A stretch of DNA of 64,000 nt, taken from the NCBI GenBank assembly GCA_958296015.1, contig CATQIH010000020.1, positions 1-64,000 of the forward strand. Direction: 5' to 3'. Shown here piece by piece: positions 1 to 64,000 of the stretch. The stretch comes from Cyclobacteriaceae bacterium. GTDB taxonomy: Bacteria > Bacteroidota > Bacteroidia > Cytophagales > Cyclobacteriaceae. The position numbers and the translations under genes were made by a program. Positions within the stretch are counted from its first letter, which is position 1; each line of letters opens with the position of its first letter. The notes beneath the pieces were generated by a model. That model was not told the origin of the DNA, made no database searches, and was given only the letters and a program-made list of their open reading frames with translations.

Positions 1-10
1 CAGATACAAT

Positions 11-94
11 CTGAAGCTAGAAGGAGCAACAAGTAATAAGCTTCAGAATCTGAAGCTAGAAGGGTCGGATGGCCGATGCCACTGAAGCTAGAAG
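11..94. repeat. Three copies of a 13-nt direct repeat
   Basis: CTGAAGCTAGAAG occurs exactly at 11-23, 50-62 and 82-94. The second copy is also the right arm of a palindrome at 40-56 (GCTTCAGA-A-TCTGAAGC). The first two copies are 39 nt apart, so they lie in one frame on either strand; on plus they read NLKLEG twice before a TGA at 83-85. The block may be the end of a repeat-containing gene outside the window or a decayed intergenic repeat. The sequence does not decide between these. Confidence 0.5.
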
Positions 95-181
95 AGAATG
101 AAGTCGAGTATGTTATTTATTTGACGTTCCTAAGCTTTCATGCCAAAAGTTTGTTTATAGGCAGCCGTAAAAAAAACAGGA

Positions 182-634
182 TTAGCCTCTTACTTTGTTG
201 AGCAGGGTACTAAGCATTTCGGCTTCCGATTCCGACAGGTTTGCCATAGCACCTGCGCCAGTCTCGATGTTGGTTTCATCTAATTCATTGAGTAGATCCA
301 ATCCTTTTTGCGTGATATTGATATCTACCTGCCGGCGGTCGGCGGGGCATTCTGTACGGGTGAGGAGTTCTTTATGACGTAGTTTTTCAACAATGCGGGA
401 GACGTTAGACATTTTATCGAGCATACGCTCATTGAGTATCGTCACTGAAGCTGGGTCAGGATAACGCCCCCGGAGGATACGCAGCACATTGAATTGTTCA
501 GGGGAAATATGATGCGGTTTTAGCAGTGAACTAATGGCAGAATATACCCAGTTGCTGGTATACAGCAAATTAATGGACGCTTTTTGATATGGGCTTTTAA
601 ACTTTTTTTGCTTGATCTCATCTTCTATGTCCAT
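182..634 (-). CDS. MarR-family transcriptional regulator
   Basis: A 150-residue winged-helix DNA-binding protein of the MarR family. An N-terminal helical dimerisation segment covers about residues 1-45. The helix-turn-helix follows at about 60-90 (SVTILNERMLDKMSNVSRIV), and the beta wing is about 94-108 with the typical ADRRQVDINIT signature. The C-terminal helix (about 110-150) completes the dimer interface. MarR proteins usually repress nearby transport, redox or stress genes and respond to small phenolic ligands or oxidation; no ligand can be read here. It starts 7 nt after the nuoK stop on the same strand, so the two are probably co-transcribed. Family assignment is firm, target unknown. 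Confidence 0.9.
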   Translation of the reverse strand: MDIEDEIKQKKFKSPYQKASINLLYTSNWVYSAISSLLKPHHISPEQFNVLRILRGRYPDPASVTILNERMLDKMSNVSRIVEKLRHKELLTRTECPADRRQVDINITQKGLDLLNELDETNIETGAGAMANLSESEAEMLSTLLNKVRG

Positions 635-641
635 AGGTCTG

Positions 642-947
642 TCATCCTTTTAGGTGGTGTATTTCATCAATATTAGAAGTAGCAAAGTAGTTGTACACCT
701 TAAATGCAATGGCCATAGCCACGGCAGCTTCTGCGGCTGCAATAACAATGGTAAACAAGGAGAACATCTGGCCCTGAATAAGCACAGGGTCATAATAGCT
801 AAAGGCTATTAGGTTGATATTGGCCGCATTCAGGATAAGCTCTATACCCATGAGTATCACAATAATATTCCTCTTGATGATCACAATGACCAGCCCTACG
901 CTTATCAAAAACGCGCTTAATATCAGATAGTGCTCAATGTGTATCAA
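642..947 (-). CDS. nuoK: NADH-quinone oxidoreductase subunit K (NuoK)
   Basis: A 101-residue inner-membrane protein with three predicted membrane helices (about residues 5-23, 29-48, 60-84). It matches subunit K of respiratory complex I, part of the antiporter-like proton-pumping arm. The two buried glutamates needed for proton transfer are present: E36 in MGIELILN and E73 in AAAEAAVA. Length equals the family norm. The gene stands alone: upstream is a sensor kinase and downstream a MarR gene, with no other nuo subunit in the window. nuoK normally lies between nuoJ and nuoL, so this is either a relocated gene or a second copy. Confidence 0.93.
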   Translation of the reverse strand: MIHIEHYLILSAFLISVGLVIVIIKRNIIVILMGIELILNAANINLIAFSYYDPVLIQGQMFSLFTIVIAAAEAAVAMAIAFKVYNYFATSNIDEIHHLKG

Positions 948-1079
948 GGAAGGATGCTTAGATCAGTACCAAACTGTTGACAATGCAAATCAACTACGAA
1001 TATATTATGCAAAATATATTTGTACAAACAGAACAGCCTATTTCGCCGAAATTTAGTGGTCAGGCTGCTGTTCTGTCTT

Positions 1080-2345
1080 TTAGGCTGGTATATGGGCTGC
1101 AATTTTAACTTTTCTTCCACTCACCTGTGGTACAGTGTTTAGCAAGATTCTAAAAGTGGTGCCTACCTCCGGTTCAGAATGTTTCACAAAGATTTTGCCT
1201 TTATGATAGTGCTCTACAATGCGCTGCGCCAGCGAAAGCCCCAGGCCCCAGCCGCGTTGCTTGGTGGTATAGCCGGGGGTAAATACTTGGCTGATCCTGG
1301 ATTTGGGGATACCCTTCCCTGTATCAGTAATGTCTATGGCTACCTTATCATTCTTCTGCTGCGTAATGCTGATAGTAATGCTGCCAATGCCACCCATCGC
1401 ATCTACGGCATTTTTGCAGATATTTTCTATCACCCAGTCGAAAAGTGGTTTGTTGATCATCACCAGAATGCCTTCATTATCGGTATCAAGCCGCATGCTC
1501 ACTTTAGTGGATATTCGGTTTTGCAGGTAGCTGACTGTGCTGGCTATGGCCTGCACCAGGTTTTCTTCTTTCAGGGCAGGCACCGAACCAATGCTGGAAA
1601 AACGGGCGGTGATCATCTGCAAACGATCTATGTCTTTGTCCAGCTCCTTTACAATATCCGGGTCATACACCTCCGGCTCTGCCCGAAAGTATTCCAGCCA
1701 TGCCATCAGCGAAGAGAGAGGCGTACCCAACTGATGGGCTGTCTCTTTGGCCAGGCCAATCCATACCCGGTTTTGCTCGGCCGTTCTGGAGTAGCTAAAG
1801 ATCATGTAAGCCAGCAGCGCGAAGCCTGCAATAACAGAAAGCTGGATGTAAGGGTAGTATTGCAATTGCGCAAGCAGAAACGAATTCTTATAATACACCC
1901 ACTGAAAACTGTCTACCATGCCTGTCTGTGAGTTCTTCAGCACGATCTCAATGGGTGGATAAGCTTCCCGCATTTCTTCCAGTTCCTCTTCAATGATCCG
2001 CGCTTTCTTTTCTTCGCTATACGATTCGTCTATATCTATATTCCGGTGGTTCAGATAATTCCCCATATTATCCGTAAGGATAACCGGTATGTTGTTGTTG
2101 GGAACGATAATTTCCTGAAAAAGAAAAGGAATATCACCATTGTCCTGGTTGGCAACCATTTCAATGGTTTTGGCATACAGGTCGATGAAAGTTTTTTCTC
2201 GCTTCTTCAGCTCGCCTACCAGGCTATTGGTATAATAGATAGAAATGGTGCCAATAACGGCAGCCATCAACAGAATAATTATTCTTAGGGTGTTTTTCTT
2301 CTGGTAGATATTAGCAACTTTGCCTTGTACAAGTGGATTACGCAT
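1080..2345 (-). CDS. Membrane sensor histidine kinase
   Basis: A 421-residue sensor kinase. Membrane helices at about 21-38 and 168-185 enclose a periplasmic sensor of roughly 130 residues. The HisKA-like dimerisation helix carries the phosphoacceptor H204 in ETAHQLGTPLSSL. The ATPase domain has an N box (ENICKNAVDAM, about 307-317), a G1 box DTGKG (341-345) and a G2 box GWGLGL (365-370). The QLGTPL motif after the histidine is common in Bacteroidota kinases with this short architecture. No response regulator lies beside it, so the partner is encoded elsewhere. The 132-nt gap to nuoK suggests separate transcription or a weak operon. Confidence 0.9.
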   Translation of the reverse strand: MRNPLVQGKVANIYQKKNTLRIIILLMAAVIGTISIYYTNSLVGELKKREKTFIDLYAKTIEMVANQDNGDIPFLFQEIIVPNNNIPVILTDNMGNYLNHRNIDIDESYSEEKKARIIEEELEEMREAYPPIEIVLKNSQTGMVDSFQWVYYKNSFLLAQLQYYPYIQLSVIAGFALLAYMIFSYSRTAEQNRVWIGLAKETAHQLGTPLSSLMAWLEYFRAEPEVYDPDIVKELDKDIDRLQMITARFSSIGSVPALKEENLVQAIASTVSYLQNRISTKVSMRLDTDNEGILVMINKPLFDWVIENICKNAVDAMGGIGSITISITQQKNDKVAIDITDTGKGIPKSRISQVFTPGYTTKQRGWGLGLSLAQRIVEHYHKGKIFVKHSEPEVGTTFRILLNTVPQVSGRKVKIAAHIPA

Positions 2346-2458
2346 TGAAGTGAGATCGTTGGCGATACGGGTATGGTGTTAAGACAGTTCCATATGATAA
2401 ATTAACGATTTTTGCCGCTATTAGTATGGGTGCATGGCAAAATTTTGTGCCCTTACGA

Positions 2459-3772
2459 TCAGTGGCTATTGAATAGCCATTTGCCAATGGTCTTGTAGTT
2501 GATTTTTGTGCCATGCGTGAGGATACCAATGCGATAAACCCGGCTGGCTACCCAGGTAGTAAATACAAAACCAACGATGAGCAGCACCATAGATAATACA
2601 AGTTGCCAGACAGGCACGCCAAAAGGAATCCGCATCATCATGGTGACCGGAGCCGTAAACGGAATAATAGATAGCCAGAAAGCCATAGGTCCGTTGGGAT
2701 CGTTGAGCACTGAAGCCAGTGTAATGATAGAAAAGATGAGCGGGGCTGCAATGGGTAGCATAAACTGTTGCGTATCAGTATCACTATCGGAAGCAGAGCC
2801 TATGGCTGCAAATAATGCACCATACAACAGGTATCCGCCCAGAAAAAAGAACAGAAAGCAACCTACAATCAAGGGGATATTGATCGTATCAATGGCATTT
2901 TCCAGTTGCGCCACCGTGTCTGCCTGTGCCGCCTTGTCCTGGCTTATCTGCTGTGTCATAACACTTGCCTGTACAGGATCAAAATCAGCTTGAAAAAAGC
3001 TGAATGCCAGGGTTGAGACTGTAAATGTGAGTACAATCCACAGCAAAAACTGCGTTAAACCAACCATAGCCACGCCTACTATTTTGCCCATCATAAGCTG
3101 AAAAGGCTTCACAGAAGAAATAATGATCTCAACAATACGGTTAGACTTCTCTTCTATCACACCACGCATTACCTGGGCACCATAGAGAAAGATAAAGCCA
3201 TAGACAAGGAAAGCACTCACATAACCCACAATAGAAGAAGTGCCCGAGCTTCCTTGCTGTTCGGTGCCATCTTCCTGAAGATTGATGGTGGCAATGTTCA
3301 GTTTGGTTTCCAGCTGTGCCAGCGCATGTTTGCTGATGCTTGATCTTTCCAGCTTGATATCTTTGATAATGCCCTGAATTTTCTGCTTGATGTCAGACAC
3401 AGTAGACATACTGGGATTGCCTTCCGAAAACAGCGTGATACCTTTGGGTGCTTCCAGGTCTAGGGTAGGAATATACAGCAAACCATAGCGGTAGCCGTTA
3501 GAAATTTCTGACTTTACTTCTTCCACAGGCTCTTTTACATACTCATAGATGATGTTATCGTCTCCGGCATTCTGAAAATTCTTGGCGAACATGCCGCTTT
3601 CGTCTACTACGGCAATAATTTTCTGACCAGAACTTTCCTGCGAGGCCAGCCACACCGGTACAATAGCGATAGCACCAAAAAGCATCGGACCCAGAATAGA
3701 CATGATGATAAATGATTTCTTTCGTACCCTGGTGATGTATTCTCTCCAAATAATTAATCCAATCTTGTTCAT
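2459..3772 (-). CDS. ABC-2 type exporter permease (NatB-like)
   Basis: A 437-residue permease of the NatB/ABC-2 family. It has an N-terminal membrane helix (about residues 20-40), an extracytoplasmic region up to about residue 180, and five further helices in the C-terminal half. The frame is open 22 codons further upstream, inside the ATPase gene. I chose the ATG at 3770-3772 because it gives the typical NKIGLIIWREY start and lies 1 nt beyond the ATPase stop. It pairs with the ATPase encoded immediately upstream. Relatives export sodium, antibiotics or peptides; the substrate is unknown. Confidence 0.85.
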   Translation of the reverse strand: MNKIGLIIWREYITRVRKKSFIIMSILGPMLFGAIAIVPVWLASQESSGQKIIAVVDESGMFAKNFQNAGDDNIIYEYVKEPVEEVKSEISNGYRYGLLYIPTLDLEAPKGITLFSEGNPSMSTVSDIKQKIQGIIKDIKLERSSISKHALAQLETKLNIATINLQEDGTEQQGSSGTSSIVGYVSAFLVYGFIFLYGAQVMRGVIEEKSNRIVEIIISSVKPFQLMMGKIVGVAMVGLTQFLLWIVLTFTVSTLAFSFFQADFDPVQASVMTQQISQDKAAQADTVAQLENAIDTINIPLIVGCFLFFFLGGYLLYGALFAAIGSASDSDTDTQQFMLPIAAPLIFSIITLASVLNDPNGPMAFWLSIIPFTAPVTMMMRIPFGVPVWQLVLSMVLLIVGFVFTTWVASRVYRIGILTHGTKINYKTIGKWLFNSH

Positions 3773-3773
3773 A

Positions 3774-4679
3774 TTATTGCTTCTGGACTTCTGCGATAAA
3801 TATTTCGTTGATACTGGGAATCTTTTCCTGGAAAGCATGCACTTCTACCTGCTGTATTAGTTCGTGCAGCAACTGGTTGGGACTGATACCTGGCTCAATG
3901 GTGAAGACAGCACTGAAAAAGCCATCTTCCAGTGGGGTTTGCTTCACCAGTTGGTAGCTAAGGCCAAGATCAGAAAATGTTCCTGTGTGCATCACTTCGT
4001 AGGTATTGGAGCGAAACTGGTTTTTGATCTCATTTTTAGGGCCATCCAGCACTTTCTCTGCCTTGTTGATCAGGGCAATGTGGCTGCATATTTCCTCTAC
4101 CGATTCCATACGGTGCGTAGAAAAGATGATGCTCTTGCCCCTGTCGCGCATCTCCATAATTTCTCCTTTGATCAGGTTGGCATTGATTGGGTCGAAGCCA
4201 GAGAAGGGTTCATCCAGAATGATCAGGTCGGGGTCGTGCACCACGGTAGCAATAAACTGAATCTTCTGCTGCATCCCTTTGGATAGGTCTTCTACTTTCT
4301 TGTCGCTCCATCCGGAAATTTCCAGTCGGGCAAACCAATGCTGGATACGGGACACTGCTTCGTGTCGGCTTAGCCCTTTGAGCCTGGCAAGATAGAGCAA
4401 CTGCTCGCCTACTTTCATCTTCTTATACAACCCGCGCTCCTCCGGTAGGTAGCCAATATATCCAATATGTTTGGGTTGCAGCTTTTCTCCGTTGATCAGA
4501 ATGCTTCCGCTATCTGGTTCAATGATCTGGTTGATGATTCGGATCAGCGTAGTTTTTCCTGCACCATTAGGGCCTAATAGCCCAAAAATGGTTTGCCGGG
4601 GAATAGCAATACTGACATCTTTGAGTGCTTCGTGCCTGGCGTAGCTTTTAAAAATGTGGTGGGCTTCTAATACATTCAA
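3774..4679 (-). CDS. ABC transporter ATP-binding protein (NatA-like)
   Basis: An ABC ATPase of about 301 residues when started at TTG 4677-4679. It has Walker A LLGPNGAGKTTL (about 34-45), the signature LSKGMQQK, Walker B LIILDEPFSGFDP, and an H-loop in STHRM. The C-terminal 80 residues form a regulatory extension common in NatA/CcmA-type exporters. The frame stays open to an ATG at 4811, but that start would overlap the upstream gene by 71 nt and add residues unlike the family, so TTG followed by NVLEAHHIFKSY is preferred. It works with the permease downstream at 2459-3772. Confidence 0.88.
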   Translation of the reverse strand: MNVLEAHHIFKSYARHEALKDVSIAIPRQTIFGLLGPNGAGKTTLIRIINQIIEPDSGSILINGEKLQPKHIGYIGYLPEERGLYKKMKVGEQLLYLARLKGLSRHEAVSRIQHWFARLEISGWSDKKVEDLSKGMQQKIQFIATVVHDPDLIILDEPFSGFDPINANLIKGEIMEMRDRGKSIIFSTHRMESVEEICSHIALINKAEKVLDGPKNEIKNQFRSNTYEVMHTGTFSDLGLSYQLVKQTPLEDGFFSAVFTIEPGISPNQLLHELIQQVEVHAFQEKIPSINEIFIAEVQKQ

Positions 4680-4740
4680 GTTAGTAGGGTTAGGGCTGTG
4701 CGCAAATATATCCTTCCTGCCATAAGAAGACAAATCTAAT

Positions 4741-5616
4741 CTACCGGCTTTTTCTAAAAACCACATTGCCCATAGACACATCAATATTGAAAGAAAGTGT
4801 GTTGGTAGCACTAGTGGAGTAGGTACTGTTGACGAATGTTTCGGGAGCGATCTTTTTGAAATTTTTAGGTAATTTCACACGGCAAAGCGGAGAGTCGTTG
4901 AGATATATAATAACCGGCGTGTTTATATCATCGAATACTACTTCCAGCATACCCGCGCCTACGCTGGCATGGATGGTGCTGCTCTCTATTCTATCAGTAA
5001 ACTGCATGTATATCTTTCCAAAGCCTATCTGTGTGATTACCTGTTCGGCTCTGGCCAGATCAAGCTTGTCCAGTTCCAGTACGCCCATGTCTACTTTTGC
5101 CAGCAGCGTGTCCATCTTTATCTTGTTGGGCCTGCTGTTCTCAAATCCCACCCGAATTTCAGCACTACCCGTATTAATTTTGAACCTTTCTACAGACAAG
5201 CCGGAAAGGTCTACAGAAGAAGATCCTACGCCATAATTTAGCTCCAGGTTGAAAGGAGTATTGCGTGCCAGATATACATACCAGAGATTTTCGCGAGTTT
5301 CGTTCAGTTGGCTGAAAACTTTGGCAGACAAACTGGTGCTCAATGTCTGATTGGAACCCTCTTCAAAATTGAGGTTGATGTCTTTTTGGTGATTATAAAC
5401 AATAGGATTGAAATGATCTTCCTGTGGATAACCGAAGATATTAACAGCCTGTGTACTATAGGTAGGGCTGATTTTGCAGGAGACAGATGCTGCATTGAGG
5501 GTAAGATTAATAGTTTCGCTACCTACTGTGCCTGCCTGGTAATGCTGTTTTGACTGTCCACAAACATTTACCGTTCCCCACAAAGCAAACAACAATAGTA
5601 ATGGACAAACTTTCAT
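4741..5616 (-). CDS. Secreted beta-rich protein, toast-rack/LiaF-like
   Basis: A protein of about 291 residues with an N-terminal signal peptide (MKVCPLLLLFALWGTVNVCG). The ATG 18 codons inside the longest frame puts the signal at the N-terminus and was chosen as start. The mature part alternates short beta strands, for example LNYGVGSSSVDLSGL, IKMDTLLAKVDMGVLELDKL and IHASVGAGMLEVVF. This stacked pattern is typical of DUF4097/LiaF toast-rack domains, which form right-handed beta solenoids and often act in envelope stress sensing. It is upstream of the ABC exporter on the same strand and may form an operon with it. The fold is an inference from pattern only. Confidence 0.6.
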   Translation of the reverse strand: MKVCPLLLLFALWGTVNVCGQSKQHYQAGTVGSETINLTLNAASVSCKISPTYSTQAVNIFGYPQEDHFNPIVYNHQKDINLNFEEGSNQTLSTSLSAKVFSQLNETRENLWYVYLARNTPFNLELNYGVGSSSVDLSGLSVERFKINTGSAEIRVGFENSRPNKIKMDTLLAKVDMGVLELDKLDLARAEQVITQIGFGKIYMQFTDRIESSTIHASVGAGMLEVVFDDINTPVIIYLNDSPLCRVKLPKNFKKIAPETFVNSTYSTSATNTLSFNIDVSMGNVVFRKSR

Positions 5617-5727
5617 GGTGTTATCAAACGGCAGAAAGTTGCACAAGGTTATCAGGAAAGAATTGTGCATAAAGAAAGCAGTAAGAATACTGCTTTTAAT
5701 ATATTGAGGATATACTGGATACTGACA

Positions 5728-6876
5728 TCAGAAAAACTCTTTCATTCGCTCAAAGAAGCTCTTTTCTGATTTGCCGGGTTGTGGCTTAAAGTTAGGAGAA
5801 TCTTTTAGGTTATTGAGTACTTTTTTCTCCTGCTCTGTCAGGTCTTTAGGTGTCCAGATATTGATATGGATCAGTTGGTCACCTTTGCCATATCCATTGA
5901 TGTCGGGAATACCTTTGCCACGTAGCCTGAGCATTTTACCGCTCTGCGTACCGGCATCTATCTTTATTTTAACGGAGCCATCAATAGTCGGCACTTCCAG
6001 CGAAGTACCCAGTGCAGCATCTACAAAGCTCACGTAGAGATCATAAATCACATTGAGGCCTTCGCGCTTCAGGGCTTCATCTTCCTGCTCCTCGATAACA
6101 ATCAGCAAATCACCTGGCATACCGCCCCGTTTGGGTGCATTGCCTTTACCTGACATAGACAACTGCATACCATCGCTTACACCTTCTGGAATTTTTACGG
6201 TGATAACTTCTTCCTCCAGATTACGGCCTTCTCCGTGGCATTTTGCACAGCGGTTTTCTATAGTTTTCCCTTCACCATTACAAGTAGGGCAGGTGCTGGC
6301 AGAAACCATCTGGCCAAGCATGGTATTGACTACCTTTCTAATTTGTCCGCTACCATTGCAAGTGGGGCACACTTTCAGGGCAGTACCGCTTTGTGCGCCA
6401 TTGCCACCGCACTCTTCGCAGCTGGTATAGCGTTTTACTTTAATTTTTTTCTCGGCACCGTGTGCTACTTCGTCCAGGGTGAGCTTAAGCTTTATTCTTA
6501 AGTTAGAACCCTTTTTTTGCCGTTGTCCGCGGCCAGCACCACCAAAGAAGCTTTCAAAAGGATTGCCCCCTCCTGAACCGAAAATATCTCCAAATTGAGA
6601 GAAGATATCGTCCATATTCATGCTTCCTCCGCCAAAGCCTCCGGCACCGCTGCCTACTCCCTGATGTCCAAAACGGTCATATCTTGCTCGTTTTTCCTGA
6701 TTACTCAGTATTTCATAAGCTTCGGCTGCTTCTTTAAACTTATCCTCGGCTTCCGGATTGTCCGGATTTTTATCGGGGTGAAATTTGATAGCAACCTTAC
6801 GATAAGACTTTTTGATCTCATCCTGCGTGGCAGTTACGGAAACTCCCAGTATCTCGTAGTAATCTCTCTTTGCCAT
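5728..6876 (-). CDS. dnaJ: Chaperone DnaJ
   Basis: A full-length 382-residue type I Hsp40 co-chaperone that stimulates DnaK ATP hydrolysis and delivers unfolded clients. The J domain (1-70) carries the HPD motif at 33-35. A Gly/Phe-rich linker follows at about 72-130 ([14 protein letters not shown]). The zinc-binding region has four CxxCxGxG repeats: [24 protein letters not shown] and CAKCHGEG. The substrate-binding C-terminal beta domains complete it. It lies 3 nt downstream of grpE, so both are clearly co-transcribed; dnaK is not in the window. Confidence 0.98.
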
Positions 6877-6879
6877 AAA

Positions 6880-7479
6880 TTATGCTCCTGTTACAACTTT
6901 AGCGTATCTCAAGACTTTTTCTCCCAAAAAATAACCTTGTTCAATCACATCTACAATTTTTCCTTTCAAACTTTCATCCGGCGCAGGTATCTGGGTAATA
7001 GCCTCATGATATTCTGCATCAAATGTATCACCCTGCTTTGCTTCCATAGATTTAAGCCCTTGTTGCTCCAGCACTTTGGTAAGCTTATTATGCACCAGTT
7101 TAATGCCTGCATATACCGGGTCTGTATTTTCAGATTCTTTGAACGACCTCACAGAACGGCCAAAATCATCCACTACAGGGAGCAAATCAGATAACAGCTT
7201 CTCGTTGGCGGTTTTGGTCAGGTCAAGGCGTTCTTTGGCTGTACGACGACGGAAATTCTCAAATTCAGCATATAATCTGAGGTATTTGTCTTTCGAGTCA
7301 GCCACTTCCTGCTCAAGTTGGTTTTTTTTGTCAGAAGTTGTTGCATCCCGTTCGTCTTCGGTATATGCCTGTTCGTCTGAAACTTTGTCAGTCTGTGCAG
7401 TTGCAGCATCCTGTTCTTCTATCGTATCTGCGGTTTGCTGCGCATGGTTTTTTTTATCCTCTGATTCCTTATGTGCCAT
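6880..7479 (-). CDS. grpE: Nucleotide exchange factor GrpE
   Basis: A 199-residue GrpE, the exchange factor that releases ADP from DnaK. The N-terminal 50 residues are acidic, polar and probably disordered. A long coiled-coil helix follows (about 52-110, including YLRLYAEFENFRRRTAKER). The C-terminal beta domain has the family signature near the end (VIEQGYFLGEKVLRYAKVVT). Its coupling to dnaJ (3-nt gap) gives the common grpE-dnaJ pair. The adjacent obg gene upstream is on the same strand, 79 nt away. Confidence 0.97.
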   Translation of the reverse strand: MAHKESEDKKNHAQQTADTIEEQDAATAQTDKVSDEQAYTEDERDATTSDKKNQLEQEVADSKDKYLRLYAEFENFRRRTAKERLDLTKTANEKLLSDLLPVVDDFGRSVRSFKESENTDPVYAGIKLVHNKLTKVLEQQGLKSMEAKQGDTFDAEYHEAITQIPAPDESLKGKIVDVIEQGYFLGEKVLRYAKVVTGA

Positions 7480-7558
7480 AGCTATGTTTTTTATTGATCT
7501 TTCTGGCCCTAGTGTGGCAAGTACTTTGCCAAGCTGGGTTTCGTGACAAGATGACAGA

Positions 7559-8551
7559 TTACAAACTGTGTAGAGTCTGCCATATCAGGTCTTTCAACTG
7601 TTGCAGGTTTTGCTGCGCTACTGAGGAAATAAATACAAAAGGAATATCAGTTTTTATACTTTGCTGCATTTCTTCTTTCAGTTCGTTGTCCAGCAGATCA
7701 GTCTTGGAGATAGCCATAATTCTTTTCTTATCCAGCATCTCTGGGTTATAAGCTTCCAGTTCGTGTAGCAGTGTATTATATTCCTGGTCGATATCAGCAG
7801 CATCGGCTGGGATTAGAAACAGCAGAATAGAGTTGCGCTCAATATGCCTAAGAAAACGTGTGCCTAGTCCTTTCCCCTGCGCAGCCCCTTCTATCAGCCC
7901 GGGAATATCCGCCATGATAAAGGATTTATAGTCGCGGTAGGCTACCACACCCAGGTTGGGCGTTAACGTAGTGAAAGGGTAATCGGCAATCTCAGGCTTG
8001 GCCGCCGATATGACAGACAACAGGGTGGATTTACCTGCATTGGGAAAACCGATCAGTCCGACATCGGCCAGCACTTTGAGTTCGAGTACAAACCATTGCT
8101 CCAGGTTGGGTTCGCCGGGCTGCGCGTATCTAGGCGTTTGGTTGGTAGCTGATTTGAAGTGCGTATTGCCCAAACCTCCCCGGCCGCCTTCCAAAACAAC
8201 GGCTTCCTGCGTATCTTCCGTGATCTCTGCGACTATCTTGTTGGTATCGGCATTTCTGGCAATGGTACCCAGAGGCACCTCCAGCACCACATCTTCACCC
8301 TGCGAACCGGTTTTCATGCCGCCAGAGCCGCCTTCGCCATCTTCTGCCATCACATGCTTTTTGTATTTGAGGTGCAGCAACGTCCACAGTTGCGCATTGC
8401 CTCTAAGAATGATATGGCCTCCACGTCCGCCGTCACCACCATCAGGCCCACCTTTGGGTACATGTTTTTCTCTGCGAAGATGCACTGAGCCGGCTCCACC
8501 TTTCCCCGAACGTGCGTGGAATTTAACGTAATCTACAAAGTTGGAAGACAA
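7559..8551 (-). CDS. obg: GTPase Obg/CgtA
   Basis: A 330-residue ribosome-associated GTPase involved in 50S maturation and stress responses. The N-terminal glycine-rich Obg fold covers about 1-160 ([27 protein letters not shown]). The G domain has P-loop [12 protein letters not shown]3 [16 protein letters not shown] and G4 SKTD. The usual NKxD of G4 is SKTD here. It ends shortly after the G5 SS motif, so it lacks the C-terminal OCT domain found in some Firmicutes. The order adk-obg-grpE-dnaJ fits a housekeeping cluster. Confidence 0.96.
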
Positions 8552-8583
8552 TGGTTATTGGGATATAAGGATATAAATATGTA

Positions 8584-9165
8584 TCAGGTCTGCTGAAGCT
8601 TGCTAATTTCGTCTGTAATCTTTTTGAAGATGGTATCAATACTTCCCACACCGTTAATTGTTACAAACTTACTTTGCTGCTGGTAATAGTTGGCTACCGG
8701 AAGCGTTTCGCTTCGGTATACTTCCAGCCGGGTACTGATTTTATCCATATCCTGATCATCGGTGCGACCCGAAGTTTTGCCTCTTTCCAGCAATCTTTGA
8801 ATAAGCTCTTCGTCAGGAACGTCCAATGCTACCATGCCTGTAATCGGAATTTTTTTGTTGTTCAGCAATACATCCAACGCTTCAGCCTGAGCAATAGTTC
8901 TGGGAAATCCATCGAAGATGATTCCTTTGGTGTCCTGCTCTTCCTGTAGTTTGTCGTCTACCATGCTGATAACCAGTTCATCAGGTACGAGCAAACCGGT
9001 ATCCATATAGCTTCTTGCCTTCTTACCAAGCGCAGTTCCTTCGCCAAGATGCCTGCGAAAAAGGTCTCCGGTGGAGATATGAGCCAGGTGGTAACGCTCA
9101 ATAAGCTTTTCACTTTGTGTTCCTTTTCCGGCACCCGGAGGGCCAAATAATACTATGTTTAACAT
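8584..9165 (-). CDS. adk: Adenylate kinase
   Basis: A 193-residue adenylate kinase that interconverts ATP + AMP and 2 ADP. The P-loop is GPPGAGKGTQ (about 7-16). The AMP-binding region includes HISTGDLFR and FDGFPRTIAQAEAL. The LID region is the short form (LLERGKTSGRTDDQDMDKI) without a zinc-binding insertion, so the protein is close to 190 residues. This short type is usual in Bacteroidota. It is upstream of obg and downstream of the hypoxanthine phosphoribosyltransferase gene, which makes a nucleotide-metabolism context. Confidence 0.97.
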   Translation of the reverse strand: MLNIVLFGPPGAGKGTQSEKLIERYHLAHISTGDLFRRHLGEGTALGKKARSYMDTGLLVPDELVISMVDDKLQEEQDTKGIIFDGFPRTIAQAEALDVLLNNKKIPITGMVALDVPDEELIQRLLERGKTSGRTDDQDMDKISTRLEVYRSETLPVANYYQQQSKFVTINGVGSIDTIFKKITDEISKLQQT

Positions 9166-9291
9166 CTTTTTAAGGTTAATTGGATAAATACACGTTCAAA
9201 AGCCCATACTTTGAAGCCATAGTGTGCTTTAGCTGACCTATTGAAAGGTTAAAATACAAAATACCGCATAGCAGACCACAAGTTTCAGAAA

Positions 9292-9299
9292 CAAATTTA
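9292..9299 (-). promoter_or_regulatory. Candidate -7 box upstream of adk
   Basis: Read on the minus strand this is TAAATTTG, an exact match to the Bacteroidota -7 consensus TAnnTTTG. It is in the 139-nt gap between hpt and adk, about 127 nt from the adk start. No good TTTG -33 box was seen at the usual spacing, so the call is weak. Confidence 0.25.
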
Positions 9300-9304
9300 C
9301 CAGG

Positions 9305-9832
9305 TTAAGTTTTCAAGCGGTAGATGTCTCGAAGGTTACGTCCTTGCCCATTGTAATCCAGCCCGTAGCCTACCATAAACTGCGGAGGTATTTCAAAACC
9401 AACGTATTTCACCTGCACATCAGTCTGTAAGGACTGCGGTTTGAATAGCAGCGTGGCAATATGTATAGAAGCCGGGTGTTGCTCCTGCAACATTTTGAGG
9501 AGATGTTGGATCGTATGGCCCGAATCTACAATATCTTCCAGAATTACTATATGTCGGCCTTCGGCCGGTGTTTCCAGTCCTATCAGGTTGCTTACCTGCC
9601 CTTTGGATTGAATGCCTTCATACGATTTCACTTTGATAAAAGTAACCTCTGAAGGGATGGTAACATTTTTGAGCAGATCGGCTGCAAACATAAAAGCCCC
9701 GTTGAGCACTCCCACAAACAGTGGGTTGAGATGTGTATAATCATGATTGATCTCTTGTGCTACGCGCTTTACCTGCTGTAGAATTTTTTCTTCCGAAATA
9801 AATGGCTCAAACGTTTTATCTATCAGGTGCAT
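9305..9832 (-). CDS. hpt: Hypoxanthine phosphoribosyltransferase
   Basis: A 175-residue type I phosphoribosyltransferase that salvages hypoxanthine (and probably guanine) with PRPP to the nucleotide. The PRPP-binding loop is VILEDIVDSGHTIQHLL (about residues 95-111). An earlier segment LFVGVLNGAFMFAADLL matches the pyrophosphate-binding loop. The C-terminal MVGYGLDYNGQGRNL is typical of HPRT proteins. The gene begins 8 nt after the M42 peptidase stop on the same strand and is followed by adk, so the three are probably one transcription unit or nearly so. Confidence 0.95.
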   Translation of the reverse strand: MHLIDKTFEPFISEEKILQQVKRVAQEINHDYTHLNPLFVGVLNGAFMFAADLLKNVTIPSEVTFIKVKSYEGIQSKGQVSNLIGLETPAEGRHIVILEDIVDSGHTIQHLLKMLQEQHPASIHIATLLFKPQSLQTDVQVKYVGFEIPPQFMVGYGLDYNGQGRNLRDIYRLKT

Positions 9833-9840
9833 ACCCGTAT

Positions 9841-10758
9841 TTAGAGATTTTTCATCAGGTACTTATACAAATCAATCATACATACAAGATCGCTTTTGCA
9901 GACTTTTTCTTTAGGAGAATGGGCATTGGCAATGGGCGTACCAACAAAACACCAGTCGAAAGGATAGGGGGCCAGTTGCAGCTCCCTGCCATCGCTTGAG
10001 CCTCCATCTTCCACTTCCAACTGGTAGGGCACTTTTGCCGCATTGGCAAGCTCCACCACTTTGTTGATAAACGAACGCCGGGGGATATTTTTGTCGCGCA
10101 TAGAAATAGCCACCCCCTCACCATGATGCACGCCATCTGTCACCCAGGTGATGTCTGACACCAGAAACTGATAGGTTTGGTAGTGTTCATAGATGTATTT
10201 GGAGACATAAGGCACTGAGCCGCCACCCTGCTCTTCCCAGCAGGTAAAGGCAATGACACCGTTCTCCAGCGTTTCAGCTACTTTGAGGGCATTGTAAATA
10301 CCTACCCGGTTATCCAGATAACAGCTCCTAATATACTTTTTGGTTTCTTTGAAATGGCTCTCAAATACCAGCTCTGTGCCACACTCAATACCCCGCGCAA
10401 AGTTGTAAGTCAACTGGTGCTGTTTTTTCTTTTTGGCAACGACCAGTTCGCACAAAATAGGCCCGAGACTATCGCTTCCTACCAATTTGTATCTATCCTT
10501 TGCCTGTGGCCCGCCAATAGGCAGCAATTGATTTTGATAGCGAACCATGAAGCCTACGGTATCCATATGAGCTAGAATAGCTGTTCTAGGTTTACCAAAT
10601 CGAAGCATCAAACAATCCTGTAGTTCGTCTTCCACAATTTCCGGTTGCACCTTCCAGCGATGCTGATACTCTTTGACATACGCTATAAGAAAGCTTTTCA
10701 TACCTACCTCATTGCCTGATGGCGAAAAGATTTTACATAGCGTTTCTAATAGATGCAT
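9841..10758 (-). CDS. M42-type metallo-aminopeptidase
   Basis: A 305-residue dinuclear metal aminopeptidase of the M42/M28 superfamily. Metal and catalytic motifs appear in order: AHMDTVGFMV (first His-x-Asp), SCYLDNRVGIYNAL (bridging Asp), CWEEQGGG (general base Glu and metal Glu), SDITWVTDGV (metal Asp), and AHSPKEKV (last His). Family members form tetrahedral dodecamers and remove N-terminal residues from peptides. At 305 residues it is slightly shorter than the usual 340-370. It is encoded just upstream of hpt. Confidence 0.83.
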   Translation of the reverse strand: MHLLETLCKIFSPSGNEVGMKSFLIAYVKEYQHRWKVQPEIVEDELQDCLMLRFGKPRTAILAHMDTVGFMVRYQNQLLPIGGPQAKDRYKLVGSDSLGPILCELVVAKKKKQHQLTYNFARGIECGTELVFESHFKETKKYIRSCYLDNRVGIYNALKVAETLENGVIAFTCWEEQGGGSVPYVSKYIYEHYQTYQFLVSDITWVTDGVHHGEGVAISMRDKNIPRRSFINKVVELANAAKVPYQLEVEDGGSSDGRELQLAPYPFDWCFVGTPIANAHSPKEKVCKSDLVCMIDLYKYLMKNL

Positions 10759-10877
10759 TGTGTCATCAGGTTGGAAGTACAGATTAGATTTGTCATCAGG
10801 TGTATTTGTACATATCCACTCAACAGACAGCTATGCAAACAACTGAAAACAGTTTGGACGTGCCTTGTGTATGATAA

Positions 10878-11282
10878 TTAAAACGGCAGATCGTCTTCGC
10901 CTTCTTCTTCGGCACTATAAAGGCCACCCGCAGAGGCATTATTGCCGTTGGCAGGAGGCGGCGTTTGAGTGGATGCCTGAGGTGATGATGTATGATCATT
11001 ATCGCTGGCTGGCTCAATACGCCATGCCTGAAGTGTGTTAAAATACTTCACCTCGCCTTTTGGATCAGTCCATTTCCGGCCCTTCAGGTTGATGCTTATC
11101 GTAACATCCTGACCGATTTTGAAATTGTCCAGAATATTACATTTGTCCTGAATGCACTCTAATTTGATATATTCCGGATATTGAGGATTATCAGCGTATT
11201 CTATTACAAATTCTCTTTTTTTGAAGCGATCATTTACCTGCATCTCGTCAAAAATTTCTAAAAGCTTGCCTTGAATCTCCAT
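10878..11282 (-). CDS. DUF3127 protein with SSB-like acidic tail
   Basis: A 134-residue protein. The first 95 residues match DUF3127, an OB-fold-like domain of Bacteroidota (MEIQGKLLEIFDEMQVND, then KREFVIEYADNPQYPEYI). A low-complexity linker of Ser, Pro, Gln and Asn follows, and the end is EEEGEDDLPF. The domain plus linker plus acidic tip ending in DDLPF copies the layout of bacterial SSB, whose DDIPF tip recruits replication and repair enzymes. The function of DUF3127 is not established; a role in single-strand nucleic acid binding is inference from this architecture. Confidence 0.78.
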   Translation of the reverse strand: MEIQGKLLEIFDEMQVNDRFKKREFVIEYADNPQYPEYIKLECIQDKCNILDNFKIGQDVTISINLKGRKWTDPKGEVKYFNTLQAWRIEPASDNDHTSSPQASTQTPPPANGNNASAGGLYSAEEEGEDDLPF

Positions 11283-11617
11283 TATGCGTTAATAAGTCTT
11301 TGTTGTGTAAATAAAGCTGTAAAAATGCTGATTCTTTTTTATTAAGGCAAGCTGTTTGAGTGCTTTTCGTATGATAATGATGTACAACCTTACATGTGGA
11401 CTTGTGCTACATCTTTTGATAAAAATATGAAATTTTCATCAGTTTTTTTTGCCTACAGACAACTGCTGATCTGCTTGTATTTATTCCTGGCTGCGTGCCT
11501 GGGACTTTCAGAAAATCCCCAAAAAACAGGTTCAGTTTTTGTTTAATGATTAGCAAGAGGTTAACACGCTCGTAAATTAATGTATGTATAATTATTGGTA
11601 TTGAAACTTTATAAACT
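11283..11617. other. 335-nt divergent intergenic region
   Basis: Lies between the start of the DUF3127 gene (minus) and a small membrane protein gene (plus), so it must carry both promoters. It is AT-rich. No exact TAnnTTTG box with a -33 partner, RNA gene or convincing hairpin was found. Confidence 0.5.
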
Positions 11618-11845
11618 ATGGCGATCGAGTATTTTGTTCTTGGGTTTTTGTTTGTTGTAGCACTCATCGTTCTTCTATTAAAAATCATAGAAGAAAAGAA
11701 ATCTAACAGTTCAAACAATGAGGGTGGACTGCCCGTTGAGGTAGACTTTCCCGAACTCGATCTGCCTCCTGGTGTCACGCTCCCAATAAGCGGCCCTTCC
11801 ATTCCCATTTATGAATATGAAACAGAAGACAGGATGTTGGTATAA
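11618..11845 (+). CDS. Small single-pass membrane protein
   Basis: A 75-residue protein with one N-terminal membrane helix (about 4-22, YFVLGFLFVVALIVLLLKII). A charged patch EEKKSNSSNN follows, then a soluble acidic and proline-rich tail (EVDFPELDLPPGVTLP). The family is not recognised. The gene stands alone in a convergent arrangement with amt and is followed by a strong hairpin. Codon use and the clean helix-plus-tail design support a real gene. An antisense frame of 133 codons overlaps it but shows no protein-like features. Confidence 0.65.
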   Translation: MAIEYFVLGFLFVVALIVLLLKIIEEKKSNSSNNEGGLPVEVDFPELDLPPGVTLPISGPSIPIYEYETEDRMLV

Positions 11846-11848
11846 AAA

Positions 11849-11875
11849 AACACCTGCCTTTCTGAGACAGGTGTT
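11849..11875 (-). terminator. Intrinsic terminator after amt
   Basis: An 8-bp perfect stem, AACACCTG at 11849-11856 pairing with CAGGTGTT at 11868-11875, with an 11-nt loop. On the minus strand it is followed by a run of seven T, a textbook intrinsic terminator 28 nt after the amt stop. It may also stop the plus-strand gene ending at 11845, though the U-tract on that side is poor. Confidence 0.85.
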
Positions 11876-11902
11876 CTGAGCATAGCTATTTTCATTTTAT
11901 TC

Positions 11903-13150
11903 TCAGGAATACATTTTTTCCTGTGATTGGCCTAGGTTATGGTAAGCTTCCATTTTATGTTCGCCAATATCCAGCCCTTCTATTTCTTCTTCTTCAGACA
12001 CTCTGATACCCAAGGTAATTTTGAGCACATAAAATACTGCAAAAGCAAAGGCAAAGCAGAATGCACCTATACATACAATGCCTATCAGTTGGCTAATGAC
12101 CTGTGCGCCACTTGCCAGGTTGCCAAACAAGCCTACCGCCAGCGTCCCCCAGATACCACATACCAAGTGTACGGAAGTAGCCCCCACCGGGTCATCCAGT
12201 TTTACCCGGTCAATGGCTACAACAGCAACTACCACCAGGATGCCTGAAATAAAACCGATAAGGATAGCATCGGTGATGCCCATCTGATCAGCCCCGGCAG
12301 TGATGCCTACCAGGCCGCCCAGAATTCCATTGAGCACCATAGACAAGTCGTTTGACCTGATCACCACAAGGGCAGTAACCAGCGCACCAATAGCACCGGC
12401 TGCTGCTGCCAGTGTGGTAGTGACAAACACATGCGACACTGCTCCGGGATCAGCACTCAACACGGAACCGCCGTTGAAACCATACCATCCAAACCAAAGC
12501 AGAAATACACCAATGGTAGCCAAAGGCATACTATGACCTGGAATAGGGCGAATTTTGCCATCTACATATTTGCCTCTTCTTGCACCAAGCAGTATAATGC
12601 CTGCCAGGGCTGCCCAGCCACCTACGGAGTGGACGATGGTGGAGCCTGCAAAGTCATAGAAAGGAGTTTCCATCGTATTCAGGAAGCCGCCGCCCCATTT
12701 CCACATGCCCACAATCGGATAGCAAAGCCCTACATAGAGCACGGTGAATATCAAAAAACTGTATAGCTTTACTCTTTCTGCTACAGCGCCAGATACGATG
12801 GTGGCAGCAGTGGCAGCAAACATGGCCTGAAAGATGAAATCTGTCCAGTAGGTATACCCTGCATTATAAGCACCCGTATCAGCGCCTTCGGGCGATGAAA
12901 GACCAAAGCCTGCAAAACCAAAGAGCTTTCCGGCAAAATCTTCGCCCGGATACATCAGGTTAAACCCCCAAAAAGCATAAGTTAATAACCCGATAGGAGG
13001 GATGATGGTATTTTTGAAAAGGATGTTTACGGTGTTTTTAGATTGTGAAAACCCTGTTTCCACACATGCAAAACCCAGGTGCATGATGAATACCAGAATG
13101 GTGGCGATCATCATCCAGAGGTTATTGGCTGTAAATAAAGCTTGTTCCAT
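11903..13150 (-). CDS. amt: Ammonium transporter (Amt)
   Basis: A 415-residue Amt/MEP/Rh channel with about eleven membrane helices. The conserved DFAGSTIVHSVGGWAAL holds the pore Asp and the first of the twin histidines, and HLVCGIWGTLAVG holds the second. MHLGFACVETGF is the typical N-terminal helix motif. The cytoplasmic tail (RVSEEEEIEGLDIGEHKMEA) is the PII-interacting type. The glnK gene lies 45 nt upstream on the same strand, so the pair is regulated together and gated by GlnK under nitrogen sufficiency. Confidence 0.96.
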   Translation of the reverse strand: MEQALFTANNLWMMIATILVFIMHLGFACVETGFSQSKNTVNILFKNTIIPPIGLLTYAFWGFNLMYPGEDFAGKLFGFAGFGLSSPEGADTGAYNAGYTYWTDFIFQAMFAATAATIVSGAVAERVKLYSFLIFTVLYVGLCYPIVGMWKWGGGFLNTMETPFYDFAGSTIVHSVGGWAALAGIILLGARRGKYVDGKIRPIPGHSMPLATIGVFLLWFGWYGFNGGSVLSADPGAVSHVFVTTTLAAAAGAIGALVTALVVIRSNDLSMVLNGILGGLVGITAGADQMGITDAILIGFISGILVVVAVVAIDRVKLDDPVGATSVHLVCGIWGTLAVGLFGNLASGAQVISQLIGIVCIGAFCFAFAFAVFYVLKITLGIRVSEEEEIEGLDIGEHKMEAYHNLGQSQEKMYS

Positions 13151-13195
13151 GTTGAATTTAATGTTTGTGAGTGATTGGTTAATTGAAATGGTACG

Positions 13196-13531
13196 TTATA
13201 GGGCGTCAGAACCCTGCTCTCCCGTACGGATGCGGTATACTTCTTCCAGATGAGTGACAAATATTTTCCCGTCACCTACCTTGCCGGTTTTGGCTACTTC
13301 CAGAATGGTATCTACGGTAGGCTTTACAAAGTTATCTGACACGATAATGTCCAGCTTGGTGCGGGGAATATATCCTACATCATAGGTTGCACCCCGATAG
13401 GTTTGGTATTCCTTCTCGAGTCCGTGCCCTTTGATATCATAGAAAGACATGAAGGTGACACCTACCTTCGCCAGGGCTTCTGTCACTTGCTCAAATTTTG
13501 AGGTCCTTATAATGGCTTCTACTTTTTTCAT
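13196..13531 (-). CDS. glnK: Nitrogen regulatory protein PII (GlnK-type)
   Basis: A 111-residue PII signal protein. The T-loop is about 36-54 and keeps a tyrosine at the position of the uridylylated Y51 of E. coli (Y50 here, in YRGATYDVG). The B-loop (VAKTGKVGDGKIFV) and C-loop (YRIRTGEQGSDAL) that bind ATP/ADP and 2-oxoglutarate are intact. Its position directly before amt identifies it as the GlnK type that plugs the Amt trimer. The first part of the T-loop (HGLEKEYQT) differs from the enterobacterial sequence. Confidence 0.96.
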   Translation of the reverse strand: MKKVEAIIRTSKFEQVTEALAKVGVTFMSFYDIKGHGLEKEYQTYRGATYDVGYIPRTKLDIIVSDNFVKPTVDTILEVAKTGKVGDGKIFVTHLEEVYRIRTGEQGSDAL

Positions 13532-13886
13532 GAAAGGTTGAGTTATTTATTGAGTGTGAACTTAATCAGTATTATCAAATGGTAAGAGTTGTAAAGCCAA
13601 TATTAAATATTGCCTTTGGTACCTTTTCCGAACTAAAATGCTAATTAAGATAATTAATTCTTTAGATAAAAACGTTTACAAAAAATTTAGTATATTTTTA
13701 TGTAAATGATAAAATACTATATTGATTTTAGTATAAATGCAAAAATATACTGCTGTTTTTGAAATATTGAATTGCAGAAAGTGGGAGTGATTTGCCAGAA
13801 AGGGAAGCAAATTCACAACAAGGGAAGAGGCTTTACTTATTTTTGTCACCTATCTTATCGAATACAGATGACAGTGCAGAGGTTTA
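13532..13886. other. 355-nt AT-rich region upstream of glnK-amt
   Basis: The glnK-amt promoter should lie here. The region is very AT-rich (13630-13770) with stacked A and T tracts. One exact -7 box on the minus strand, TATTTTTG at 13740-13747, lies about 210 nt before glnK, without a good -33 box. No gene was found; a short plus-strand frame running into the next gene is not protein-like. Confidence 0.4.
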
Positions 13887-14969
13887 CTACAGATCACGTA
13901 GTACTCTGCCTAATATCATAGAGAAGATATCACGGTTGCCGGGTAGATGGATCAGCCAGTTTTTCTTGCCGCTTCGGGCAATATAGATGCCTTCCTGGTA
14001 GCTGGTATAGTCTATGACATTGCTAAGCTCAAGCGAATCCTCTGTATTATTGCTTCTGAAGATGATCCGCTGGTTGGTAATATATATCTTTCCTGTAGCT
14101 TTTTGTTTCCACCGCCTGTCAGTCAGGTTGATTGGCTCTTCCTGCGCCTTCCAGTAAGTGCCTTTGATCAACTTGGTTCTGAGATGAAACTTGGTGCTTT
14201 TTGGCTGCTTTCCTTTGTCAATGTACCAGGTGGCATCTGCCAGAAAATAGCAGGCTTCGTCCGTTTTGAGCTTCACAGGGATGTGTATGGCTGGCAATTC
14301 GCCGTTTTCCATCTGCCAGAGCAGCCTGAATTTGGCCAGGTCTGCCTGTGTAGCGTCATCCAGTCTGGGTGCTACGTCCAGGTTATCTGCCAGGCTTTGT
14401 AGCTCTGCTTCTTCATCTGGCGACAGGCGTTCGTCGGCAATGGCACCTTTGATAAAGTTGATGATAATGCTTTGAGCTTTACTTTGATAGAGCGTATCTG
14501 CAATATCCTGTGGAAGATGAAGCTTGGTTTGCAGGTGTTTCAGAAACTGAGCCTCTTTCTTGTCCAGCTGATAATCTTCCAGGGCAGTCTCCAGTTCACG
14601 CTCATATACTTCGTAGCAGATCTGGTGGTTGGCAATCTCCACGGCTTTGTCAGACAAACCGAGGATACGCTTCATATGCCTGAGACGCACGATTTCCTGC
14701 TCATCAAGATGATTGTCCTCAAAGCAATAGCGCAGGTATTTCTTATAAAGCTCCCGCAATGACCCATCGTCAAAATTATTGAAAAGGTTCAACGAATATT
14801 TATCCATAACAGCCTGTATGTCTTCAGGTTGTATGTCTGGCAGGGGTTTTTCTGCCAACAAATTATTAATTTCTATCACGGCGTTCTTTTCAGACTTTTT
14901 TCCGGCCAGTTTATTCCAGAAGGAGGTGGACTCCAGTGCATTCTTAAAAAAAATCTGATCTCTTTCCAT
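13887..14969 (-). CDS. TerB-like helical protein with PH/GRAM-like C-terminal domain
   Basis: A 360-residue soluble protein without signal peptide or membrane helix. Residues about 55-215 contain repeated acidic helical segments (DNHLDEQEIVRLRHM, YQLDKKEAQFLKHL, DERLSPDEEAELQSL). These resemble TerB/EF-hand-like helical repeats with acidic turns. Residues about 285-355 (ATGKIYITNQRIIFRSN, then IDYTSYQEGIYIARSGKK) match the beta pattern of a bacterial PH or GRAM domain. The combination suggests a membrane-surface or signalling scaffold, but no function is known. It is expressed alone: 112 nt follow to the DUF2490 operon, which reads the same way. Confidence 0.7.
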   Translation of the reverse strand: MERDQIFFKNALESTSFWNKLAGKKSEKNAVIEINNLLAEKPLPDIQPEDIQAVMDKYSLNLFNNFDDGSLRELYKKYLRYCFEDNHLDEQEIVRLRHMKRILGLSDKAVEIANHQICYEVYERELETALEDYQLDKKEAQFLKHLQTKLHLPQDIADTLYQSKAQSIIINFIKGAIADERLSPDEEAELQSLADNLDVAPRLDDATQADLAKFRLLWQMENGELPAIHIPVKLKTDEACYFLADATWYIDKGKQPKSTKFHLRTKLIKGTYWKAQEEPINLTDRRWKQKATGKIYITNQRIIFRSNNTEDSLELSNVIDYTSYQEGIYIARSGKKNWLIHLPGNRDIFSMILGRVLRDL

Positions 14970-15081
14970 ATTTTACAGACTATATAAGGGCGTACTATGA
15001 TGTTATTACTTTTTGCGCAAAAACCTGCAATAAACCAAACTTATTGCTATTTATCAGCATATTGCATAGGATTATTGCTCA

Positions 15082-15783
15082 CTATTGGCTGATATAATAA
15101 GTAGTGGTAAACCACGCAGTGTGCTCGAGAGGCTGACTGCCAATGTCATCCAAACGGTGTTGTATACCAATCTCAAATTTCCTGCCTTTTTGCAAAAGCC
15201 ACCCGATAGATAGTGAAATTCTATTCTCTGCGCTGCTTTCTACCGCATTGAAGGTATATAGCAACTCATCGGATACAACAATATATTTTTCTCCCGGATC
15301 CAGTTCCTGCCCGTTCAAGGGCTTGTCGTAACTAAGGCGGTATCGTAAGCGGTTGGTGTAGCCTGCTGTTCGAGACCGCTGCTCTGCACGCACCCGGTGC
15401 GCCAGGTGACTGTTGCCGACATTGGTAACAAAAGCAATCTGCTCTGTAGATCTGTGCTCAAAGCCAGGCGACTCCAGTAGGTCGGTAGCTCTGAAGGTAT
15501 AGCCGATGCCCAATTTATTACTGTTCCACAAATTATATGTGCCAAAAAACTGTGCTTCCAGGAAATTCAATTGGTAACGGGCTATAGTTCCTTCTTCGGA
15601 AGTATCCAGAAAAGTATTCCGCGAAGCCAGCTTTGAGGTGACCGACCACCTGTTGGATAGGCCTTTGGTATAAGAAAAAGTGGGTTCATATTGCAGCGTT
15701 ATCCCCTTTTGTGCAATGGTAGGAAACGCCATAACTGTAAGCAAAAGCAAAAAAAATAACTTGTTCACCAGGGTGTGTGTCAA
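15082..15783 (-). CDS. DUF2490 outer-membrane beta-barrel protein
   Basis: A 233-residue secreted protein with signal peptide (KLFFLLLLTVMAFPTIAQ). The rest consists of amphipathic beta strands ending in an aromatic C-terminus (HTAWFTTTYYISQ), typical of small DUF2490 barrels of Bacteroidota. The gene starts with an ATGA overlap on the preceding PepSY-like gene, so translation is coupled. Function unknown; many DUF2490 proteins accompany envelope stress or metal systems. Confidence 0.75.
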   Translation of the reverse strand: MTHTLVNKLFFLLLLTVMAFPTIAQKGITLQYEPTFSYTKGLSNRWSVTSKLASRNTFLDTSEEGTIARYQLNFLEAQFFGTYNLWNSNKLGIGYTFRATDLLESPGFEHRSTEQIAFVTNVGNSHLAHRVRAEQRSRTAGYTNRLRYRLSYDKPLNGQELDPGEKYIVVSDELLYTFNAVESSAENRISLSIGWLLQKGRKFEIGIQHRLDDIGSQPLEHTAWFTTTYYISQ

Positions 15784-16385
15784 TAAAGAATATTATCTAA
15801 ATTCCTGCGAACAATCTTTCGCTGCTGCATGTAGTGACCATCTCGATCAAACAGCATTTCATAAGCATTGATTTTCCTGTCATTTTTAGTGTTTACCTCC
15901 ATTTCATATCTAATGGTCAGGTCATCAGCATCGTGTTCCATAAACTGTTTAATCATTTCCTGATCGCTTTCTTCGGCATCTTCCGCCGTAAACTGTAGCT
16001 GCAACCTGCGTATTTTAGTTTTCTGAAAATGCTCAGCAAGATAGGATTGTATAGTGTTACGCACTTTTTCAGGAAGCGCACCGATGTTTATAAGCTTCTC
16101 AATATCCATCAGTGAACCATCTTCAAAAAACTCTATGCTATAAGTATTGCCATACCATTGCAGCTTACATTCGTAGCTCACCTGGTTGCCATCGGTTTCA
16201 TAGTAGTAATTTACCTTTCGGGCATCTGCCAGTAGCTCTTTTAGGAGCAATATGGCCTGTTGCGGCATGGCCGAACGTGCAATCGATGTTTCTTTTTCTT
16301 GTTTCACTCCCTGGGCAAAGCTGCTGGTATACTTGCACAACGTTATCAGACAGCAAAGCATAAACCACAGGTACCCGGCCTTCAT
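15780..16385 (-). CDS. Secreted PepSY-like protein
   Basis: A 201-residue protein with signal peptide (MKAGYLWFMLCCLITL, cleavage near SSFAQG). Two PepSY-like units can be seen: VNYYYETDGNQVSYECKL through YSIEFFEDGSLMDIEKLI, and LTIRYEMEVNTKNDRK through YEMLFDRDG. These match the small secreted PepSY-like (BLIP-fold-like) proteins of Bacteroidota. It overlaps both neighbours by 4 nt (ATGA), in the middle of a three-gene operon. The exact role is not known. Confidence 0.65.
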   Translation of the reverse strand: MKAGYLWFMLCCLITLCKYTSSFAQGVKQEKETSIARSAMPQQAILLLKELLADARKVNYYYETDGNQVSYECKLQWYGNTYSIEFFEDGSLMDIEKLINIGALPEKVRNTIQSYLAEHFQKTKIRRLQLQFTAEDAEESDQEMIKQFMEHDADDLTIRYEMEVNTKNDRKINAYEMLFDRDGHYMQQRKIVRRNLDNILY

Positions 16386-16777
16386 TTCTCAGGATGGTAA
16401 TCTACCACAAACGCATCTTCTAAAACGTTGAGCTTACCCAACAGATCGCCAAACTTTTTGTGCTCCGGGTGAGGCAGGTAGTTATCACGTGCTTCGGCAT
16501 TCTCAAACGTTACCTGATACACATGGGTGAAACCCTGGTTCTTGCCTTCAGGGCTATTATTCACGCCGTACTCAAATGCTACGATGCCGGGAATTTTGTC
16601 TTGCAAGGCTTCAAACGCATCGGTCACCTGCTGTATCTGCTGTTTGGTAGCTTCAGGCTTGTACTTAAAAATGACAATATGCTTTACCTGCTCATCGGCT
16701 TTGCCTTTAAAGCTCAGAAATAGGGTGGTAGCAGCAAGCGTAAACATACTTAGGGCCAGGGCTAGGTTTTTTTTCAT
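16382..16777 (-). CDS. Secreted Dabb-domain protein
   Basis: A 131-residue protein. A signal peptide (LALALSMFTLAATTLFLSF) precedes a stress-responsive A/B barrel domain (Dabb) of about 100 residues. The domain is recognisable from VKHIVIFKYKPEATKQQIQ and the later AFEYGVNNSPEGKNQGFTH and DNYLPHPEHKKF. Dabb dimers form a ferredoxin-like barrel; some are enzymes, most are uncharacterised. Export is unusual but common for Bacteroidota members. It is the first gene of the overlapping Dabb, PepSY-like, DUF2490 operon. Confidence 0.82.
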   Translation of the reverse strand: MKKNLALALSMFTLAATTLFLSFKGKADEQVKHIVIFKYKPEATKQQIQQVTDAFEALQDKIPGIVAFEYGVNNSPEGKNQGFTHVYQVTFENAEARDNYLPHPEHKKFGDLLGKLNVLEDAFVVDYHPEK

Positions 16778-16872
16778 CGTTTAAAAATTATAAAGGTGTA
16801 ACTAAAAAAATTTATGACCATGCTAATTAGGAAACACCGGACTTTAATCCAATGTTATGAACGTTCAATTCT

Positions 16873-17400
16873 TTATTGCCTGGGCCGGAAGGGTTTGATG
16901 ACGGACTCGTTGCATTCCAGGTAAGGGCCTTCCAGCAGATCAATGCAGTAGGGCACTGCCGGAAATACGGCATCCAGGCATTGCCTGATGGCTTTGGGCT
17001 TGCCGGGCAGGTTGATGATGAGTGTTTGATGGCGTATGCCTGCCGTCTGGCGCGAAAGAATGGCCGTAGGCACATATTGCAGGCTCACCTGCCGCATCAG
17101 TTCCCCAAAGCCAGGCATCATCTTCTGGCATACGGCTTCGGTGGCCTCCGGTGTCACGTCTCTTTTGGCTGGTCCTGTGCCTCCGCAGGTAACAACCAGG
17201 CAGCACCCGTCTTCATCTGCCATTTTCCTAAGCGTTGCCTCTATCTGACCCTGTTCGTCGGGCACTACGGCGTATACTTTTTCCCACGGGGAGGTGAGAT
17301 ACTCGCTAAGCGTGGCAACGATGGCCTTGCCGGGAATGTCTTCGTAAACGCCCTGACTGGCCCGGTCAGACACGTTGATGATGCCGATCGTAGTTTTCAT
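16873..17400 (-). CDS. mog: Molybdenum cofactor protein MogA/MoaB type
   Basis: A 175-residue MogA/MoaB-family protein, probably the molybdopterin adenylyltransferase that activates molybdopterin for molybdate insertion. It begins IGIINVSDRASQGVYEDIPG, typical of MogA. The nucleotide site signature TCGGTGPAKRDVTPEAT and the later LINLPGKPKAIRQCLDAVFPA are complete. No other mo gene is in the window. It is 40 nt downstream of a small coiled-coil gene on the same strand. Confidence 0.9.
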   Translation of the reverse strand: MKTTIGIINVSDRASQGVYEDIPGKAIVATLSEYLTSPWEKVYAVVPDEQGQIEATLRKMADEDGCCLVVTCGGTGPAKRDVTPEATEAVCQKMMPGFGELMRQVSLQYVPTAILSRQTAGIRHQTLIINLPGKPKAIRQCLDAVFPAVPYCIDLLEGPYLECNESVIKPFRPRQ

Positions 17401-17440
17401 ATCGGGAGTAGGGTTAGGGAAATACCGGGTACTTGACTGG

Positions 17441-17719
17441 CTAATCCTTGAACTGGCCGGATGCTTTCTTGATAGCTTCGTTCAGCGCTTCGGCTGCTTT
17501 GTTCAGCCCTTCTCTTACATCGTGCAATGCTGCACCGCTGGATACTTTCAGGTCCTGGTATGTATTGTACAACTTTCCGTTCTTCTCCTTCACGCCTTTG
17601 ATTTCTTCATCAATCTTCACTTCCAGTTCGGCGCGGAGTTCTTTGGCTTTGGCTTCCATTTCCTGAATTCTGGCGTAAAGCTCCTGTAGTTTGTCCTGTG
17701 CGTTATCGTGTTTTTCCAT
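17441..17719 (-). CDS. Small coiled-coil protein
   Basis: A 92-residue soluble protein, almost entirely helical. Heptads of Leu/Ile/Ala run from about residue 8 to 55 (LQELYARIQEMEAKAKELRA) and a second amphipathic helix from about 57 to 88 (ALHDVREGLNKAAEALNEAI). The family was not recognised; similar short coiled coils are common next to housekeeping genes. Same strand as mog, 40 nt before it. Confidence 0.7.
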   Translation of the reverse strand: MEKHDNAQDKLQELYARIQEMEAKAKELRAELEVKIDEEIKGVKEKNGKLYNTYQDLKVSSGAALHDVREGLNKAAEALNEAIKKASGQFKD

Positions 17720-17994
17720 AATATATGATAGGTAAGATTATCGTAGTTGGTGTCAAGGTACTAAAATTTGGCAGGATGGGCAATGAAAAACGCCCTACGA
17801 TTCGTCTTTTAAGTATATATGATGCGAGGGAATGCTTATTACCGGTTGGGCAAACAAAAGCAGGCCTGCAACGATTTCAACAAGGTCACCCTGTTTCTAA
17901 GAATGGAAGTTCCACCGCTTGTAAGGAACATGTGTCCTTAGATCCGTAACTTTTGTGTATCAATAGGGTTCATGAACTATAAAAGACAACCAAC

Positions 17995-18600
17995 ATGACT
18001 GTGATCAACAAGCAATCCTCTCTGGAAGAGATACTGTCGCACGTATGGAATATGCTGAACCACGGAAATATGGATAAACAGCATCCTTATCGTTATCCGG
18101 CACTGGCTACATATGGAAGTGAGGGTATTCAGCAGCGCACCGTGGTGCTAAGAGCAGTAGATACCGCTCAACGAACACTCACTACCTATTCTGACCTGCG
18201 TACCCAGAAGGTGGCAGACCTGAGTTTTCATCCGCAGGCAAGCTGGCTTTTTTATGATCAGCAAGCGCAGGAACAGATCAGGGTGAGCAGCCAGGTAGCC
18301 ATTCATCATCAGGACAAGCAGGCGATGGAAATATGGCAGAAGATTCCTCTCAAAGGACGAGCAGATTATATAGGGCCACACCCTCCGGGAGCTTCCTTCC
18401 AGCATCATATCGCTAACCTACCTGCTGATTTTATGGAAGAGCCTAATGAAGAGAACACCGCACCTGGGATAGAGCATTTTTGTTTGCTACAGGCAAAGGT
18501 GCAAAGCATCGAGTTCTTAAAGCTGATGAAAGACGGGCATCTGCGAGCTGGGTTTATCTGGCAGCAAAAATCATGGGGCAGCCGATGGATAGCTCCCTGA
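17995..18600 (+). CDS. Pyridoxamine 5'-phosphate oxidase-family protein
   Basis: A 201-residue FMN-binding split-barrel protein of the pyridoxamine-phosphate oxidase superfamily (Alr4036-like type). Key segments are RTVVLRAVDTAQRTLTTYSD (flavin-binding strand), HPQASWLFYD and QIRVSSQVAI. HPPGASF is near the usual end of the core domain. The C-terminus GFIWQQKSWGSRWIAP resembles the RL.P ending of the family. It may be a general FMN-dependent reductase rather than a vitamin B6 enzyme. The 275-nt region upstream carries its promoter. Confidence 0.82.
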   Translation: MTVINKQSSLEEILSHVWNMLNHGNMDKQHPYRYPALATYGSEGIQQRTVVLRAVDTAQRTLTTYSDLRTQKVADLSFHPQASWLFYDQQAQEQIRVSSQVAIHHQDKQAMEIWQKIPLKGRADYIGPHPPGASFQHHIANLPADFMEEPNEENTAPGIEHFCLLQAKVQSIEFLKLMKDGHLRAGFIWQQKSWGSRWIAP

Positions 18601-18711
18601 GCCACAAAAGCTTAATGACCAGCAAAAATAAAGAGGGGATAGATGACATTAACAAGCAACAGATATGAAGTGCGCAAAGAGGTCTTTGTGAAGAAAGCCT
18701 TGCTTTGAGCT

Positions 18712-18900
18712 TTATGCGTGTTTTTCGGTAGAGGGCTTTTCTATAGGTTGTTCATCGGCTTCTTCAACGCCTTCCAGCCCATGATCTTCTTTACTGACCG
18801 ACCGGGCATGTGTGAGTACCAATGCGCCTGCTATGGCTATGATAAAACCTACCACCCAGGTAAAAAGCTCTAAACCTTCTGTTCCGTTAGCGTCAAACAT
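18712..18900 (-). CDS. Small membrane protein with acidic tail
   Basis: A 62-residue frame with one membrane helix (about 12-32, LFTWVVGFIIAIAGALVLTH) and an acidic cytoplasmic tail (EDHGLEGVEEADEQPIEKPS). The ATG at 18900 is preceded by an AT-rich leader. It lies alone between two plus-strand genes. The design looks like a real small protein but the family is not known and no other evidence is available. Confidence 0.5.
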   Translation of the reverse strand: MFDANGTEGLELFTWVVGFIIAIAGALVLTHARSVSKEDHGLEGVEEADEQPIEKPSTEKHA

Positions 18901-19135
18901 ATCAAAATAATTTTAATAGACAACTCAAATACTTGTATGCCGGTGTAGTCCGAATGGTCAGGTATTTGAGCACTGAAACTATAACACCAAAAATACCGCG
19001 CAATGTTATTGAATATCCGTTCTTTTTCAAAGCGAACCCTGGTATTTTTAAAATTGCGCCTGGGTACAGGTAATAGTAGTTAGTGCAGCAGGCGATAGTT
19101 TATGCCTTCCTGGTCTGTTTTTGCTCCGGTTGTAC

Positions 19136-19143
19136 TACCTTTG
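19136..19143 (+). promoter_or_regulatory. Candidate promoter -7 box for the MsbA-like gene
   Basis: TACCTTTG is an exact match to the Bacteroidota -7 box TAnnTTTG, 78 nt before the chosen start at 19221. It lies in the 320-nt stretch 18901-19220, which contains no gene. The -33 box is poor. The box supports the start at 19221, because the longer open frame beginning at 19083 would start upstream of the promoter. Confidence 0.4.
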
Positions 19144-19220
19144 CAACAAATTTTCAAAAAGGAGTCTGTGCTACAGCGTCAGAAACCTTACATTTTATCT
19201 ACTATAGCGGGCAAATCTGC

Positions 19221-21056
19221 ATGAAAACATATTTGAGAATCCTTTCCTTTGCCAAACCCTATCGCCGGTATGTTCCTGAGTATCTGATCTTTGCCGTTCT
19301 GTCAATCATCTTCGGGCTGCTCAACTTTACGTTGCTGATCCCGCTGTTTGAAGTACTTTTCAACCAGGTAGATGAACGCGCTGTACAGCAAATGCACGAA
19401 ATGCCATCTTTCAGGTTATCTATAGAATATATCATTTCTGTGTTTAATTACTACTTTATCCAGATCATCGAGCAATATGGTAAGACGGGCGCGCTAACTT
19501 TTGTATGTATCATTATTGTGATTTCCGTGTTTCTCTCAAACCTCTTCCGGTATGTGTCCGGTGTCACGCTGGCAAAGATCAGGGCTACAGTAATCTACAA
19601 CCTACGTATGCAAATCTTTGAGAAAGTAAGTCTGCTGCACCTGGGATACTTCTCCAGCGAACGCAAAGGTGATATCATTTCGCGCATGACCAACGACGTG
19701 CAAGAAGTAGAAAACTCGGTCGTACAGTCTTTGAAAGTGGCTTTCAAAGAACCGGCCACTATTATCGGCTACTTTGTCATACTTTTCTTTATGTCGGTAA
19801 AGCTCACACTTTTTACGCTGATCGTGATGCCTATATCCGGTACGATCATTTCAGAGATTACCAGAAGACTCAAGACCAAAGCCACGCAAAGCCAGGAATC
19901 GCTGGGTCGCATTGTGAATATACTGGATGAGGTGCTGTCGGGTATGCGCATCATCAAAGCCTTCAACGCCCGCAACTTTGTAATTAGAAAATTTGGTAGC
20001 GAAGTAAAAGAATATGCCGACCTGAACGTAGCTATTGGCCGTAGACAGGAGTTGGCTTCTCCGCTTTCAGAGTTTATGGGCGTGTTTGTGGTGGCTGGCA
20101 TTCTGCTTTTTGGTGGTATGATGGTGCTCAACAATACCTCTACCCTGGGAGCCAGTGAGTTTATCACCTATATCATCATCTTCTCGCAGATACTGCCGCC
20201 TGCCAAGGCCATCAGCAACGCAGTGAGCACCATACAGCGCGGACTTGCCTCTGGCGAACGGATTTTCTCTACCATCGATACCCCGCCACTGATCAAAGAC
20301 AAGCCGGATGCCCGGTCTATCAACGCATTTCAAAAAGACATTGTCTTTGAGGAAGTATCTTTTTCCTACGAGCAGGAGCCAATTCTTAAAAGCATCAGCT
20401 TCACCATAGAAAAGGGCAAAACCCTAGCCATCGTAGGCCCGTCGGGCGGCGGCAAGTCTACCATCGCCGACCTGCTTCCCCGTTTTTATGATTCTGATGG
20501 AGGTACTATCTATCTGGATGGTATACCACTAAACGATTACAAGACCGAAGACATCCGGCAGCTGATGGGCATCGTTACGCAGGAATCCATTCTATTCAAT
20601 GATACTATCTTCAACAACATTGCCTTTGGTATTCCTCATGCCACAGCAGAAGATGTGATTCAGGCAGCCCAAATTGCCAATGCACATGATTTCATCATGC
20701 ATACGTCCAACCAGTACCAGACCTCCATTGGCGAAAGGGGCACCAAGTTGTCGGGCGGGCAGCGGCAGCGTATCAGCATTGCACGGGCCATTCTCAAAAA
20801 TCCACCAATCCTGATCCTGGACGAAGCTACCTCGGCACTGGATTCCGAATCGGAAAGACTGGTGCAGGATGCGCTGACCAACCTGATGAAAAACCGCACC
20901 TCCATTGTGATCGCACACCGGCTAAGCACTATACAACACGCCGATGAAATACTGGTAGTGCAGCAGGGACGTATCATCGAACGGGGAAGACACGACAGGC
21001 TGGTAGCACAGGGTGGGTTGTATTACAAACTTACAGAGATGCAGACCGTTTCCTAA
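19221..21056 (+). CDS. MsbA-like ABC exporter (fused membrane and ATPase domains)
   Basis: A 611-residue half-transporter of the lipid/drug exporter family. The N-terminal 330 residues form six membrane helices. The nucleotide-binding domain has Walker A VGPSGGGKSTIAD (about 405-417), the signature LSGGQRQRISIARAI, Walker B ILILDEATSALD and an H-loop in AHRLST. I placed the start at the ATG at 19221 (KTYLRILSFAKPYRRYVPEY); an earlier ATG 46 codons upstream gives an unrelated N-terminus. The following genes include gmhA, an LPS heptose enzyme, so a lipid A or LPS flipping role is plausible but not proven. Confidence 0.9.
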   Translation: MKTYLRILSFAKPYRRYVPEYLIFAVLSIIFGLLNFTLLIPLFEVLFNQVDERAVQQMHEMPSFRLSIEYIISVFNYYFIQIIEQYGKTGALTFVCIIIVISVFLSNLFRYVSGVTLAKIRATVIYNLRMQIFEKVSLLHLGYFSSERKGDIISRMTNDVQEVENSVVQSLKVAFKEPATIIGYFVILFFMSVKLTLFTLIVMPISGTIISEITRRLKTKATQSQESLGRIVNILDEVLSGMRIIKAFNARNFVIRKFGSEVKEYADLNVAIGRRQELASPLSEFMGVFVVAGILLFGGMMVLNNTSTLGASEFITYIIIFSQILPPAKAISNAVSTIQRGLASGERIFSTIDTPPLIKDKPDARSINAFQKDIVFEEVSFSYEQEPILKSISFTIEKGKTLAIVGPSGGGKSTIADLLPRFYDSDGGTIYLDGIPLNDYKTEDIRQLMGIVTQESILFNDTIFNNIAFGIPHATAEDVIQAAQIANAHDFIMHTSNQYQTSIGERGTKLSGGQRQRISIARAILKNPPILILDEATSALDSESERLVQDALTNLMKNRTSIVIAHRLSTIQHADEILVVQQGRIIERGRHDRLVAQGGLYYKLTEMQTVS

Positions 21057-21151
21057 CAAGTCAGTCTTAAAACAGTTATTAAAATAGACTACAGACTGAA
21101 AAAAGGGTCTGAAAACTAAGCTGTTAATTGTACATTTTTAACCGTACTAAT

Positions 21152-21526
21152 ATGAAACCTTTAAGAACTGCTTTATTCACGATCTTATTTATATACCTGG
21201 CATTGCTGGTAGGCGTTTCCTTAAATTTTGCAAGAGCCGGACGCTGGATGAGTGCTCACCCACAGGCACTTCCTTACTTTGCGTTAACAGGCATGGCTGT
21301 CTTTTAGTTCTATTGTTGCTAACAATACTCGAGAAGAACCATCACCATAAGGAACTGGCCAGAAAGGAAGCAGAGAAAAACGAAATCAAAGCCAGGGTAT
21401 ACGAAATGCAACGCAGAAAATGACGAGATAGAGCAATCGATGCAATCTTTTGAAAACTCTATTGTGAAAAAAGATACGTACGTTATGCCTGTTAAAACCA
21501 CTGATAAACCCCATGAGAATCTGTGA
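21152..21526 (+). pseudogene. Small membrane protein, broken by two single-base indels
   Basis: Starting at ATG 21152 the frame reads MKPLRTALFTILFIYLALL and stops at TAG 21305-21307. A -1 shift in the TTTT run at 21302-21305 continues it as VLLLLTILEKNHHHKELARK. A second opposite shift in the AAAA run at about 21417-21420 restores a frame that ends at TGA 21524-21526, overlapping the GTG of gmhA (GTGA). The reconstructed protein has about 125 residues, two membrane helices and a coiled C-terminal region. The two shifts cancel each other, which fits sequencing error in homopolymers as well as real decay. Family not recognised. Confidence 0.6.
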
Positions 21527-22100
21527 AATCTATCATTCAGAAAGAATTAACACAAGCCGCCTCTGTATTACAAAACTTTATAGACCATCCTGCCAACCTG
21601 GCTGTAATTGAGGAGGCTGCGCTGCTTTTTAGTGATACTTTGCAGCAGGGAAAAAAGATCATTGCCTGTGGTAATGGAGGTTCTCACTGTGATGCCATGC
21701 ATTTTGCCGAAGAACTGAGCGGCCGCTATCGTGAACACCGCCAGGCATTTGCTGCGCTGCCATTTCTGACCCAAGCCATCTCTCCTGTGTAAGCAACGAT
21801 TATGGTTACGAGCACGTCTTTTCCCGTTTTATAGAAGGATTGGGTCAGCAGGGAGATGCGTTGCTGGCCCTTAGTACCAGTGGCAACTCGCCCAGCATCA
21901 TTGCGGCAGTGCAGGCTGCCAAAAGCAAAGGCATGAGAATAGTGTATCTTACAGGCAACGATGGCGGTAAGCTGGCTGGGCAGGCCAATGTAGAAATCAG
22001 GGTGCCGCATCAGGGGTTTGCCGACCGTATTCAAGAGATACACATCAAAGTCATCCACATCCTTATTCTATTGATAGAAAGGCAACTGGTGCAAAAATAG
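21523..22100 (+). pseudogene. gmhA: Phosphoheptose isomerase GmhA, frameshifted
   Basis: The SIS-domain enzyme that makes D-glycero-D-manno-heptose 7-phosphate from sedoheptulose 7-phosphate for LPS inner core. The GTG start overlaps the upstream stop. The first part (about 80 codons, including IIACGNGGSHCDAMHFAEEL) is normal. The frame then stops at 21790-21792. Adding one G near 21759-21760 (CTG-CC to CTG-GCC) restores [20 protein letters not shown] and joins it to [20 protein letters not shown] through [20 protein letters not shown] to the stop at 22098-22100. The repaired protein (about 193 residues) fits the family exactly, so a one-base deletion, real or technical, is the only defect. 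Confidence 0.88.
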
Positions 22101-22194
22101 GCTTTTCCATACATCAGTGTGTAAAATCCACTTTTAGCAACCATCCCGGATAGCATGATGGCTATTTTGCAACTTATCAAAACTTATCACAATT

Positions 22195-23754
22195 ATGCTT
22201 GCAAAGACTTATGGCAGTGCCGTTTATGGCGTAGACGCTTACCTGATCACCATTGAAGTAAGTGTAGGCCAGGGCACCAAATTTTTTATGGTCGGTTTGC
22301 CGGATAAATGCCGTCAAAGAAAGTGAGCAACGGGTAGAAGCGGCCATCAAGTATGCAGGCTACAGGATGCCAGGATCAAAACAGTGGTCAACCTGGCACC
22401 TGCTGATATTCGCAAAGAAGGTTCCGCTTACGACCTACCGATTGCCTTGGGGGTTCTTTCGGCATCGGGACAGCTAGATAGTACTATGCTGGACAAATAC
22501 ATGATCATGGGCGAGTTGTCGCTGGATGGCATCCTGCGGCCGATCAAAGGGGCACTGCCTATTGCCATAGAAGCCAGAAAGCAGGGCTTCAAAGGATTTA
22601 TACTGCCCAAAGAGAATGCCTCCGAAGCTGCAATTGTTAGCAATCTGGATATTATTCCCGTAGAAAATATTGCAGAAGCTATCCGCTTTCTGAATGGTAA
22701 ACTCGCTATAGATAGCGTACAGCAAGATACCCGAGATATCTTTTACCATGAAAACAGCCAGTACGATGTAGACTTTTCGGATGTCAAAGGCCAGGCAAGT
22801 ATCAAACGGTCGCTGGAGATTGCCGCTGCCGGTGGTCACAATGTGATCATGGTAGGTCCTCCGGGTTCGGGCAAGACCATGCTAGCCCGCCGTATGCACA
22901 CTATTTTGCCACCCATGACGCTGCAGGAAGCCCTGGAAACTACTAAAATATATTCGGTAGCCGGTAAGCTTCCCGCCGGTTCATCACTGATTGCACACAG
23001 GCCATATGCCAGCCCGCACCACACCATAAGCGATGCCGCATTGGTAGGTGGCGGAAATATTCCACAGCCAGGGCAGATATCGCTGGCACACAATGGCGTG
23101 CTTTTCCTGGATGAACTACCAGAGTTTAAAAGGTCGGTGCTGGAAGTGATGCGGCAACCGCTGGAAGAACGCGCTGTCACCATTGCCCGTGCTAAAGGCA
23201 GCGTGAAGTTTCCGGCTAATTTTATGCTAATCGCCAGTATGAACCCCAGCCCATCCGGCGATTTTTACACGCCTGGTGAAAGCCATGCGGACTCACCTGC
23301 TGCCGTGCAAAGATACTTGAGTAAGATCAGCGGTCCGCTACTGGACCGCATCGATATCCATATTGAAGTAAATCCGGTTTCTTTTGACGAGATGACTTCC
23401 GAACGTGAGGCAGAAAACAGCGAAAGTATCCGTCAACGGGTTATAAAAGCCCGAGAGATACAATCGAATCGCTTTCAAACGCTGAAAGAACAGCAGAAAC
23501 TATCTGCTCCGGTCTATTCTAATGCTATGATGCCGCCACAAATGGTCAAAGAACTGTGCCGCATCAATCAGGCAGGTAAAACACTGCTCAAAACGGCTAT
23601 GGAGCGTCTGGGGCTGTCTTCCCGTGCCTACGACCGCATCCTAAAGGTATCCCGCACCATTGCAGACCTTGCAGGTAAAGAAGACATTCAGATCGAGCAC
23701 CTGGCCGAAGCCATACAATACCGTAGCCTGGACCGCGAAGGCTGGATGAGTTGA
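22195..23754 (+). pseudogene. comM: YifB/ComM-type Mg-chelatase-like AAA+ ATPase, frameshifted near its start
   Basis: An AAA+ protein of the YifB/ComM family; ComM is a branch-migration helicase in natural transformation. The ATG at 22195 reads MLAKTYGSAVYGVDAYLITI and then leaves frame. Removing one A in the AAA at 22306-22308 gives GLPDNAVKESEQRVEAAIKY; adding one A near 22372 gives RMPRIKTVVNLAPADIRKEG, which joins the long intact frame to 23754. The rest is normal: Walker A GPPGSGKTMLARR, Walker B FLDELPEF, and a complete C-terminal Mg_chelatase domain. The repaired length is about 519 residues. If the indels are genuine the gene is inactive or restarts internally at 22384. Confidence 0.88.
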
Positions 23755-23893
23755 ACATTGGGTTTAGGTGTTGGATAATGTTGTGTATTTTTTGGTGCTT
23801 TGTTTTCACTGAAAAACCAGTCCGGGTGTCATACAATTTTCTTTCTTAAGCATTGAAAAGAGGAAGAGCCGTTTACATTTAGTTTTTTACTCC

Positions 23894-23901
23894 TATCTTT
23901 G
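23894..23901 (+). promoter_or_regulatory. Candidate promoter of the SPOR lipoprotein gene
   Basis: TATCTTTG matches the -7 box TAnnTTTG. GTTT at 23871-23874 lies 19 nt upstream, close to the expected -33 TTTG at the right spacing. The box is 19 nt before the chosen ATG at 23920 and argues against the earlier in-frame start at 23899, which lies inside the box. Confidence 0.45.
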
Positions 23902-23919
23902 TCAGATAAAATCACACAT

Positions 23920-24468
23920 ATGAACCACAAGTTATTTTTTTATATTCCATTGTGCCTGTTTCTGGTAGCACTGGGCTGCACACCCAAAACCATTAGCACC
24001 AAAAGTGATGATCAATACAGTGAAGACCTCACCCGTTATCATCCAAATTATGAAGATTCTCTGCAAGCACTCAATAATGAAAGAAACGCCGGAGAGACAA
24101 CCACAGCGAATCCTGAGAAAAAAAATATCTCTGGCAATATCAACTTAAATACTAAGTTTGCCATCACTGATTCTCTAAATGGTTTCCTAAGTGAAGTTAC
24201 CGCCATCAAGCGTGAAAACAATTCCTATCAGGGTGTAACGATACAAGTGTATTCAGGATTAAACCGTACACGAGCCAACGAAGCAAAGGCCAAAGTATAC
24301 AAAGTATTATCAAAAGGCGAGCCTCGTCTGGTGTACGAACAACCCAACTACAAAGTAAAAGTAGGCAAATATTTTGATCGGCTGGAAGCACAAAAAGACT
24401 ATGCTGCTCTCAGAGAAGAATTTCCGGTAGTGCTGGTAGTACCCGAAAAATTCAAAGTAGTAGAATAG
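23920..24468 (+). CDS. SPOR-domain lipoprotein
   Basis: A 182-residue predicted lipoprotein. The signal sequence NHKLFFYIPLCLFLVALGC ends in a lipobox-like ALGC. A low-complexity charged linker follows (about 25-85). The C-terminal 75 residues form a SPOR domain (VTIQVYSGLNRTRANEAKAK, then KVKVGKYFDRLEAQKDYAAL and FPVVLVVPEKF). SPOR domains bind denuded septal peptidoglycan, so the protein may act at division sites or in wall maintenance. The ATG at 23920 was chosen over an earlier one because it starts the signal peptide. Confidence 0.85.
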   Translation: MNHKLFFYIPLCLFLVALGCTPKTISTKSDDQYSEDLTRYHPNYEDSLQALNNERNAGETTTANPEKKNISGNINLNTKFAITDSLNGFLSEVTAIKRENNSYQGVTIQVYSGLNRTRANEAKAKVYKVLSKGEPRLVYEQPNYKVKVGKYFDRLEAQKDYAALREEFPVVLVVPEKFKVVE

Positions 24469-24492
24469 TATCATCCCCTTCTGACAATATTT

Positions 24493-25689
24493 ATGAAGCA
24501 CTTAAAAGATGAAATCCTCAACCTGTCTCAGCAATTCAAGCAAGATACCATAGCCAGCAGAAGGCATCTGCACAGCCACCCTGAACTTTCTTTCGAAGAA
24601 TATCAGACGGCAGCTTATGTAGCTGCGCAGCTCAAGGCATTTGGTATCACCCCTACAGAGGGCATAGCAGGCACAGGTCTGGTAGCTTTGATAGAAGGAA
24701 AAAATCCTGCTAAAAAAACAGTAGCATTACGGGCTGATATGGATGCGTTGCCTATTTTGGAGACCAACGAGGTGCCTTACAAATCGCAAAATGAAGGAGT
24801 AATGCATGCCTGTGGCCATGATGTGCACACCTCTTCCCTGCTAAGTACAGCCAAGATTCTCCAGCAGTTGAAAGATCAGTTTGAAGGTACGGTAAAGCTT
24901 ATTTTTCAGCCGGGTGAGGAGCGCATTCCCGGAGGTGCTTCCCTGATGATCAAAGAGGGTGTTTTACAAAACCCTAGGCCACAGAGCATCTTCGGTCAGC
25001 ATGTGCAACCACAGATACCGGCTGGTAAAGTTGGGTTTCGTGAGGGAATGTATATGGCCAGTGCCGATGAGATCTATGTTACGGTGAAGGGCAAAGGAGG
25101 ACATGGAGCTATGCCTGAATTGAACGTTGACCCTGTACTGATTGCCTCACATATTATTGTGGCATTACAGCAGATTGTCAGTCGCCATGCCAGTCCTAAG
25201 ATACCTACTGTATTGTCGTTTGGCAAAGTCATCGCGCAGGGAGCTACCAATGTGATTCCTAACGAAGTATATCTGGAAGGCACATTCCGTACCTATGACG
25301 AGGATTGGCGGTCTTCTGCGCATCAAAAGATGATAAAAATAGCGACTGGCATCGCGGAAGGCATGGGGGGCAGCTGTGATTTCGACATCCGGCGCGGATA
25401 CCCTTTCTTGCAAAACAATCCGCCGCTCACGCAACGGGCAAGAGAGTATGCCATAGAACTACTGGGAAAAGAAAATGTGTTGGATTTGGATTTATGGCTG
25501 GCAGCCGAAGATTTTGCGTATTACACACAGGAAGCTGACGCTTGTTTCTACCGTTTGGGAACGGGAAATATTGAAAAGGGCATTACTTCCTCTGTGCATA
25601 CGCCTACCTTCGACATTGACGAAAAAGCACTTGAAATCGGGCCTGCACTTATGAGTTGGATTACTGTTCAGGAATTGATACAACCCTGA
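24493..25689 (+). CDS. M20-family amidohydrolase (N-acyl-amino acid/hippurate hydrolase type)
   Basis: A 398-residue metallo-amidohydrolase of subfamily M20D. Metal-site motifs in order are LRADMDALPI, MHACGHDVHTSSLL, FQPGEE, and a late WLAAEDFAYYTQ. The dimerisation insert begins about residue 195 at VKGKGGHGAMPELNVDP. Relatives cleave N-acyl amino acids, hippurate or indole-3-acetyl conjugates. It starts 24 nt after the SPOR gene and may share its transcript. No signal peptide, so cytoplasmic. Confidence 0.92.
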   Translation: MKHLKDEILNLSQQFKQDTIASRRHLHSHPELSFEEYQTAAYVAAQLKAFGITPTEGIAGTGLVALIEGKNPAKKTVALRADMDALPILETNEVPYKSQNEGVMHACGHDVHTSSLLSTAKILQQLKDQFEGTVKLIFQPGEERIPGGASLMIKEGVLQNPRPQSIFGQHVQPQIPAGKVGFREGMYMASADEIYVTVKGKGGHGAMPELNVDPVLIASHIIVALQQIVSRHASPKIPTVLSFGKVIAQGATNVIPNEVYLEGTFRTYDEDWRSSAHQKMIKIATGIAEGMGGSCDFDIRRGYPFLQNNPPLTQRAREYAIELLGKENVLDLDLWLAAEDFAYYTQEADACFYRLGTGNIEKGITSSVHTPTFDIDEKALEIGPALMSWITVQELIQP

Positions 25690-25713
25690 TATACTTTGAC
25701 TCAGGACTGAGTT

Positions 25714-25848
25714 TTAGAACATAACGATAGCTACTCCCATATACAACAGGAACAGTACCCAATAAAATACGCGGGTTCTTTTTTTAGCTTTTCCGAATAC
25801 AAGTCTGTTGATGCCATATTTGGCTCTTGTTTCATAAGGTGTTTTCAT
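25714..25848 (-). CDS. Tiny single-helix membrane protein
   Basis: A 44-residue protein: a basic N-terminal half (MKTPYETRAKYGINRLVFGK) and one membrane helix (RVFYWVLFLLYMGVAIVMF). The start at 25848 is fixed by one of the few clear Shine-Dalgarno sites here: on minus, AAGGAGAG lies 4 nt before the ATG. The frame stays open 18 codons further upstream but without a ribosome site. Family not recognised. Confidence 0.6.
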   Translation of the reverse strand: MKTPYETRAKYGINRLVFGKAKKRTRVFYWVLFLLYMGVAIVMF

Positions 25849-25899
25849 CTTTCTCTCCTTTCTTTTCTTCAATTTAAAAACGCAAATGTCTTGCTTATA

Positions 25900-25928
25900 C
25901 AAACTTAGCTATAATGCTACAACGCAAA
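25900..25928 (-). promoter_or_regulatory. Candidate promoter of the 44-residue membrane protein gene
   Basis: On the minus strand TTTG (25925-25928) is followed by 17 nt and then TAAGTTTG (25900-25907). These are exact matches to the Bacteroidota -33 and -7 boxes, with spacing 2 nt short of the usual 19-21. It is 52 nt before the ATG at 25848. The whole gap 25849-26203 (355 nt) is AT-rich; apart from this and the terminator at 26143-26168 nothing else was seen. Confidence 0.45.
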
Positions 25929-26142
25929 TAACGCTAAAATTGATTAGATATTCAACCTATTTATTGAAAAAAAGGTTCTGCAAAATGCTAAATATGAGGT
26001 ATTTACATACATATTGCAGTTCTTGGTTTATTACAAAATATAGTTCAATATGAAACTAAAAATGGCTTTAAAGCGAGTTTGGCCACAAATTAATTGCTAA
26101 AACGGCTTCAAAACTCACATCAGTCATCAGCCGGAAGTAAAA

Positions 26143-26168
26143 AAGACCTTCTTGGGGTAAAAGGTCTT
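26143..26168 (-). terminator. Intrinsic terminator after the PiT-like permease
   Basis: AAGACCTT (26143-26150) and AAGGTCTT (26161-26168) form an 8-bp perfect stem with a 10-nt loop. On the minus strand it ends in a run of six T. It lies 36 nt after the stop of the permease gene, which reads toward it. Confidence 0.82.
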
Positions 26169-26203
26169 TAACAAAGAAAAAATGACTGTAGGTGCTGATA
26201 GAT

Positions 26204-27361
26204 TTATTGGACAAGGTGAAAGATTTCTTCTCTAAAACCTTCGTTAACCGCCATAGCAATGATAACGGATACAATTAGCCCAACAGTGGCTAGCCCCAGG
26301 TCTTTACCAATCATGGCAAAAGCTTCTTTGACACGTCTGCGCTTCTTTTGCTTTTTAGCATTTTCGCGCAGCCGGATACCCAGTTCACGACCGCCCAGCA
26401 GGCCAATAAATACCCAGGTAGTACTCATAGGAATGATGCTGATGGTAAGTTTATAGATGAGAATAGCAGCATATACAAAGTCAATAAGAGTGGCAGCTCT
26501 GATGTCGGTAACCTCACTTTTCTCGTTGACAATATCCTGTATCTTGTCGCCCTTAAGATAAAATATCAATCCCAGCCCCAGAAAGACTACCAAAGAAAAA
26601 ACAATAAACTGGTCTAGGTCAAGTGCACGAGGCAAATAGATAGCAATATTGGCAGCATCCTGCATGATCCACACAGACCATAAGGCACCACTGGTAATCC
26701 ACTGAGCAGGTGTCCACCAGGTAGCAGGCTCGCCTTTGAAGTGCTTTTTGGTCAGTTTAGTGATACTGAACCATACTACCAGTCCTAATATAAAAGCCAG
26801 TATGTAAGCATTGATACTTTTACCAATAACAGACCCTACCGCTTCGTGCCCAACGGCAAAACTACTAAGCAGCAAAAAAGTGGTGGAAACCGGCATACGC
26901 AACCGTGTGAGTACCAGCAGGAAGATAGGTGCTGCAATTTGCAGAAAGGCGAAAGAGTCGGGCTGCGGAAAAGCCAAAGTGCCATCGCTGTTTTTTGTGT
27001 GTAATCGCTGAAAGGTTACATCGCCATCGTAGATGATCCAGCTTACCAGTACTGTACCCAGAAAAATCGCCCCGATGTATAGCCACAACACATACCACTT
27101 ACGGTCTGCATTAGAGGCAATGAACGTGCCGATGGTTTGTATACTATCGTTGGAAACAGCTGAATAAGCAGCCAGCAAAAAACCAAACCACATGGCAATG
27201 CCCGGAGATGTGTAAACGATACCTGCAATAAGAAAGAGCGCGGATATAAGGATTATGAAATTCTTTTCTTCCCTGACTATATCAAAAATCTGAAAGATAA
27301 TCCTTCTGAGTCCATTCAAACTATCATCTTTCTTTTTTGCTTTTGACTTTGGTTTCGGCAT
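26204..27361 (-). CDS. PiT-family-like phosphate permease
   Basis: A 385-residue membrane protein with about 9-10 helices. The first helical block contains SAVSNDSIQTIGTFIASN, which resembles the G-N-D signature of inorganic phosphate transporters. The second half contains the related MSTTWVFIGLLGGRELG. Both halves therefore look like the inverted repeat of PiT proteins. The 20-residue N-terminus is very basic (KPKSKAKKKDDSL). Transport of phosphate or sulfate with protons or sodium is likely but not certain. Transcribed alone and ended by the terminator at 26143-26168. Confidence 0.7.
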   Translation of the reverse strand: MPKPKSKAKKKDDSLNGLRRIIFQIFDIVREEKNFIILISALFLIAGIVYTSPGIAMWFGFLLAAYSAVSNDSIQTIGTFIASNADRKWYVLWLYIGAIFLGTVLVSWIIYDGDVTFQRLHTKNSDGTLAFPQPDSFAFLQIAAPIFLLVLTRLRMPVSTTFLLLSSFAVGHEAVGSVIGKSINAYILAFILGLVVWFSITKLTKKHFKGEPATWWTPAQWITSGALWSVWIMQDAANIAIYLPRALDLDQFIVFSLVVFLGLGLIFYLKGDKIQDIVNEKSEVTDIRAATLIDFVYAAILIYKLTISIIPMSTTWVFIGLLGGRELGIRLRENAKKQKKRRRVKEAFAMIGKDLGLATVGLIVSVIIAMAVNEGFREEIFHLVQ

Positions 27362-27542
27362 ACAGTACTTGAAGTAGAATAGTTTGTAAGGTTAGCAAAA
27401 TGCAATGTAAATTCAATAGCTATTTAGTCAAAGCCTACAGAACTGTAAACATATCTTTTCACAGCATTGGTTGTATCTGGCATCCATAGAAAATTTATGC
27501 AAATGTACAGACATCAAATGTTAAGGAACTGTTTATAAATAT

Positions 27543-27550
27543 TATGTTTG
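27543..27550 (+). promoter_or_regulatory. Candidate -7 box of the M16 peptidase gene
   Basis: TATGTTTG is an exact TAnnTTTG match 35 nt before the ATG at 27585. The -33 region contains only a weak TGTT. It is in the 223-nt divergent gap between the PiT-like gene and the peptidase. Confidence 0.35.
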
Positions 27551-27584
27551 TGTTAATATTGCAGTTTTTTACGTAGTAACTATT

Positions 27585-28835
27585 ATGATAGACTTTCAGG
27601 AATTTTATTTGGACAACGGCCTGCGCATCTTAGTTCACCAAGATATGTCTGTTCCGCTTGCCACCATGAATGTGTTGTACGATGTAGGTTCGCGGGATGA
27701 GAACGAAAACAAGACAGGCTTTGCCCACCTATTTGAGCACCTGATGTTTGGTGGCTCTGCCAATATTCCTTCTTATGACGAACCTCTGCAATGGGTTGGC
27801 GGCGACAATAATGCCTTCACAAGTGCTGATATCACTAATTATTATATATCCCTGCCTGCGGCAAACCTGGAAACCGCATTCTGGCTCGAGTCAGACCGTA
27901 TGCTGAGCCTATCTTTTGATCCGAAAGTGCTGGAGGTGCAGCGCAAGGTAGTCATTGAGGAATACAAGCAAAATTACCTCAACCAGCCCTATGGCTCGGC
28001 ATCTATCAAGCTCAAAGAAATGGCCTATCAGATACATCCTTACCGCTGGCCCACTATCGGTAAGAACATCCAGCATATTGAAGAAGCCAGCATGGAGGAT
28101 GTGAAATCTTTCTTCTATAAGTTTTACCGGCCCAACAATGCCATTGTGGTAGTGGCAGGCAATGTATTACCCGACCATGTCAAGCGGCTGGCTGAAAAGT
28201 GGTTTGGCCCTATCGAACCAGGAGAAGCCTATGTACGCAACCTGCCGGTGGAGCCGCAACAGCAAGCAATCAGAAAGAGTGAACTGGTAGCAGATGTGCC
28301 AGTACATGCTATTTACAAAGCGTATCATATGCCTGGCAGAAAAGACGATCTGTACTACACAGCAGACCTGCTGAGCGATGTTATTGGCAGAAGTAAGTCC
28401 TCACGTCTGTATACCAGGCTGGTACAGGAGCAGGCACTCTTTAGCAGTATCAGTGCTTATGTGAGTAGCAATATCGATCCGGGCCTACTCACTATTCAGG
28501 GCAAGCTCAATCCGCATGTTTCGCCGGAAACAGCCGATAAGGCTATCAACGAGGTATTGCAGGAGGTACAGGAAATAAAGATCAGTGAAGAAGAGCTGCT
28601 AAAGGTAAAAAACCAGGCAGAGTCCTCGCTGATCTTTTCGGAAATGGAACTGCTGAACCGTGGCATGAACCTGGCCTACGCAGCTCTGCTGGGTGACCCC
28701 AACCAGGTGAACCGTGAATCTGAGATGATACAAGCAGTCACTCCGGAAGGTGTGCAGCAAATGGCTGGGAAAATTCTGCGGGAAACCAATGGCAGTACGT
28801 TGTATTATATTCCTAAGAACAGCCAAATCGCCTAA
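27585..28835 (+). CDS. M16-family zinc peptidase
   Basis: A 416-residue member of the insulinase/processing-peptidase family. The inverted zinc motif HxxEH is intact (H48, E51, H52 in HLFEHLMFGG). The third ligand lies in VVIEEYKQNY about 75 residues later. Two M16 half-domains can be traced: 1-190 with the active site and 200-410 without. No signal peptide, so it appears cytoplasmic, unlike many Bacteroidota M16 proteins. Bacterial enzymes often work as an active/inactive pair, but no second M16 gene follows. Confidence 0.9.
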   Translation: MIDFQEFYLDNGLRILVHQDMSVPLATMNVLYDVGSRDENENKTGFAHLFEHLMFGGSANIPSYDEPLQWVGGDNNAFTSADITNYYISLPAANLETAFWLESDRMLSLSFDPKVLEVQRKVVIEEYKQNYLNQPYGSASIKLKEMAYQIHPYRWPTIGKNIQHIEEASMEDVKSFFYKFYRPNNAIVVVAGNVLPDHVKRLAEKWFGPIEPGEAYVRNLPVEPQQQAIRKSELVADVPVHAIYKAYHMPGRKDDLYYTADLLSDVIGRSKSSRLYTRLVQEQALFSSISAYVSSNIDPGLLTIQGKLNPHVSPETADKAINEVLQEVQEIKISEEELLKVKNQAESSLIFSEMELLNRGMNLAYAALLGDPNQVNRESEMIQAVTPEGVQQMAGKILRETNGSTLYYIPKNSQIA

Positions 28836-28845
28836 AAAAAGCAGT

Positions 28846-29455
28846 ATGATGATAGAGACGATAGCCGGTATATTCATTGGGTTTGGACTGGCAGCTTCTA
28901 CCGGCTTTCGTATCTTTCTGCCTTTACTGGCCCTAAGTGTAGCGGGTTATTTCCATCTGGTGCCATTAGGGGTACAGTGGGCCTGGGTAAGTTCTTCGCA
29001 GGCTATCATTATCTTGGTCATTGCCACTGTGGCAGAAACGCTGGCCTATTATATTCCGTGGCTGGATAATCTGCTGGATACTATTGCCCTGCCTCTGGCA
29101 AGTATTGCAGGCACCTTAGTGATGGCATCTACTATGGTTGATTTGGACCCGGCATGGCAGTGGGCACTGGCTATTATTGCTGGAGGTGGCACAGCTGGCA
29201 TTATCAAAGGAGTGAATGCAAAAAACGCGGCTGGCATCTACTGCTACCACCGCAGGCATTGCCAACCCTATCATCACAACCACAGAGACTGCCTTTTCCG
29301 CTATACTTTCGGCTTTGTCTATCTTTTTGTGGCCGATAGCAGCCATACTGGTGATCCTGTTGCTTGTTAGCATCTTCTTTTTCTACAAGAAACTGCGCAA
29401 ATACTGGAGAAAGCTATTTCAAAGAAATTCGCCCGCTACTACCGAGAGATTATAA
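28846..29455 (+). pseudogene. DUF4126 membrane protein, one-base frameshift
   Basis: From ATG 28846 the frame reads GIFIGFGLAASTGFRIFLPL, characteristic of DUF4126 membrane proteins, through to GIIKGVNAK. It then leaves frame inside the A6 run at about 29220-29225. With one A fewer it continues TRLASTATTAGIANPIITTT and ends with a last helix and KKLRKYWRKLF at 29455. The repaired protein has about 202 residues and five to six membrane helices. The shift in a homopolymer suggests a sequencing error, or a recent inactivation. It follows the M16 gene by 10 nt. Confidence 0.8.
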
Positions 29456-29524
29456 TTTTTCCCGTAAACACGCAATATATCGCCCGCGGTTCCCCGCTGG
29501 GACGACCCGGTGCGTCTCAACCCT

Positions 29525-29998
29525 CTATTTTACATAGCCTTTCCTTTTCAGAATAGTTTCCAAAAACTTTCTTTCGTTGTCAGTGTTAAAAATACGGAAG
29601 GGCAGATGAATCATCTGTGCTTTGGAAACGATCAGCAGAAAGTAGTTTTTGCCGATCTGCGCCTTTTTGATCATCTCCCATTTTAGTGGCATTCCCTGCC
29701 GCGGGTTTACCTTGATCAGCACCTGCTGGCTGTTGATTTCATAGCTCAATCGCTCAAATAGTATTTTGTTCTGCTCCAGCTGGGTGACCCCGGCAAACTG
29801 CACAAGCCAGAACAGGAAGTACAGCAACAATGCAATGAGCGCACCGATGATCCACCACCAAGAGAAAATAAAGAAAGCTCCACACATGATAGCAGCAGCA
29901 ATCAGGAATACCCACCACTGCTCACGCACGATGTTCTTCAACGCAAATTTGATGTATGTACCCTTTTCGAGTTGATATTTTTTTGTTTTAACAATCAT
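29525..29998 (-). CDS. YcxB-like membrane protein
   Basis: About 157 residues from the ATG at 29998 (IVKTKKYQLEKGTYIKFALK). Two membrane helices lie at about 27-60. The C-terminal soluble part (LSYEINSQQVLIKVNPRQG, then WEMIKKAQIGKNYFLLIVSK and IHLPFRIF) matches the YcxB-like domain, a PH-like fold after a helical hairpin. The frame stays open 10 codons upstream; the later ATG fits the family better. Function unknown. Confidence 0.72.
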   Translation of the reverse strand: MIVKTKKYQLEKGTYIKFALKNIVREQWWVFLIAAAIMCGAFFIFSWWWIIGALIALLLYFLFWLVQFAGVTQLEQNKILFERLSYEINSQQVLIKVNPRQGMPLKWEMIKKAQIGKNYFLLIVSKAQMIHLPFRIFNTDNERKFLETILKRKGYVK

Positions 29999-30133
29999 AT
30001 AACCGGATGATATTATTTCAGGGTGCAAGTATAATCTTTTACCATGACACTTGTAATAAGTTTCTCAAAACAGTATGCAATGCACTGCATTTATCCGCTC
30101 ACGCGGCTTTTTCTTACATGCTGTAGGTAATGG

Positions 30134-30560
30134 CTAATATAACTTTACGCCCAGAGTAATTTCCCATTTCCATGCCTGGTTAACCAGCAAATGTGCTTTA
30201 TGGGTAGGCTCCGGGATACGGTATTTGCCCACACAATGCTTCATAATAGCCGAGGCACTTGCCAGGTCTGTCAGATGTTCCGGAGAAACATACACCGACT
30301 TCACCCGAGCTTTGGTACGCAGTGCTATGCCAATAGCTTCCTGATGATCGGTAGATAACAGGCTGCGAAGATGCTTCGGGCAGTAGCGTAGTATACGTGC
30401 CTGTGAGCAGGCTTTTGGCACAGCCGATCGTAGACTGACCGGCCCATAGTCCAAAATGAGCAGCGATGCCTAGCCGCCTTGGGTGTGCAATGCCATGCCT
30501 ATCCAGTACCGTCACGTCTGGCTGCATGGGCAGTTGCTGCCAGACAATATTTTTGCATCT
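30134..30560 (-). pseudogene. nfi: Endonuclease V remnant (nfi)
   Basis: The minus strand encodes the middle and end of endonuclease V, which nicks DNA at deoxyinosine. One frame gives MQPDVTVLDRHGIAHPRRLG and AAHFGLWAGQSTIGCAKSLL. The next frame gives IALRTKARVKSVYVSPEHLT and CVGKYRIPEPTHKAHLLVNQ. The two are joined by a frameshift around 30375-30400. About 85 N-terminal residues are missing, with two of the three catalytic acidic residues (those of the GADVGF and FREYP motifs). The conserved G of VDGHG is R here. The gene is dead, whatever the sequencing quality. Confidence 0.82.
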
Positions 30561-30678
30561 GCCACAAATAACTTACATCTGTAACAAGTTGTGCCAACAC
30601 AGACACCAACTTACCAGATAATGTTTCATATTTGCAATGTTTTATAAGGAATACGTTTTGGTGAAATATTCTTTTTTG

Positions 30679-30708
30679 AAAGCCTGCTTACTATTGTGAG
30701 CAGGCTTT
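30679..30708 (+). terminator. Strong hairpin with T-tract, no gene in front of it
   Basis: AAAGCCTGCT (30679-30688) pairs perfectly with AGCAGGCTTT (30699-30708), and inner bases can extend the stem to 13 bp around a TATT loop. On plus it is followed by TCTT, so it looks like an intrinsic terminator for plus-strand transcription. No plus-strand gene precedes it: the nearest ends at 29455. On minus it follows the dehydrogenase stop at 30759 but lacks a T-run. The 198-nt gap 30561-30758 has no other feature. Confidence 0.6.
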
Positions 30709-30758
30709 TCTTGTCAATGCCCTTCCTTACCCATCCAATACTATTCCACGGCCTCCGG

Positions 30759-31652
30759 TTACATGCCCGACATGCTTTCCAGTGCCAGCATCAGTGCCTG
30801 TGTGCCTTTTTTGCCATTACCCTGCGCCTTCACCGATTCATAGAGTTGCTTTACCAGCGACAGTCCGGGCATGGATAGCCCCATGCGGTTGGCTTCCTGT
30901 AAAGCAATGCCCATATCTTTGATAAAATGCGCTACATAAAATCCAGGCTCAAAGTCGCGCCTGACGATGCGGGGTGCCAGGTTGTCCAGCGTCCAGCAGG
31001 CAGCCGCACCACCACTGATTGATTGCAGCATGGTGGGCAAGTCCAGCCCGGCTCGCTGTCCGTACAACAGGCTTTCGCATACGCCGATCATGGTACCGGC
31101 AATGGTGATCTGGTTACACATTTTGGTATGCTGCCCGGCACCGGCTTTGCCCTGGTATACGATGTTTCCCCCCATCACTTCCAACAACGGCATGATTTGC
31201 TGCACTGTGGCTTCATCCCCACCTACCATCACAGACAGGGTGCCTTTCTTAGCACCCACATCGCCCCCTGATACCGGAGCATCTACCGAAGATACGTTCT
31301 TTTCCTTCGCCTGCCGGTAGATTTCCTGCGACAGACTGGGTACCGTAGTCGTCATGTCTACCGTAATGCTTCCTGCTTTGATAGTAGAAAGTATGCCTTG
31401 CTCACTCAAATAGACATCTTTCACATCTTGCGGAAAGCCTACAATGGTAAAGATCACCTTTGCCTGACTGGCTACCTCGGCGGGTGAGTCTGCCCAGGTG
31501 GCTCCCTCATCAAGTAATGCCTGTGCTTTGGCTTTTGTGCGGTTGTATACAACAACAGGATAGCCTTTGGCTTGAATCCGGCTACTCATGGCAGCTCCCA
31601 TCACACCCGTTCCTATCCAGCCGATGGTTGTTTTCTGGCTGATTGCATCCAT
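30759..31652 (-). CDS. NAD(P)-dependent 3-hydroxyisobutyrate dehydrogenase-family protein
   Basis: A 297-residue beta-hydroxyacid dehydrogenase. The Rossmann motif is IGWIGTGVMGAAM near the N-terminus. The substrate motif is DAPVSGGDVGAKKGTLSVMV, and the catalytic lysine lies in GAGQHTKMCNQI. The start at ATG 31652 was chosen because it places the dinucleotide motif at residue 10; the frame is open 42 codons further. Likely substrates are 3-hydroxyisobutyrate, tartronate semialdehyde or succinic semialdehyde; the sequence does not decide. Confidence 0.92.
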   Translation of the reverse strand: MDAISQKTTIGWIGTGVMGAAMSSRIQAKGYPVVVYNRTKAKAQALLDEGATWADSPAEVASQAKVIFTIVGFPQDVKDVYLSEQGILSTIKAGSITVDMTTTVPSLSQEIYRQAKEKNVSSVDAPVSGGDVGAKKGTLSVMVGGDEATVQQIMPLLEVMGGNIVYQGKAGAGQHTKMCNQITIAGTMIGVCESLLYGQRAGLDLPTMLQSISGGAAACWTLDNLAPRIVRRDFEPGFYVAHFIKDMGIALQEANRMGLSMPGLSLVKQLYESVKAQGNGKKGTQALMLALESMSGM

Positions 31653-31829
31653 AAAATTAAAATTACATGTTATACATAGTAAAATAGCGTACTCTTTATA
31701 AACACGTTGCTTGCGCCAAAGGTTAAACGTCAGATCTTTAGACCAGCTTTTTCTAGTCAGAAAAATAAAACGCAGCATTTTCGTTTCTATTCATTTATCA
31801 ATAATTTGCCTCACTAAACAAGCAAAAAC

Positions 31830-32648
31830 ATGATCCATATAAACATCAAAGAAAAAGAAGTGCCTGCCCTGGGCTTTGGCACCTACAAACTCAAAGACAA
31901 AATAGGAGCGGAGGCTGTGTCCGATGCCATTGCCATAGGCTACCGCCACATAGATACCGCAGAAGCTTATGACAATGAAGAGGCTGTAGGGCAGGGAATC
32001 AGAGACTCCGGCGTGGCCCGCGATGAGTTGTTTGTTACCACCAAAATATGGTATGATCACCTGAAGCATGATGCACTGATCAAAGCGGCAGAAACTAGCC
32101 TCAAAAAGCTTCGTACTGATTATGTGGACCTGCTGCTCATCCACTGGCCTAATAAGGATGTGGCCATGAAGGAACCGCTGGAAGCCCTGACGGAACTGAT
32201 GCAGCAGGGCAAAGTCAAGCTGATTGGTGTCAGTAATTTTACTTGCGAGATGGTAGATAAAGCGGCTGCTCTGGCTCCTGTAGCCTGCAACCAGGTAGAA
32301 TATCACCCTTTCCTGAGTCAGCAGGAGATGCTGAAAACGATCCGCGGAAATGACATGTTCCTCACCGCCTACTGCCCTATTGCCAAAGGAAAAGTGCTGG
32401 ATCATGAAACTATCAAAGACATCGGCGCAAAATACAAAAAGAACGCTGCACAAATTACCTTGCGCTGGCATGTGCAGCAACAACACGTAGCAGCCATTCC
32501 CAAATCGTCCAGCGCAGAAAGGCGACGGGAGAACTTTGAGATCTTTGATTTTGAACTTACCCAACAGGAAATGCAGGCCATCACCGCCCTGGGCAGCCCC
32601 GAAGGCCGTTTGGTTGACCCAAGCTGGGCACCCACGTGGGATTGCTAG
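31830..32648 (+). CDS. Aldo/keto reductase
   Basis: A 272-residue NADPH-dependent aldo/keto reductase with the (beta/alpha)8 fold. The catalytic tetrad is complete: D42 and Y47 (HIDTAEAYDNE), K72 (TTKIW) and H105 (LLLIHWPN). LIGVSNFTCEMV and the cofactor segment AIPKSSSAERRRENFEIF are typical of the 2,5-diketo-gluconate/prostaglandin F type. It is divergent from the dehydrogenase gene and transcribed alone. Confidence 0.94.
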   Translation: MIHINIKEKEVPALGFGTYKLKDKIGAEAVSDAIAIGYRHIDTAEAYDNEEAVGQGIRDSGVARDELFVTTKIWYDHLKHDALIKAAETSLKKLRTDYVDLLLIHWPNKDVAMKEPLEALTELMQQGKVKLIGVSNFTCEMVDKAAALAPVACNQVEYHPFLSQQEMLKTIRGNDMFLTAYCPIAKGKVLDHETIKDIGAKYKKNAAQITLRWHVQQQHVAAIPKSSSAERRRENFEIFDFELTQQEMQAITALGSPEGRLVDPSWAPTWDC

Positions 32649-32800
32649 GGTGCATTAGGAGGTGCTCAAGGAATAGCCTGTTATCACAGCGTTGAGCGTT
32701 GAATATTCAATACGCAACACGCAATATTCAATAAATAAGTATAGTTTGAGCGTCAATCAATCAAGCATTATATGTCTTTTGACTGTGATACATCAACTCG

Positions 32801-32837
32801 TCAGCATATCCACTCATCAGCACATCAGCATATCCAC
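32801..32837 (+). repeat. Direct repeat of 13 nt, period 24
   Basis: TCAGCATATCCAC occurs at 32801-32813 and 32825-32837, inside the 243-nt gap before the LytS-like gene. Related CATCA words continue to about 32855. No gene was found in this gap; the composition resembles simple-sequence expansion. Confidence 0.5.
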
Positions 32838-32891
32838 CCATCACCTCATCATTATATCAAACTCTATCACAAATCTCCTTACCTTTAGGGT

Positions 32892-34019
32892 ATGCATCCC
32901 CTGGCGCGTATCTTATCGGTAAGACATCTGTATTACTATAACCTGCTTTTCTGGACAGGCTTTTGTCTGCTTCAGGCTATCCACATCTATGCGTATACCA
33001 TCAGCTTCGGATATGAGTTTCATGTGTATCAGCTTATCCGCTATCCAATGGCCTCCTGCCTTAGCTACTGGATACTGAGCCACCTGGTATTGAACAGCTA
33101 TCTGGCTACCCGAAAGCTCCGGATGCGCCGCTTCGTGCTGATACACAGCGCAGGCAGTATCGCGTTTGGCATCATACACAAAGCCATGACGTACCTTATC
33201 GGGCTGTTGCTCGAGCGGCTGCTACTTGCGCACGAAAGTCTCAACTGGCGTGAGCTGTTTGTCTTGTGGCGGCATACGTATGTTGATATAGCCAACCCAA
33301 TAGCCATGTATGGCTTGTTGCTGGGCGTATTGCTGGCACTAGACTACGGACAAAAGTTCAGAGAGCAGCTATGGCAGGCGCATCAGTTACAACATCAGCT
33401 GACCGAAGCAGAACTGCATGGCTTAAAGACGCAGCTACAGCCTCACTTTCTGTTCAATGCGCTCAATACCATCGCCATGATGGTCAGAAGAAACAAAAGC
33501 CAGGAGGCTATTACAATGATTACAAGCCTGAGCGAAATGCTGCGCAACAATCTGGGCAAAAAGAAGACGCAGTTCGTCACACTACAGGAAGAACTGGCTT
33601 TGCTCAGCCATTACCTTACCATAGAGCAGGCAAGGTATCAGGACAAGTTGCATATAGACATGCAGATAGCCCCGGAAACACTCCATAAGCCGGTACCTAC
33701 CCTTGTATTGCAACCTGTGGTAGAAAATGCCTTCAAACATGGCATTGCTCATGCGCTTCAGGCTGCTACACTGCGCATCACAGCTTACCTACAGGCAGAC
33801 CGGCTGATCCTGGAAGTATTTAACAGCAGCGATCTTGCTTCGCCCGACTGGATACTGGCCCGGCGCAAAGGCATAGGTCTCCGAAATACTACCGACAGGC
33901 TCTTGCAGCTTTACCAGGGAAAAGCTAAGTTTCAGGTACAAGAGATGGAGTTCGGAGTGCTGGTGCGAATCACTTTACCATCTGCCCCTGAAAGCTATCG
34001 CTTAGCTAAAAAAACATGA
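32892..34019 (+). CDS. LytS/YehU-family sensor histidine kinase
   Basis: A 375-residue kinase with about four membrane helices in residues 15-150 and no obvious periplasmic domain. The His_kinase domain has the phosphoacceptor H185 in LKTQLQPHFLFNALNTI. The ATPase domain shows VENAFKHGIA (N box) and GIGLRNTTDRL (G box). This short form is common in Bacteroidota and acts with a LytTR regulator, which follows with an ATGA overlap. The signal is unknown. Confidence 0.93.
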   Translation: MHPLARILSVRHLYYYNLLFWTGFCLLQAIHIYAYTISFGYEFHVYQLIRYPMASCLSYWILSHLVLNSYLATRKLRMRRFVLIHSAGSIAFGIIHKAMTYLIGLLLERLLLAHESLNWRELFVLWRHTYVDIANPIAMYGLLLGVLLALDYGQKFREQLWQAHQLQHQLTEAELHGLKTQLQPHFLFNALNTIAMMVRRNKSQEAITMITSLSEMLRNNLGKKKTQFVTLQEELALLSHYLTIEQARYQDKLHIDMQIAPETLHKPVPTLVLQPVVENAFKHGIAHALQAATLRITAYLQADRLILEVFNSSDLASPDWILARRKGIGLRNTTDRLLQLYQGKAKFQVQEMEFGVLVRITLPSAPESYRLAKKT

Positions 34020-34813
34020 ATTCATCTATGAATAAGCTAAAAGTCATCATAGTGGATGATGAACAGGAAGCCAGAGAAGGCATGGCTCTGCTGCTCCAAC
34101 AAGACCCTTCGGTACATGTAGCAGCCATATGCAGCAACGGACTGGAAGCACTGGAAGCCGTACGCCATCATCAGCCTGATCTATTGCTGCTCGATATACA
34201 GATGCCACAGGTAAATGGCTTTGAAGTGCTCAACAGCCTGGATGAAACCACAAGACCCGCCGTCATTTTTGTCACTGCCTATGATGAATACGCCCTGAAG
34301 GCGTTTGAAGTACATGCGGTAGATTATCTGCTCAAACCTTTCACCGACCAGCGTTTCTTTGCAGCACTGCAACATGCCAGGGCACTGATTGATCGCCAGC
34401 ATGGGTTCAACGACAATCATCAGCTCACGCAGCTCCTCAAGGCACAGCAACCACAGGAAGCCCCTCGGATTATCCATGCACCCCTGGTCAACGATCGCCT
34501 GCCGGTGAAAGCAGACGGCAACATCCACCTGATTCCACTGCAAGACCTGATCAAAGTCACTGCTTACGATTATTATATCAAACTGCACACGGGCAGCCAC
34601 ACGTTTGTGGTGCGGGATAGCATGAAAAACATGGAAAATACGCTGCCTGCCAGTCAGTTTGTGCGTATTCATAAGTCTGCTATCATCAACATACAGTACC
34701 TTACCGATATGCTGTCTGCACCGCAGGGCGAAACGACTGTGCAGCTCAAATCAGGAGAGCAGTTGCGGGTTAGCAGAAGCTACAAAGACCGACTCAAAAG
34801 TATGATCGGGTAG
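34016..34813 (+). CDS. LytTR-family response regulator
   Basis: A 265-residue regulator. The receiver domain is at about 6-125, with the acidic pair DD (14-15), the phosphorylated D60 (LLLLDIQMP) and a late K in LLKPF. The LytTR DNA-binding domain is at about 160-262 (VTAYDYYIKLHTGSHTFVVR, then FVRIHKSAIINIQYL). The start overlaps the kinase stop by 4 nt, so the two are translationally coupled. The next gene is a cell-wall peptidase, a possible target. Confidence 0.95.
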   Translation: MNSSMNKLKVIIVDDEQEAREGMALLLQQDPSVHVAAICSNGLEALEAVRHHQPDLLLLDIQMPQVNGFEVLNSLDETTRPAVIFVTAYDEYALKAFEVHAVDYLLKPFTDQRFFAALQHARALIDRQHGFNDNHQLTQLLKAQQPQEAPRIIHAPLVNDRLPVKADGNIHLIPLQDLIKVTAYDYYIKLHTGSHTFVVRDSMKNMENTLPASQFVRIHKSAIINIQYLTDMLSAPQGETTVQLKSGEQLRVSRSYKDRLKSMIG

Positions 34814-34909
34814 TTTGTTGTTTTATATTTTTGCGTATTGTTTGATATTTGTAATTTGCTACTTCATTCATACTGGTATGATAGAGGCCAGTTGCAACCC
34901 AATTTATAT

Positions 34910-35728
34910 ATGTTACACAATCATTTCCTTCCGGTCTTTTCCTTTTTTGTCTTTGCCGCCTGTTCCTCCGGCACCAGCCAGACTGCCGCATTTGAAGAAG
35001 ATGCCCACAGCATTACGGAAACGGATGCTCCTGTTGCTGCCGATACAATTATCCTCAGCAAAGAAGAACTGCTGGGGCAGATTGATCCTGCACAGCACGC
35101 AGGGTTTACCAAAGTTGCTTCAAAGTATACGGATAAGTCAGATATCTACTTGCGCAAAGATACGTACGATGCTTTTGAGCGTATGGCTGCCGCTGCCAAA
35201 CAAGCAGGGTTGGATTTGCACATCGTCTCTGCCACCCGCAACTTTGATGTTCAGAAGAGTATCTGGGAAGCCAAATGGAACGGACAACAAAAAGTAGGCG
35301 GGCAGAATATCAGCAAAACCATTCCTGACCCTAAGCAAAGGGCACTGAAGATACTGGAATACAGCTCTATGCCCGGTAGTTCGCGCCACCATTGGGGCAC
35401 CGATATGGACCTGAACGCCCTGGACAATGCCTATTTTGACAAAGGCACCGGCAAAAAGCTCTACGACTGGCTGCAAGCAAATGCCGCAGCGTATGGCTTC
35501 TGCCAGGTGTACACCAAAAAGGGCAAAGACAGGCCCAATGGCTACCATGAGGAGCGATGGCACTGGAGCTATATGCCTCTTGCCAGCCAGTTTCTCCGAC
35601 AATACGACCAAAAAGTGACCCATGCCGACATCAAAGGCTTCGACGGTGCAGAGACAGCCTCACTCATCAAGATCATTCCCAACTACGTGATGGGCATCGC
35701 GCCCGACTGCAAAAACTGGGAGCCTTGA
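34910..35728 (+). CDS. M15-family D-alanyl-D-alanine carboxypeptidase, lipoprotein
   Basis: A 272-residue VanY-type peptidase. The start at 34910 gives a lipoprotein signal (LPVFSFFVFAAC) with the lipobox Cys. The zinc ligands are visible in SRHHWGTDMDLNA (His and Asp) and EERWHWSY (Glu and His). It trims the terminal D-Ala of peptidoglycan stem peptides in the periplasm. Located just after the LytS/LytTR genes on the same strand, so co-regulation is possible. A -7 box TATTTTTG at 34826-34833 could give it its own promoter. Confidence 0.9.
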   Translation: MLHNHFLPVFSFFVFAACSSGTSQTAAFEEDAHSITETDAPVAADTIILSKEELLGQIDPAQHAGFTKVASKYTDKSDIYLRKDTYDAFERMAAAAKQAGLDLHIVSATRNFDVQKSIWEAKWNGQQKVGGQNISKTIPDPKQRALKILEYSSMPGSSRHHWGTDMDLNALDNAYFDKGTGKKLYDWLQANAAAYGFCQVYTKKGKDRPNGYHEERWHWSYMPLASQFLRQYDQKVTHADIKGFDGAETASLIKIIPNYVMGIAPDCKNWEP

Positions 35729-35823
35729 GAGGTCTGTAATACTTGTATAGTCGAGTTTGAAGTTCAGATTCGCTGGTTGGTATATGTACTTCAAGTGCCC
35801 CACAGGTCTTTCAGGATACACCA

Positions 35824-36147
35824 TCAGCAGGCTACGGCATCGTAGATCTGTACTTTTCCCCACAGAGCGGAGCAGGCTTCTACAAATTTTTCGTGTATAG
35901 GGTCTATCTGGTAAGCATCGTGCTTTTCCTGACTCACAAACGCCAGCATCAGGTGAAATGAATAGGTGCTGTCGATCACCGGACGGTTGGTAGAAGCTGG
36001 CTTCCCTACAAAGAAATCGTGTACGTGCTCAACACTAGATAGGGATTTAATACCTTTTTCCAATCGGGCAGCCTCCTGGGTATCGTTAGGGTTCTTCAAC
36101 CAGAAATACACATTGTGTACAAAGTGTTTAGTATCTTTCATAAGCAT
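35824..36147 (-). CDS. Cytoplasmic Dabb-domain protein
   Basis: A 107-residue stress-responsive A/B barrel protein (Dabb). It begins FVHNVYFWLKNPNDTQEAAR, has the central VHDFFVGKPASTNRPVIDST and ends LWGKVQIYDAVA. Unlike the secreted copy at 16382-16777 it has no signal peptide. Transcribed alone in a convergent position to the M15 gene. Substrate unknown. Confidence 0.85.
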   Translation of the reverse strand: MLMKDTKHFVHNVYFWLKNPNDTQEAARLEKGIKSLSSVEHVHDFFVGKPASTNRPVIDSTYSFHLMLAFVSQEKHDAYQIDPIHEKFVEACSALWGKVQIYDAVAC

Positions 36148-36283
36148 TTTTTAATAGTCATCAGTGTGGTTATATAATGGATCGTGCCGTAAATGTAGGA
36201 ACTTTATAGGAAGATTTTCAAAACAATTTTCCGCTTTGTAGCTGTTTACTGAAAGGATTATACTTTTAACGCAAAAGTTACTC

Positions 36284-37675
36284 ATGCCAAGCCGCCGCAG
36301 AAACAGCCAACCGTACAACAGATCAGGTAAGCGCAGCCCGTCTGCCACAACATTGCAGACAAATCGCAAACGGTCTCCAGGCCAGACATCTACTCGAAGC
36401 CAATCCCAAAGAAGAGTTTACACAAAGAGAAAAGGCACGGCGGTGGCCGGGGCACGTAAACAGTTGAAGGGCCTTCAACAGGCTTCCTTTCTGGCAGTAG
36501 CCATCACAGGCTTCCTGCTCACCTTTCTGGCACCCAGCGAAGCTGGCTACACACAAAGCAATGCAGCCCTACAGGTGACAGACACGGTAGCTACTACCTC
36601 AGAAGTAGCCCCTGTGGATACAGCCGCTGTGGATACAGCCGCTGTGGATACAGCCGCTGTGGATACAGCCGTTGTAAGCGACACGGCACAAACCCATTTT
36701 GCAGCCAAGGACATCAGCGATGCTGCCAAAAACGAAGCCCTTGGTACACTGCGTAAACTGTGGAATAGCTTTTATGCCAACCTGCCTAAGCTGCTGGTCG
36801 CTATTGCCGTGCTGTTTTTTGGCTGGCTTTTTACCCGCTTCCTGCGGTGGCTGCTGCGCAAGATGCTGGGCAACTGGGAAGGAAGCGGCGCGGCCATCAC
36901 ACTGACGATCATAGGCATATGGCTGTTTATCATAGGGGTAGCCATCAGCGTGGTGGCTGGCGATATTCGTGCGCTGATAGGCTCCATCGGACTGATCGGA
37001 CTGGCCCTGTCGTGGTCGTTGCAGGTGCCTATCGAGAGCTTTACGGGCTGGTTGCTCAACTCTTTCAGAGGATATTACCGCATAGGAGACCGCATCAGGG
37101 TGGGAGAGGTGTATGGCGATGTGTACCGTATTGATTTTCTGACCACCACCGTGTGGGAGATAGGCGCACCCTTCCGTGCAGGGTTTGTACAGGCCGAGCA
37201 GCCCACCGGCCTGATGGTGAGCTTTCCCAACAATGAGATACTGTCTGGCACGGTTGTCAACTTCACCTCTGACTTCCCTTACGTATGGGATGAACTGGCT
37301 GTGGGCATAGCCAATGAGTCAGACATACGGCTTGCCATGCAGGTAATAGAAAAGGCAGCATCTGATCTGTTAAAAGATTACATGGAAAAACCTGCAAAAG
37401 AGTATGCCATCATTATCGAACGTGCCGGGCTGGAAGGCAATGTCTCTGAAAAACCTGAGATATTTGTCTCTGCCAACGACTCCTGGACCGACATCATCGT
37501 ACGCTACCTGGTAGGTGCCCGGCAGCGCAGGAAGTGGAAAAGCGAACTTACCTTACAAATCAACGATGCACTGGCTAAACCTGAGTACAAAGACAAAATC
37601 ATCTCCGTATACCCCCGCCAGCAGATTCAAATGATCAACGCTGCCGGTATGCCGGATAGTGATGAGGCAGAGTAG
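36284..37675 (+). CDS. MscS-family mechanosensitive channel with long basic N-terminus
   Basis: A 463-residue channel protein. The first 60 residues are strongly basic and low complexity (RRRNSQPYNRSGKRSPSATT), followed by a hydrophobic segment (about 67-85) and a VDTAA repeat block. The MscS core starts at about 160 with two helices and then the pore helix GSIGLIGLALSWSLQVPIES. The beta domain starts with GYYRIGDRIRVGEVYGDVYR. The C-terminal alpha/beta domain is complete. The core predicts a channel opened by membrane tension; the role of the N-terminus is unclear. Confidence 0.88.
   Translation: MPSRRRNSQPYNRSGKRSPSATTLQTNRKRSPGQTSTRSQSQRRVYTKRKGTAVAGARKQLKGLQQASFLAVAITGFLLTFLAPSEAGYTQSNAALQVTDTVATTSEVAPVDTAAVDTAAVDTAAVDTAVVSDTAQTHFAAKDISDAAKNEALGTLRKLWNSFYANLPKLLVAIAVLFFGWLFTRFLRWLLRKMLGNWEGSGAAITLTIIGIWLFIIGVAISVVAGDIRALIGSIGLIGLALSWSLQVPIESFTGWLLNSFRGYYRIGDRIRVGEVYGDVYRIDFLTTTVWEIGAPFRAGFVQAEQPTGLMVSFPNNEILSGTVVNFTSDFPYVWDELAVGIANESDIRLAMQVIEKAASDLLKDYMEKPAKEYAIIIERAGLEGNVSEKPEIFVSANDSWTDIIVRYLVGARQRRKWKSELTLQINDALAKPEYKDKIISVYPRQQIQMINAAGMPDSDEAE
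36612..36671 (+). repeat. Perfect 15-nt tandem repeat coding VDTAA
   Basis: Four identical 15-nt units (CTGTGGATACAGCCG) run from 36612 to 36671 inside the MscS gene and encode VDTAA repeats. Perfect identity at the DNA level suggests recent slippage. Copy number changes would not disturb the frame. Confidence 0.9.
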
Positions 37676-37785
37676 TGGCATACGAAACACCATTCATATC
37701 CTACCAGCAGCATAATAGCTCTCCATAATACAGCAGCACGTCTGCCTAAAGGAAGTAAAACAGAGAAACATACAGCTACATAGGT

Positions 37786-38248
37786 TGAAACACCACCGGA
37801 TGCATACCCGTTGTAGCTGATACACGCACATCCGGTTCATGATGCACGCATGTCAGCGTAGAGATATGAACATCGTGACCCTGATGCTTGCCCAAAAGCT
37901 ATAAAACATATTACATCCAGACCTTGATGCTCACTTGTCAGTGTGAAAAAATGACCATCAGGGCCTTGATGCTTATCTGTCAGTGTAGATAATTGTACTT
38001 CTTATACCTGAAGTGCAATCATCAAATATATAGAATGAATATCCGGTTCCCAACGGTCATCCGGCAGCGTAAACAATTGCACTTCAGGTTCCTGATGTGC
38101 AACAGTTCGCGTAGAAAGATGTACATCCGGTTCCTGATGCTGATGTGGTAAGGCCAGCACATAAGCGTCCGGCTCTTCATACCAATACCGTAAGAATATT
38201 TTGTGTGATTATCTACCAGGATGCTTACGCTGGTTTGGTACTGTATAG
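37786..38248 (-). pseudogene. Decayed array of 42-bp units encoding 14-residue repeats
   Basis: About ten units start at 37828, 37870, 37913, 37955, 37997, 38039, 38081, 38123, 38165 and 38207; a partial one precedes them. All steps are 42 nt except one of 43. On minus the units read as 14-residue repeats of consensus HQEPDVHLSTLTxx, for example HQEPDVHLSTRTVA, HQEPEVQLFTLPDD, HQGPDGHFFTLTSE, HQGHDVHISTLTCV and HHEPDVRVSATTGM. Differences between copies are often synonymous (CAG/CAA, CCG/CCT, GTA/GTG/GTT). Stop codons (in the unit at 37997 and before 38165) and the 43-nt unit break the frame, so it is a remnant. The protein family is not recognised. It accounts for most of the 769 nt between mscS and glpD. 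Confidence 0.72.
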
Positions 38249-38291
38249 CTTATAGCAGGGAAAAGGTGCTGATAGTAAAAGCAGTTATCTC

Positions 38292-38416
38292 CTCAATCGC
38301 TCGCCTTTTGGCGGGTGATTAGTATTCCAAGGCCTCTGGCCGAAAGCCATTCCTTCTATCGTGCGGCAAGATGCCGCCAAATAGCAATCTCTCCGAAAGC
38401 CTTCGGAGCGATTGAG
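38292..38416. repeat. Compact hairpin-rich element closed by an 11-bp inverted repeat
   Basis: CTCAATCGCTC (38292-38302) and GAGCGATTGAG (38406-38416) are perfect inverted repeats 125 nt end to end. Inside lie four more hairpins: CGCC-TTTT-GGCG (38302-38313), GGCC-TCT-GGCC (38331-38341), GCGGCA-AGA-TGCCGC (38363-38377), and CTCCGAA-AGCC-TTCGGAG (38391-38408, sharing 3 nt with the outer arm). This could be a small palindromic mobile element (MITE or REP-like), a structured RNA, or a terminator region between the convergent mscS and glpD genes. No open frame crosses it. Confidence 0.65.
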
Positions 38417-38444
38417 TTTAATGACTTAATCGCTGGCCGACAAA

Positions 38445-40022
38445 CTATGATTTTACCTCAATATCTACTAGCAAATAGCCTTTAGCCAGCTTGGTGTACG
38501 CTCGTATCTGCTGGTCTATCCAGGTCTGATCGTATTCCAGGTACTCGGCCATCAGGGTGGCTACTTCCGGGGCGGCTTCTATGCTGGCGCGGGCGTTGAG
38601 CAACAGGGCACGGGTGCGGCGTGCCAGAAAGTCTTCTACCGTGCGGGCCATCTCATGCTCTACGGCCCATTTGATCTGCACTTTCAGGATAGGCAGGTCG
38701 GGGTGTAGCTTCTCGCCCAGGGCAATGTTTTTACTGATCATCTTACGGATAGCAATCATATCTGATCCATAAAAATGCAGCGGGTCTTTCCTGTCAACAT
38801 TCTTCAGCCAGCCATGAATGCGCAGGTCTTTGGTGCGGCTTTCTTTGTCTTCCAGTCCGGCAATAAGGGCTGCCTTATCTATGGTATCCTGCCCCATCTT
38901 GCGGTAGGTAGTCCACTTTCCACCGGTGATCGTCACCAAACCGGATACGGTCACCATCAGGGAGTGGCTTCGGGATATTTGGGAAGTGCTTTTGCCATTG
39001 CCCGTATCTACGAGCGGCCGCAAACCTGCAAAGACGCTGAGTACGTCTTCTTTCGTAGGGTCTTTGGTGAGATACTTGGCGGCATGTTCCAGAAGGAAAT
39101 CCACCTCTTCCTGCAAAGCTCTGGGTTCTAGCGATACTTTTTCTACAGGCGTATCGGTGGTGCCCACAATGGCCCGGTTGTTCCAGGGTACGACAAAAAG
39201 CACACGGCCATCCTCTGTTTTGGGCACCATGATGGCAGAATCGCCCGGCAGGAAATCTTTGTCCAGTACAATATGTACACCCTGGCTTGGCCTGACAACC
39301 TCCCGGGCTTCAGGATCATCCATCTTGAGCACACGGTCTACAAACACCCCGGTAGCATTCACCACCACCCGGCTGTTGATCCTGTACTCTTTGCCTGTTT
39401 CCAGGTCGCTGGCTACCACGCCACTCACCATGCCATCTACCTTCAGCAAGTCGCTTACAGGCATATAATTGACAATTGTGCCACCGGCATCCACACAAGT
39501 CTGGGCCAAGCTGACTGCCAGGCGGGCATCATCGAACTGCCCGTCGTAGTACATCACACCACCACGCAGGCCATCAGGTTCTACGGTAGGAATCAGTTCC
39601 AGCGTTTCTTCCCGCGACAGGCTTTTGGAAGGCGAAAGGCCCAGCTTGCCAGCAAGGATGTCGTATACTTTCATGCCTACTGTGTAGAAAGGGCCACCCC
39701 ACCAGTCGTAGGTAGGAATGACAAACGCCTGGTTGCGCACCAGGTGAGGAGCATTCTGGATCATCAGTCCCCGTTCGTGCAGTGCCTCTATGACCAGTGA
39801 TACATCGCCCTGTTGGAGGTAGCGCACGCCGCCATGTGCCAGCTTCGTGCTCCGGCTGGAGGTGCCTTTGGCAAAATCGGCCTGCTCCAGCAGCAAGGTA
39901 CTATACCCTCTGGAGGCTGACTCAATGGCTGTTCCCAACCCGGTAGCACCCCCTCCAATGACTACAACATCCCATACGGTGTCATAATCGGCAATGGTTT
40001 TTAGCATTAATTCTCTGTCCAT
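38445..40022 (-). CDS. glpD: Aerobic glycerol-3-phosphate dehydrogenase
   Basis: A 525-residue FAD-dependent, membrane-associated enzyme that oxidises glycerol 3-phosphate to dihydroxyacetone phosphate and feeds electrons to quinone. The FAD-binding motif VVIGGGATGLGTAIESASRG is near the N-terminus, followed by GTSSRSTKLAHGGVRYLQQ. The later VRPSQGVHIVLDKDFL and SGLVTITGGKWTTYRKMGQD are typical GlpD signatures, and the C-terminal helical domain is present. It is the last gene of a minus-strand operon and begins 3 nt after a TOPRIM-like gene that has no link to glycerol metabolism. Confidence 0.95.
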   Translation of the reverse strand: MDRELMLKTIADYDTVWDVVVIGGGATGLGTAIESASRGYSTLLLEQADFAKGTSSRSTKLAHGGVRYLQQGDVSLVIEALHERGLMIQNAPHLVRNQAFVIPTYDWWGGPFYTVGMKVYDILAGKLGLSPSKSLSREETLELIPTVEPDGLRGGVMYYDGQFDDARLAVSLAQTCVDAGGTIVNYMPVSDLLKVDGMVSGVVASDLETGKEYRINSRVVVNATGVFVDRVLKMDDPEAREVVRPSQGVHIVLDKDFLPGDSAIMVPKTEDGRVLFVVPWNNRAIVGTTDTPVEKVSLEPRALQEEVDFLLEHAAKYLTKDPTKEDVLSVFAGLRPLVDTGNGKSTSQISRSHSLMVTVSGLVTITGGKWTTYRKMGQDTIDKAALIAGLEDKESRTKDLRIHGWLKNVDRKDPLHFYGSDMIAIRKMISKNIALGEKLHPDLPILKVQIKWAVEHEMARTVEDFLARRTRALLLNARASIEAAPEVATLMAEYLEYDQTWIDQQIRAYTKLAKGYLLVDIEVKS

Positions 40023-40025
40023 ATC

Positions 40026-40661
40026 TTAAAAGATAGTTAGGGTTTTGGAAACTTCATTCTCTAGTTCCTGAAAAGCTGATAGATTTCTTAATAGAGAAAA
40101 GTCATTCATGTTTTCAGCTACCAGATGAACTGCCTGGTGAATATTTAGCTTTTCTAAATTCCTGCCTTTTAGTTTACTTGCTTTTTTTATTAAATCGTGG
40201 AGCAACTTTTTGGGATTACTCTCGCTTTCCAACTTCTTCAAACTAGGTAAACTTAGTTGTTCATCGCTATTAGGGTTACCAGACGCTGTTTTTATAGCCA
40301 ATTCATCTATTAACAACCAAGTTTCAGACATGCGTACGGGTACAACTCCTACTATCTGTTTGGTTGGAAGCTGACTTTTAACGCTTGACCAAACTTCTGC
40401 TATCTGCTTTCTTCTCTCTTCATAACTGTCATTTTCAGCATCTCTATGAATAAATAAGATATCGCATGGATAAAGGTCAATAGCGTGAATAATCTTATCT
40501 TCTAGCTTTTTAGGAGGTTTTCTAAGGCGGGAAAGACTTGCAAATTCTGCTTGTATTAAAATGTTAGGATAATGTTGTCTTAAGACCCAACTGATGATAG
40601 GTATTAATATTTCGTCAGATGATCCATCTGCTAATAAAGTATAACTAACTTCATTTTTCAT
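40026..40661 (-). CDS. Small TOPRIM/DUF4276-like protein, partner of the ATPase
   Basis: A 211-residue protein of the DUF4276 type. The N-terminus LLADGSSDEILIPIISWVL resembles TOPRIM motif 1 (usually EGxSD; here D12-G13, D16-E17). ILFIHRDAEND (69-78) supplies the D-x-D-like acidic cluster, and RMSETWLLIDELA matches the E-x-W-L-x-x-D block of DUF4276. TOPRIM proteins paired with AAA/OLD ATPases act as nucleases in defence modules such as AbiL-, PARIS- and Gabija-like systems. Here it starts 2 nt after the ATPase stop, so the two are made together. Nuclease activity is inference. Confidence 0.68.
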   Translation of the reverse strand: MKNEVSYTLLADGSSDEILIPIISWVLRQHYPNILIQAEFASLSRLRKPPKKLEDKIIHAIDLYPCDILFIHRDAENDSYEERRKQIAEVWSSVKSQLPTKQIVGVVPVRMSETWLLIDELAIKTASGNPNSDEQLSLPSLKKLESESNPKKLLHDLIKKASKLKGRNLEKLNIHQAVHLVAENMNDFSLLRNLSAFQELENEVSKTLTIF

Positions 40662-40663
40662 TC

Positions 40664-42154
40664 TTAAAATAGATATAACTGTCCTTTGACATCCTCCCGG
40701 TCAATAACTCTCTGTTGTTTTTTTCCATGATTGTTGGATGAAGCGGTATCTATATCTATTTCAACAGGATTTAAATAGGACAATAGAGTTCCCTTGGAGA
40801 CAGGTTTTATTTCATGATTAACTTTTGTGCGCCAAGTATTTGTTAATGGATTAAATACTGCTTTTTTAAATAAATTACCCATTTTATCTTTATCTTCTTT
40901 TAATTGTGCCATTAACAGGCTATTGTCTGGAACTTGTTGGACTACAGTGGGGGAATGGGTATTGATAATTACCTGGCGTAATGGATTATCTTCACTTATA
41001 GGTTGGGTTGTTTCTGTTGCTATGTCTTGCAATAGTTTTAGGATAGACTCGATTTTCTCTGGATGTATTCCGTTTTCAGGTTCTTCCAAACAGATAACGC
41101 CGCCTGATTTAGCGTCTAGTTCTAGTACTGCTAAGCCTAAAAACCTTAATGTGCCGTCAGATAACGCTCTTGCTGGTAGCAATGTGCTGTCTTTTGTACG
41201 AAGCATAAGTGTAAGTAATTCCCTTTTGTCATCCTTATCAACACTGATGTTATCAACTCCTTCTACCAACTCTGAAAGGCGATTGGCAAGCAACTGAAAA
41301 ACATTAGGCTTCTCTTTTTCTAAACTTAAGCGATACAAAGTAGCTGGTAAATGAGATCCGTCAGGACCTAATTTAGCATTGGTAATTACGTGAAATTCAT
41401 CAGATCTGCGGAGGGCTGTAGGTTCCAGTTGAAGCATTTGCCAGGATTGCATTTCGTTTTTCACAATTAGGGCTGTGGGATTTTCCAAAGCATTTGCTGT
41501 AGAAAGAACTGTTTTGGGTAACTGACTTGCTTTTCTACCCGTAGGCTTGCCGCTGCTACCTCCATCCTGATGAAAGTTAATCTTTCTATCTTCACCTTCA
41601 CCTGCGGTAGAAATGAACGGTATTGTAGTACTGCGTCTGCCTTGGATTACGGATTTTTTCCATTCTCTTTCCTTACTTTTCCCACTTGGATCAAAATGGT
41701 AGTTTATATCTCGATATGCTTCTCTCTGTGTTATAGGAGTGAGTTTTTCTTTTATAATTTCCAGTACGCCCTGGGTATGCAATTCGTTGTATTGCCTGTA
41801 AGCCAAAGCTAATTCATACTTTAGAGTTGTAATTGTTGCATTTGCGGTTTGCCCAAGATCATCTATTCCGGTTTTAGGTATAATCATTTGAACCTCAAAT
41901 GACATTTGTTCAGCGTACTGATCTCCCACTCTGTGGAACAGATCTCGGATATCTGAGTTCTTTTGCCCTTCACTACGAATTGACTTTGCTGCATCAATAA
42001 GTGTTTTATGTGTTAGATCGCTTAAGAAATGAATGGCATCAAAAAGATTGGATTTTCCTACGGCGTTGGTTCCTGCAATACAAGTAAAAGCACCAAAACA
42101 AATGTCAGTGTTGACTAAATTTTTAAACCCATTTATTTTCAACCTAGTGATCAT
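40664..42154 (-). CDS. AAA ATPase, OLD/RecF-like (AAA_21 type)
   Basis: A 496-residue ABC-type ATPase. It opens MITRLKINGFKNLVNTDICF, the usual start of OLD/RecF-like ATPases. Walker A is GTNAVGKS (28-35). After an insert of about 290 residues come the signature LSDGTLRFL (331-339), Walker B with ICLEEPENGIHP (354-365) and the H-loop NTHSP (398-402). The C-terminal 90 residues are specific to this group and carry no TOPRIM domain; that function is probably on the next gene. The DNA is visibly AT-richer than glpK and glpD (my samples: about 42 against 55 percent GC), a sign of transfer. Confidence 0.85.
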   Translation of the reverse strand: MITRLKINGFKNLVNTDICFGAFTCIAGTNAVGKSNLFDAIHFLSDLTHKTLIDAAKSIRSEGQKNSDIRDLFHRVGDQYAEQMSFEVQMIIPKTGIDDLGQTANATITTLKYELALAYRQYNELHTQGVLEIIKEKLTPITQREAYRDINYHFDPSGKSKEREWKKSVIQGRRSTTIPFISTAGEGEDRKINFHQDGGSSGKPTGRKASQLPKTVLSTANALENPTALIVKNEMQSWQMLQLEPTALRRSDEFHVITNAKLGPDGSHLPATLYRLSLEKEKPNVFQLLANRLSELVEGVDNISVDKDDKRELLTLMLRTKDSTLLPARALSDGTLRFLGLAVLELDAKSGGVICLEEPENGIHPEKIESILKLLQDIATETTQPISEDNPLRQVIINTHSPTVVQQVPDNSLLMAQLKEDKDKMGNLFKKAVFNPLTNTWRTKVNHEIKPVSKGTLLSYLNPVEIDIDTASSNNHGKKQQRVIDREDVKGQLYLF

Positions 42155-42207
42155 CGGTTATTATTTAAATGCTTATTAGGCAAAGTAGATGTTAATTTGA
42201 ACACAGC

Positions 42208-42215
42208 CAAATGTA
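42208..42215 (-). promoter_or_regulatory. Candidate internal promoter before the ATPase gene
   Basis: On the minus strand TACATTTG matches the -7 box TAnnTTTG exactly. It lies in the 66-nt gap between the glpK stop and the ATPase start, 54 nt before the start. No clear -33 box. If used, the cassette and glpD could be expressed without glpK. Confidence 0.35.
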
Positions 42216-42220
42216 ACTAG

Positions 42221-43711
42221 CTATTCCTCAATCCAGTGCTTTGATCTGCCAACGGCTTTATCCCAGTACCTGACCATTTCTTTACTGTTAAAGGCTGCAT
42301 CCGGTGAAAATGTTTTTTCCATCTGCCAGAGGTCTTCCAGTTCTTCTATACTTTTCCAGTAGCCTACGGCAAGGCCGGCCAGGTAAGCCGCACCCAGTGC
42401 TGTGGTTTCCATAATTTTCGGACGGATGGCTGGTATTTGCAGTAGGTTGGCCTGAAACTGCATCAGGGCATCGTTGGCAGAGGCACCACCGTCTACCCTG
42501 AGTTCTTGAAAGCCAATGTCTGTTTCGGAAGCCATAGCACGCAATACATCCAGTGCCTGGTAAGCAATGCTCTCAACGGCAGCTCGGGCAATATGTCCGG
42601 CAGTAGTGCCACGGGTGATACCAATGATAGTACCCCTTGCATACTGGTCCCAGTGGGGCGCACCCAGGCCGGTGAGGGCAGGCACCAGGTATATGCCGCC
42701 GTTGTCTTCCACCGTGCGGGCCAGCTTTTCTATATCGGTAGAAGACTGGATGATGCCCAGCCCGTCGCGGAGCCACTGCACAATGGCACCGGCAATGAAG
42801 ATGCTGCCTTCCAGTGCATACTGTGTGTTGCCGTTGATCTGCCAGGCAATGGTAGACAGCAGGTTGTGTTTGGACGTGACCACCTTCTCACCCGTATTGA
42901 GCATCACAAAGCTACCGGTGCCGTACGTATTTTTGATCATGCCGGAGCGGGTACACATTTGCCCGAAAAGAGCCGCCTGCTGGTCGCCAGCCATACCGGC
43001 AACGGGAATAGGAGTATCAAACATACCTTCGGCGGTATGGGCATATACCTCAGAAGATGATTTTACTTCTGGCAACACAGAGGCAGGAATATCAAGCATC
43101 TTGAGCAGGGTATCGTCCCAGCAAAGCCGGTGGATATCGTACAGCATGGTACGGCTGGCGTTGGTGACATCGGTGATATGTGTTGCCCCTTTGGTCAAGT
43201 TCCAGACGAGCCAGCTATCGATGGTGCCAAAAGCCAACTGGCCTTCTTCTGCCAACTGTCTGGCACCTTCCACATGGTCGAGTATCCATTTGATCTTGGT
43301 GCCTGAGAAGTAGGCATCGATGATCAGTCCGGTTTTTTGCTGTACCCTCCGAATATTTTCATCGTCCTTGAGCGAGTCGCATAGTGCCGACGTTCTTCTG
43401 TCCTGCCACACAATGGCATTGAATATAGGGCGACCGGTAGTTTTGTTCCACACCACGGTGGTTTCGCGCTGGTTGGTGATGCCTATGGCAGCTACCTGTT
43501 CGGAAGAAATGTTTGCCTTCTTGATGGCATCTTTGGCAACCTTATATTGCGTCTGCCAGATTTCGTCGGCATCATGCTCAACCCAGCCTGGCTTGGGATA
43601 ATACTGTTTGAACTCTTCCTGGCATAAAGCAAGGACATTGCCTTGGTGATCAAAAAGAATGGCACGGGAACTGGTGGTGCCCTGGTCTAAAGAAAGGATA
43701 TAGTTTTTCAT
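42221..43711 (-). CDS. glpK: Glycerol kinase
   Basis: A 496-residue FGGY-family kinase that phosphorylates glycerol to glycerol 3-phosphate, substrate of GlpD. The N-terminus [20 protein letters not shown] holds the first phosphate motif, and [40 protein letters not shown] and [13 protein letters not shown] are classic GlpK blocks. The ATG at 43711 begins the conserved motif; another ATG lies two codons upstream. It is first in an operon with the ATPase cassette and glpD. No glpF channel gene is present. Confidence 0.97.
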
Positions 43712-43900
43712 AATCAATGGAGAAATAGCACACTCGTTTCAGACTAATTGTATAGATTGGGCTGTAAACGAGTCAGGTTTGACGAGTTGTTTAGTTTAAA
43801 AATTAACTATTTTTGCTTCGGTTACGTAAAATGAAAAATTATATAGAGAATAAAAAGTATACACTATTTTATATATCTCTGCAAAACCTATTAAAAGCGA

Positions 43901-45934
43901 ATGCTATTATTCGAACTGTCGTTGCCTTTCACAGAACCAGTACTGGTGTTTGCGGTGGTGTTGTTTATTATCCTGCTTGCCCCTATTTTACTCAACAAAA
44001 TAAAGATCCCCAGCATCATCGGGCTAATCGTAGCCGGTGTAGTGGTTGGTCCTAATGGCTTTAATGTACTACAAAGAGGAGAATCTATAGAGTTGTTTGG
44101 CACCGTCGGGCTATTATATATCATGTTCTTGGTAGGACTGGAACTGGACATCAACGAGTTTAAGAAGAACAAGTTCAAGAGCTTTTTCTATGGGATCAGT
44201 GTGTTTATCATTCCTTTGGCAATAGGCATACCGGTGTGCTATTACTTTCTGCACCTGGAACTTATAGCCTCTATCCTGACTGCCAGCATGTTTGCCACTT
44301 ATACCTTGATTGCCTACCCGTTGGCAAGCCGACTGGGCATTACTAAAAACGAAGCCGTCACCATTGTGGTAGGCGGTATTATGGTTACCGATACACTGGT
44401 GCTGCTGCTGCTGGCCGTGATCACCGGTTCGGAAAGTGGCGGCCTGAATCCCCAATACTGGATCAGGCTGGTGAGCTCTATTGCTGTCTTTGCCTTTGTA
44501 GTCTTCTGGGGGTTTCCGAAAGTTGGGCGATGGTTTTTTAAGAATATTGAAGGTGAAAATACCTCTCGCTATATCTTTGTGCTGGCTATGGTGTTTCTGG
44601 CTTCCTTTCTGGCTGAATTGGCAGGTATGGAAGCTATTATCGGTGCCTTTACTGCGGGACTGGCATTAGGCCGACTTATCCCGCACACTTCTCCTTTGAT
44701 GAACCGGATTGAATTTGTCGGCAATGCCTTATTCATTCCCTTCTTCCTGATTAGTGTAGGGATGCTGGTAGACCTGAGCGTACTGTTTGGTGGCCCGGAA
44801 GCACTTATTGTAGCAGCCACCCTTACGCCTGTGGCACTGGCAGGTAAATGGATTACCGCAACGCTTACGCAGAAAGTGTTTGGCTACTCCGCTTTGCAGC
44901 GCAACGTCATTTTTGGCCTGAGCAGTGCACATGCGGCAGCTACCCTGGCGGTGATATTGGTAGGCTTCCAGATGCAATTGGTGGATGAGAATGTATTGAA
45001 CGGGGCAATTATTCTGATCTTCGTTACCTGCCTGGTGTCTTCTTTCGTCACAGAAAACGCTGGCAGAAAGCTGGCTATCATCGAGAGCAACACCAAACTG
45101 AGCGATTCAGATGTGAACGAAAAGATACTGGTGCCTATCTCCAATCCTGCTACCATAGAGTATCTGGTAGACTTGGCATTGATACTAAAATCTACAGACA
45201 CCAGTCACCCCATCTATCCGCTCACAGTGGTGCGAGACGATGATGCCGCCACCGAAAAGGTGCTGGTAGGTAACAAAATGCTGGAAAAAGCGACTATTCA
45301 TGCGTCGGCTTCTGAAAATACGGTGCAGGTGCTCACCCGCGTTGACCTGAACCCAGCCAGTGGCATCATCAGAACCATCAAAGAGCTGACAATTACCGAT
45401 GTGGTGATTGGCTGGAACGAGAAAGTAAGGACATCCAACAAAATTTTTGGCACTACCCTGGATAGCATTCTGGAAAATACCCATCAGATGATATGGGTAT
45501 GCAAGCTTATTCAACCTATTAATACTTTTGTAAACCTGATGGTTGTATTGCCGCCTAATATGGAAATAGAACCTGGTTTCTATCACTTTGTAAGCCAGAT
45601 CAAAAGGTTATCGCAACAGGCAGGTGCCACGCTGAATTTCTATTGTACTTCCAGAACAATTCCTGTCTTAGATAAGCATATGTCTGAAGTGAAACCTGCC
45701 ATTGAAGCAGCATATCATGAGTTTGATAACTGGGAAGACTTTCTGGTACTGGCCCGGGAGACCAGTGCCGACGACCTGATCATCATCGGAGGTGCCCGAA
45801 AAAGAACAGTATCGCATGATAGCAATTTGGACAAAGTACCTTCCAAACTCTCAAGATATTTTGCAGCTTATAGCTTCATCGTAGCATATCCTACCCAAAA
45901 CCCTGCTGAAAGCCTGGATAATATCATCCCGTAA
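43901..45934 (+). CDS. CPA2-family cation:proton antiporter with C-terminal USP-like domain
   Basis: A 677-residue protein. Residues 1-390 form about 12 membrane helices of the CPA2/Kef type (NKIKIPSIIGLIVAGVVVGP, LLYIMFLVGLELD, AFTAGLALG). Residues about 410-660 are soluble and resemble tandem universal-stress-protein domains (DDLIIIGGARKRTVSHDSNL). The fusion is known in Bacteroidota Na+/H+ or K+/H+ antiporters. A -7 box TATTTTTG at 43808-43815 lies in the 189-nt divergent gap to glpK. Ion specificity cannot be read from the sequence. Confidence 0.9.
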   Translation: MLLFELSLPFTEPVLVFAVVLFIILLAPILLNKIKIPSIIGLIVAGVVVGPNGFNVLQRGESIELFGTVGLLYIMFLVGLELDINEFKKNKFKSFFYGISVFIIPLAIGIPVCYYFLHLELIASILTASMFATYTLIAYPLASRLGITKNEAVTIVVGGIMVTDTLVLLLLAVITGSESGGLNPQYWIRLVSSIAVFAFVVFWGFPKVGRWFFKNIEGENTSRYIFVLAMVFLASFLAELAGMEAIIGAFTAGLALGRLIPHTSPLMNRIEFVGNALFIPFFLISVGMLVDLSVLFGGPEALIVAATLTPVALAGKWITATLTQKVFGYSALQRNVIFGLSSAHAAATLAVILVGFQMQLVDENVLNGAIILIFVTCLVSSFVTENAGRKLAIIESNTKLSDSDVNEKILVPISNPATIEYLVDLALILKSTDTSHPIYPLTVVRDDDAATEKVLVGNKMLEKATIHASASENTVQVLTRVDLNPASGIIRTIKELTITDVVIGWNEKVRTSNKIFGTTLDSILENTHQMIWVCKLIQPINTFVNLMVVLPPNMEIEPGFYHFVSQIKRLSQQAGATLNFYCTSRTIPVLDKHMSEVKPAIEAAYHEFDNWEDFLVLARETSADDLIIIGGARKRTVSHDSNLDKVPSKLSRYFAAYSFIVAYPTQNPAESLDNIIP

Positions 45935-45961
45935 GATGATGGCGGCATTTATGACATCTCT

Positions 45962-47209
45962 TCAACTTCTGATAGCCTCTACCGGATCAAGGCGGGAGGC
46001 TGTTATTGCCGGCAGCACGCCGGATATGATACCGATGATCCCTGACACGAAGATGCCTAACACGACATTCCTGACAGTGAGCGACAAAACCAAGCTGCCT
46101 AATGGGATGAAGGTAGTTAAATACACCAAAACAAGGCCGGCCAGCCCACCAATCAGGCTAAGAAAAACGGCTTCAAATAGGAATTGCAGCAAAATAAAAT
46201 AGTTTTTTGCTCCCAGCGACTTCTGAATACCAATGATACTGGTTCTTTCTTTGACAGATACAAACATGATATTGGCAATACCAAATCCGCCCACCAGGAT
46301 TGAAAAGCTGCCAATAACGCCTCCGGCCAGTCCAATGATGTTGAACAGGTTGCCGAGCATGTCAGCAAAAGCTTCCGAACGGTTGACAGCAAAATTTTCT
46401 TCCTGTTTTGGACGTAGCCCCCTGCGGCTGCGCATCAATCCTGTCACTTCCCCTTCCAGCCGGGAGGCACTCGGGTCGTCGGGCATTGCTTTCAGGGCAA
46501 TGGTAGAGCCGATGCCGCTCTGGCTATTGCTGGTATAAAGTTTTAAGAAGCTTCTGTAAGGAATAAGACATACTTTATCCAGACTGGCATCACCCACAAA
46601 GCTTTCTCCCTGTTCTTCCATCACACCAATGACAGTAAACTTGAGTCCTTTTATCTTGATTTCTTTGCCGATCGGGTTGATATTGGGGAAGAGTGATTCT
46701 TTGATTTCATAGCCAATGATGGCTATATTACGGGCCATACCCATTTCCTGCACTGAAAAGTAGCGTCCGGTCTCTACGGGCACGTCAAACACTTCGTTGT
46801 ACTCATAAGAAACGCCTGTGAGGGCCACATTGCTGGTGCTGCTGTTGTCATATTGTAATAGCACACTATTGACTTTGGCAAAAATGCTTAGTGCCTCTGC
46901 CTGGCTTACATTTTCTGCCAGAAATTCAAACTCGTTTTCTGTGGGGTAAGGACGTTTGTAATATTTCCACCACGGATAATCATCTTGAAATAACCACGGC
47001 CATTTCTCTACCCGGATCACCTGATCTCCCAGAAAAGAAAAGCTTTCCTTGATGCTTCTCTCCAGTGAGTCTACAATGGTAAATACTGTAATGATGGCAA
47101 AAATACCGATGGTTACGCCCAGCAACGACAAGGTGGTTCTCAGTAGGTTTGACCGCAATGCATTCCAGGCAAAGACGAAACTTTCGGCAACTAATTTTAA
47201 AACGATCAT
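45962..47209 (-). CDS. MacB-type ABC transporter permease (FtsX domain)
   Basis: A 415-residue permease. One helix lies at about 20-42 (NLLRTTLSLLGVTIGIFAII), then a periplasmic MacB-PCD-like domain of about 220 residues, then three C-terminal helices of the FtsX type (GVIGSFSILVGGFGIANIMF and following). The start at ATG 47209 was chosen over an ATG 32 codons earlier because it starts the family consensus. The end ASRLDPVEAIR is typical of MacB permeases. The matching ATPase is not adjacent, so it is encoded elsewhere. Confidence 0.92.
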   Translation of the reverse strand: MIVLKLVAESFVFAWNALRSNLLRTTLSLLGVTIGIFAIITVFTIVDSLERSIKESFSFLGDQVIRVEKWPWLFQDDYPWWKYYKRPYPTENEFEFLAENVSQAEALSIFAKVNSVLLQYDNSSTSNVALTGVSYEYNEVFDVPVETGRYFSVQEMGMARNIAIIGYEIKESLFPNINPIGKEIKIKGLKFTVIGVMEEQGESFVGDASLDKVCLIPYRSFLKLYTSNSQSGIGSTIALKAMPDDPSASRLEGEVTGLMRSRRGLRPKQEENFAVNRSEAFADMLGNLFNIIGLAGGVIGSFSILVGGFGIANIMFVSVKERTSIIGIQKSLGAKNYFILLQFLFEAVFLSLIGGLAGLVLVYLTTFIPLGSLVLSLTVRNVVLGIFVSGIIGIISGVLPAITASRLDPVEAIRS

Positions 47210-47292
47210 GTTGTGTAATGTCAATAAATCTGTCAACCAGTTTTGTTTGAATATAAACAAAAAAACAACGGTTCGCAGCGGGATTGTTCTCT

Positions 47293-47318
47293 GATTTGGA
47301 AACAAATCCTTAAATTTG
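47293..47318 (+). promoter_or_regulatory. Palindrome and candidate -7 box upstream of queA
   Basis: GATTTG-GAAA-CAAATC (47293-47308) is a perfect palindrome with a GAAA tetraloop. The -7 match TAAATTTG follows at 47311-47318, 63 nt before queA. The palindrome could be an operator, or the 5' stem of a leader if transcription starts upstream of it. Weak evidence. Confidence 0.35.
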
Positions 47319-47380
47319 TAATTCCCTAAAGAAAAACAAGCCTATCTTTATTGGTTGAATTTGTTCCTTAAAATATACTT

Positions 47381-48427
47381 ATGAAATTATCTTCGTTTAA
47401 GTTTGATCTACCCAGTAATCTTATCGCTCAGCATCCTTCTGAAAATCGTGACGAATCCAGACTAATGGTTATTCACAAAGATACAGGAAAGATTGAACAT
47501 AAAGTCTTCAAAGACATTATTGACTATTTCGACGAAGGTGATGTTTTAGTAATTAATAATACAAAAGTATTTCCAGCACGCTTATATGGCAATAAAGAAA
47601 AGACAGGAGCCAAGATTGAGGTTTTTCTTTTGAGAGAACTCAACAAAGACATGTATCTGTGGGATGTGTTGGTAGACCCTGCCCGTAAGATCAGGGTGGG
47701 TAACAAGCTTTACTTTGGTGAGGGCGAACTGGTAGCCGAAGTGATAGACAATACCACTTCCCGCGGAAGGACAATTCGCTTTCTGTATGATGGCGGCAAC
47801 GAAGAGTTTTATAAAATGGTAGATGCTCTTGGTGAAACCCCATTGCCCAAGTATATCAAACGAAAGGTAGAGCCTACCGACCGTGAACGCTTCCAGACTA
47901 TCTACGCTGAGCATGTAGGTGCTGTGGCGGCTCCTACAGCTGGTCTGCATTTTACCAAACAACTTATGAAACGCTTTGAGATCAAAGGCGTAGACATGAT
48001 GCCTATTACCTTGCATGTAGGGCTGGGCACCTTTCGGTCAGTCGATGTAGAAGACCTGACCAAACATAAAATGGATTCGGAAAACTTTTGGATCAATGAG
48101 CAAACGGAGGTGAAGGTGAATACGGCACTGGATAATAAAAAAAGAGTGTGCTCTATTGGCACTACTTCTATGCGTGCGCTCGAGTCTTCGGTTTCTGCGG
48201 GTGGTCGCCTGAAGGCAAACAGTGGCTGGACAGACAAATTTATCTTTCCACCTTATGAATTCAAAATCTGCAATGCGCTCGTCACCAACTTCCATTTGCC
48301 CCAGTCTACGCTGATGATGATGGCCTGTGCCTTTGGCGGATTCGACCTGATGATGCATGCCTACGAAGTTGCCATAAAAGAAAAATACCATTTCTTCACC
48401 TATGGTGACGCTATGCTGATCATCTGA
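47381..48427 (+). CDS. queA: tRNA preQ1(34) S-adenosylmethionine ribosyltransferase-isomerase
   Basis: A 348-residue QueA that transfers ribose from SAM to preQ1 in tRNA to give epoxyqueuosine. Diagnostic segments are [12 protein letters not shown] at the start, [30 protein letters not shown] and [13 protein letters not shown], and the end HEVA-like [19 protein letters not shown]. The length fits the family. It is followed after 2 nt by ispD, so the two are co-transcribed. Confidence 0.97.
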
Positions 48428-48429
48428 TC

Positions 48430-49140
48430 ATGATGGAAGATCATCTATATGCATTGATTGTGGCAGGAGGTAGCGGCACCCGGATGGGCAGTGCTATTCC
48501 CAAGCAGTTTTTAATGCTGAAGCAAAAGCCTGTGCTTATGCATACCATAGAGGCTTTTCACCGCTATTCTTCTACTCTCCGGATTGTCCTTGTGCTTCCT
48601 GCTCCACAAATGGATTGCTGGCAACAGTTATGTATTACACATAGTTTTGCTATTCCACATCAGGTAGTGGCCGGTGGCAGTAGCCGCACCGCTTCTGTAC
48701 GTAGTGGACTGGATGTTATTACCTCGGAAGGGCTTGTGGCTATTCACGATGGGGTAAGACCACTGGTATCGCAGGAGATGATTGACAAGAGTTTTCGCGT
48801 AGCAAAAGAGAAAGGCAGCGGCGTAGTAGCGATGCCGCTGAAGGATTCTGTCAGACGTGTACTTGCAAACGGAGAAAGTGTAGCTGAGAACAGGGAGGTA
48901 TTGAGGATAATCCAAACGCCGCAGACATTTCAACTCAAACTTATCAAAAAAGCATACGCTGAAATAGCAAAGGATAAGGTATTGTCTGACGACGCAAGTG
49001 TAGCAGAGGAAAGCGGGTACAAGATCAATCTGGTGACGGGAGATTATAGAAATATCAAGATTACAACGATAGAAGATTTGAGCATAGCAGAGGCCCTGCT
49101 AGGCAAAGCCTCTGACAACAATAGTGAATTACATTGCTGA
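48430..49140 (+). CDS. ispD: 2-C-methyl-D-erythritol 4-phosphate cytidylyltransferase
   Basis: A 236-residue IspD, third step of the non-mevalonate isoprenoid pathway (CTP + MEP to CDP-ME). The CTP-binding loop is VAGGSGTRMGSAIPKQF near residue 12. VAIHDGVRPLVS and IQTPQTFQLKLI are typical later motifs, and TDDASVAEESG is represented by SDDASVAEESG. It is 2 nt downstream of queA. It indicates use of the MEP route for isoprenoids. Confidence 0.96.
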   Translation: MMEDHLYALIVAGGSGTRMGSAIPKQFLMLKQKPVLMHTIEAFHRYSSTLRIVLVLPAPQMDCWQQLCITHSFAIPHQVVAGGSSRTASVRSGLDVITSEGLVAIHDGVRPLVSQEMIDKSFRVAKEKGSGVVAMPLKDSVRRVLANGESVAENREVLRIIQTPQTFQLKLIKKAYAEIAKDKVLSDDASVAEESGYKINLVTGDYRNIKITTIEDLSIAEALLGKASDNNSELHC

Positions 49141-49141
49141 A

Positions 49142-49363
49142 TTAATACTCATCTTCATTAAAAAAGAAGTCTTCTTTGGTAGGATAATCCGGCCATATCT
49201 CTTCGATATTTTCATATGGTTGTCCATCGTCTTCGAGTTCCTGTAAATTTTCCACTACCTCAAGAGGCGCACCCGAGCGAATAGAGAAATCTATTAATTC
49301 ATCTTTGGTAGCTGGCCATGGTGCATCCTCAAGATAAGAAGCTAATTCTAGTGTCCAATACAT
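49142..49363 (-). CDS. DUF2795 small acidic protein
   Basis: A 73-residue, very acidic protein highly conserved in Bacteroidota. The conserved core includes YWTLELASYLEDAPWPATKD, GAPLEVVENLQELED and IWPDYPTKEDFFFNEDEY. The function is not established. Convergent with ispD with only 1 nt between the stops. The region 49364-49560 upstream is AT-rich and holds no other gene. Confidence 0.9.
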   Translation of the reverse strand: MYWTLELASYLEDAPWPATKDELIDFSIRSGAPLEVVENLQELEDDGQPYENIEEIWPDYPTKEDFFFNEDEY

Positions 49364-49560
49364 AATCCTTAACTTTTAAACATGATTAAAATGGTGAATA
49401 CTATTAAAAGGATTAACGGTTCCTTCCTATAAAACATATTTTTAGTCAGCGGCAAATTTCCTACCACTTTTTAAGCACGAGTTTTACGGTACCTTTTTAC
49501 ATTTGTTAAGTGTAGAATAATACCCTTTTCAAAAAAGTTCAAAAAACTTCTTAGATTTTT

Positions 49561-51045
49561 TCAAAGCCCATTGAGATGTTCCTGAAGCTCGTGCATCAGC
49601 TTTTTCTTAACAATAATCTTTCTTTTCTGAATACGAAGCTTGTTCTCCGCCTGTCGGGCATCCATTTGGTTATAGCCATAGGAAGTTTGGCTGTTTTCCT
49701 GGGCAAGTTCTACATCTTTTTCGTCTCTTGCGATCAGGTTTTGCAAAAGATTTATTTTCTTCAAAACTCTTTCTCTCTCACTAATTGTGTCGTAGTCAGG
49801 ATTTTTAGAATAAGCCAATCTGTTAAGAAAGCTTTTTTCACTGGCCATTTCGCAAGCCTGGTTAAACTCCTCGTTCAGCGTATAAGATTGATCTCTGGCA
49901 ACCATGCCGGAATCTTTCCAGGCAAGGCGAAGCCTTTTAATATCTTCCACTGGGTTCTCCTTGTTTTCTAACCGGCGCGCCTGTGCTATCAAATCCTGCT
50001 TTTTAGACAGTGCTTCTTCCGGACTAAGGTTTGATTCAGGACGGTCTGGCCTGTGGTTGAAATCTGAACCCGAGTTTCTGGAAGAGTAGCCTGAACCCTG
50101 TGAATAACCACCCTCCGAGCGCGAAGGTCCAAACCGGCCCTCTCTAGGCGTAAAACCTCTGGACTGATTTTCCCGGGGTGGATATCCCCCGGATGGATAT
50201 CCCCCGGATGGATATCCCCCGGATGGATATCCCCCAGATGAGTAACCTTCGGAAGAACCGCTGCCATAGGGCCTGTGTGGCTGGCTGGGCTTGAATATTT
50301 GCCCTACCGTTTGCCTGAACTCTCTGAAAAGCTCATTGTAGCGGATAGAAGGAATCTTGCCTATTTCTTTCCATTCTGCCTGGAGTGCTTTGGCTTTTTC
50401 CATAGCATCGTAGCGGTCTTCCGACCTCTGAAGCCTTCTGGCTGCAAAGATCAAACCTCTGTAACGATAAACCCTGTCTCTGACCAATTGCTTTCGGTCG
50501 TTGAAGAACGCTTTCTTTTTCTGATAAAAATTATCCAGGATTTCCTGAAAGCGTTGCTCTACTTCCTCCTGGTACTCTGTATCAACAGCACCCGTCTTGA
50601 TCCATTTATTTTTGATCTCTATTAGCTGGTCTGTTGCTTCTTTCCAATCGGTTGAGTATTCGTAAGGCTCTGCATCGGCAATCAACGCTCTTTTGATCTC
50701 AAGATTTTTGACTCTGTTTTTAGCGATAATATCACGAAGTCCTTCCTCCATAGCGTCAAGGCGCGTAAACAGGCTCACATAGTCGCCGAGTGCATCAAAA
50801 TTAGCAAGGTGCTCACGCATATGGATCAACTTCATCAGGTAGGAACCCTTGTTTTCAGATTCTTCTACCGACTGCTCCAAAACGCTTACTTTGTTTTCTG
50901 CCATAGTAAAGCGATCTTCGAAATACTTAATCGTAGATGCTTCGCTTTCACGTACTTCGCCTATCTCTCTTTCCGGAAAGTCAAGGAAAGCATTTCTAAA
51001 AATTTTGCCTTCTCTAATGAAGCCATATGGGTGATTTTGCTCCAA
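49561..51045 (-). CDS. DUF349 protein with GGYPS repeat linker
   Basis: A 494-residue cytoplasmic protein with several DUF349 helical repeats: W-rich segments such as DWKEATDQLIEIKNKWIKTG (about 138-157), AEWKEIGKIPSIRYNELFRE (about 228-247) and RLAWKDSGMVARDQSY (about 375-390). Between the second and third repeat is a Gly/Ser/Pro/Tyr-rich linker (about 263-335). The end is a coiled coil (NKLRIQKRKIIVKKKLMHEL). DUF349 proteins are conserved in Bacteroidota but poorly understood. Confidence 0.85.
   Translation of the reverse strand: MEQNHPYGFIREGKIFRNAFLDFPEREIGEVRESEASTIKYFEDRFTMAENKVSVLEQSVEESENKGSYLMKLIHMREHLANFDALGDYVSLFTRLDAMEEGLRDIIAKNRVKNLEIKRALIADAEPYEYSTDWKEATDQLIEIKNKWIKTGAVDTEYQEEVEQRFQEILDNFYQKKKAFFNDRKQLVRDRVYRYRGLIFAARRLQRSEDRYDAMEKAKALQAEWKEIGKIPSIRYNELFREFRQTVGQIFKPSQPHRPYGSGSSEGYSSGGYPSGGYPSGGYPSGGYPPRENQSRGFTPREGRFGPSRSEGGYSQGSGYSSRNSGSDFNHRPDRPESNLSPEEALSKKQDLIAQARRLENKENPVEDIKRLRLAWKDSGMVARDQSYTLNEEFNQACEMASEKSFLNRLAYSKNPDYDTISERERVLKKINLLQNLIARDEKDVELAQENSQTSYGYNQMDARQAENKLRIQKRKIIVKKKLMHELQEHLNGL
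50176..50235 (-). repeat. 15-nt tandem repeat coding GGYPS
   Basis: Three identical units GGATGGATATCCCCC (plus-strand sense) at 50191-50205, 50206-50220 and 50221-50235, with a near-identical fourth at 50176-50190. On the coding minus strand they give GGYPS repeats. Like the VDTAA repeat at 36612-36671 they are perfect at DNA level and in phase with the frame. Confidence 0.9.
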
Positions 51046-51276
51046 AGCTTTTAATGGTTAGTTTAGGGTTGAAAAAAGATTTTACTATAGCAACTACATA
51101 TTGTCTTCGCAATAGCCGTATACGATAATAAATAAATTTTAGACATCGCGCAAAAATATTTTTAAATTATAATTTTGTATTTGTTTTTGGATAAATTTTC
51201 CTTTGAAATCCGCCTTTTTTTTATGCTATTCGCAATTATCTCTCCATAAATGGTCTTATTTAAATTATAAAAGAAT

Positions 51277-52956
51277 ATGAGTAATGAAAAAATAATCTTT
51301 TCTATGTCAGGTGTAGGTAAGATTTTTCCACCTAAAAAACAAGTGTTAAAGAACATCTATCTCTCTTTCTTCTACGGAGCTAAGATAGGAGTGTTGGGCC
51401 TGAATGGTTCCGGCAAGTCTTCTTTGCTGCGTATCATCGCTGGTGTCGACAAAGATTACCTAGGCGAAGTGGTCTTCTCTGCCGGCTATTCCGTAGGATT
51501 GCTCGAGCAGGAACCGCAGCTTAATCCTGAAAAAACTGTACGGGAAGTAGTAGAAGAAGGCGTAAGTGAAGTGGTAAATATGCTGAAAGAGTTTGAAGAG
51601 ATCAACTTGAAATTTGGTGAACCCGAAGTACTAGACAACCCGGATGCGATGGAAAAGCTGATCGAGCGGCAGGGCAAAGTACAGGAAGAACTCGATCGGC
51701 TGAATGCCTGGGAGCTGGATACCCGGCTGGAAAAAGCCATGGATGCACTACGTACGCCACCTGCCGATGCGGTCATCGGAAACCTATCGGGTGGTGAGAA
51801 ACGCCGTGTGGCACTGTGCAGGCTGTTGCTTCAGGAGCCCGATATATTGCTGCTCGATGAGCCTACCAACCACCTGGATGCTGAATCAGTACAATGGCTG
51901 GAGCAACACTTACAGCAATACAAGGGCACCGTCATTGCCGTCACCCACGACCGCTACTTCCTGGATAATGTGGCCGGCTGGATACTGGAACTCGATAGAG
52001 GCGAAGGCATTCCCTGGAAAGGCAACTACTCTTCATGGCTGGAACAAAAGCAGAAACGCCTGTCGGAAGAAGAGAAGTCAGAATCTAAACGACAAAAGAC
52101 GCTACAGCGTGAGCTTGAATGGATTCGGATGACACCCAAGGGCAGGCAGGCCAAAGCCAAAGCCAGGATCAGCGCCTATGATAAGATGCTGAGCGAAGAA
52201 GGTAAAGAAAAAGAAGCCAAACTGGAATTATATATCCCACCCGGACCTCGCCTGGGTACCAAAGTGATAGAAGTAGAAGGCGTATCCAAAGCCTATGGTG
52301 ATAAGCTATTGTTTGAGAACCTAAGCTTCAACCTGCCACAAGGTGGGATAGTTGGTGTGATCGGGCCAAACGGTGCAGGCAAAACCACACTTTTTGATCT
52401 GATTACCCACCGGGAGGAACCTGACAAAGGCACCATTGATGTAGGTCCAACCGTAGAGGTGGCCTACGTAGACCAGGAACACGAACAGCTTGAACCTGAT
52501 AAGTCGGTTTGGGAAGTGATTTCTGAAGGGAACGAAATGATTGAGATGGGAGGCAAGCAGGTCAATTCACGGGCTTATGTGAGCAAATTTAACTTCAACG
52601 GGGCCGACCAGGAGAAAAAAGCAGGCAAGCTGTCAGGAGGTGAAAGGAACCGGGTACATCTGGCCATGATGCTGAAAAAGGGGGCCAACTTGCTACTGCT
52701 CGATGAGCCTACCAACGACCTGGACGTAAATACGCTAAGAGCACTAGAAGAAGGGCTGGAAAACTTTGCAGGCTGCGCCGTAGTCATTAGCCACGACCGC
52801 TGGTTTCTGGACAGGATAGCCACCCATATCCTAGCCTTTGAGGGCGACTCTCAGGTGTACTGGTTTGAAGGTAACTTCACAGATTATGAAGAGAATAAAA
52901 GAAAACGCATGGGCGATAGCGAACCCAAAAGGATTCGCTATAAGAAGATGGCATAA
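51277..52956 (+). CDS. ettA: ABC-F ATPase, EttA-type translational factor
   Basis: A 559-residue protein with two ATP-binding domains and no membrane part. First domain: Walker A GLNGSGKSSLLRI, signature NLSGGEKRRVALC, Walker B LLLDEPTNHLD. Linker about 240-330 is charged and helical (P-site tRNA interaction motif). Second domain: GPNGAGKTTLF, KLSGGERNRVHLA, LLLDEPTNDLD. This is the energy-dependent translational throttle type. The 231-nt upstream region has TAATTTTG (51170-51177) and, on minus, TATTTTTG (51151-51158) as candidate -7 boxes for this gene and the divergent DUF349 gene. Confidence 0.95.
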   Translation: MSNEKIIFSMSGVGKIFPPKKQVLKNIYLSFFYGAKIGVLGLNGSGKSSLLRIIAGVDKDYLGEVVFSAGYSVGLLEQEPQLNPEKTVREVVEEGVSEVVNMLKEFEEINLKFGEPEVLDNPDAMEKLIERQGKVQEELDRLNAWELDTRLEKAMDALRTPPADAVIGNLSGGEKRRVALCRLLLQEPDILLLDEPTNHLDAESVQWLEQHLQQYKGTVIAVTHDRYFLDNVAGWILELDRGEGIPWKGNYSSWLEQKQKRLSEEEKSESKRQKTLQRELEWIRMTPKGRQAKAKARISAYDKMLSEEGKEKEAKLELYIPPGPRLGTKVIEVEGVSKAYGDKLLFENLSFNLPQGGIVGVIGPNGAGKTTLFDLITHREEPDKGTIDVGPTVEVAYVDQEHEQLEPDKSVWEVISEGNEMIEMGGKQVNSRAYVSKFNFNGADQEKKAGKLSGGERNRVHLAMMLKKGANLLLLDEPTNDLDVNTLRALEEGLENFAGCAVVISHDRWFLDRIATHILAFEGDSQVYWFEGNFTDYEENKRKRMGDSEPKRIRYKKMA

Positions 52957-53061
52957 ATTTATTGCCCGGCGGCAAGCATAAAGGGAACTTGTGTAATGAA
53001 AAGCAGCTTTTTTGAGTAGTATATATGATAGCAATCTGCCAAATTAGTTGAAAAGAATTAT

Positions 53062-54105
53062 ATGAAACTCCTTTTATCGCTCTTGTTTGTTGTATCTGGT
53101 TTCTTCTATGATGGTTTTGCCAATAGCTATGACAAAATAGACACTCACGCCAGAAATACGCCTGAAAAATTTACCAAAGATGTAAAAGTACTTACTCATT
53201 ACCTGATCAAACCTGCGAAGAATGATCAGGAAAAAGTGAGGAGCTTTTACATATGGCTCGCAGAAAATATCGCCTACGATGTGCAGGCTTACCGCTCTTT
53301 TGATGCAGCAAAGATAGGACAAACCAAGCCCAATGATGTATTGAGAAGAAAGAAGGCAGTTTGCCAGGGATATGCCGAGTTGTTTCAGGAAATGTGCAGG
53401 CTGGTCGGAATCAAAAGCTATGTTATTCCTGGGTATAGCAAAGGGTTTGGCTACCAGCCCGACAACAGAACGTTTACGTACGCTGACCACGCCTGGAATG
53501 CGGTGTTTCTGAATGGCGAATGGCGTTTGGTAGATGCTACCTGGGGAAGCGGTGGTGTAAACAATCAGATGAAATACGTACAGCAGTTCAATGAAAAGTA
53601 CTTTCTGACATCACCACAGGTATTTGTGCAAGATCATATGCCATTACAGCCCGCCTGGCAATTGCTTGACTGCCCTGTGAGCATGAAAGCTTTTGCAAAG
53701 GGTGATGAGGCTATCGTAGCAGCTTTGGCTGGACAAACCAAAAAATGCACAGATTATCAACAAAAGATCAGCGAAATAGAGAAACTGCCAGCCCATGAGC
53801 GGGCTTTGCTGAATGCTACAGATGCTCACGCTTTTAATCCGGCCAACCATCAGGCAATGGCCAGGGGATATATCGATTATGCAAGCTATATCATGAAAAG
53901 CATCAAGCCAGAGATGCGTAGCCTGGAAGAAATCAAAGAAGGGGCTGCCTTGCAGGAGAGTGCGCTGGTGTATCTGAAGAAGGCTAACACCTTATTAGCT
54001 AAAGTGAAAGACCATTCGGCCGACCTGGAAAAAGAGATTGTTGAAAAAAATATTCAGTTGAGTGAAAAGAATTTGGCAGGAATGAAAAAATATCTGAACA
54101 GGTAA
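53062..54105 (+). CDS. Secreted transglutaminase-like protein
   Basis: A 347-residue protein with a signal peptide (LLLSLLFVVSGFFYDGFA). The transglutaminase-like domain covers about 35-180 and has the triad C101 (RRKKAVCQGYAEL), H143 (YADHAWNAV) and D158 (LVDATWG). The C-terminal 150 residues are helical and unassigned. Such proteins in Bacteroidota may act as cysteine peptidases or amide-forming enzymes in the periplasm. Transcribed alone. Confidence 0.87.
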   Translation: MKLLLSLLFVVSGFFYDGFANSYDKIDTHARNTPEKFTKDVKVLTHYLIKPAKNDQEKVRSFYIWLAENIAYDVQAYRSFDAAKIGQTKPNDVLRRKKAVCQGYAELFQEMCRLVGIKSYVIPGYSKGFGYQPDNRTFTYADHAWNAVFLNGEWRLVDATWGSGGVNNQMKYVQQFNEKYFLTSPQVFVQDHMPLQPAWQLLDCPVSMKAFAKGDEAIVAALAGQTKKCTDYQQKISEIEKLPAHERALLNATDAHAFNPANHQAMARGYIDYASYIMKSIKPEMRSLEEIKEGAALQESALVYLKKANTLLAKVKDHSADLEKEIVEKNIQLSEKNLAGMKKYLNR

Positions 54106-54170
54106 GTTTGTAGTTTAGCGTTCACACTTCAATATTAGACGTAGCAGGCTATGAATATAGAATTATGAAC

Positions 54171-55373
54171 TTATAAAGCCTTAAGTGAAAGACTCATTTT
54201 TTGTAGTTTTTCATCCCGCCTGATGACAAGTTCCACAGACGTAGCTTTGGTATTTAAAAGGTCGTTGATTTCAAAAGAGCTTCTGCCTACCGTTTCAATG
54301 TCATCGATCATCAATATCTCATCATTTTCAGCCAGTCCGGCCAGCGATGCCGGAGAGTTTTCAAACACATGCTGAACCACGATCTTCTCAGTTTCCTGAT
54401 CTGATTTCACCACCAATCCGGAGTAAGATTCGGCAAATTCCTGTACAAACGACTGGTTGGGCTTCCAGTAGGAGACTTTGTTTTTGTAATCAAAGGCAAT
54501 GTTGAAGCGTTTAAGCAAGCCATTGCCTATGTGTCCAACACCATCTTTAAAGGCTTTTTTCAAATAATAGGACTCGTTGAGCCGAATAGGTAAATTACTT
54601 AGCTGGAAGTTGCCTACATCAAGCGTAGGTAGCCGGCCTGCGTAATTCTTGTCAACAATACCGGTAAAGCCCATGGTATATACCACACTGGTGCGGCCTA
54701 TCTTTTTGTATATGTCGTTTTGCTGCACAAATGTAGAATACAAAGTAAGGGAAGATCCGGAACCATTATCTAACTGAAACTTGCCTGCCAGTGTCTCTCC
54801 ATTCTTCAAGACCAGTGATGCCTGGATGTAAGGTCTGCCTGCAATTAGATCGAAAGCATGAACATAATAATCCTGACCGGGGGTGAAATTTTCGGCATCA
54901 TACAGCTCAATGCATGAATGGTCGTAGTTGATTAGCACTACAAATCGCTCTAGTAAATCTCGACCTATGATACCGTCTACTGTTCTTTCCAGGGCTTTAT
55001 TCAGATGGTCCAATTTCAATTGTGAAATACGGATGCCCTGAGCCTGCACATCATTCTCAAAAGAAATACTATTGTTGGAGGAATAGTAGGCAATGCTCGG
55101 GCCGCTACTGCTTCTTACGGTAACAAACCCATCGCTACTTAGCTTTAGCTTTTTGGCCTTCTGCTGGCTAATCAGCGTGGCACCGGCACCCGTATCAAAG
55201 ATGAAATTTAATGGTTCGGACTGGTTGATCTTTATCTTAATAAAGATATGATTTCCATGTAGTTCGAATGGAATAACTGTCAGTGCTTGTTTTGCCCATA
55301 GCGTATGTGTAAGTAAAAAACTTACCAATAATAATAGTATACAGCAAATACTTCGTTTGGATAGTAGGGTCAT
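54171..55373 (-). CDS. Secreted aspartyl protease-like protein with PDZ domain
   Basis: A 400-residue exported protein. The signal segment (CCILLLLVSFLLTHTLWA) is followed by two retropepsin-like domains. The first has the catalytic motif FDTGAGATLIS (D60). The second has LDNGSGSSLTLYS, in which DTG is replaced by DNG. A PDZ domain (about 320-395, SPASLAGLAENDEILMIDDI) ends it. This protease-PDZ fusion is frequent in Bacteroidota; targets are unknown. Confidence 0.87.
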   Translation of the reverse strand: MTLLSKRSICCILLLLVSFLLTHTLWAKQALTVIPFELHGNHIFIKIKINQSEPLNFIFDTGAGATLISQQKAKKLKLSSDGFVTVRSSSGPSIAYYSSNNSISFENDVQAQGIRISQLKLDHLNKALERTVDGIIGRDLLERFVVLINYDHSCIELYDAENFTPGQDYYVHAFDLIAGRPYIQASLVLKNGETLAGKFQLDNGSGSSLTLYSTFVQQNDIYKKIGRTSVVYTMGFTGIVDKNYAGRLPTLDVGNFQLSNLPIRLNESYYLKKAFKDGVGHIGNGLLKRFNIAFDYKNKVSYWKPNQSFVQEFAESYSGLVVKSDQETEKIVVQHVFENSPASLAGLAENDEILMIDDIETVGRSSFEINDLLNTKATSVELVIRRDEKLQKMSLSLKAL

Positions 55374-55729
55374 TTATACGAAAAATAAAGACTAAAGATG
55401 GCTTATCCAAATTCACCAAAAATAATACAAGCAAATCGACGTGATATATTAAGCGCATTAAAATAAAGTAACTTATGCTAACTTTTGCATACATATATGT
55501 TGAGCTGCGCTTACAGAGTTACTATCTTACATTGGAATAGCTGTAAGATAAACCAAATAGCAGATCGGCATATTGTACATATAGCCTGACATTGGCATAA
55601 AAAGATAATCTTCTCCCGTATTTCGACCATTAAAGAGGATTATTTCTCACAAATGCATATTTTGCTGCTGGTAGTGAAGCTTTCCGGTTTTTTATTTTCT
55701 TTTAAGTCTTATTATAAAATATAAATTTT
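55374..55729. other. 356-nt divergent intergenic region
   Basis: Lies between the aspartyl protease gene (minus) and the serine hydrolase gene (plus). It is AT-rich. On minus a TATTTTTG box lies at 55417-55424, 44 nt before the protease start, without a matching -33. No RNA gene or repeat was found. Confidence 0.4.
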
Positions 55730-57247
55730 GTGATTTTTTATAGAATTATATCAACTTTATTTTTTTATGCTCAGGTAGGTTCTTTTGCGTGTTTTGCCCA
55801 AAGTAAAGCAGAGGCAGTTGAGCAGATATTGAGTAAATTTCATGAATACGATGACTTTCAAGGAGTGGTACTCGTAGCGGAGTCTGGCAAAGTGCTGCAT
55901 CGAGGAGCTTATGGGCTGGCAAACCGTGAGTGGAACATACCAAATACAGTAGACACAAAATTTGATATTGCTTCGCTAAGCAAGCAATTTACTGCAATGC
56001 TGATACTGCAACTGGTAGAAGAAGGTAAAGTGAACCTGGATAGTACTATTAGTGCTTACTATCCTGCTTACAGAAAAGATACCGGGCATAAGGTAACCAT
56101 CCGCCAGTTGCTGTCGCATCAGTCAGGCATTCCCAACTATACAAGTCTGCCGTTCGTATGGTCAGATTCGTTGCAAAACAAGTATTCAAAGGATGAAGTT
56201 GTGAGGAAATTCGGCAGTGGTGAACTTGAATTTACGCCTGGCAGTAGTTATCAATACAACAATACAGGTTATCTTATACTGAGCCTGGTTATTGAACAAG
56301 TGACTGGCAAAGATTACGAAACGGTACTCACCGAAAGGATTCTGCAACCACTAGGGCTAACCAATACCGGGGTTGACCAACGGCAGGAAGTTATTTATAA
56401 ACGTGCTTCCGGCTATGTGATAAATAAGCACCAAAGTGACTTAGCACAATTTGAAAACGTAGATGGCATGTTTATGCAAAACTTACAGGGGGCTGGTAAT
56501 CTGTATGCTACCATAGATGATCTCTTTACCTGGGACCGTGCTTTGTATACCGACCAATTGCTCTCCAAAAAGCTGCTGAACGAAATGCAGTCACCTCATA
56601 CTGAAGAAAGGCCGGGCTGGATTAGTCCCTATACTAACACGTATGGGTATGGTGTGGGCATTGCAGAAGTTGGGCTGGGCAAGAAGAAAGATACAAAGAT
56701 GGTTTTTCACAGTGGACATATCAAAGGGTTTAGCTGTTACTTTGCACGCTTCGTCGAAGATGGACACACTATTATTTTGCTGAGTAATATAGGTAATGTA
56801 AGTACCGAACGGATGAATGATATTGCACAGGAAATTAAAAATGTACTGTACAGTCTGCCTTATCACATTCCGGAAAGGTCATTATCTGTGGAAATGATCA
56901 AAATAATAGAGTCTGAAGGTATTGATGCGGCCATCAGGCAGTTTTACGAACTGAAAAAATCTTTTCCCTACGATTTCAAAAATGCCAAAGCAGAGCTAGA
57001 CGGGTTGGGCATGGCACTGCTCCATGATAAACACATTCCTGAGGCCATCGGTATTTTTGATCTGAACGCCAAGCTATATCCTGATTGGAATGCGTACCAG
57101 AGGTTAGGTTATGCTTATATGGCATCGGGCGACACCAAGCAAGCAGTGCGCTATTACAAGAAAGCCATCAGCCTGAACCCTAAAAAGTCGAAGCGGGAGA
57201 AAAATGCTTTGTTCGAAGCTAAGCAGGCACTCGAGACTATACAATAA
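55730..57247 (+). CDS. Beta-lactamase-fold serine hydrolase with C-terminal TPRs
   Basis: A 505-residue exported protein starting at GTG 55730, where a signal peptide begins (IISTLFFYAQVGSFACFAQ). The class C beta-lactamase/penicillin-binding fold has SxxK at S82-K85 (ASLSKQFTA), YxN in YQYNNTGYLIL and HxG in HSGHIKGFSC. Residues about 385-500 contain TPR repeats (AYMASGDTKQAVRYYKKAIS). It resembles secreted esterases or D-aminopeptidases rather than true beta-lactamases. Transcribed alone. Confidence 0.88.
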   Translation: MIFYRIISTLFFYAQVGSFACFAQSKAEAVEQILSKFHEYDDFQGVVLVAESGKVLHRGAYGLANREWNIPNTVDTKFDIASLSKQFTAMLILQLVEEGKVNLDSTISAYYPAYRKDTGHKVTIRQLLSHQSGIPNYTSLPFVWSDSLQNKYSKDEVVRKFGSGELEFTPGSSYQYNNTGYLILSLVIEQVTGKDYETVLTERILQPLGLTNTGVDQRQEVIYKRASGYVINKHQSDLAQFENVDGMFMQNLQGAGNLYATIDDLFTWDRALYTDQLLSKKLLNEMQSPHTEERPGWISPYTNTYGYGVGIAEVGLGKKKDTKMVFHSGHIKGFSCYFARFVEDGHTIILLSNIGNVSTERMNDIAQEIKNVLYSLPYHIPERSLSVEMIKIIESEGIDAAIRQFYELKKSFPYDFKNAKAELDGLGMALLHDKHIPEAIGIFDLNAKLYPDWNAYQRLGYAYMASGDTKQAVRYYKKAISLNPKKSKREKNALFEAKQALETIQ

Positions 57248-57502
57248 CTATTTGCTTCTTTTCTTTTTCAGAAATGTGTGTAGATACGTTTGATTTTCAT
57301 AAAAATCATTTATCTTATGCTATGAAAAAAACGAATATCAAGATTAAAGGCAGCCCATATTATTGCAAAAAACGCAGTATTTGTTAAGAGGAATTATTAA
57401 TATTATAATTTTTGTTCTTGTGCTAATAAAAAAAAGATATTAATTAGGTTATAACATACATATGTACTATTTTGCATTAAAATAATATAACTAATAAGTA
57501 TT

Positions 57503-57757
57503 ATGGATAACCTGTATTCATTTCATAGATTATCGCTGGAAGAAAGGACTCAATATATCCTGGGAAACGGTATGTTATTGTGCAGCCGTTATTTTGCTGG
57601 CAGAAAAGTATTTTTATATCATACAGGAAAGTTTTACGCTGAGATATGGTTTGATACTAAAAAAAGTAAAGTATCTAATATTATTCCATTTACAACTACA
57701 AAATGCTTAAAACCCTATTTGGATCTCGTTGATATCAATGATGTATTTGTAAGGTAA
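57503..57757 (+). CDS. Small hypothetical protein
   Basis: An 84-residue soluble protein. It opens MDNLYSFHRLSLEERTQYIL, has an internal YHTGKFYAEIWFDTKKSK strand-rich part and ends DINDVFVR. It resembles short uncharacterised Bacteroidota proteins of similar layout; no family name is certain. AT-rich 255-nt spacer upstream. Its stop abuts the recQ stop (convergent). Confidence 0.65.
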   Translation: MDNLYSFHRLSLEERTQYILGNGMLLCSRYFAGRKVFLYHTGKFYAEIWFDTKKSKVSNIIPFTTTKCLKPYLDLVDINDVFVR

Positions 57758-59671
57758 CTAAGGACGGTAAATAGTTAGCCGTCCTTGCTGATCATAAAAT
57801 AGTTCACCACTATCCAGCATAGTTCTGACAACTGCCAGCAATTCTTTTTCATGTTGAGGGCGAATTTCCTGCATCATTTTTTCTAAAGAAGCAGGTGCAT
57901 CTTTTAGGTAGCTTTTGATCATGTCATGGTTTTTGCCCTGAAAAGCTACGTTGTCTGATTGACTTTTCTTTCTTTTCAGGCAGTTGTCGCATATACCACA
58001 GGCACTATAATCTGTTTCTCCAAAATAAGCAAGCAGCATCTCGGTACGGCAGCGTAGCTGTTGTTGCACATAGTTGGTGACTGCTGCCACACGCGTCTGG
58101 TGCTGCTTTTTTTTCAGCATTAACTGCTTTTGAGTAATAGGAAGCTTGGAGGCATCCAGTCGTGGCGTGACGAACACAATCTGAGGAATATCTTTTCTTT
58201 GCTCATAGCTTAGCACCTCCATCTCGTGCAGTTTGAGGAGTTGCCTTACCACTTCGTTGATAGAAGTGCTGAGTGCTTGGGCCAGCTTGTTCTCATAAAC
58301 CGGCACAAAGCCGCCATATATTTCTCCGCCATATATCCTGAGCAATGCTTTGATTAAAGGTTCCAGCGTGGCATTGGCTATCTGAAACCGGTATAACTCT
58401 GCATGATTCACCTTCATATGTATTTTGGAAGGGTTATAGAAATCTTCATTAAGCTGAATCAGTCCTTCCTCTTCCAGTCGTTTGATAGCATAATAAGTCT
58501 GCAAGGTCGGCAGATCAAATGAGTTGGTAAAGTCATCTATCTCAAAATCATAACTTGCGAGCATGCTACTGCCCACTGCAATGCGCAGGTAATTGGCCAG
58601 GCTCTGGTATACTTTTCTAATGAAAGAAAGATCCGGATGTGCATTTTCTACTCTTTTACTGAGGTTATCAAGGTCATTCTGATCGTACAGCACAGCTGCA
58701 TAGGCTTTTTTTTCGTCTCTTCCGGCCCTTCCGGCTTCTTGGTAATAAGCTTCCAGGTTGTCAGGCAAGTCCATATGAACCACTAGCCGTACATTCGGCT
58801 TATCGATGCCCATACCAAAAGCATTGGTAGCCACAATAACCCGTATCTGGCCATTGATCCAGGCATCCTGTCGCTCTGCCCTCTCTTCTGTTAGTAATCC
58901 GGCATGGTAAAAATAGGCACTGATGCCCTGATTGCTGAGCCTGCGGGCGATTATTTGTGTGCGCTTACGGCTTCTTACGTATACTACGGCTGTGCCTGGT
59001 ACATTTTTCAGCATTTGCAGCAGTCTTTTTTCTTTGTCTTCTTCGTAAAAAGCAGAATAAGATAAATTGCTTCTGGCAAAACTTTTCTGGAAGACTTTAC
59101 CGTTTTTAAAAGCCAGCTTTTCCTGTATATCTTCTTTAACTTCAGAAGTAGCTGTGGCCGTAAGGGCAATTACATTGATGTCCGGAAGAATGTCGCGGAA
59201 CTGGGTAATTTCCAAGTAGGGGGGGCGAAAATCATAGCCCCACTGCGAGATGCAGTGAGCCTCATCTATTGCTAGGAGCGACACTTTCATGCGTTTGACT
59301 CTTGCGATCATAAGCTCTGTTTGCAAACGCTCGGGAGAAACATACAGGAATTTGATATTCCCAAACACACAGTTATCCAGATTAAAATCAATCTCCCGCT
59401 GGCTCATCCCTGAATAAATGGCTACTGCAGGGATACCTCTTTTCTTGAGCTGTTCTACCTGGTCTTTCATCAACGCAATCAGCGGAGAAACTACAATGCA
59501 GACTCCTGGTTTGAGTAAGGCGGGTACCTGAAAGCATACGCTTTTTCCTCCACCGGTGGGCAAGAGTGCCAGGGTATCGTGTCCTTTCAACACAGCTTCT
59601 ATGATCTCCTCCTGCAATGGCCGGAAGTTGTCATATCCCCAGTATTGTTTTAGTATAGCTTTGGCTGACAC
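57758..59671 (-). CDS. recQ: RecQ-family DNA helicase
   Basis: A 637-residue superfamily 2 helicase. Walker A is LALLPTGGGKSVCFQ, the DExH box DEAHCISQWGYDF, motif VI region YQEAGRAGRDEKK. The RecQ C-terminal zinc module has four Cys (CRTEML..., CGICDNCLKRKK) and a winged helix precedes it. No clear HRDC domain follows, and this shorter form is a second RecQ type in Bacteroidota. It unwinds DNA in recombination and fork repair. Confidence 0.95.
   Translation of the reverse strand: MSAKAILKQYWGYDNFRPLQEEIIEAVLKGHDTLALLPTGGGKSVCFQVPALLKPGVCIVVSPLIALMKDQVEQLKKRGIPAVAIYSGMSQREIDFNLDNCVFGNIKFLYVSPERLQTELMIARVKRMKVSLLAIDEAHCISQWGYDFRPPYLEITQFRDILPDINVIALTATATSEVKEDIQEKLAFKNGKVFQKSFARSNLSYSAFYEEDKEKRLLQMLKNVPGTAVVYVRSRKRTQIIARRLSNQGISAYFYHAGLLTEERAERQDAWINGQIRVIVATNAFGMGIDKPNVRLVVHMDLPDNLEAYYQEAGRAGRDEKKAYAAVLYDQNDLDNLSKRVENAHPDLSFIRKVYQSLANYLRIAVGSSMLASYDFEIDDFTNSFDLPTLQTYYAIKRLEEEGLIQLNEDFYNPSKIHMKVNHAELYRFQIANATLEPLIKALLRIYGGEIYGGFVPVYENKLAQALSTSINEVVRQLLKLHEMEVLSYEQRKDIPQIVFVTPRLDASKLPITQKQLMLKKKQHQTRVAAVTNYVQQQLRCRTEMLLAYFGETDYSACGICDNCLKRKKSQSDNVAFQGKNHDMIKSYLKDAPASLEKMMQEIRPQHEKELLAVVRTMLDSGELFYDQQGRLTIYRP
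57760..57786. terminator. Hairpin over convergent gene ends
   Basis: AAGGACGG (57760-57767) and CCGTCCTT (57779-57786) form an 8-bp perfect stem with an 11-nt loop, between the 84-residue gene and recQ, overlapping the last codons of recQ. No clear T-run follows on either strand, so termination is possible but unproven. Confidence 0.4.
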
Positions 59672-59713
59672 GTGTGATAGAATATCTATTGATAAAAATG
59701 CACTGGTTTTAAC

Positions 59714-60274
59714 TCACTTTTTCTGGCTACCAGACCGACTGCTGGATTTAAACCCGATAGGCTCCCTTATTTCGTTTTGCTCCTGAAGTAACTGCTTCAG
59801 ATAGGCAAATATTTGGCTGATGCTTTGATCATGCTTTCCTACTTTAGCTTCTATTTCATTGAATTTCAGCAACAAATCCTGATGGGTGACCAGCATCTGG
59901 CGCATTTTGGTATAAATTCGCATGATCTGAATATTTGTTTTAATCGCGTTTTCGCTGTTCAAAACACTAGACAGCATCAACACACCATGTTCAGAAAAGA
60001 CAAAGGGCGGCACACGCATGCCCATTACTTCACGATTGGATGTCGCAAATTGCGATCTCCAATCCTCTAATTCTTGTTTGCTCATCTCAAACATGAAGTC
60101 TTCTGGAAAACGGTCTCTGTTTCTTTTTACCTGCTCTTTCAATCTTCTGGTTTCTACACCATAAAGTTCAGCCAGATCGCGGTCTAACATTACTTTTTGC
60201 TCTCTGATCAGGTAGATTTTACTGATAATGACTTCTTCGGGAATACTGACAGCGGGTGTTTGTTGTTTACTCAT
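59714..60274 (-). CDS. ORF6N-domain protein
   Basis: A 186-residue protein with an N-terminal ORF6N (KilA-N related) DNA-binding domain (about 10-95: VIISKIYLIREQKVMLDRDL, LYGVETRRLKEQVKRNRDRF, MRVPPFVFSEHGVLMLSSVL). A helical C-terminal region (about 110-186) follows. ORF6N proteins occur in phages and as chromosomal genes in Bacteroidota; here no other phage gene is near. The start is the ATG at 60274, since the frame is open 10 codons further upstream. Confidence 0.88.
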   Translation of the reverse strand: MSKQQTPAVSIPEEVIISKIYLIREQKVMLDRDLAELYGVETRRLKEQVKRNRDRFPEDFMFEMSKQELEDWRSQFATSNREVMGMRVPPFVFSEHGVLMLSSVLNSENAIKTNIQIMRIYTKMRQMLVTHQDLLLKFNEIEAKVGKHDQSISQIFAYLKQLLQEQNEIREPIGFKSSSRSGSQKK

Positions 60275-60354
60275 AGCTACAAAGATAAAAAATATCTTAT
60301 TCAACTACTACGCAGCACACACTACACCTATCGGCAATATAATCTGTAAAAATG

Positions 60355-61224
60355 TCACTCACTTTGTGTATCCTTGATGAAGATAGAATCTCCATAAGCG
60401 GTGGATACCTGGAAAAAACCCAGTGGAGGATCTTCAGGAAAAGTCAGGTTCCGGATGTTTGAAGATGGATTGCGGGGCGGAGAGCTAAAGAGTCCTCCGT
60501 CGTTAAATAGCAGTTCTAGCAATTCATTGTAGTACTCGTACATATTTTTATTCAGGCTATACATATTAATATCCACCTTATCGCCAATACCAAATGCATA
60601 GTTGGCAAGCTGCAAGGTATCTATCTGCGCGCTCAGCAGTTCATCGCTCTGGATAAGATAGTCTCCCGGATTGCTGTACAGAGAATCGTTTTCAGCGAGC
60701 GTAAATCTATAGTAGTTAACACCTCGTTCTTTGGGTGTACGTCCGCTGAAATAAAGGTAGTAACCAGGTTCTGTGAAAAAACCTTCCGGCTTGTAACGGG
60801 TACTAAACGAGTCTACCTGGGCCACAGGCAGTAATGTACCATTTGCCTGATAATTCTTTTCTTCATAAGTTATATGTAGGCTGTAACTTCTTCCTAGGTC
60901 CATAGGAATTGCCTTGCTGAAATATATGCCAGGGTGCTGCTCTACCAGGGTCAGAGGGTAGGTCTGTTTGCTTGCCTCATCAATTACTTCTACAGTGGCA
61001 CTACTTACAGGGCGATACACGTCTTTATCATAATAATTGCCTGTGGTAGATAATCTGACAGTGCAGTTGTTTCTTATTGGATTTGCCTCCCAGTATGTCA
61101 GAAAGCCTTCTACTACCAACTGCGGATCATCGTTGGGTAACTCCAGGTCAATTACTTCCTGGCAGGAAAATATCGAGAAGGTGATTAATACGATAATCAT
61201 GCTGCCAATCAAATGCTTTTTCAT
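60355..61224 (-). CDS. DUF4249 lipoprotein, partner of the TonB receptor
   Basis: A 289-residue lipoprotein. The signal KHLIGSMIIVLITFSIFSC has a lipobox-like end and the anchor Cys. The rest has the DUF4249 pattern (PQLVVEGFLTYWEANPIRNN, SYSLHITYEEKNYQANGTLL). DUF4249 genes regularly follow TonB-dependent receptors in Bacteroidota and probably aid substrate uptake. The gap to the receptor gene is 6 nt, so they form one operon. Substrate unknown. Confidence 0.88.
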   Translation of the reverse strand: MKKHLIGSMIIVLITFSIFSCQEVIDLELPNDDPQLVVEGFLTYWEANPIRNNCTVRLSTTGNYYDKDVYRPVSSATVEVIDEASKQTYPLTLVEQHPGIYFSKAIPMDLGRSYSLHITYEEKNYQANGTLLPVAQVDSFSTRYKPEGFFTEPGYYLYFSGRTPKERGVNYYRFTLAENDSLYSNPGDYLIQSDELLSAQIDTLQLANYAFGIGDKVDINMYSLNKNMYEYYNELLELLFNDGGLFSSPPRNPSSNIRNLTFPEDPPLGFFQVSTAYGDSIFIKDTQSE

Positions 61225-61230
61225 GTAGCT

Positions 61231-63633
61231 TTAAAATTTAAAGTTGTAAGTGATAGACGGGATGATGCTGAAAAGGTAGGTCTTCACAGCCGCATACTCT
61301 TTGGTAACGATTGGTCCGTCTGTATCAATATCAAATCCCGGATCATTATTGGTAACTTCCTGAAAGGTGATAGAAAAAGGGTTTTTTCTGGCATACAGGT
61401 TATAAATGGACAGGTTCCAACTACTTTTCCAGCGTTTGTTTGTTTTTTTCCCATCCAACACAACAGACAGGTCCATACGATGGTAATTGGGCATACGGTA
61501 GCCGTTGCGCTTGAGCGGGTCATAATAGGGCACCGACTGCCCGTCCAGTTCATATCTGCCAGCCGGAAAAGACACAGCCGTACCGGTTGAATATACCCAA
61601 ACGCCTGAAACCGACAGGCGAGGTGTGATTTGGTAGGTACTCACCACAGACACATCATGCCTGCGGTCGTAACGTGCATTGTAAGCCAGTCCACCGTTGA
61701 TGCCCGGTACTTGTCTTCTGGTGCGGGCCAGCGTATAACTTACCCAACCGGTAAGCTTGCCTATATTTTTTTTGACCAGAAATTCAGTACCGTAAGCCCA
61801 TCCTTTTCCTTCCAGAATTTCTGTCTCAATATTGTTGTTCAGCAAAATATCAGAACCTGATTTAAAGTCAATGATATGTTGCATCCATTTGTAATAGACT
61901 TCTACAGAAGCTTCCAGAGAGTTATTGCGCAGGTTTCGGAAGTAGCCCAATGCTACCTGGTCGCCAATCAGTGGCTTCACATACCGGTCGGCAGGGATCC
62001 ATCGGTCAATGGGCAAGCCAGCTGTGGAATTGGAAGCCACTTGCAGATACTGCCTCATGCGATTGTAGGATGCTTTGATAGAACTTTGTGGCGTGAGGGT
62101 ATAGCGGGCACCCAGCCGTGGTTCCAGGCCATGATAAAACTGGATGTTTTTCAAAGTATTGTATGATACAGTATTGGTAACTGTTTCGTCATCCAGCGGT
62201 TTGCCTTCTTCATACTCATACACAATGCCAGGGCCTATCTGCTGAAATACAGAATACCTGAGGCCGTAGCTGACAGACAGCCTTTCGGTAAACTGCTGCT
62301 CGTTGCTTACATATATTGCCTGTTCCAATGCATATTTATCATCCAGCAGCAACGGCTGAAAGGAAGTAGAGCCGCTGGGGATGATTTTAGCAGGCTCAAA
62401 CTGGTGCAGACTTGTTTGATAGCCAAAATCCAGAGTGTTTTTTGGACTGGCAAACAATGTGAAATCAAATTTGAGATTGTATTCTTTGAGCTTTGCTTTC
62501 CAGGTAAATCCTCCTGCATCATTTGTGATGTCAAAACCATAATCGAAGTTGCTGAAGATGGCAGAGGAGTTCAAGAACAGCTTATCAGAAAATAGGTGGT
62601 TCCAGCGCAAAGTAGCGGTGGCATTGCCCCAGTCCAGGCCAAACTGATCTGCTATACCAAAGCGATCGCGGCCAAAGTATCCAGACAAATACAGTTTGTT
62701 GTTTTCGTTGAGCTTGTAGTTGGCTTTGGCATTGAAATCATAGAAATAAAGTGTATTGTTATTAATATTTTCGTTGTTAGACAATTTAAGAAAAACATCG
62801 GCATAGGTACGCCGCCCAGACAGCATAAAAGAAGACTCTCCCTTTTTTAGCGGACCCTCTACTGTCAGTCTGCTGGAGATAGTACCCAGCCCTCCTGACA
62901 ACTCCAGTTTTTTATTGTTGCCCTCTTTCATCTGGATATCCAGGATAGCAGATAGCCTTCCGCCAAATTTTGCAGGAATGCCTCCTTTATACAATTCCAT
63001 GTTTTTGATGGCATCTGAGTTGAAGACGGAAAAGAAGCCCAGAAAATGTGAAGGATTATACACCGTGGCCTCATCCAGCAACACCAAATTCTGGTCTGCC
63101 GAACCGCCCCTGACAAAAAGACCGGTAGTACCTTCACCAGCAGACTGTACTCCAGGAAGAAGCTGAATGGTTTTGAGGATATCTACTTCCCCAAAAAGAG
63201 CAGGAAGCGTTTTTACTTTTTCAATTTTAAGTTCATCTCTGCTCATCTTCACATCCTGCACATGATCTTCCGGGCGGTCGCCAGAAACCACTAACTCTTG
63301 CAACTGTACATCCGCTTCGCTCAGCTCCACATTGATGGTCTGGTTTTCAGTTAAGTCAATGTTGAGTGTCCTGGGCTGATACCCAATATAGGAATAAATA
63401 AGTTTGTACTGTCCGGCTGGCAATGTGATAGAATAGAATCCGTATACATTGGTGCTAGTGCCCTGCGATAGTTCTTCTACCGTGACAGTAGCACCAATCA
63501 GGCCCTCACCGTCCGAAATATCTTTGAGGTTTCCACTGATAGTGTATTTACTTTGTCCTAACGCTACATAGTGTATACCACACCATATAGATAAGGCTAG
63601 TGATAACACAGCTTTGAGGTAGTACTTTTGCAT
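61231..63633 (-). CDS. TonB-dependent receptor with carboxypeptidase-like regulatory domain
   Basis: An outer-membrane receptor of 800 residues from the ATG at 63633 (QKYYLKAVLSLALSIWCGIH signal peptide). The mature protein starts with a carboxypeptidase-like regulatory domain (YTISGNLKDISDGEGLIGAT, about 28-105). A TonB plug follows (LPGVQSAGEGTTGLFVRGGS). The 22-strand barrel ends with aromatic SIIPSITYNFKF. The frame extends 29 codons further upstream; the chosen ATG gives a proper signal peptide. It imports an unknown solute with the DUF4249 partner. Confidence 0.92.
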   Translation of the reverse strand: MQKYYLKAVLSLALSIWCGIHYVALGQSKYTISGNLKDISDGEGLIGATVTVEELSQGTSTNVYGFYSITLPAGQYKLIYSYIGYQPRTLNIDLTENQTINVELSEADVQLQELVVSGDRPEDHVQDVKMSRDELKIEKVKTLPALFGEVDILKTIQLLPGVQSAGEGTTGLFVRGGSADQNLVLLDEATVYNPSHFLGFFSVFNSDAIKNMELYKGGIPAKFGGRLSAILDIQMKEGNNKKLELSGGLGTISSRLTVEGPLKKGESSFMLSGRRTYADVFLKLSNNENINNNTLYFYDFNAKANYKLNENNKLYLSGYFGRDRFGIADQFGLDWGNATATLRWNHLFSDKLFLNSSAIFSNFDYGFDITNDAGGFTWKAKLKEYNLKFDFTLFASPKNTLDFGYQTSLHQFEPAKIIPSGSTSFQPLLLDDKYALEQAIYVSNEQQFTERLSVSYGLRYSVFQQIGPGIVYEYEEGKPLDDETVTNTVSYNTLKNIQFYHGLEPRLGARYTLTPQSSIKASYNRMRQYLQVASNSTAGLPIDRWIPADRYVKPLIGDQVALGYFRNLRNNSLEASVEVYYKWMQHIIDFKSGSDILLNNNIETEILEGKGWAYGTEFLVKKNIGKLTGWVSYTLARTRRQVPGINGGLAYNARYDRRHDVSVVSTYQITPRLSVSGVWVYSTGTAVSFPAGRYELDGQSVPYYDPLKRNGYRMPNYHRMDLSVVLDGKKTNKRWKSSWNLSIYNLYARKNPFSITFQEVTNNDPGFDIDTDGPIVTKEYAAVKTYLFSIIPSITYNFKF

Positions 63634-63944
63634 ATTGATGGTATTTCTGCAAGGTGGAATGGATATAATTTGCCTGAAATTTAGAAAGCTTTTAGCAATA
63701 ACTTTACCGTTAAATGGCATTTCTAAGAATATAGTGTGTTAATGCTATTTGTTTGAATATATCTAATGTCAACTTGTATATTACTGATAACTAAGTATTT
63801 GTATAGTGGTTTTTCTAAAAAAGTCCAGGGGCTTTAGAACTTAATTTATCGCTATCACCTTATGTACCGTATATAGCGCAGAGATTTTGTATCTGTCTGC
63901 TCTTTAGTTAAGTAAACATTTTATATTCATTAACAAATATTTTT
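63634..63944. other. 311-nt divergent intergenic region
   Basis: Between the receptor gene (minus) and an FKBP-type isomerase gene (plus). AT-rich, with no exact TAnnTTTG box on either strand and no open frame or hairpin that I could support. Confidence 0.4.
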
Positions 63945-64000
63945 ATGGCAACTGCACAAAACGGAAACACCGTAAAAGTTCATTACACTGGCAAGCTTCA
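63945..64000 (+). CDS. FKBP-type peptidyl-prolyl isomerase (5' end only)
   Basis: The first 18 codons read ATAQNGNTVKVHYTGKL after the Met, the canonical start of SlyD/FKBP-type isomerases (VKVHYTGKL). The window ends here, so the gene is partial. The ATG at 63945 has only an A/T-rich leader and no clear ribosome site. Confidence 0.75.
   Translation, partial: MATAQNGNTVKVHYTGKL

Follow-up and report, generated by a model that had tools for sequence, protein, structure and literature searches.

What is an ATPase gene, paired with a gene for a small TOPRIM-like protein, doing in the middle of a glycerol operon? In the stretch of Cyclobacteriaceae DNA analyzed here (64,000 nucleotides, hereafter the window), two genes, HecA and HecB, separate the glycerol kinase gene glpK from the glycerol-3-phosphate dehydrogenase gene glpD. 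The original prediction, made from the sequence alone, described them as a candidate defense-like cassette, and the four open reading frames were found with the positions and spacing that it gave: all lie on the minus strand, HecA and HecB are 2 nt apart and the flanking gaps are short (Table 1). We consider it probable that the pair reached this genome by horizontal transfer and serves, on its own and with two genes only, as an ATPase-nuclease immunity unit of the candidate type HEC-01.

Table 1 Coordinates of the cassette, its junctions and the other HEC-01 pairs of the same genome (window positions unless prefixed; C20 is the window's own contig, L039 and L195 are extracted loci).
Feature	Position	Strand	Description
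HecA	40664..42154	-	496 aa SMC/Rad50-head (ABC-type) ATPase, HEC-01A-like
HecB	40026..40661	-	211 aa TOPRIM-like putative nuclease, HEC-01B-like
glpK (glycerol kinase)	42221..43717	-	Host gene 5' of cassette; FGGY kinase family match
glpD (glycerol-3-phosphate dehydrogenase)	38445..40022	-	Host gene 3' of cassette; DAO/DAO_C match
glpK-HecA gap, 66 nt	42155..42220	-	Holds weak promoter-like TTTG-N20-TACTTTG
HecB stop to glpD start, 3 nt	40023..40025	-	Cassette/host gene junction
HecA C-terminal tail RVIDREDVKGQLYLF	40667..40711	-	Includes QLYLF, 40667-40681
Second HEC-01 pair	C20:394845-396904 (L039 6846-8905)		AT-rich
Third HEC-01 pair	C20:249139-250880 (L195 5140-6881)		366 + 213 aa, VEGDTEE motif

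The pair had been thought to match no recognizable subtype, a view that comparison with defense models overturned. HecA matches the PADLOC model HEC-01A at 2.1e-93 (311.8 bits) and HecB matches HEC-01B at 1.3e-28; because both proteins match, the pair belongs, as judged by sequence models, to an already catalogued candidate type. HEC denotes an Hma-embedded candidate (PMC12988326, PMC10855318), and several HECs, HEC-06 among them, have been tested and their antiviral activity shown (PMC12988326). The portions of the literature that we searched contained no antiviral data or mechanism for HEC-01 itself, and searches for DUF4276, and for HEC-01 together with PADLOC, returned no papers.

HecA contains a Walker A motif at residues 28–36 (K34), the signature LSDGT at 331–335, the Walker B motif CLEEPENG at 355–362 and H400. 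Across 79 HecA sequences, residues G28, N30, G33, K34, S35 and N36, L331–G334, C355, E357–N361 and H400 are invariant. Pfam identifies AAA_21 and AAA_15, and the AlphaFold2 model (pLDDT 92.4) finds its best solved matches by VIA among SMC and Rad50 heads (4i99_A: Z 20.5, rmsd 3.7 over 296 residues). Foldseek matches include PtuA, retron ATPases, SMC and OLD, and the kin of HecA among defense proteins with solved structures are PtuA, retron ATPases, OLD and AriA.

TOPRIM domains carry an acidic residue after β1 and a DxD/E motif after β3 of a β-α-β sheet. The AlphaFold2 model of HecB (pLDDT 92.3) has this arrangement, with the order β1-α1-β2-α2-β3-α3-β4 followed by a helical C-terminal half: D12, in D12-G13-S14-S15-D16, follows β1, and D74-x-E76, in H72-R73-D74-A75-E76, follows β3, with E113 and W115 further along. 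The predicted topology and motif positions thus support the proposed TOPRIM-like nature of HecB. The first motif had been called weak for having D in place of E; the substitution is real, but it is the norm of the family, with D at position 12 in 71 of 80 sequences (window included) and E in nine; the reverse holds at position 76 (E in 71, D in nine). Residues L9, G13, H72, R73, D74, R83, M111, E113 and W115 are invariant in the same 80 sequences. Foldseek at E 0.001 returned no matches to solved TOPRIM proteins, and the best VIA match reached Z 9.0 (115 residues, 3.3 Å); among the 50 matches listed from each search are Argonaute, lumazine synthase and further proteins of Rossmann-like type, with no TOPRIM by description, an outcome still compatible with a TOPRIM fold. 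HecB itself scores 21.6 bits against the Pfam family DUF4276 (PF14103), below the gathering cut-off of 30.2, while a profile built for the HecB family gives an hhalign probability of 84.6% (E 6.8e-6) against DUF4276 proteins and 66 of the 80 family members match DUF4276 at E up to 0.01.

To place the pair in a wider context, we scanned one genome per species and confirmed 232 relatives of HecB; the analysis below uses the best 80. Phylum labels were available for 74 of these and cover 14 named phyla, led by Bacteroidota (12) and Planctomycetota (11), with Cyanobacteriota, Chloroflexota, Acidobacteriota and Verrucomicrobiota at eight each. All 80 HecB sequences comprising the window and 79 relatives match the HEC-01B model PDLC04210. 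In every one of the best 80 relatives HecB is immediately preceded by HecA (gaps of −23 to +23 nt, with a 4-nt overlap in 34), and no neighboring family recurs in more than four of the 80 loci within four genes per side, so two genes seem to suffice. The relatives cluster by phylum, with exceptions: 28 changes of phylum label are required on a quick tree, against a minimum possible of 13 and a shuffled mean of 52.6. The row nearest the window is Rudanella (66% identity). At one locus (L110), whose metagenome bin bears the title Bordetella parapertussis, HecA falls together with two rows from Verrucomicrobiota (SH-aLRT 98), and the title looks like that of a misnamed bin. Another locus carries a second HecA-like ATPase stretch (L119:8959-10047, 26% identity) just downstream of its pair, which suggests tandem systems.

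The genes around these relatives are varied. At 1e-10, PADLOC assigned 159 models to 133 of the 149 first neighbors (those of at least 110 aa, cut to 450 aa), compared with eight models for 133 genes sampled from 231 distant ones, a tally of models and not of proteins; each model listed near the pair matches at most three proteins. First neighbors matched 139 Pfam families, and the 25 listed, which do not classify all 133 first neighbors, have at most three members each and are largely housekeeping or metabolic, while including ResIII (three proteins), a DNA methylase (two) and AAA_21 (two). Because the listed families are mostly of this housekeeping or metabolic kind, a defense-island setting is unsupported, and the case for such a context among HEC-01 relatives is weak. 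Some relatives do sit in restriction operons, for example at L072, where an N6/N4 DNA methylase gene flanks the pair on one side and a ResIII gene on the other. Others adjoin genes for tryptophan synthase alpha, homocysteine S-methyltransferase, a class II tRNA synthetase or methylmalonyl-CoA mutase, and one pair (L106) is nested between a MeaB-type gene and the mutase, so that at both L106 and L072 the flanking genes are functionally linked to each other. HEC-01 pairs showed no preference for operons as nesting sites: with nesting defined by the same strand on both sides and gaps no larger than 100 nt upstream and 60 nt downstream, it occurs in 12 of 68 testable loci and in 17 of 94 tight gene pairs elsewhere in those loci, or 18% each.

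Within the window, composition marks the middle two genes of the operon as foreign. In a sample of 43 long ORFs, hand-picked from the window's ORF list, HecA (GC 0.381, GC3 0.298) and HecB (GC 0.346, GC3 0.274) have the two lowest GC3 values, against means of 0.500 (sd 0.057) for GC3 and 0.464 (sd 0.035) for GC in the remaining 41. The flanking host genes, measured in the same way, have GC3 values of 0.537 (glpD) and 0.516 (glpK), which bears out the earlier impression that the pair is AT-richer than its neighbors.

Relatives of the host agree with a foreign origin. A GlpK match was found in 44 of 58 related genomes, and 29 of these loci (L009–L037) were examined with flanks of about 1.5 kb for the opposite situation, namely the pair lying between glpK and glpD in all relatives; neither hecA nor hecB occurs in any of the 29. 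By reading of the listing, a glpD homologue adjoins glpK in 20 of the 29, although five of these have only 32–37% identity, and in a same-genus genome (G001) the spacing between glpK and glpD is 16 nt. HecB is present in two of 59 near genomes, including the window's own; the other copy (G044) has low GC relative to its neighbors and lies, as judged by eye, between genes read as topA and a cytochrome-assembly gene. Among 395 genomes drawn from the phylum, again including its own, five contain matches to the HecB profile, one of them only at 3.9e-4. With the pair absent from the relatives' glpK loci examined, glpK and glpD 16 nt apart in G001 and HecB patchy, the best reading of the arrangement is that the insertion in the glp operon is recent and local. 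Composition, patchiness and the relatives' loci together support the proposal that an ATPase and TOPRIM-like pair was acquired horizontally and came to lie inside this operon.

Two further HEC-01 pairs occur on the same contig, giving three divergent pairs in the genome. In the second, which also has low GC relative to its neighbors, HecA has no tail and matches the best HEC-01A model at 1–460 of 464, and the proteins show 31% and 26% identity to the window proteins in alignments. The third matches HEC-01A at 2e-136 and HEC-01B at 2.8e-75. It lies between genes read as an ABC-transporter ATPase and permease (L195:4372-9439, equal to C20:248371-253438), with gaps of 45 nt and at least 5 nt, the permease start being uncertain. 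This third pair is nested in an operon, the same habit as that of the window pair in the glp operon.

Expression of the cassette is probably by read-through from glpK, perhaps with an additional promoter of its own. The original prediction had placed a possible promoter in the gap before the ATPase gene, and a TTTG-N20-TACTTTG match does lie there (42181–42211), the sole match of this pattern in the window; however, 1.09 matches are expected by chance and the fuller pattern TTTG-N19-21-TANNTTTG has matches in the window only outside the gap, leaving a weak candidate. Sigma70-like sites (15 versus 9.2 expected, sd 2.9) and terminator-like sites (seven versus 6.0, sd 2.3) were also counted, and no terminator-like site lies on the minus strand within 40026–42154. 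Direct or inverted repeats at both cassette junctions did not exceed the shuffled expectation. No HecB relatives were found in phage records, 20 pattern matches in viral contigs yielded none that were confirmed, and one of 72,556 plasmid records has a relative (Kovacikia).

A feature not previously described is that HecA ends in a linker and a conserved tail that lie outside PADLOC's best HEC-01A model, which covers residues 1–412 (model positions 1–398 of 464). Predicted confidence drops to a pLDDT of 61–70 across the linker (461–480), rises to 93 at residues 481–490 and is 71 at 491–496. By a simple pattern, 67 of 81 HecA tails have an RVxDRxD-like or TV[AR]EN end, and the HEC-01 subfamily that carries this C-terminal extension appears to be a variant. 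The tail could have its role within HecA, because the RVIDRED part is confidently predicted within the HecA model. It may alternatively be a dock for HecB, a role against which the tailless HecA of the second pair in the same genome counts.

The end of the tail invites a more specific reading. The published consensus for binding the β sliding clamp is Q-phi-x-[LM]-[FL] or Q-phi-x-[LM]-x-[FL], where phi is L, I, V or A (PMC13254535, in the part consulted), and the window's QLYLF fits it exactly. This strict form occurs in only 11 of 81 tails, compared with 0.9 expected after shuffling and 0.2 from its rate in the rest of the proteins. A wider form of the published QxxL(x)F, Qxx[LIMF](x)[FL], occurs within the last 20 residues in all 12 members of the window's clade (SH-aLRT 86 in the quick tree), against 0.8 expected after shuffling each tail, and in 29 of the other 69 tails, against 4.0; the wider tail patterns were chosen after the tails were seen, and the shuffled expectations ignore shared ancestry. 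Tails from other phyla have the related form RVxDRxDLQ-xx-LP, and Q..LP-like forms, which on a clamp reading would be a variant resembling the MutL motif, are found in 25 of 69 (2.7 after shuffling). In the window's own genome, one Y-family polymerase has QISLF and MutL has QYSLSL; among its proteins screened with a permissive pattern, the first of the Y-family polymerases (QIRIL) and the stretch of DnaE present before the locus ends (QYSIL, QIQVL and QIRFGL) fit less well. The MutL proteins of other carriers mostly have QxLLxP-like forms such as QRLLMP, not QLxLF, and these are presumably clamp motifs. A motif of this kind is also described as the means by which the toxin SocB attaches to the clamp (PMC9690074, as far as consulted), and among the papers listed by our literature search none describes, by title or the start of the abstract, a sliding clamp-based anti-phage defense system. 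On this sequence likeness we tentatively suggest, as a possibility short of an even chance, that the HecA tail is a sliding-clamp hook, in which case this ATPase-nuclease subfamily would ride the host β clamp, where the sensor could watch, or the nuclease reach, replicating DNA. Because bacteria share the clamp, a single hook would keep the cassette functional when it moves from one phylum to another.

From these properties we infer a defense function. HecA would assemble as an SMC/Rad50-like ATPase that acts as sensor and restrainer of HecB, and HecB would be a metal-dependent TOPRIM-like nuclease, released or aimed upon phage sensing, whose cutting of nucleic acid, be it the DNA of phage or host or the tRNA of the host, would stop phage growth. 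The HecA tail would dock on a partner, in the window's clade plausibly the β sliding clamp, and so place the sensor at replicating DNA. Of the original reading as a defense-like cassette, the inserted ATPase and TOPRIM-like pair is supported, while the unrecognized subtype proves to be a catalogued candidate and the first motif, called weak, is normal for the family.

The same parts could instead form a genome-maintenance pair, a Rad50/RecF-like ATPase with a nuclease working at replication forks, whose clamp-like tail would target post-replication gaps. The best structural alignments of HecA, which are with the heads of SMC and Rad50 and reach Z 20.5, the resemblance of its tail to clamp-binding motifs and the largely housekeeping character of the listed neighbor families all favor such a role, as does the proposed interaction of RecF with DnaN in the literature consulted in part. 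We nevertheless consider it unlikely, given how patchily HecB is distributed among the near genomes and across the phylum, the foreign composition of the pair and the presence of three divergent pairs in one genome. Also quite unlikely, in our estimation, is a selfish element of toxin-antitoxin type, in which a toxic HecB restrained by HecA would cause addiction and be expressed from host operons; a conserved ATPase of 496 aa that also carries a long insert and a conserved tail would exceed the needs of an antitoxin, and certain copies lie inside restriction operons, even though the compact, tightly spaced two-gene unit, the scattered insertion sites and the low GC of three pairs are what such an element would show. 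The co-directional genes and 3-nt coupling to glpD might point to a glycerol-operon accessory with a metabolic role tied to GlpK or GlpD, but the pair's absence from all 29 of the relatives' glpK loci examined, and the unrelated genes that its relatives adjoin, make this very improbable.

The HEC-01 candidate type gains an anatomy from this analysis, consisting of invariant catalytic residues and a two-gene unit at scattered, solitary sites, sometimes in operons. Its conserved ATPase tail suggests a concrete partner, the β clamp, which makes the question of sensing testable. The analysis also shows defense-type cassettes beside ordinary metabolic genes, a setting that searches guided by defense islands would overlook.

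Compared with known systems, the likeness first proposed to AbiL, PARIS and Gabija is borne out as far as a related ATPase, but their models match HecA weakly or as distant kin. AbiL, Gabija, OLD, retron Eco8 and Septu PtuA share an ATPase domain related to HecA, while their partners or fused nucleases differ from HecB, and HecA falls far below the NCBIfam cut-offs for retron Eco8 (41.9 of 250 bits) and PtuA (28.3 of 500). Gabija consists of a GajB helicase beside the fused ATPase-TOPRIM GajA; it was rejected, as HecA is paired with a 211-aa protein that matches no helicase family and Pfam finds no TOPRIM family in HecA. MAD3 of MADS is the best NCBIfam match of HecA (3.5e-45), at 154.9 bits against a cut-off of 420, and this assignment was likewise rejected; the genes immediately around HecA are HecB, glpK and glpD. 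Among clamp binders, the QLYLF of HecA fits the Q-phi-x-[LM]-[FL] form of Pol III, RecB, MutL and SocB, whereas most HecA tails do not. PARIS also has separate ATPase and Toprim genes, and HecA matches the AriA model at 7.4e-29 and AriA chains among solved structures at 7.3e-4. Its AriB is a DUF4435 protein, and a comparison with only four DUF4435 sequences showed no profile similarity to HecB (hhalign E 0.12). In PARIS, according to the part of the source consulted, AriA is described as a sensor that keeps the Toprim nuclease AriB sequestered and inactive; once a phage protein has been detected, AriB cleaves tRNA (PMC12409363). By analogy, HecA and HecB may work as sensor and effector in the same manner. 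With HEC-01 the agreement extends to both genes of the window, which match the A and B models, are adjacent and stand in the same order.
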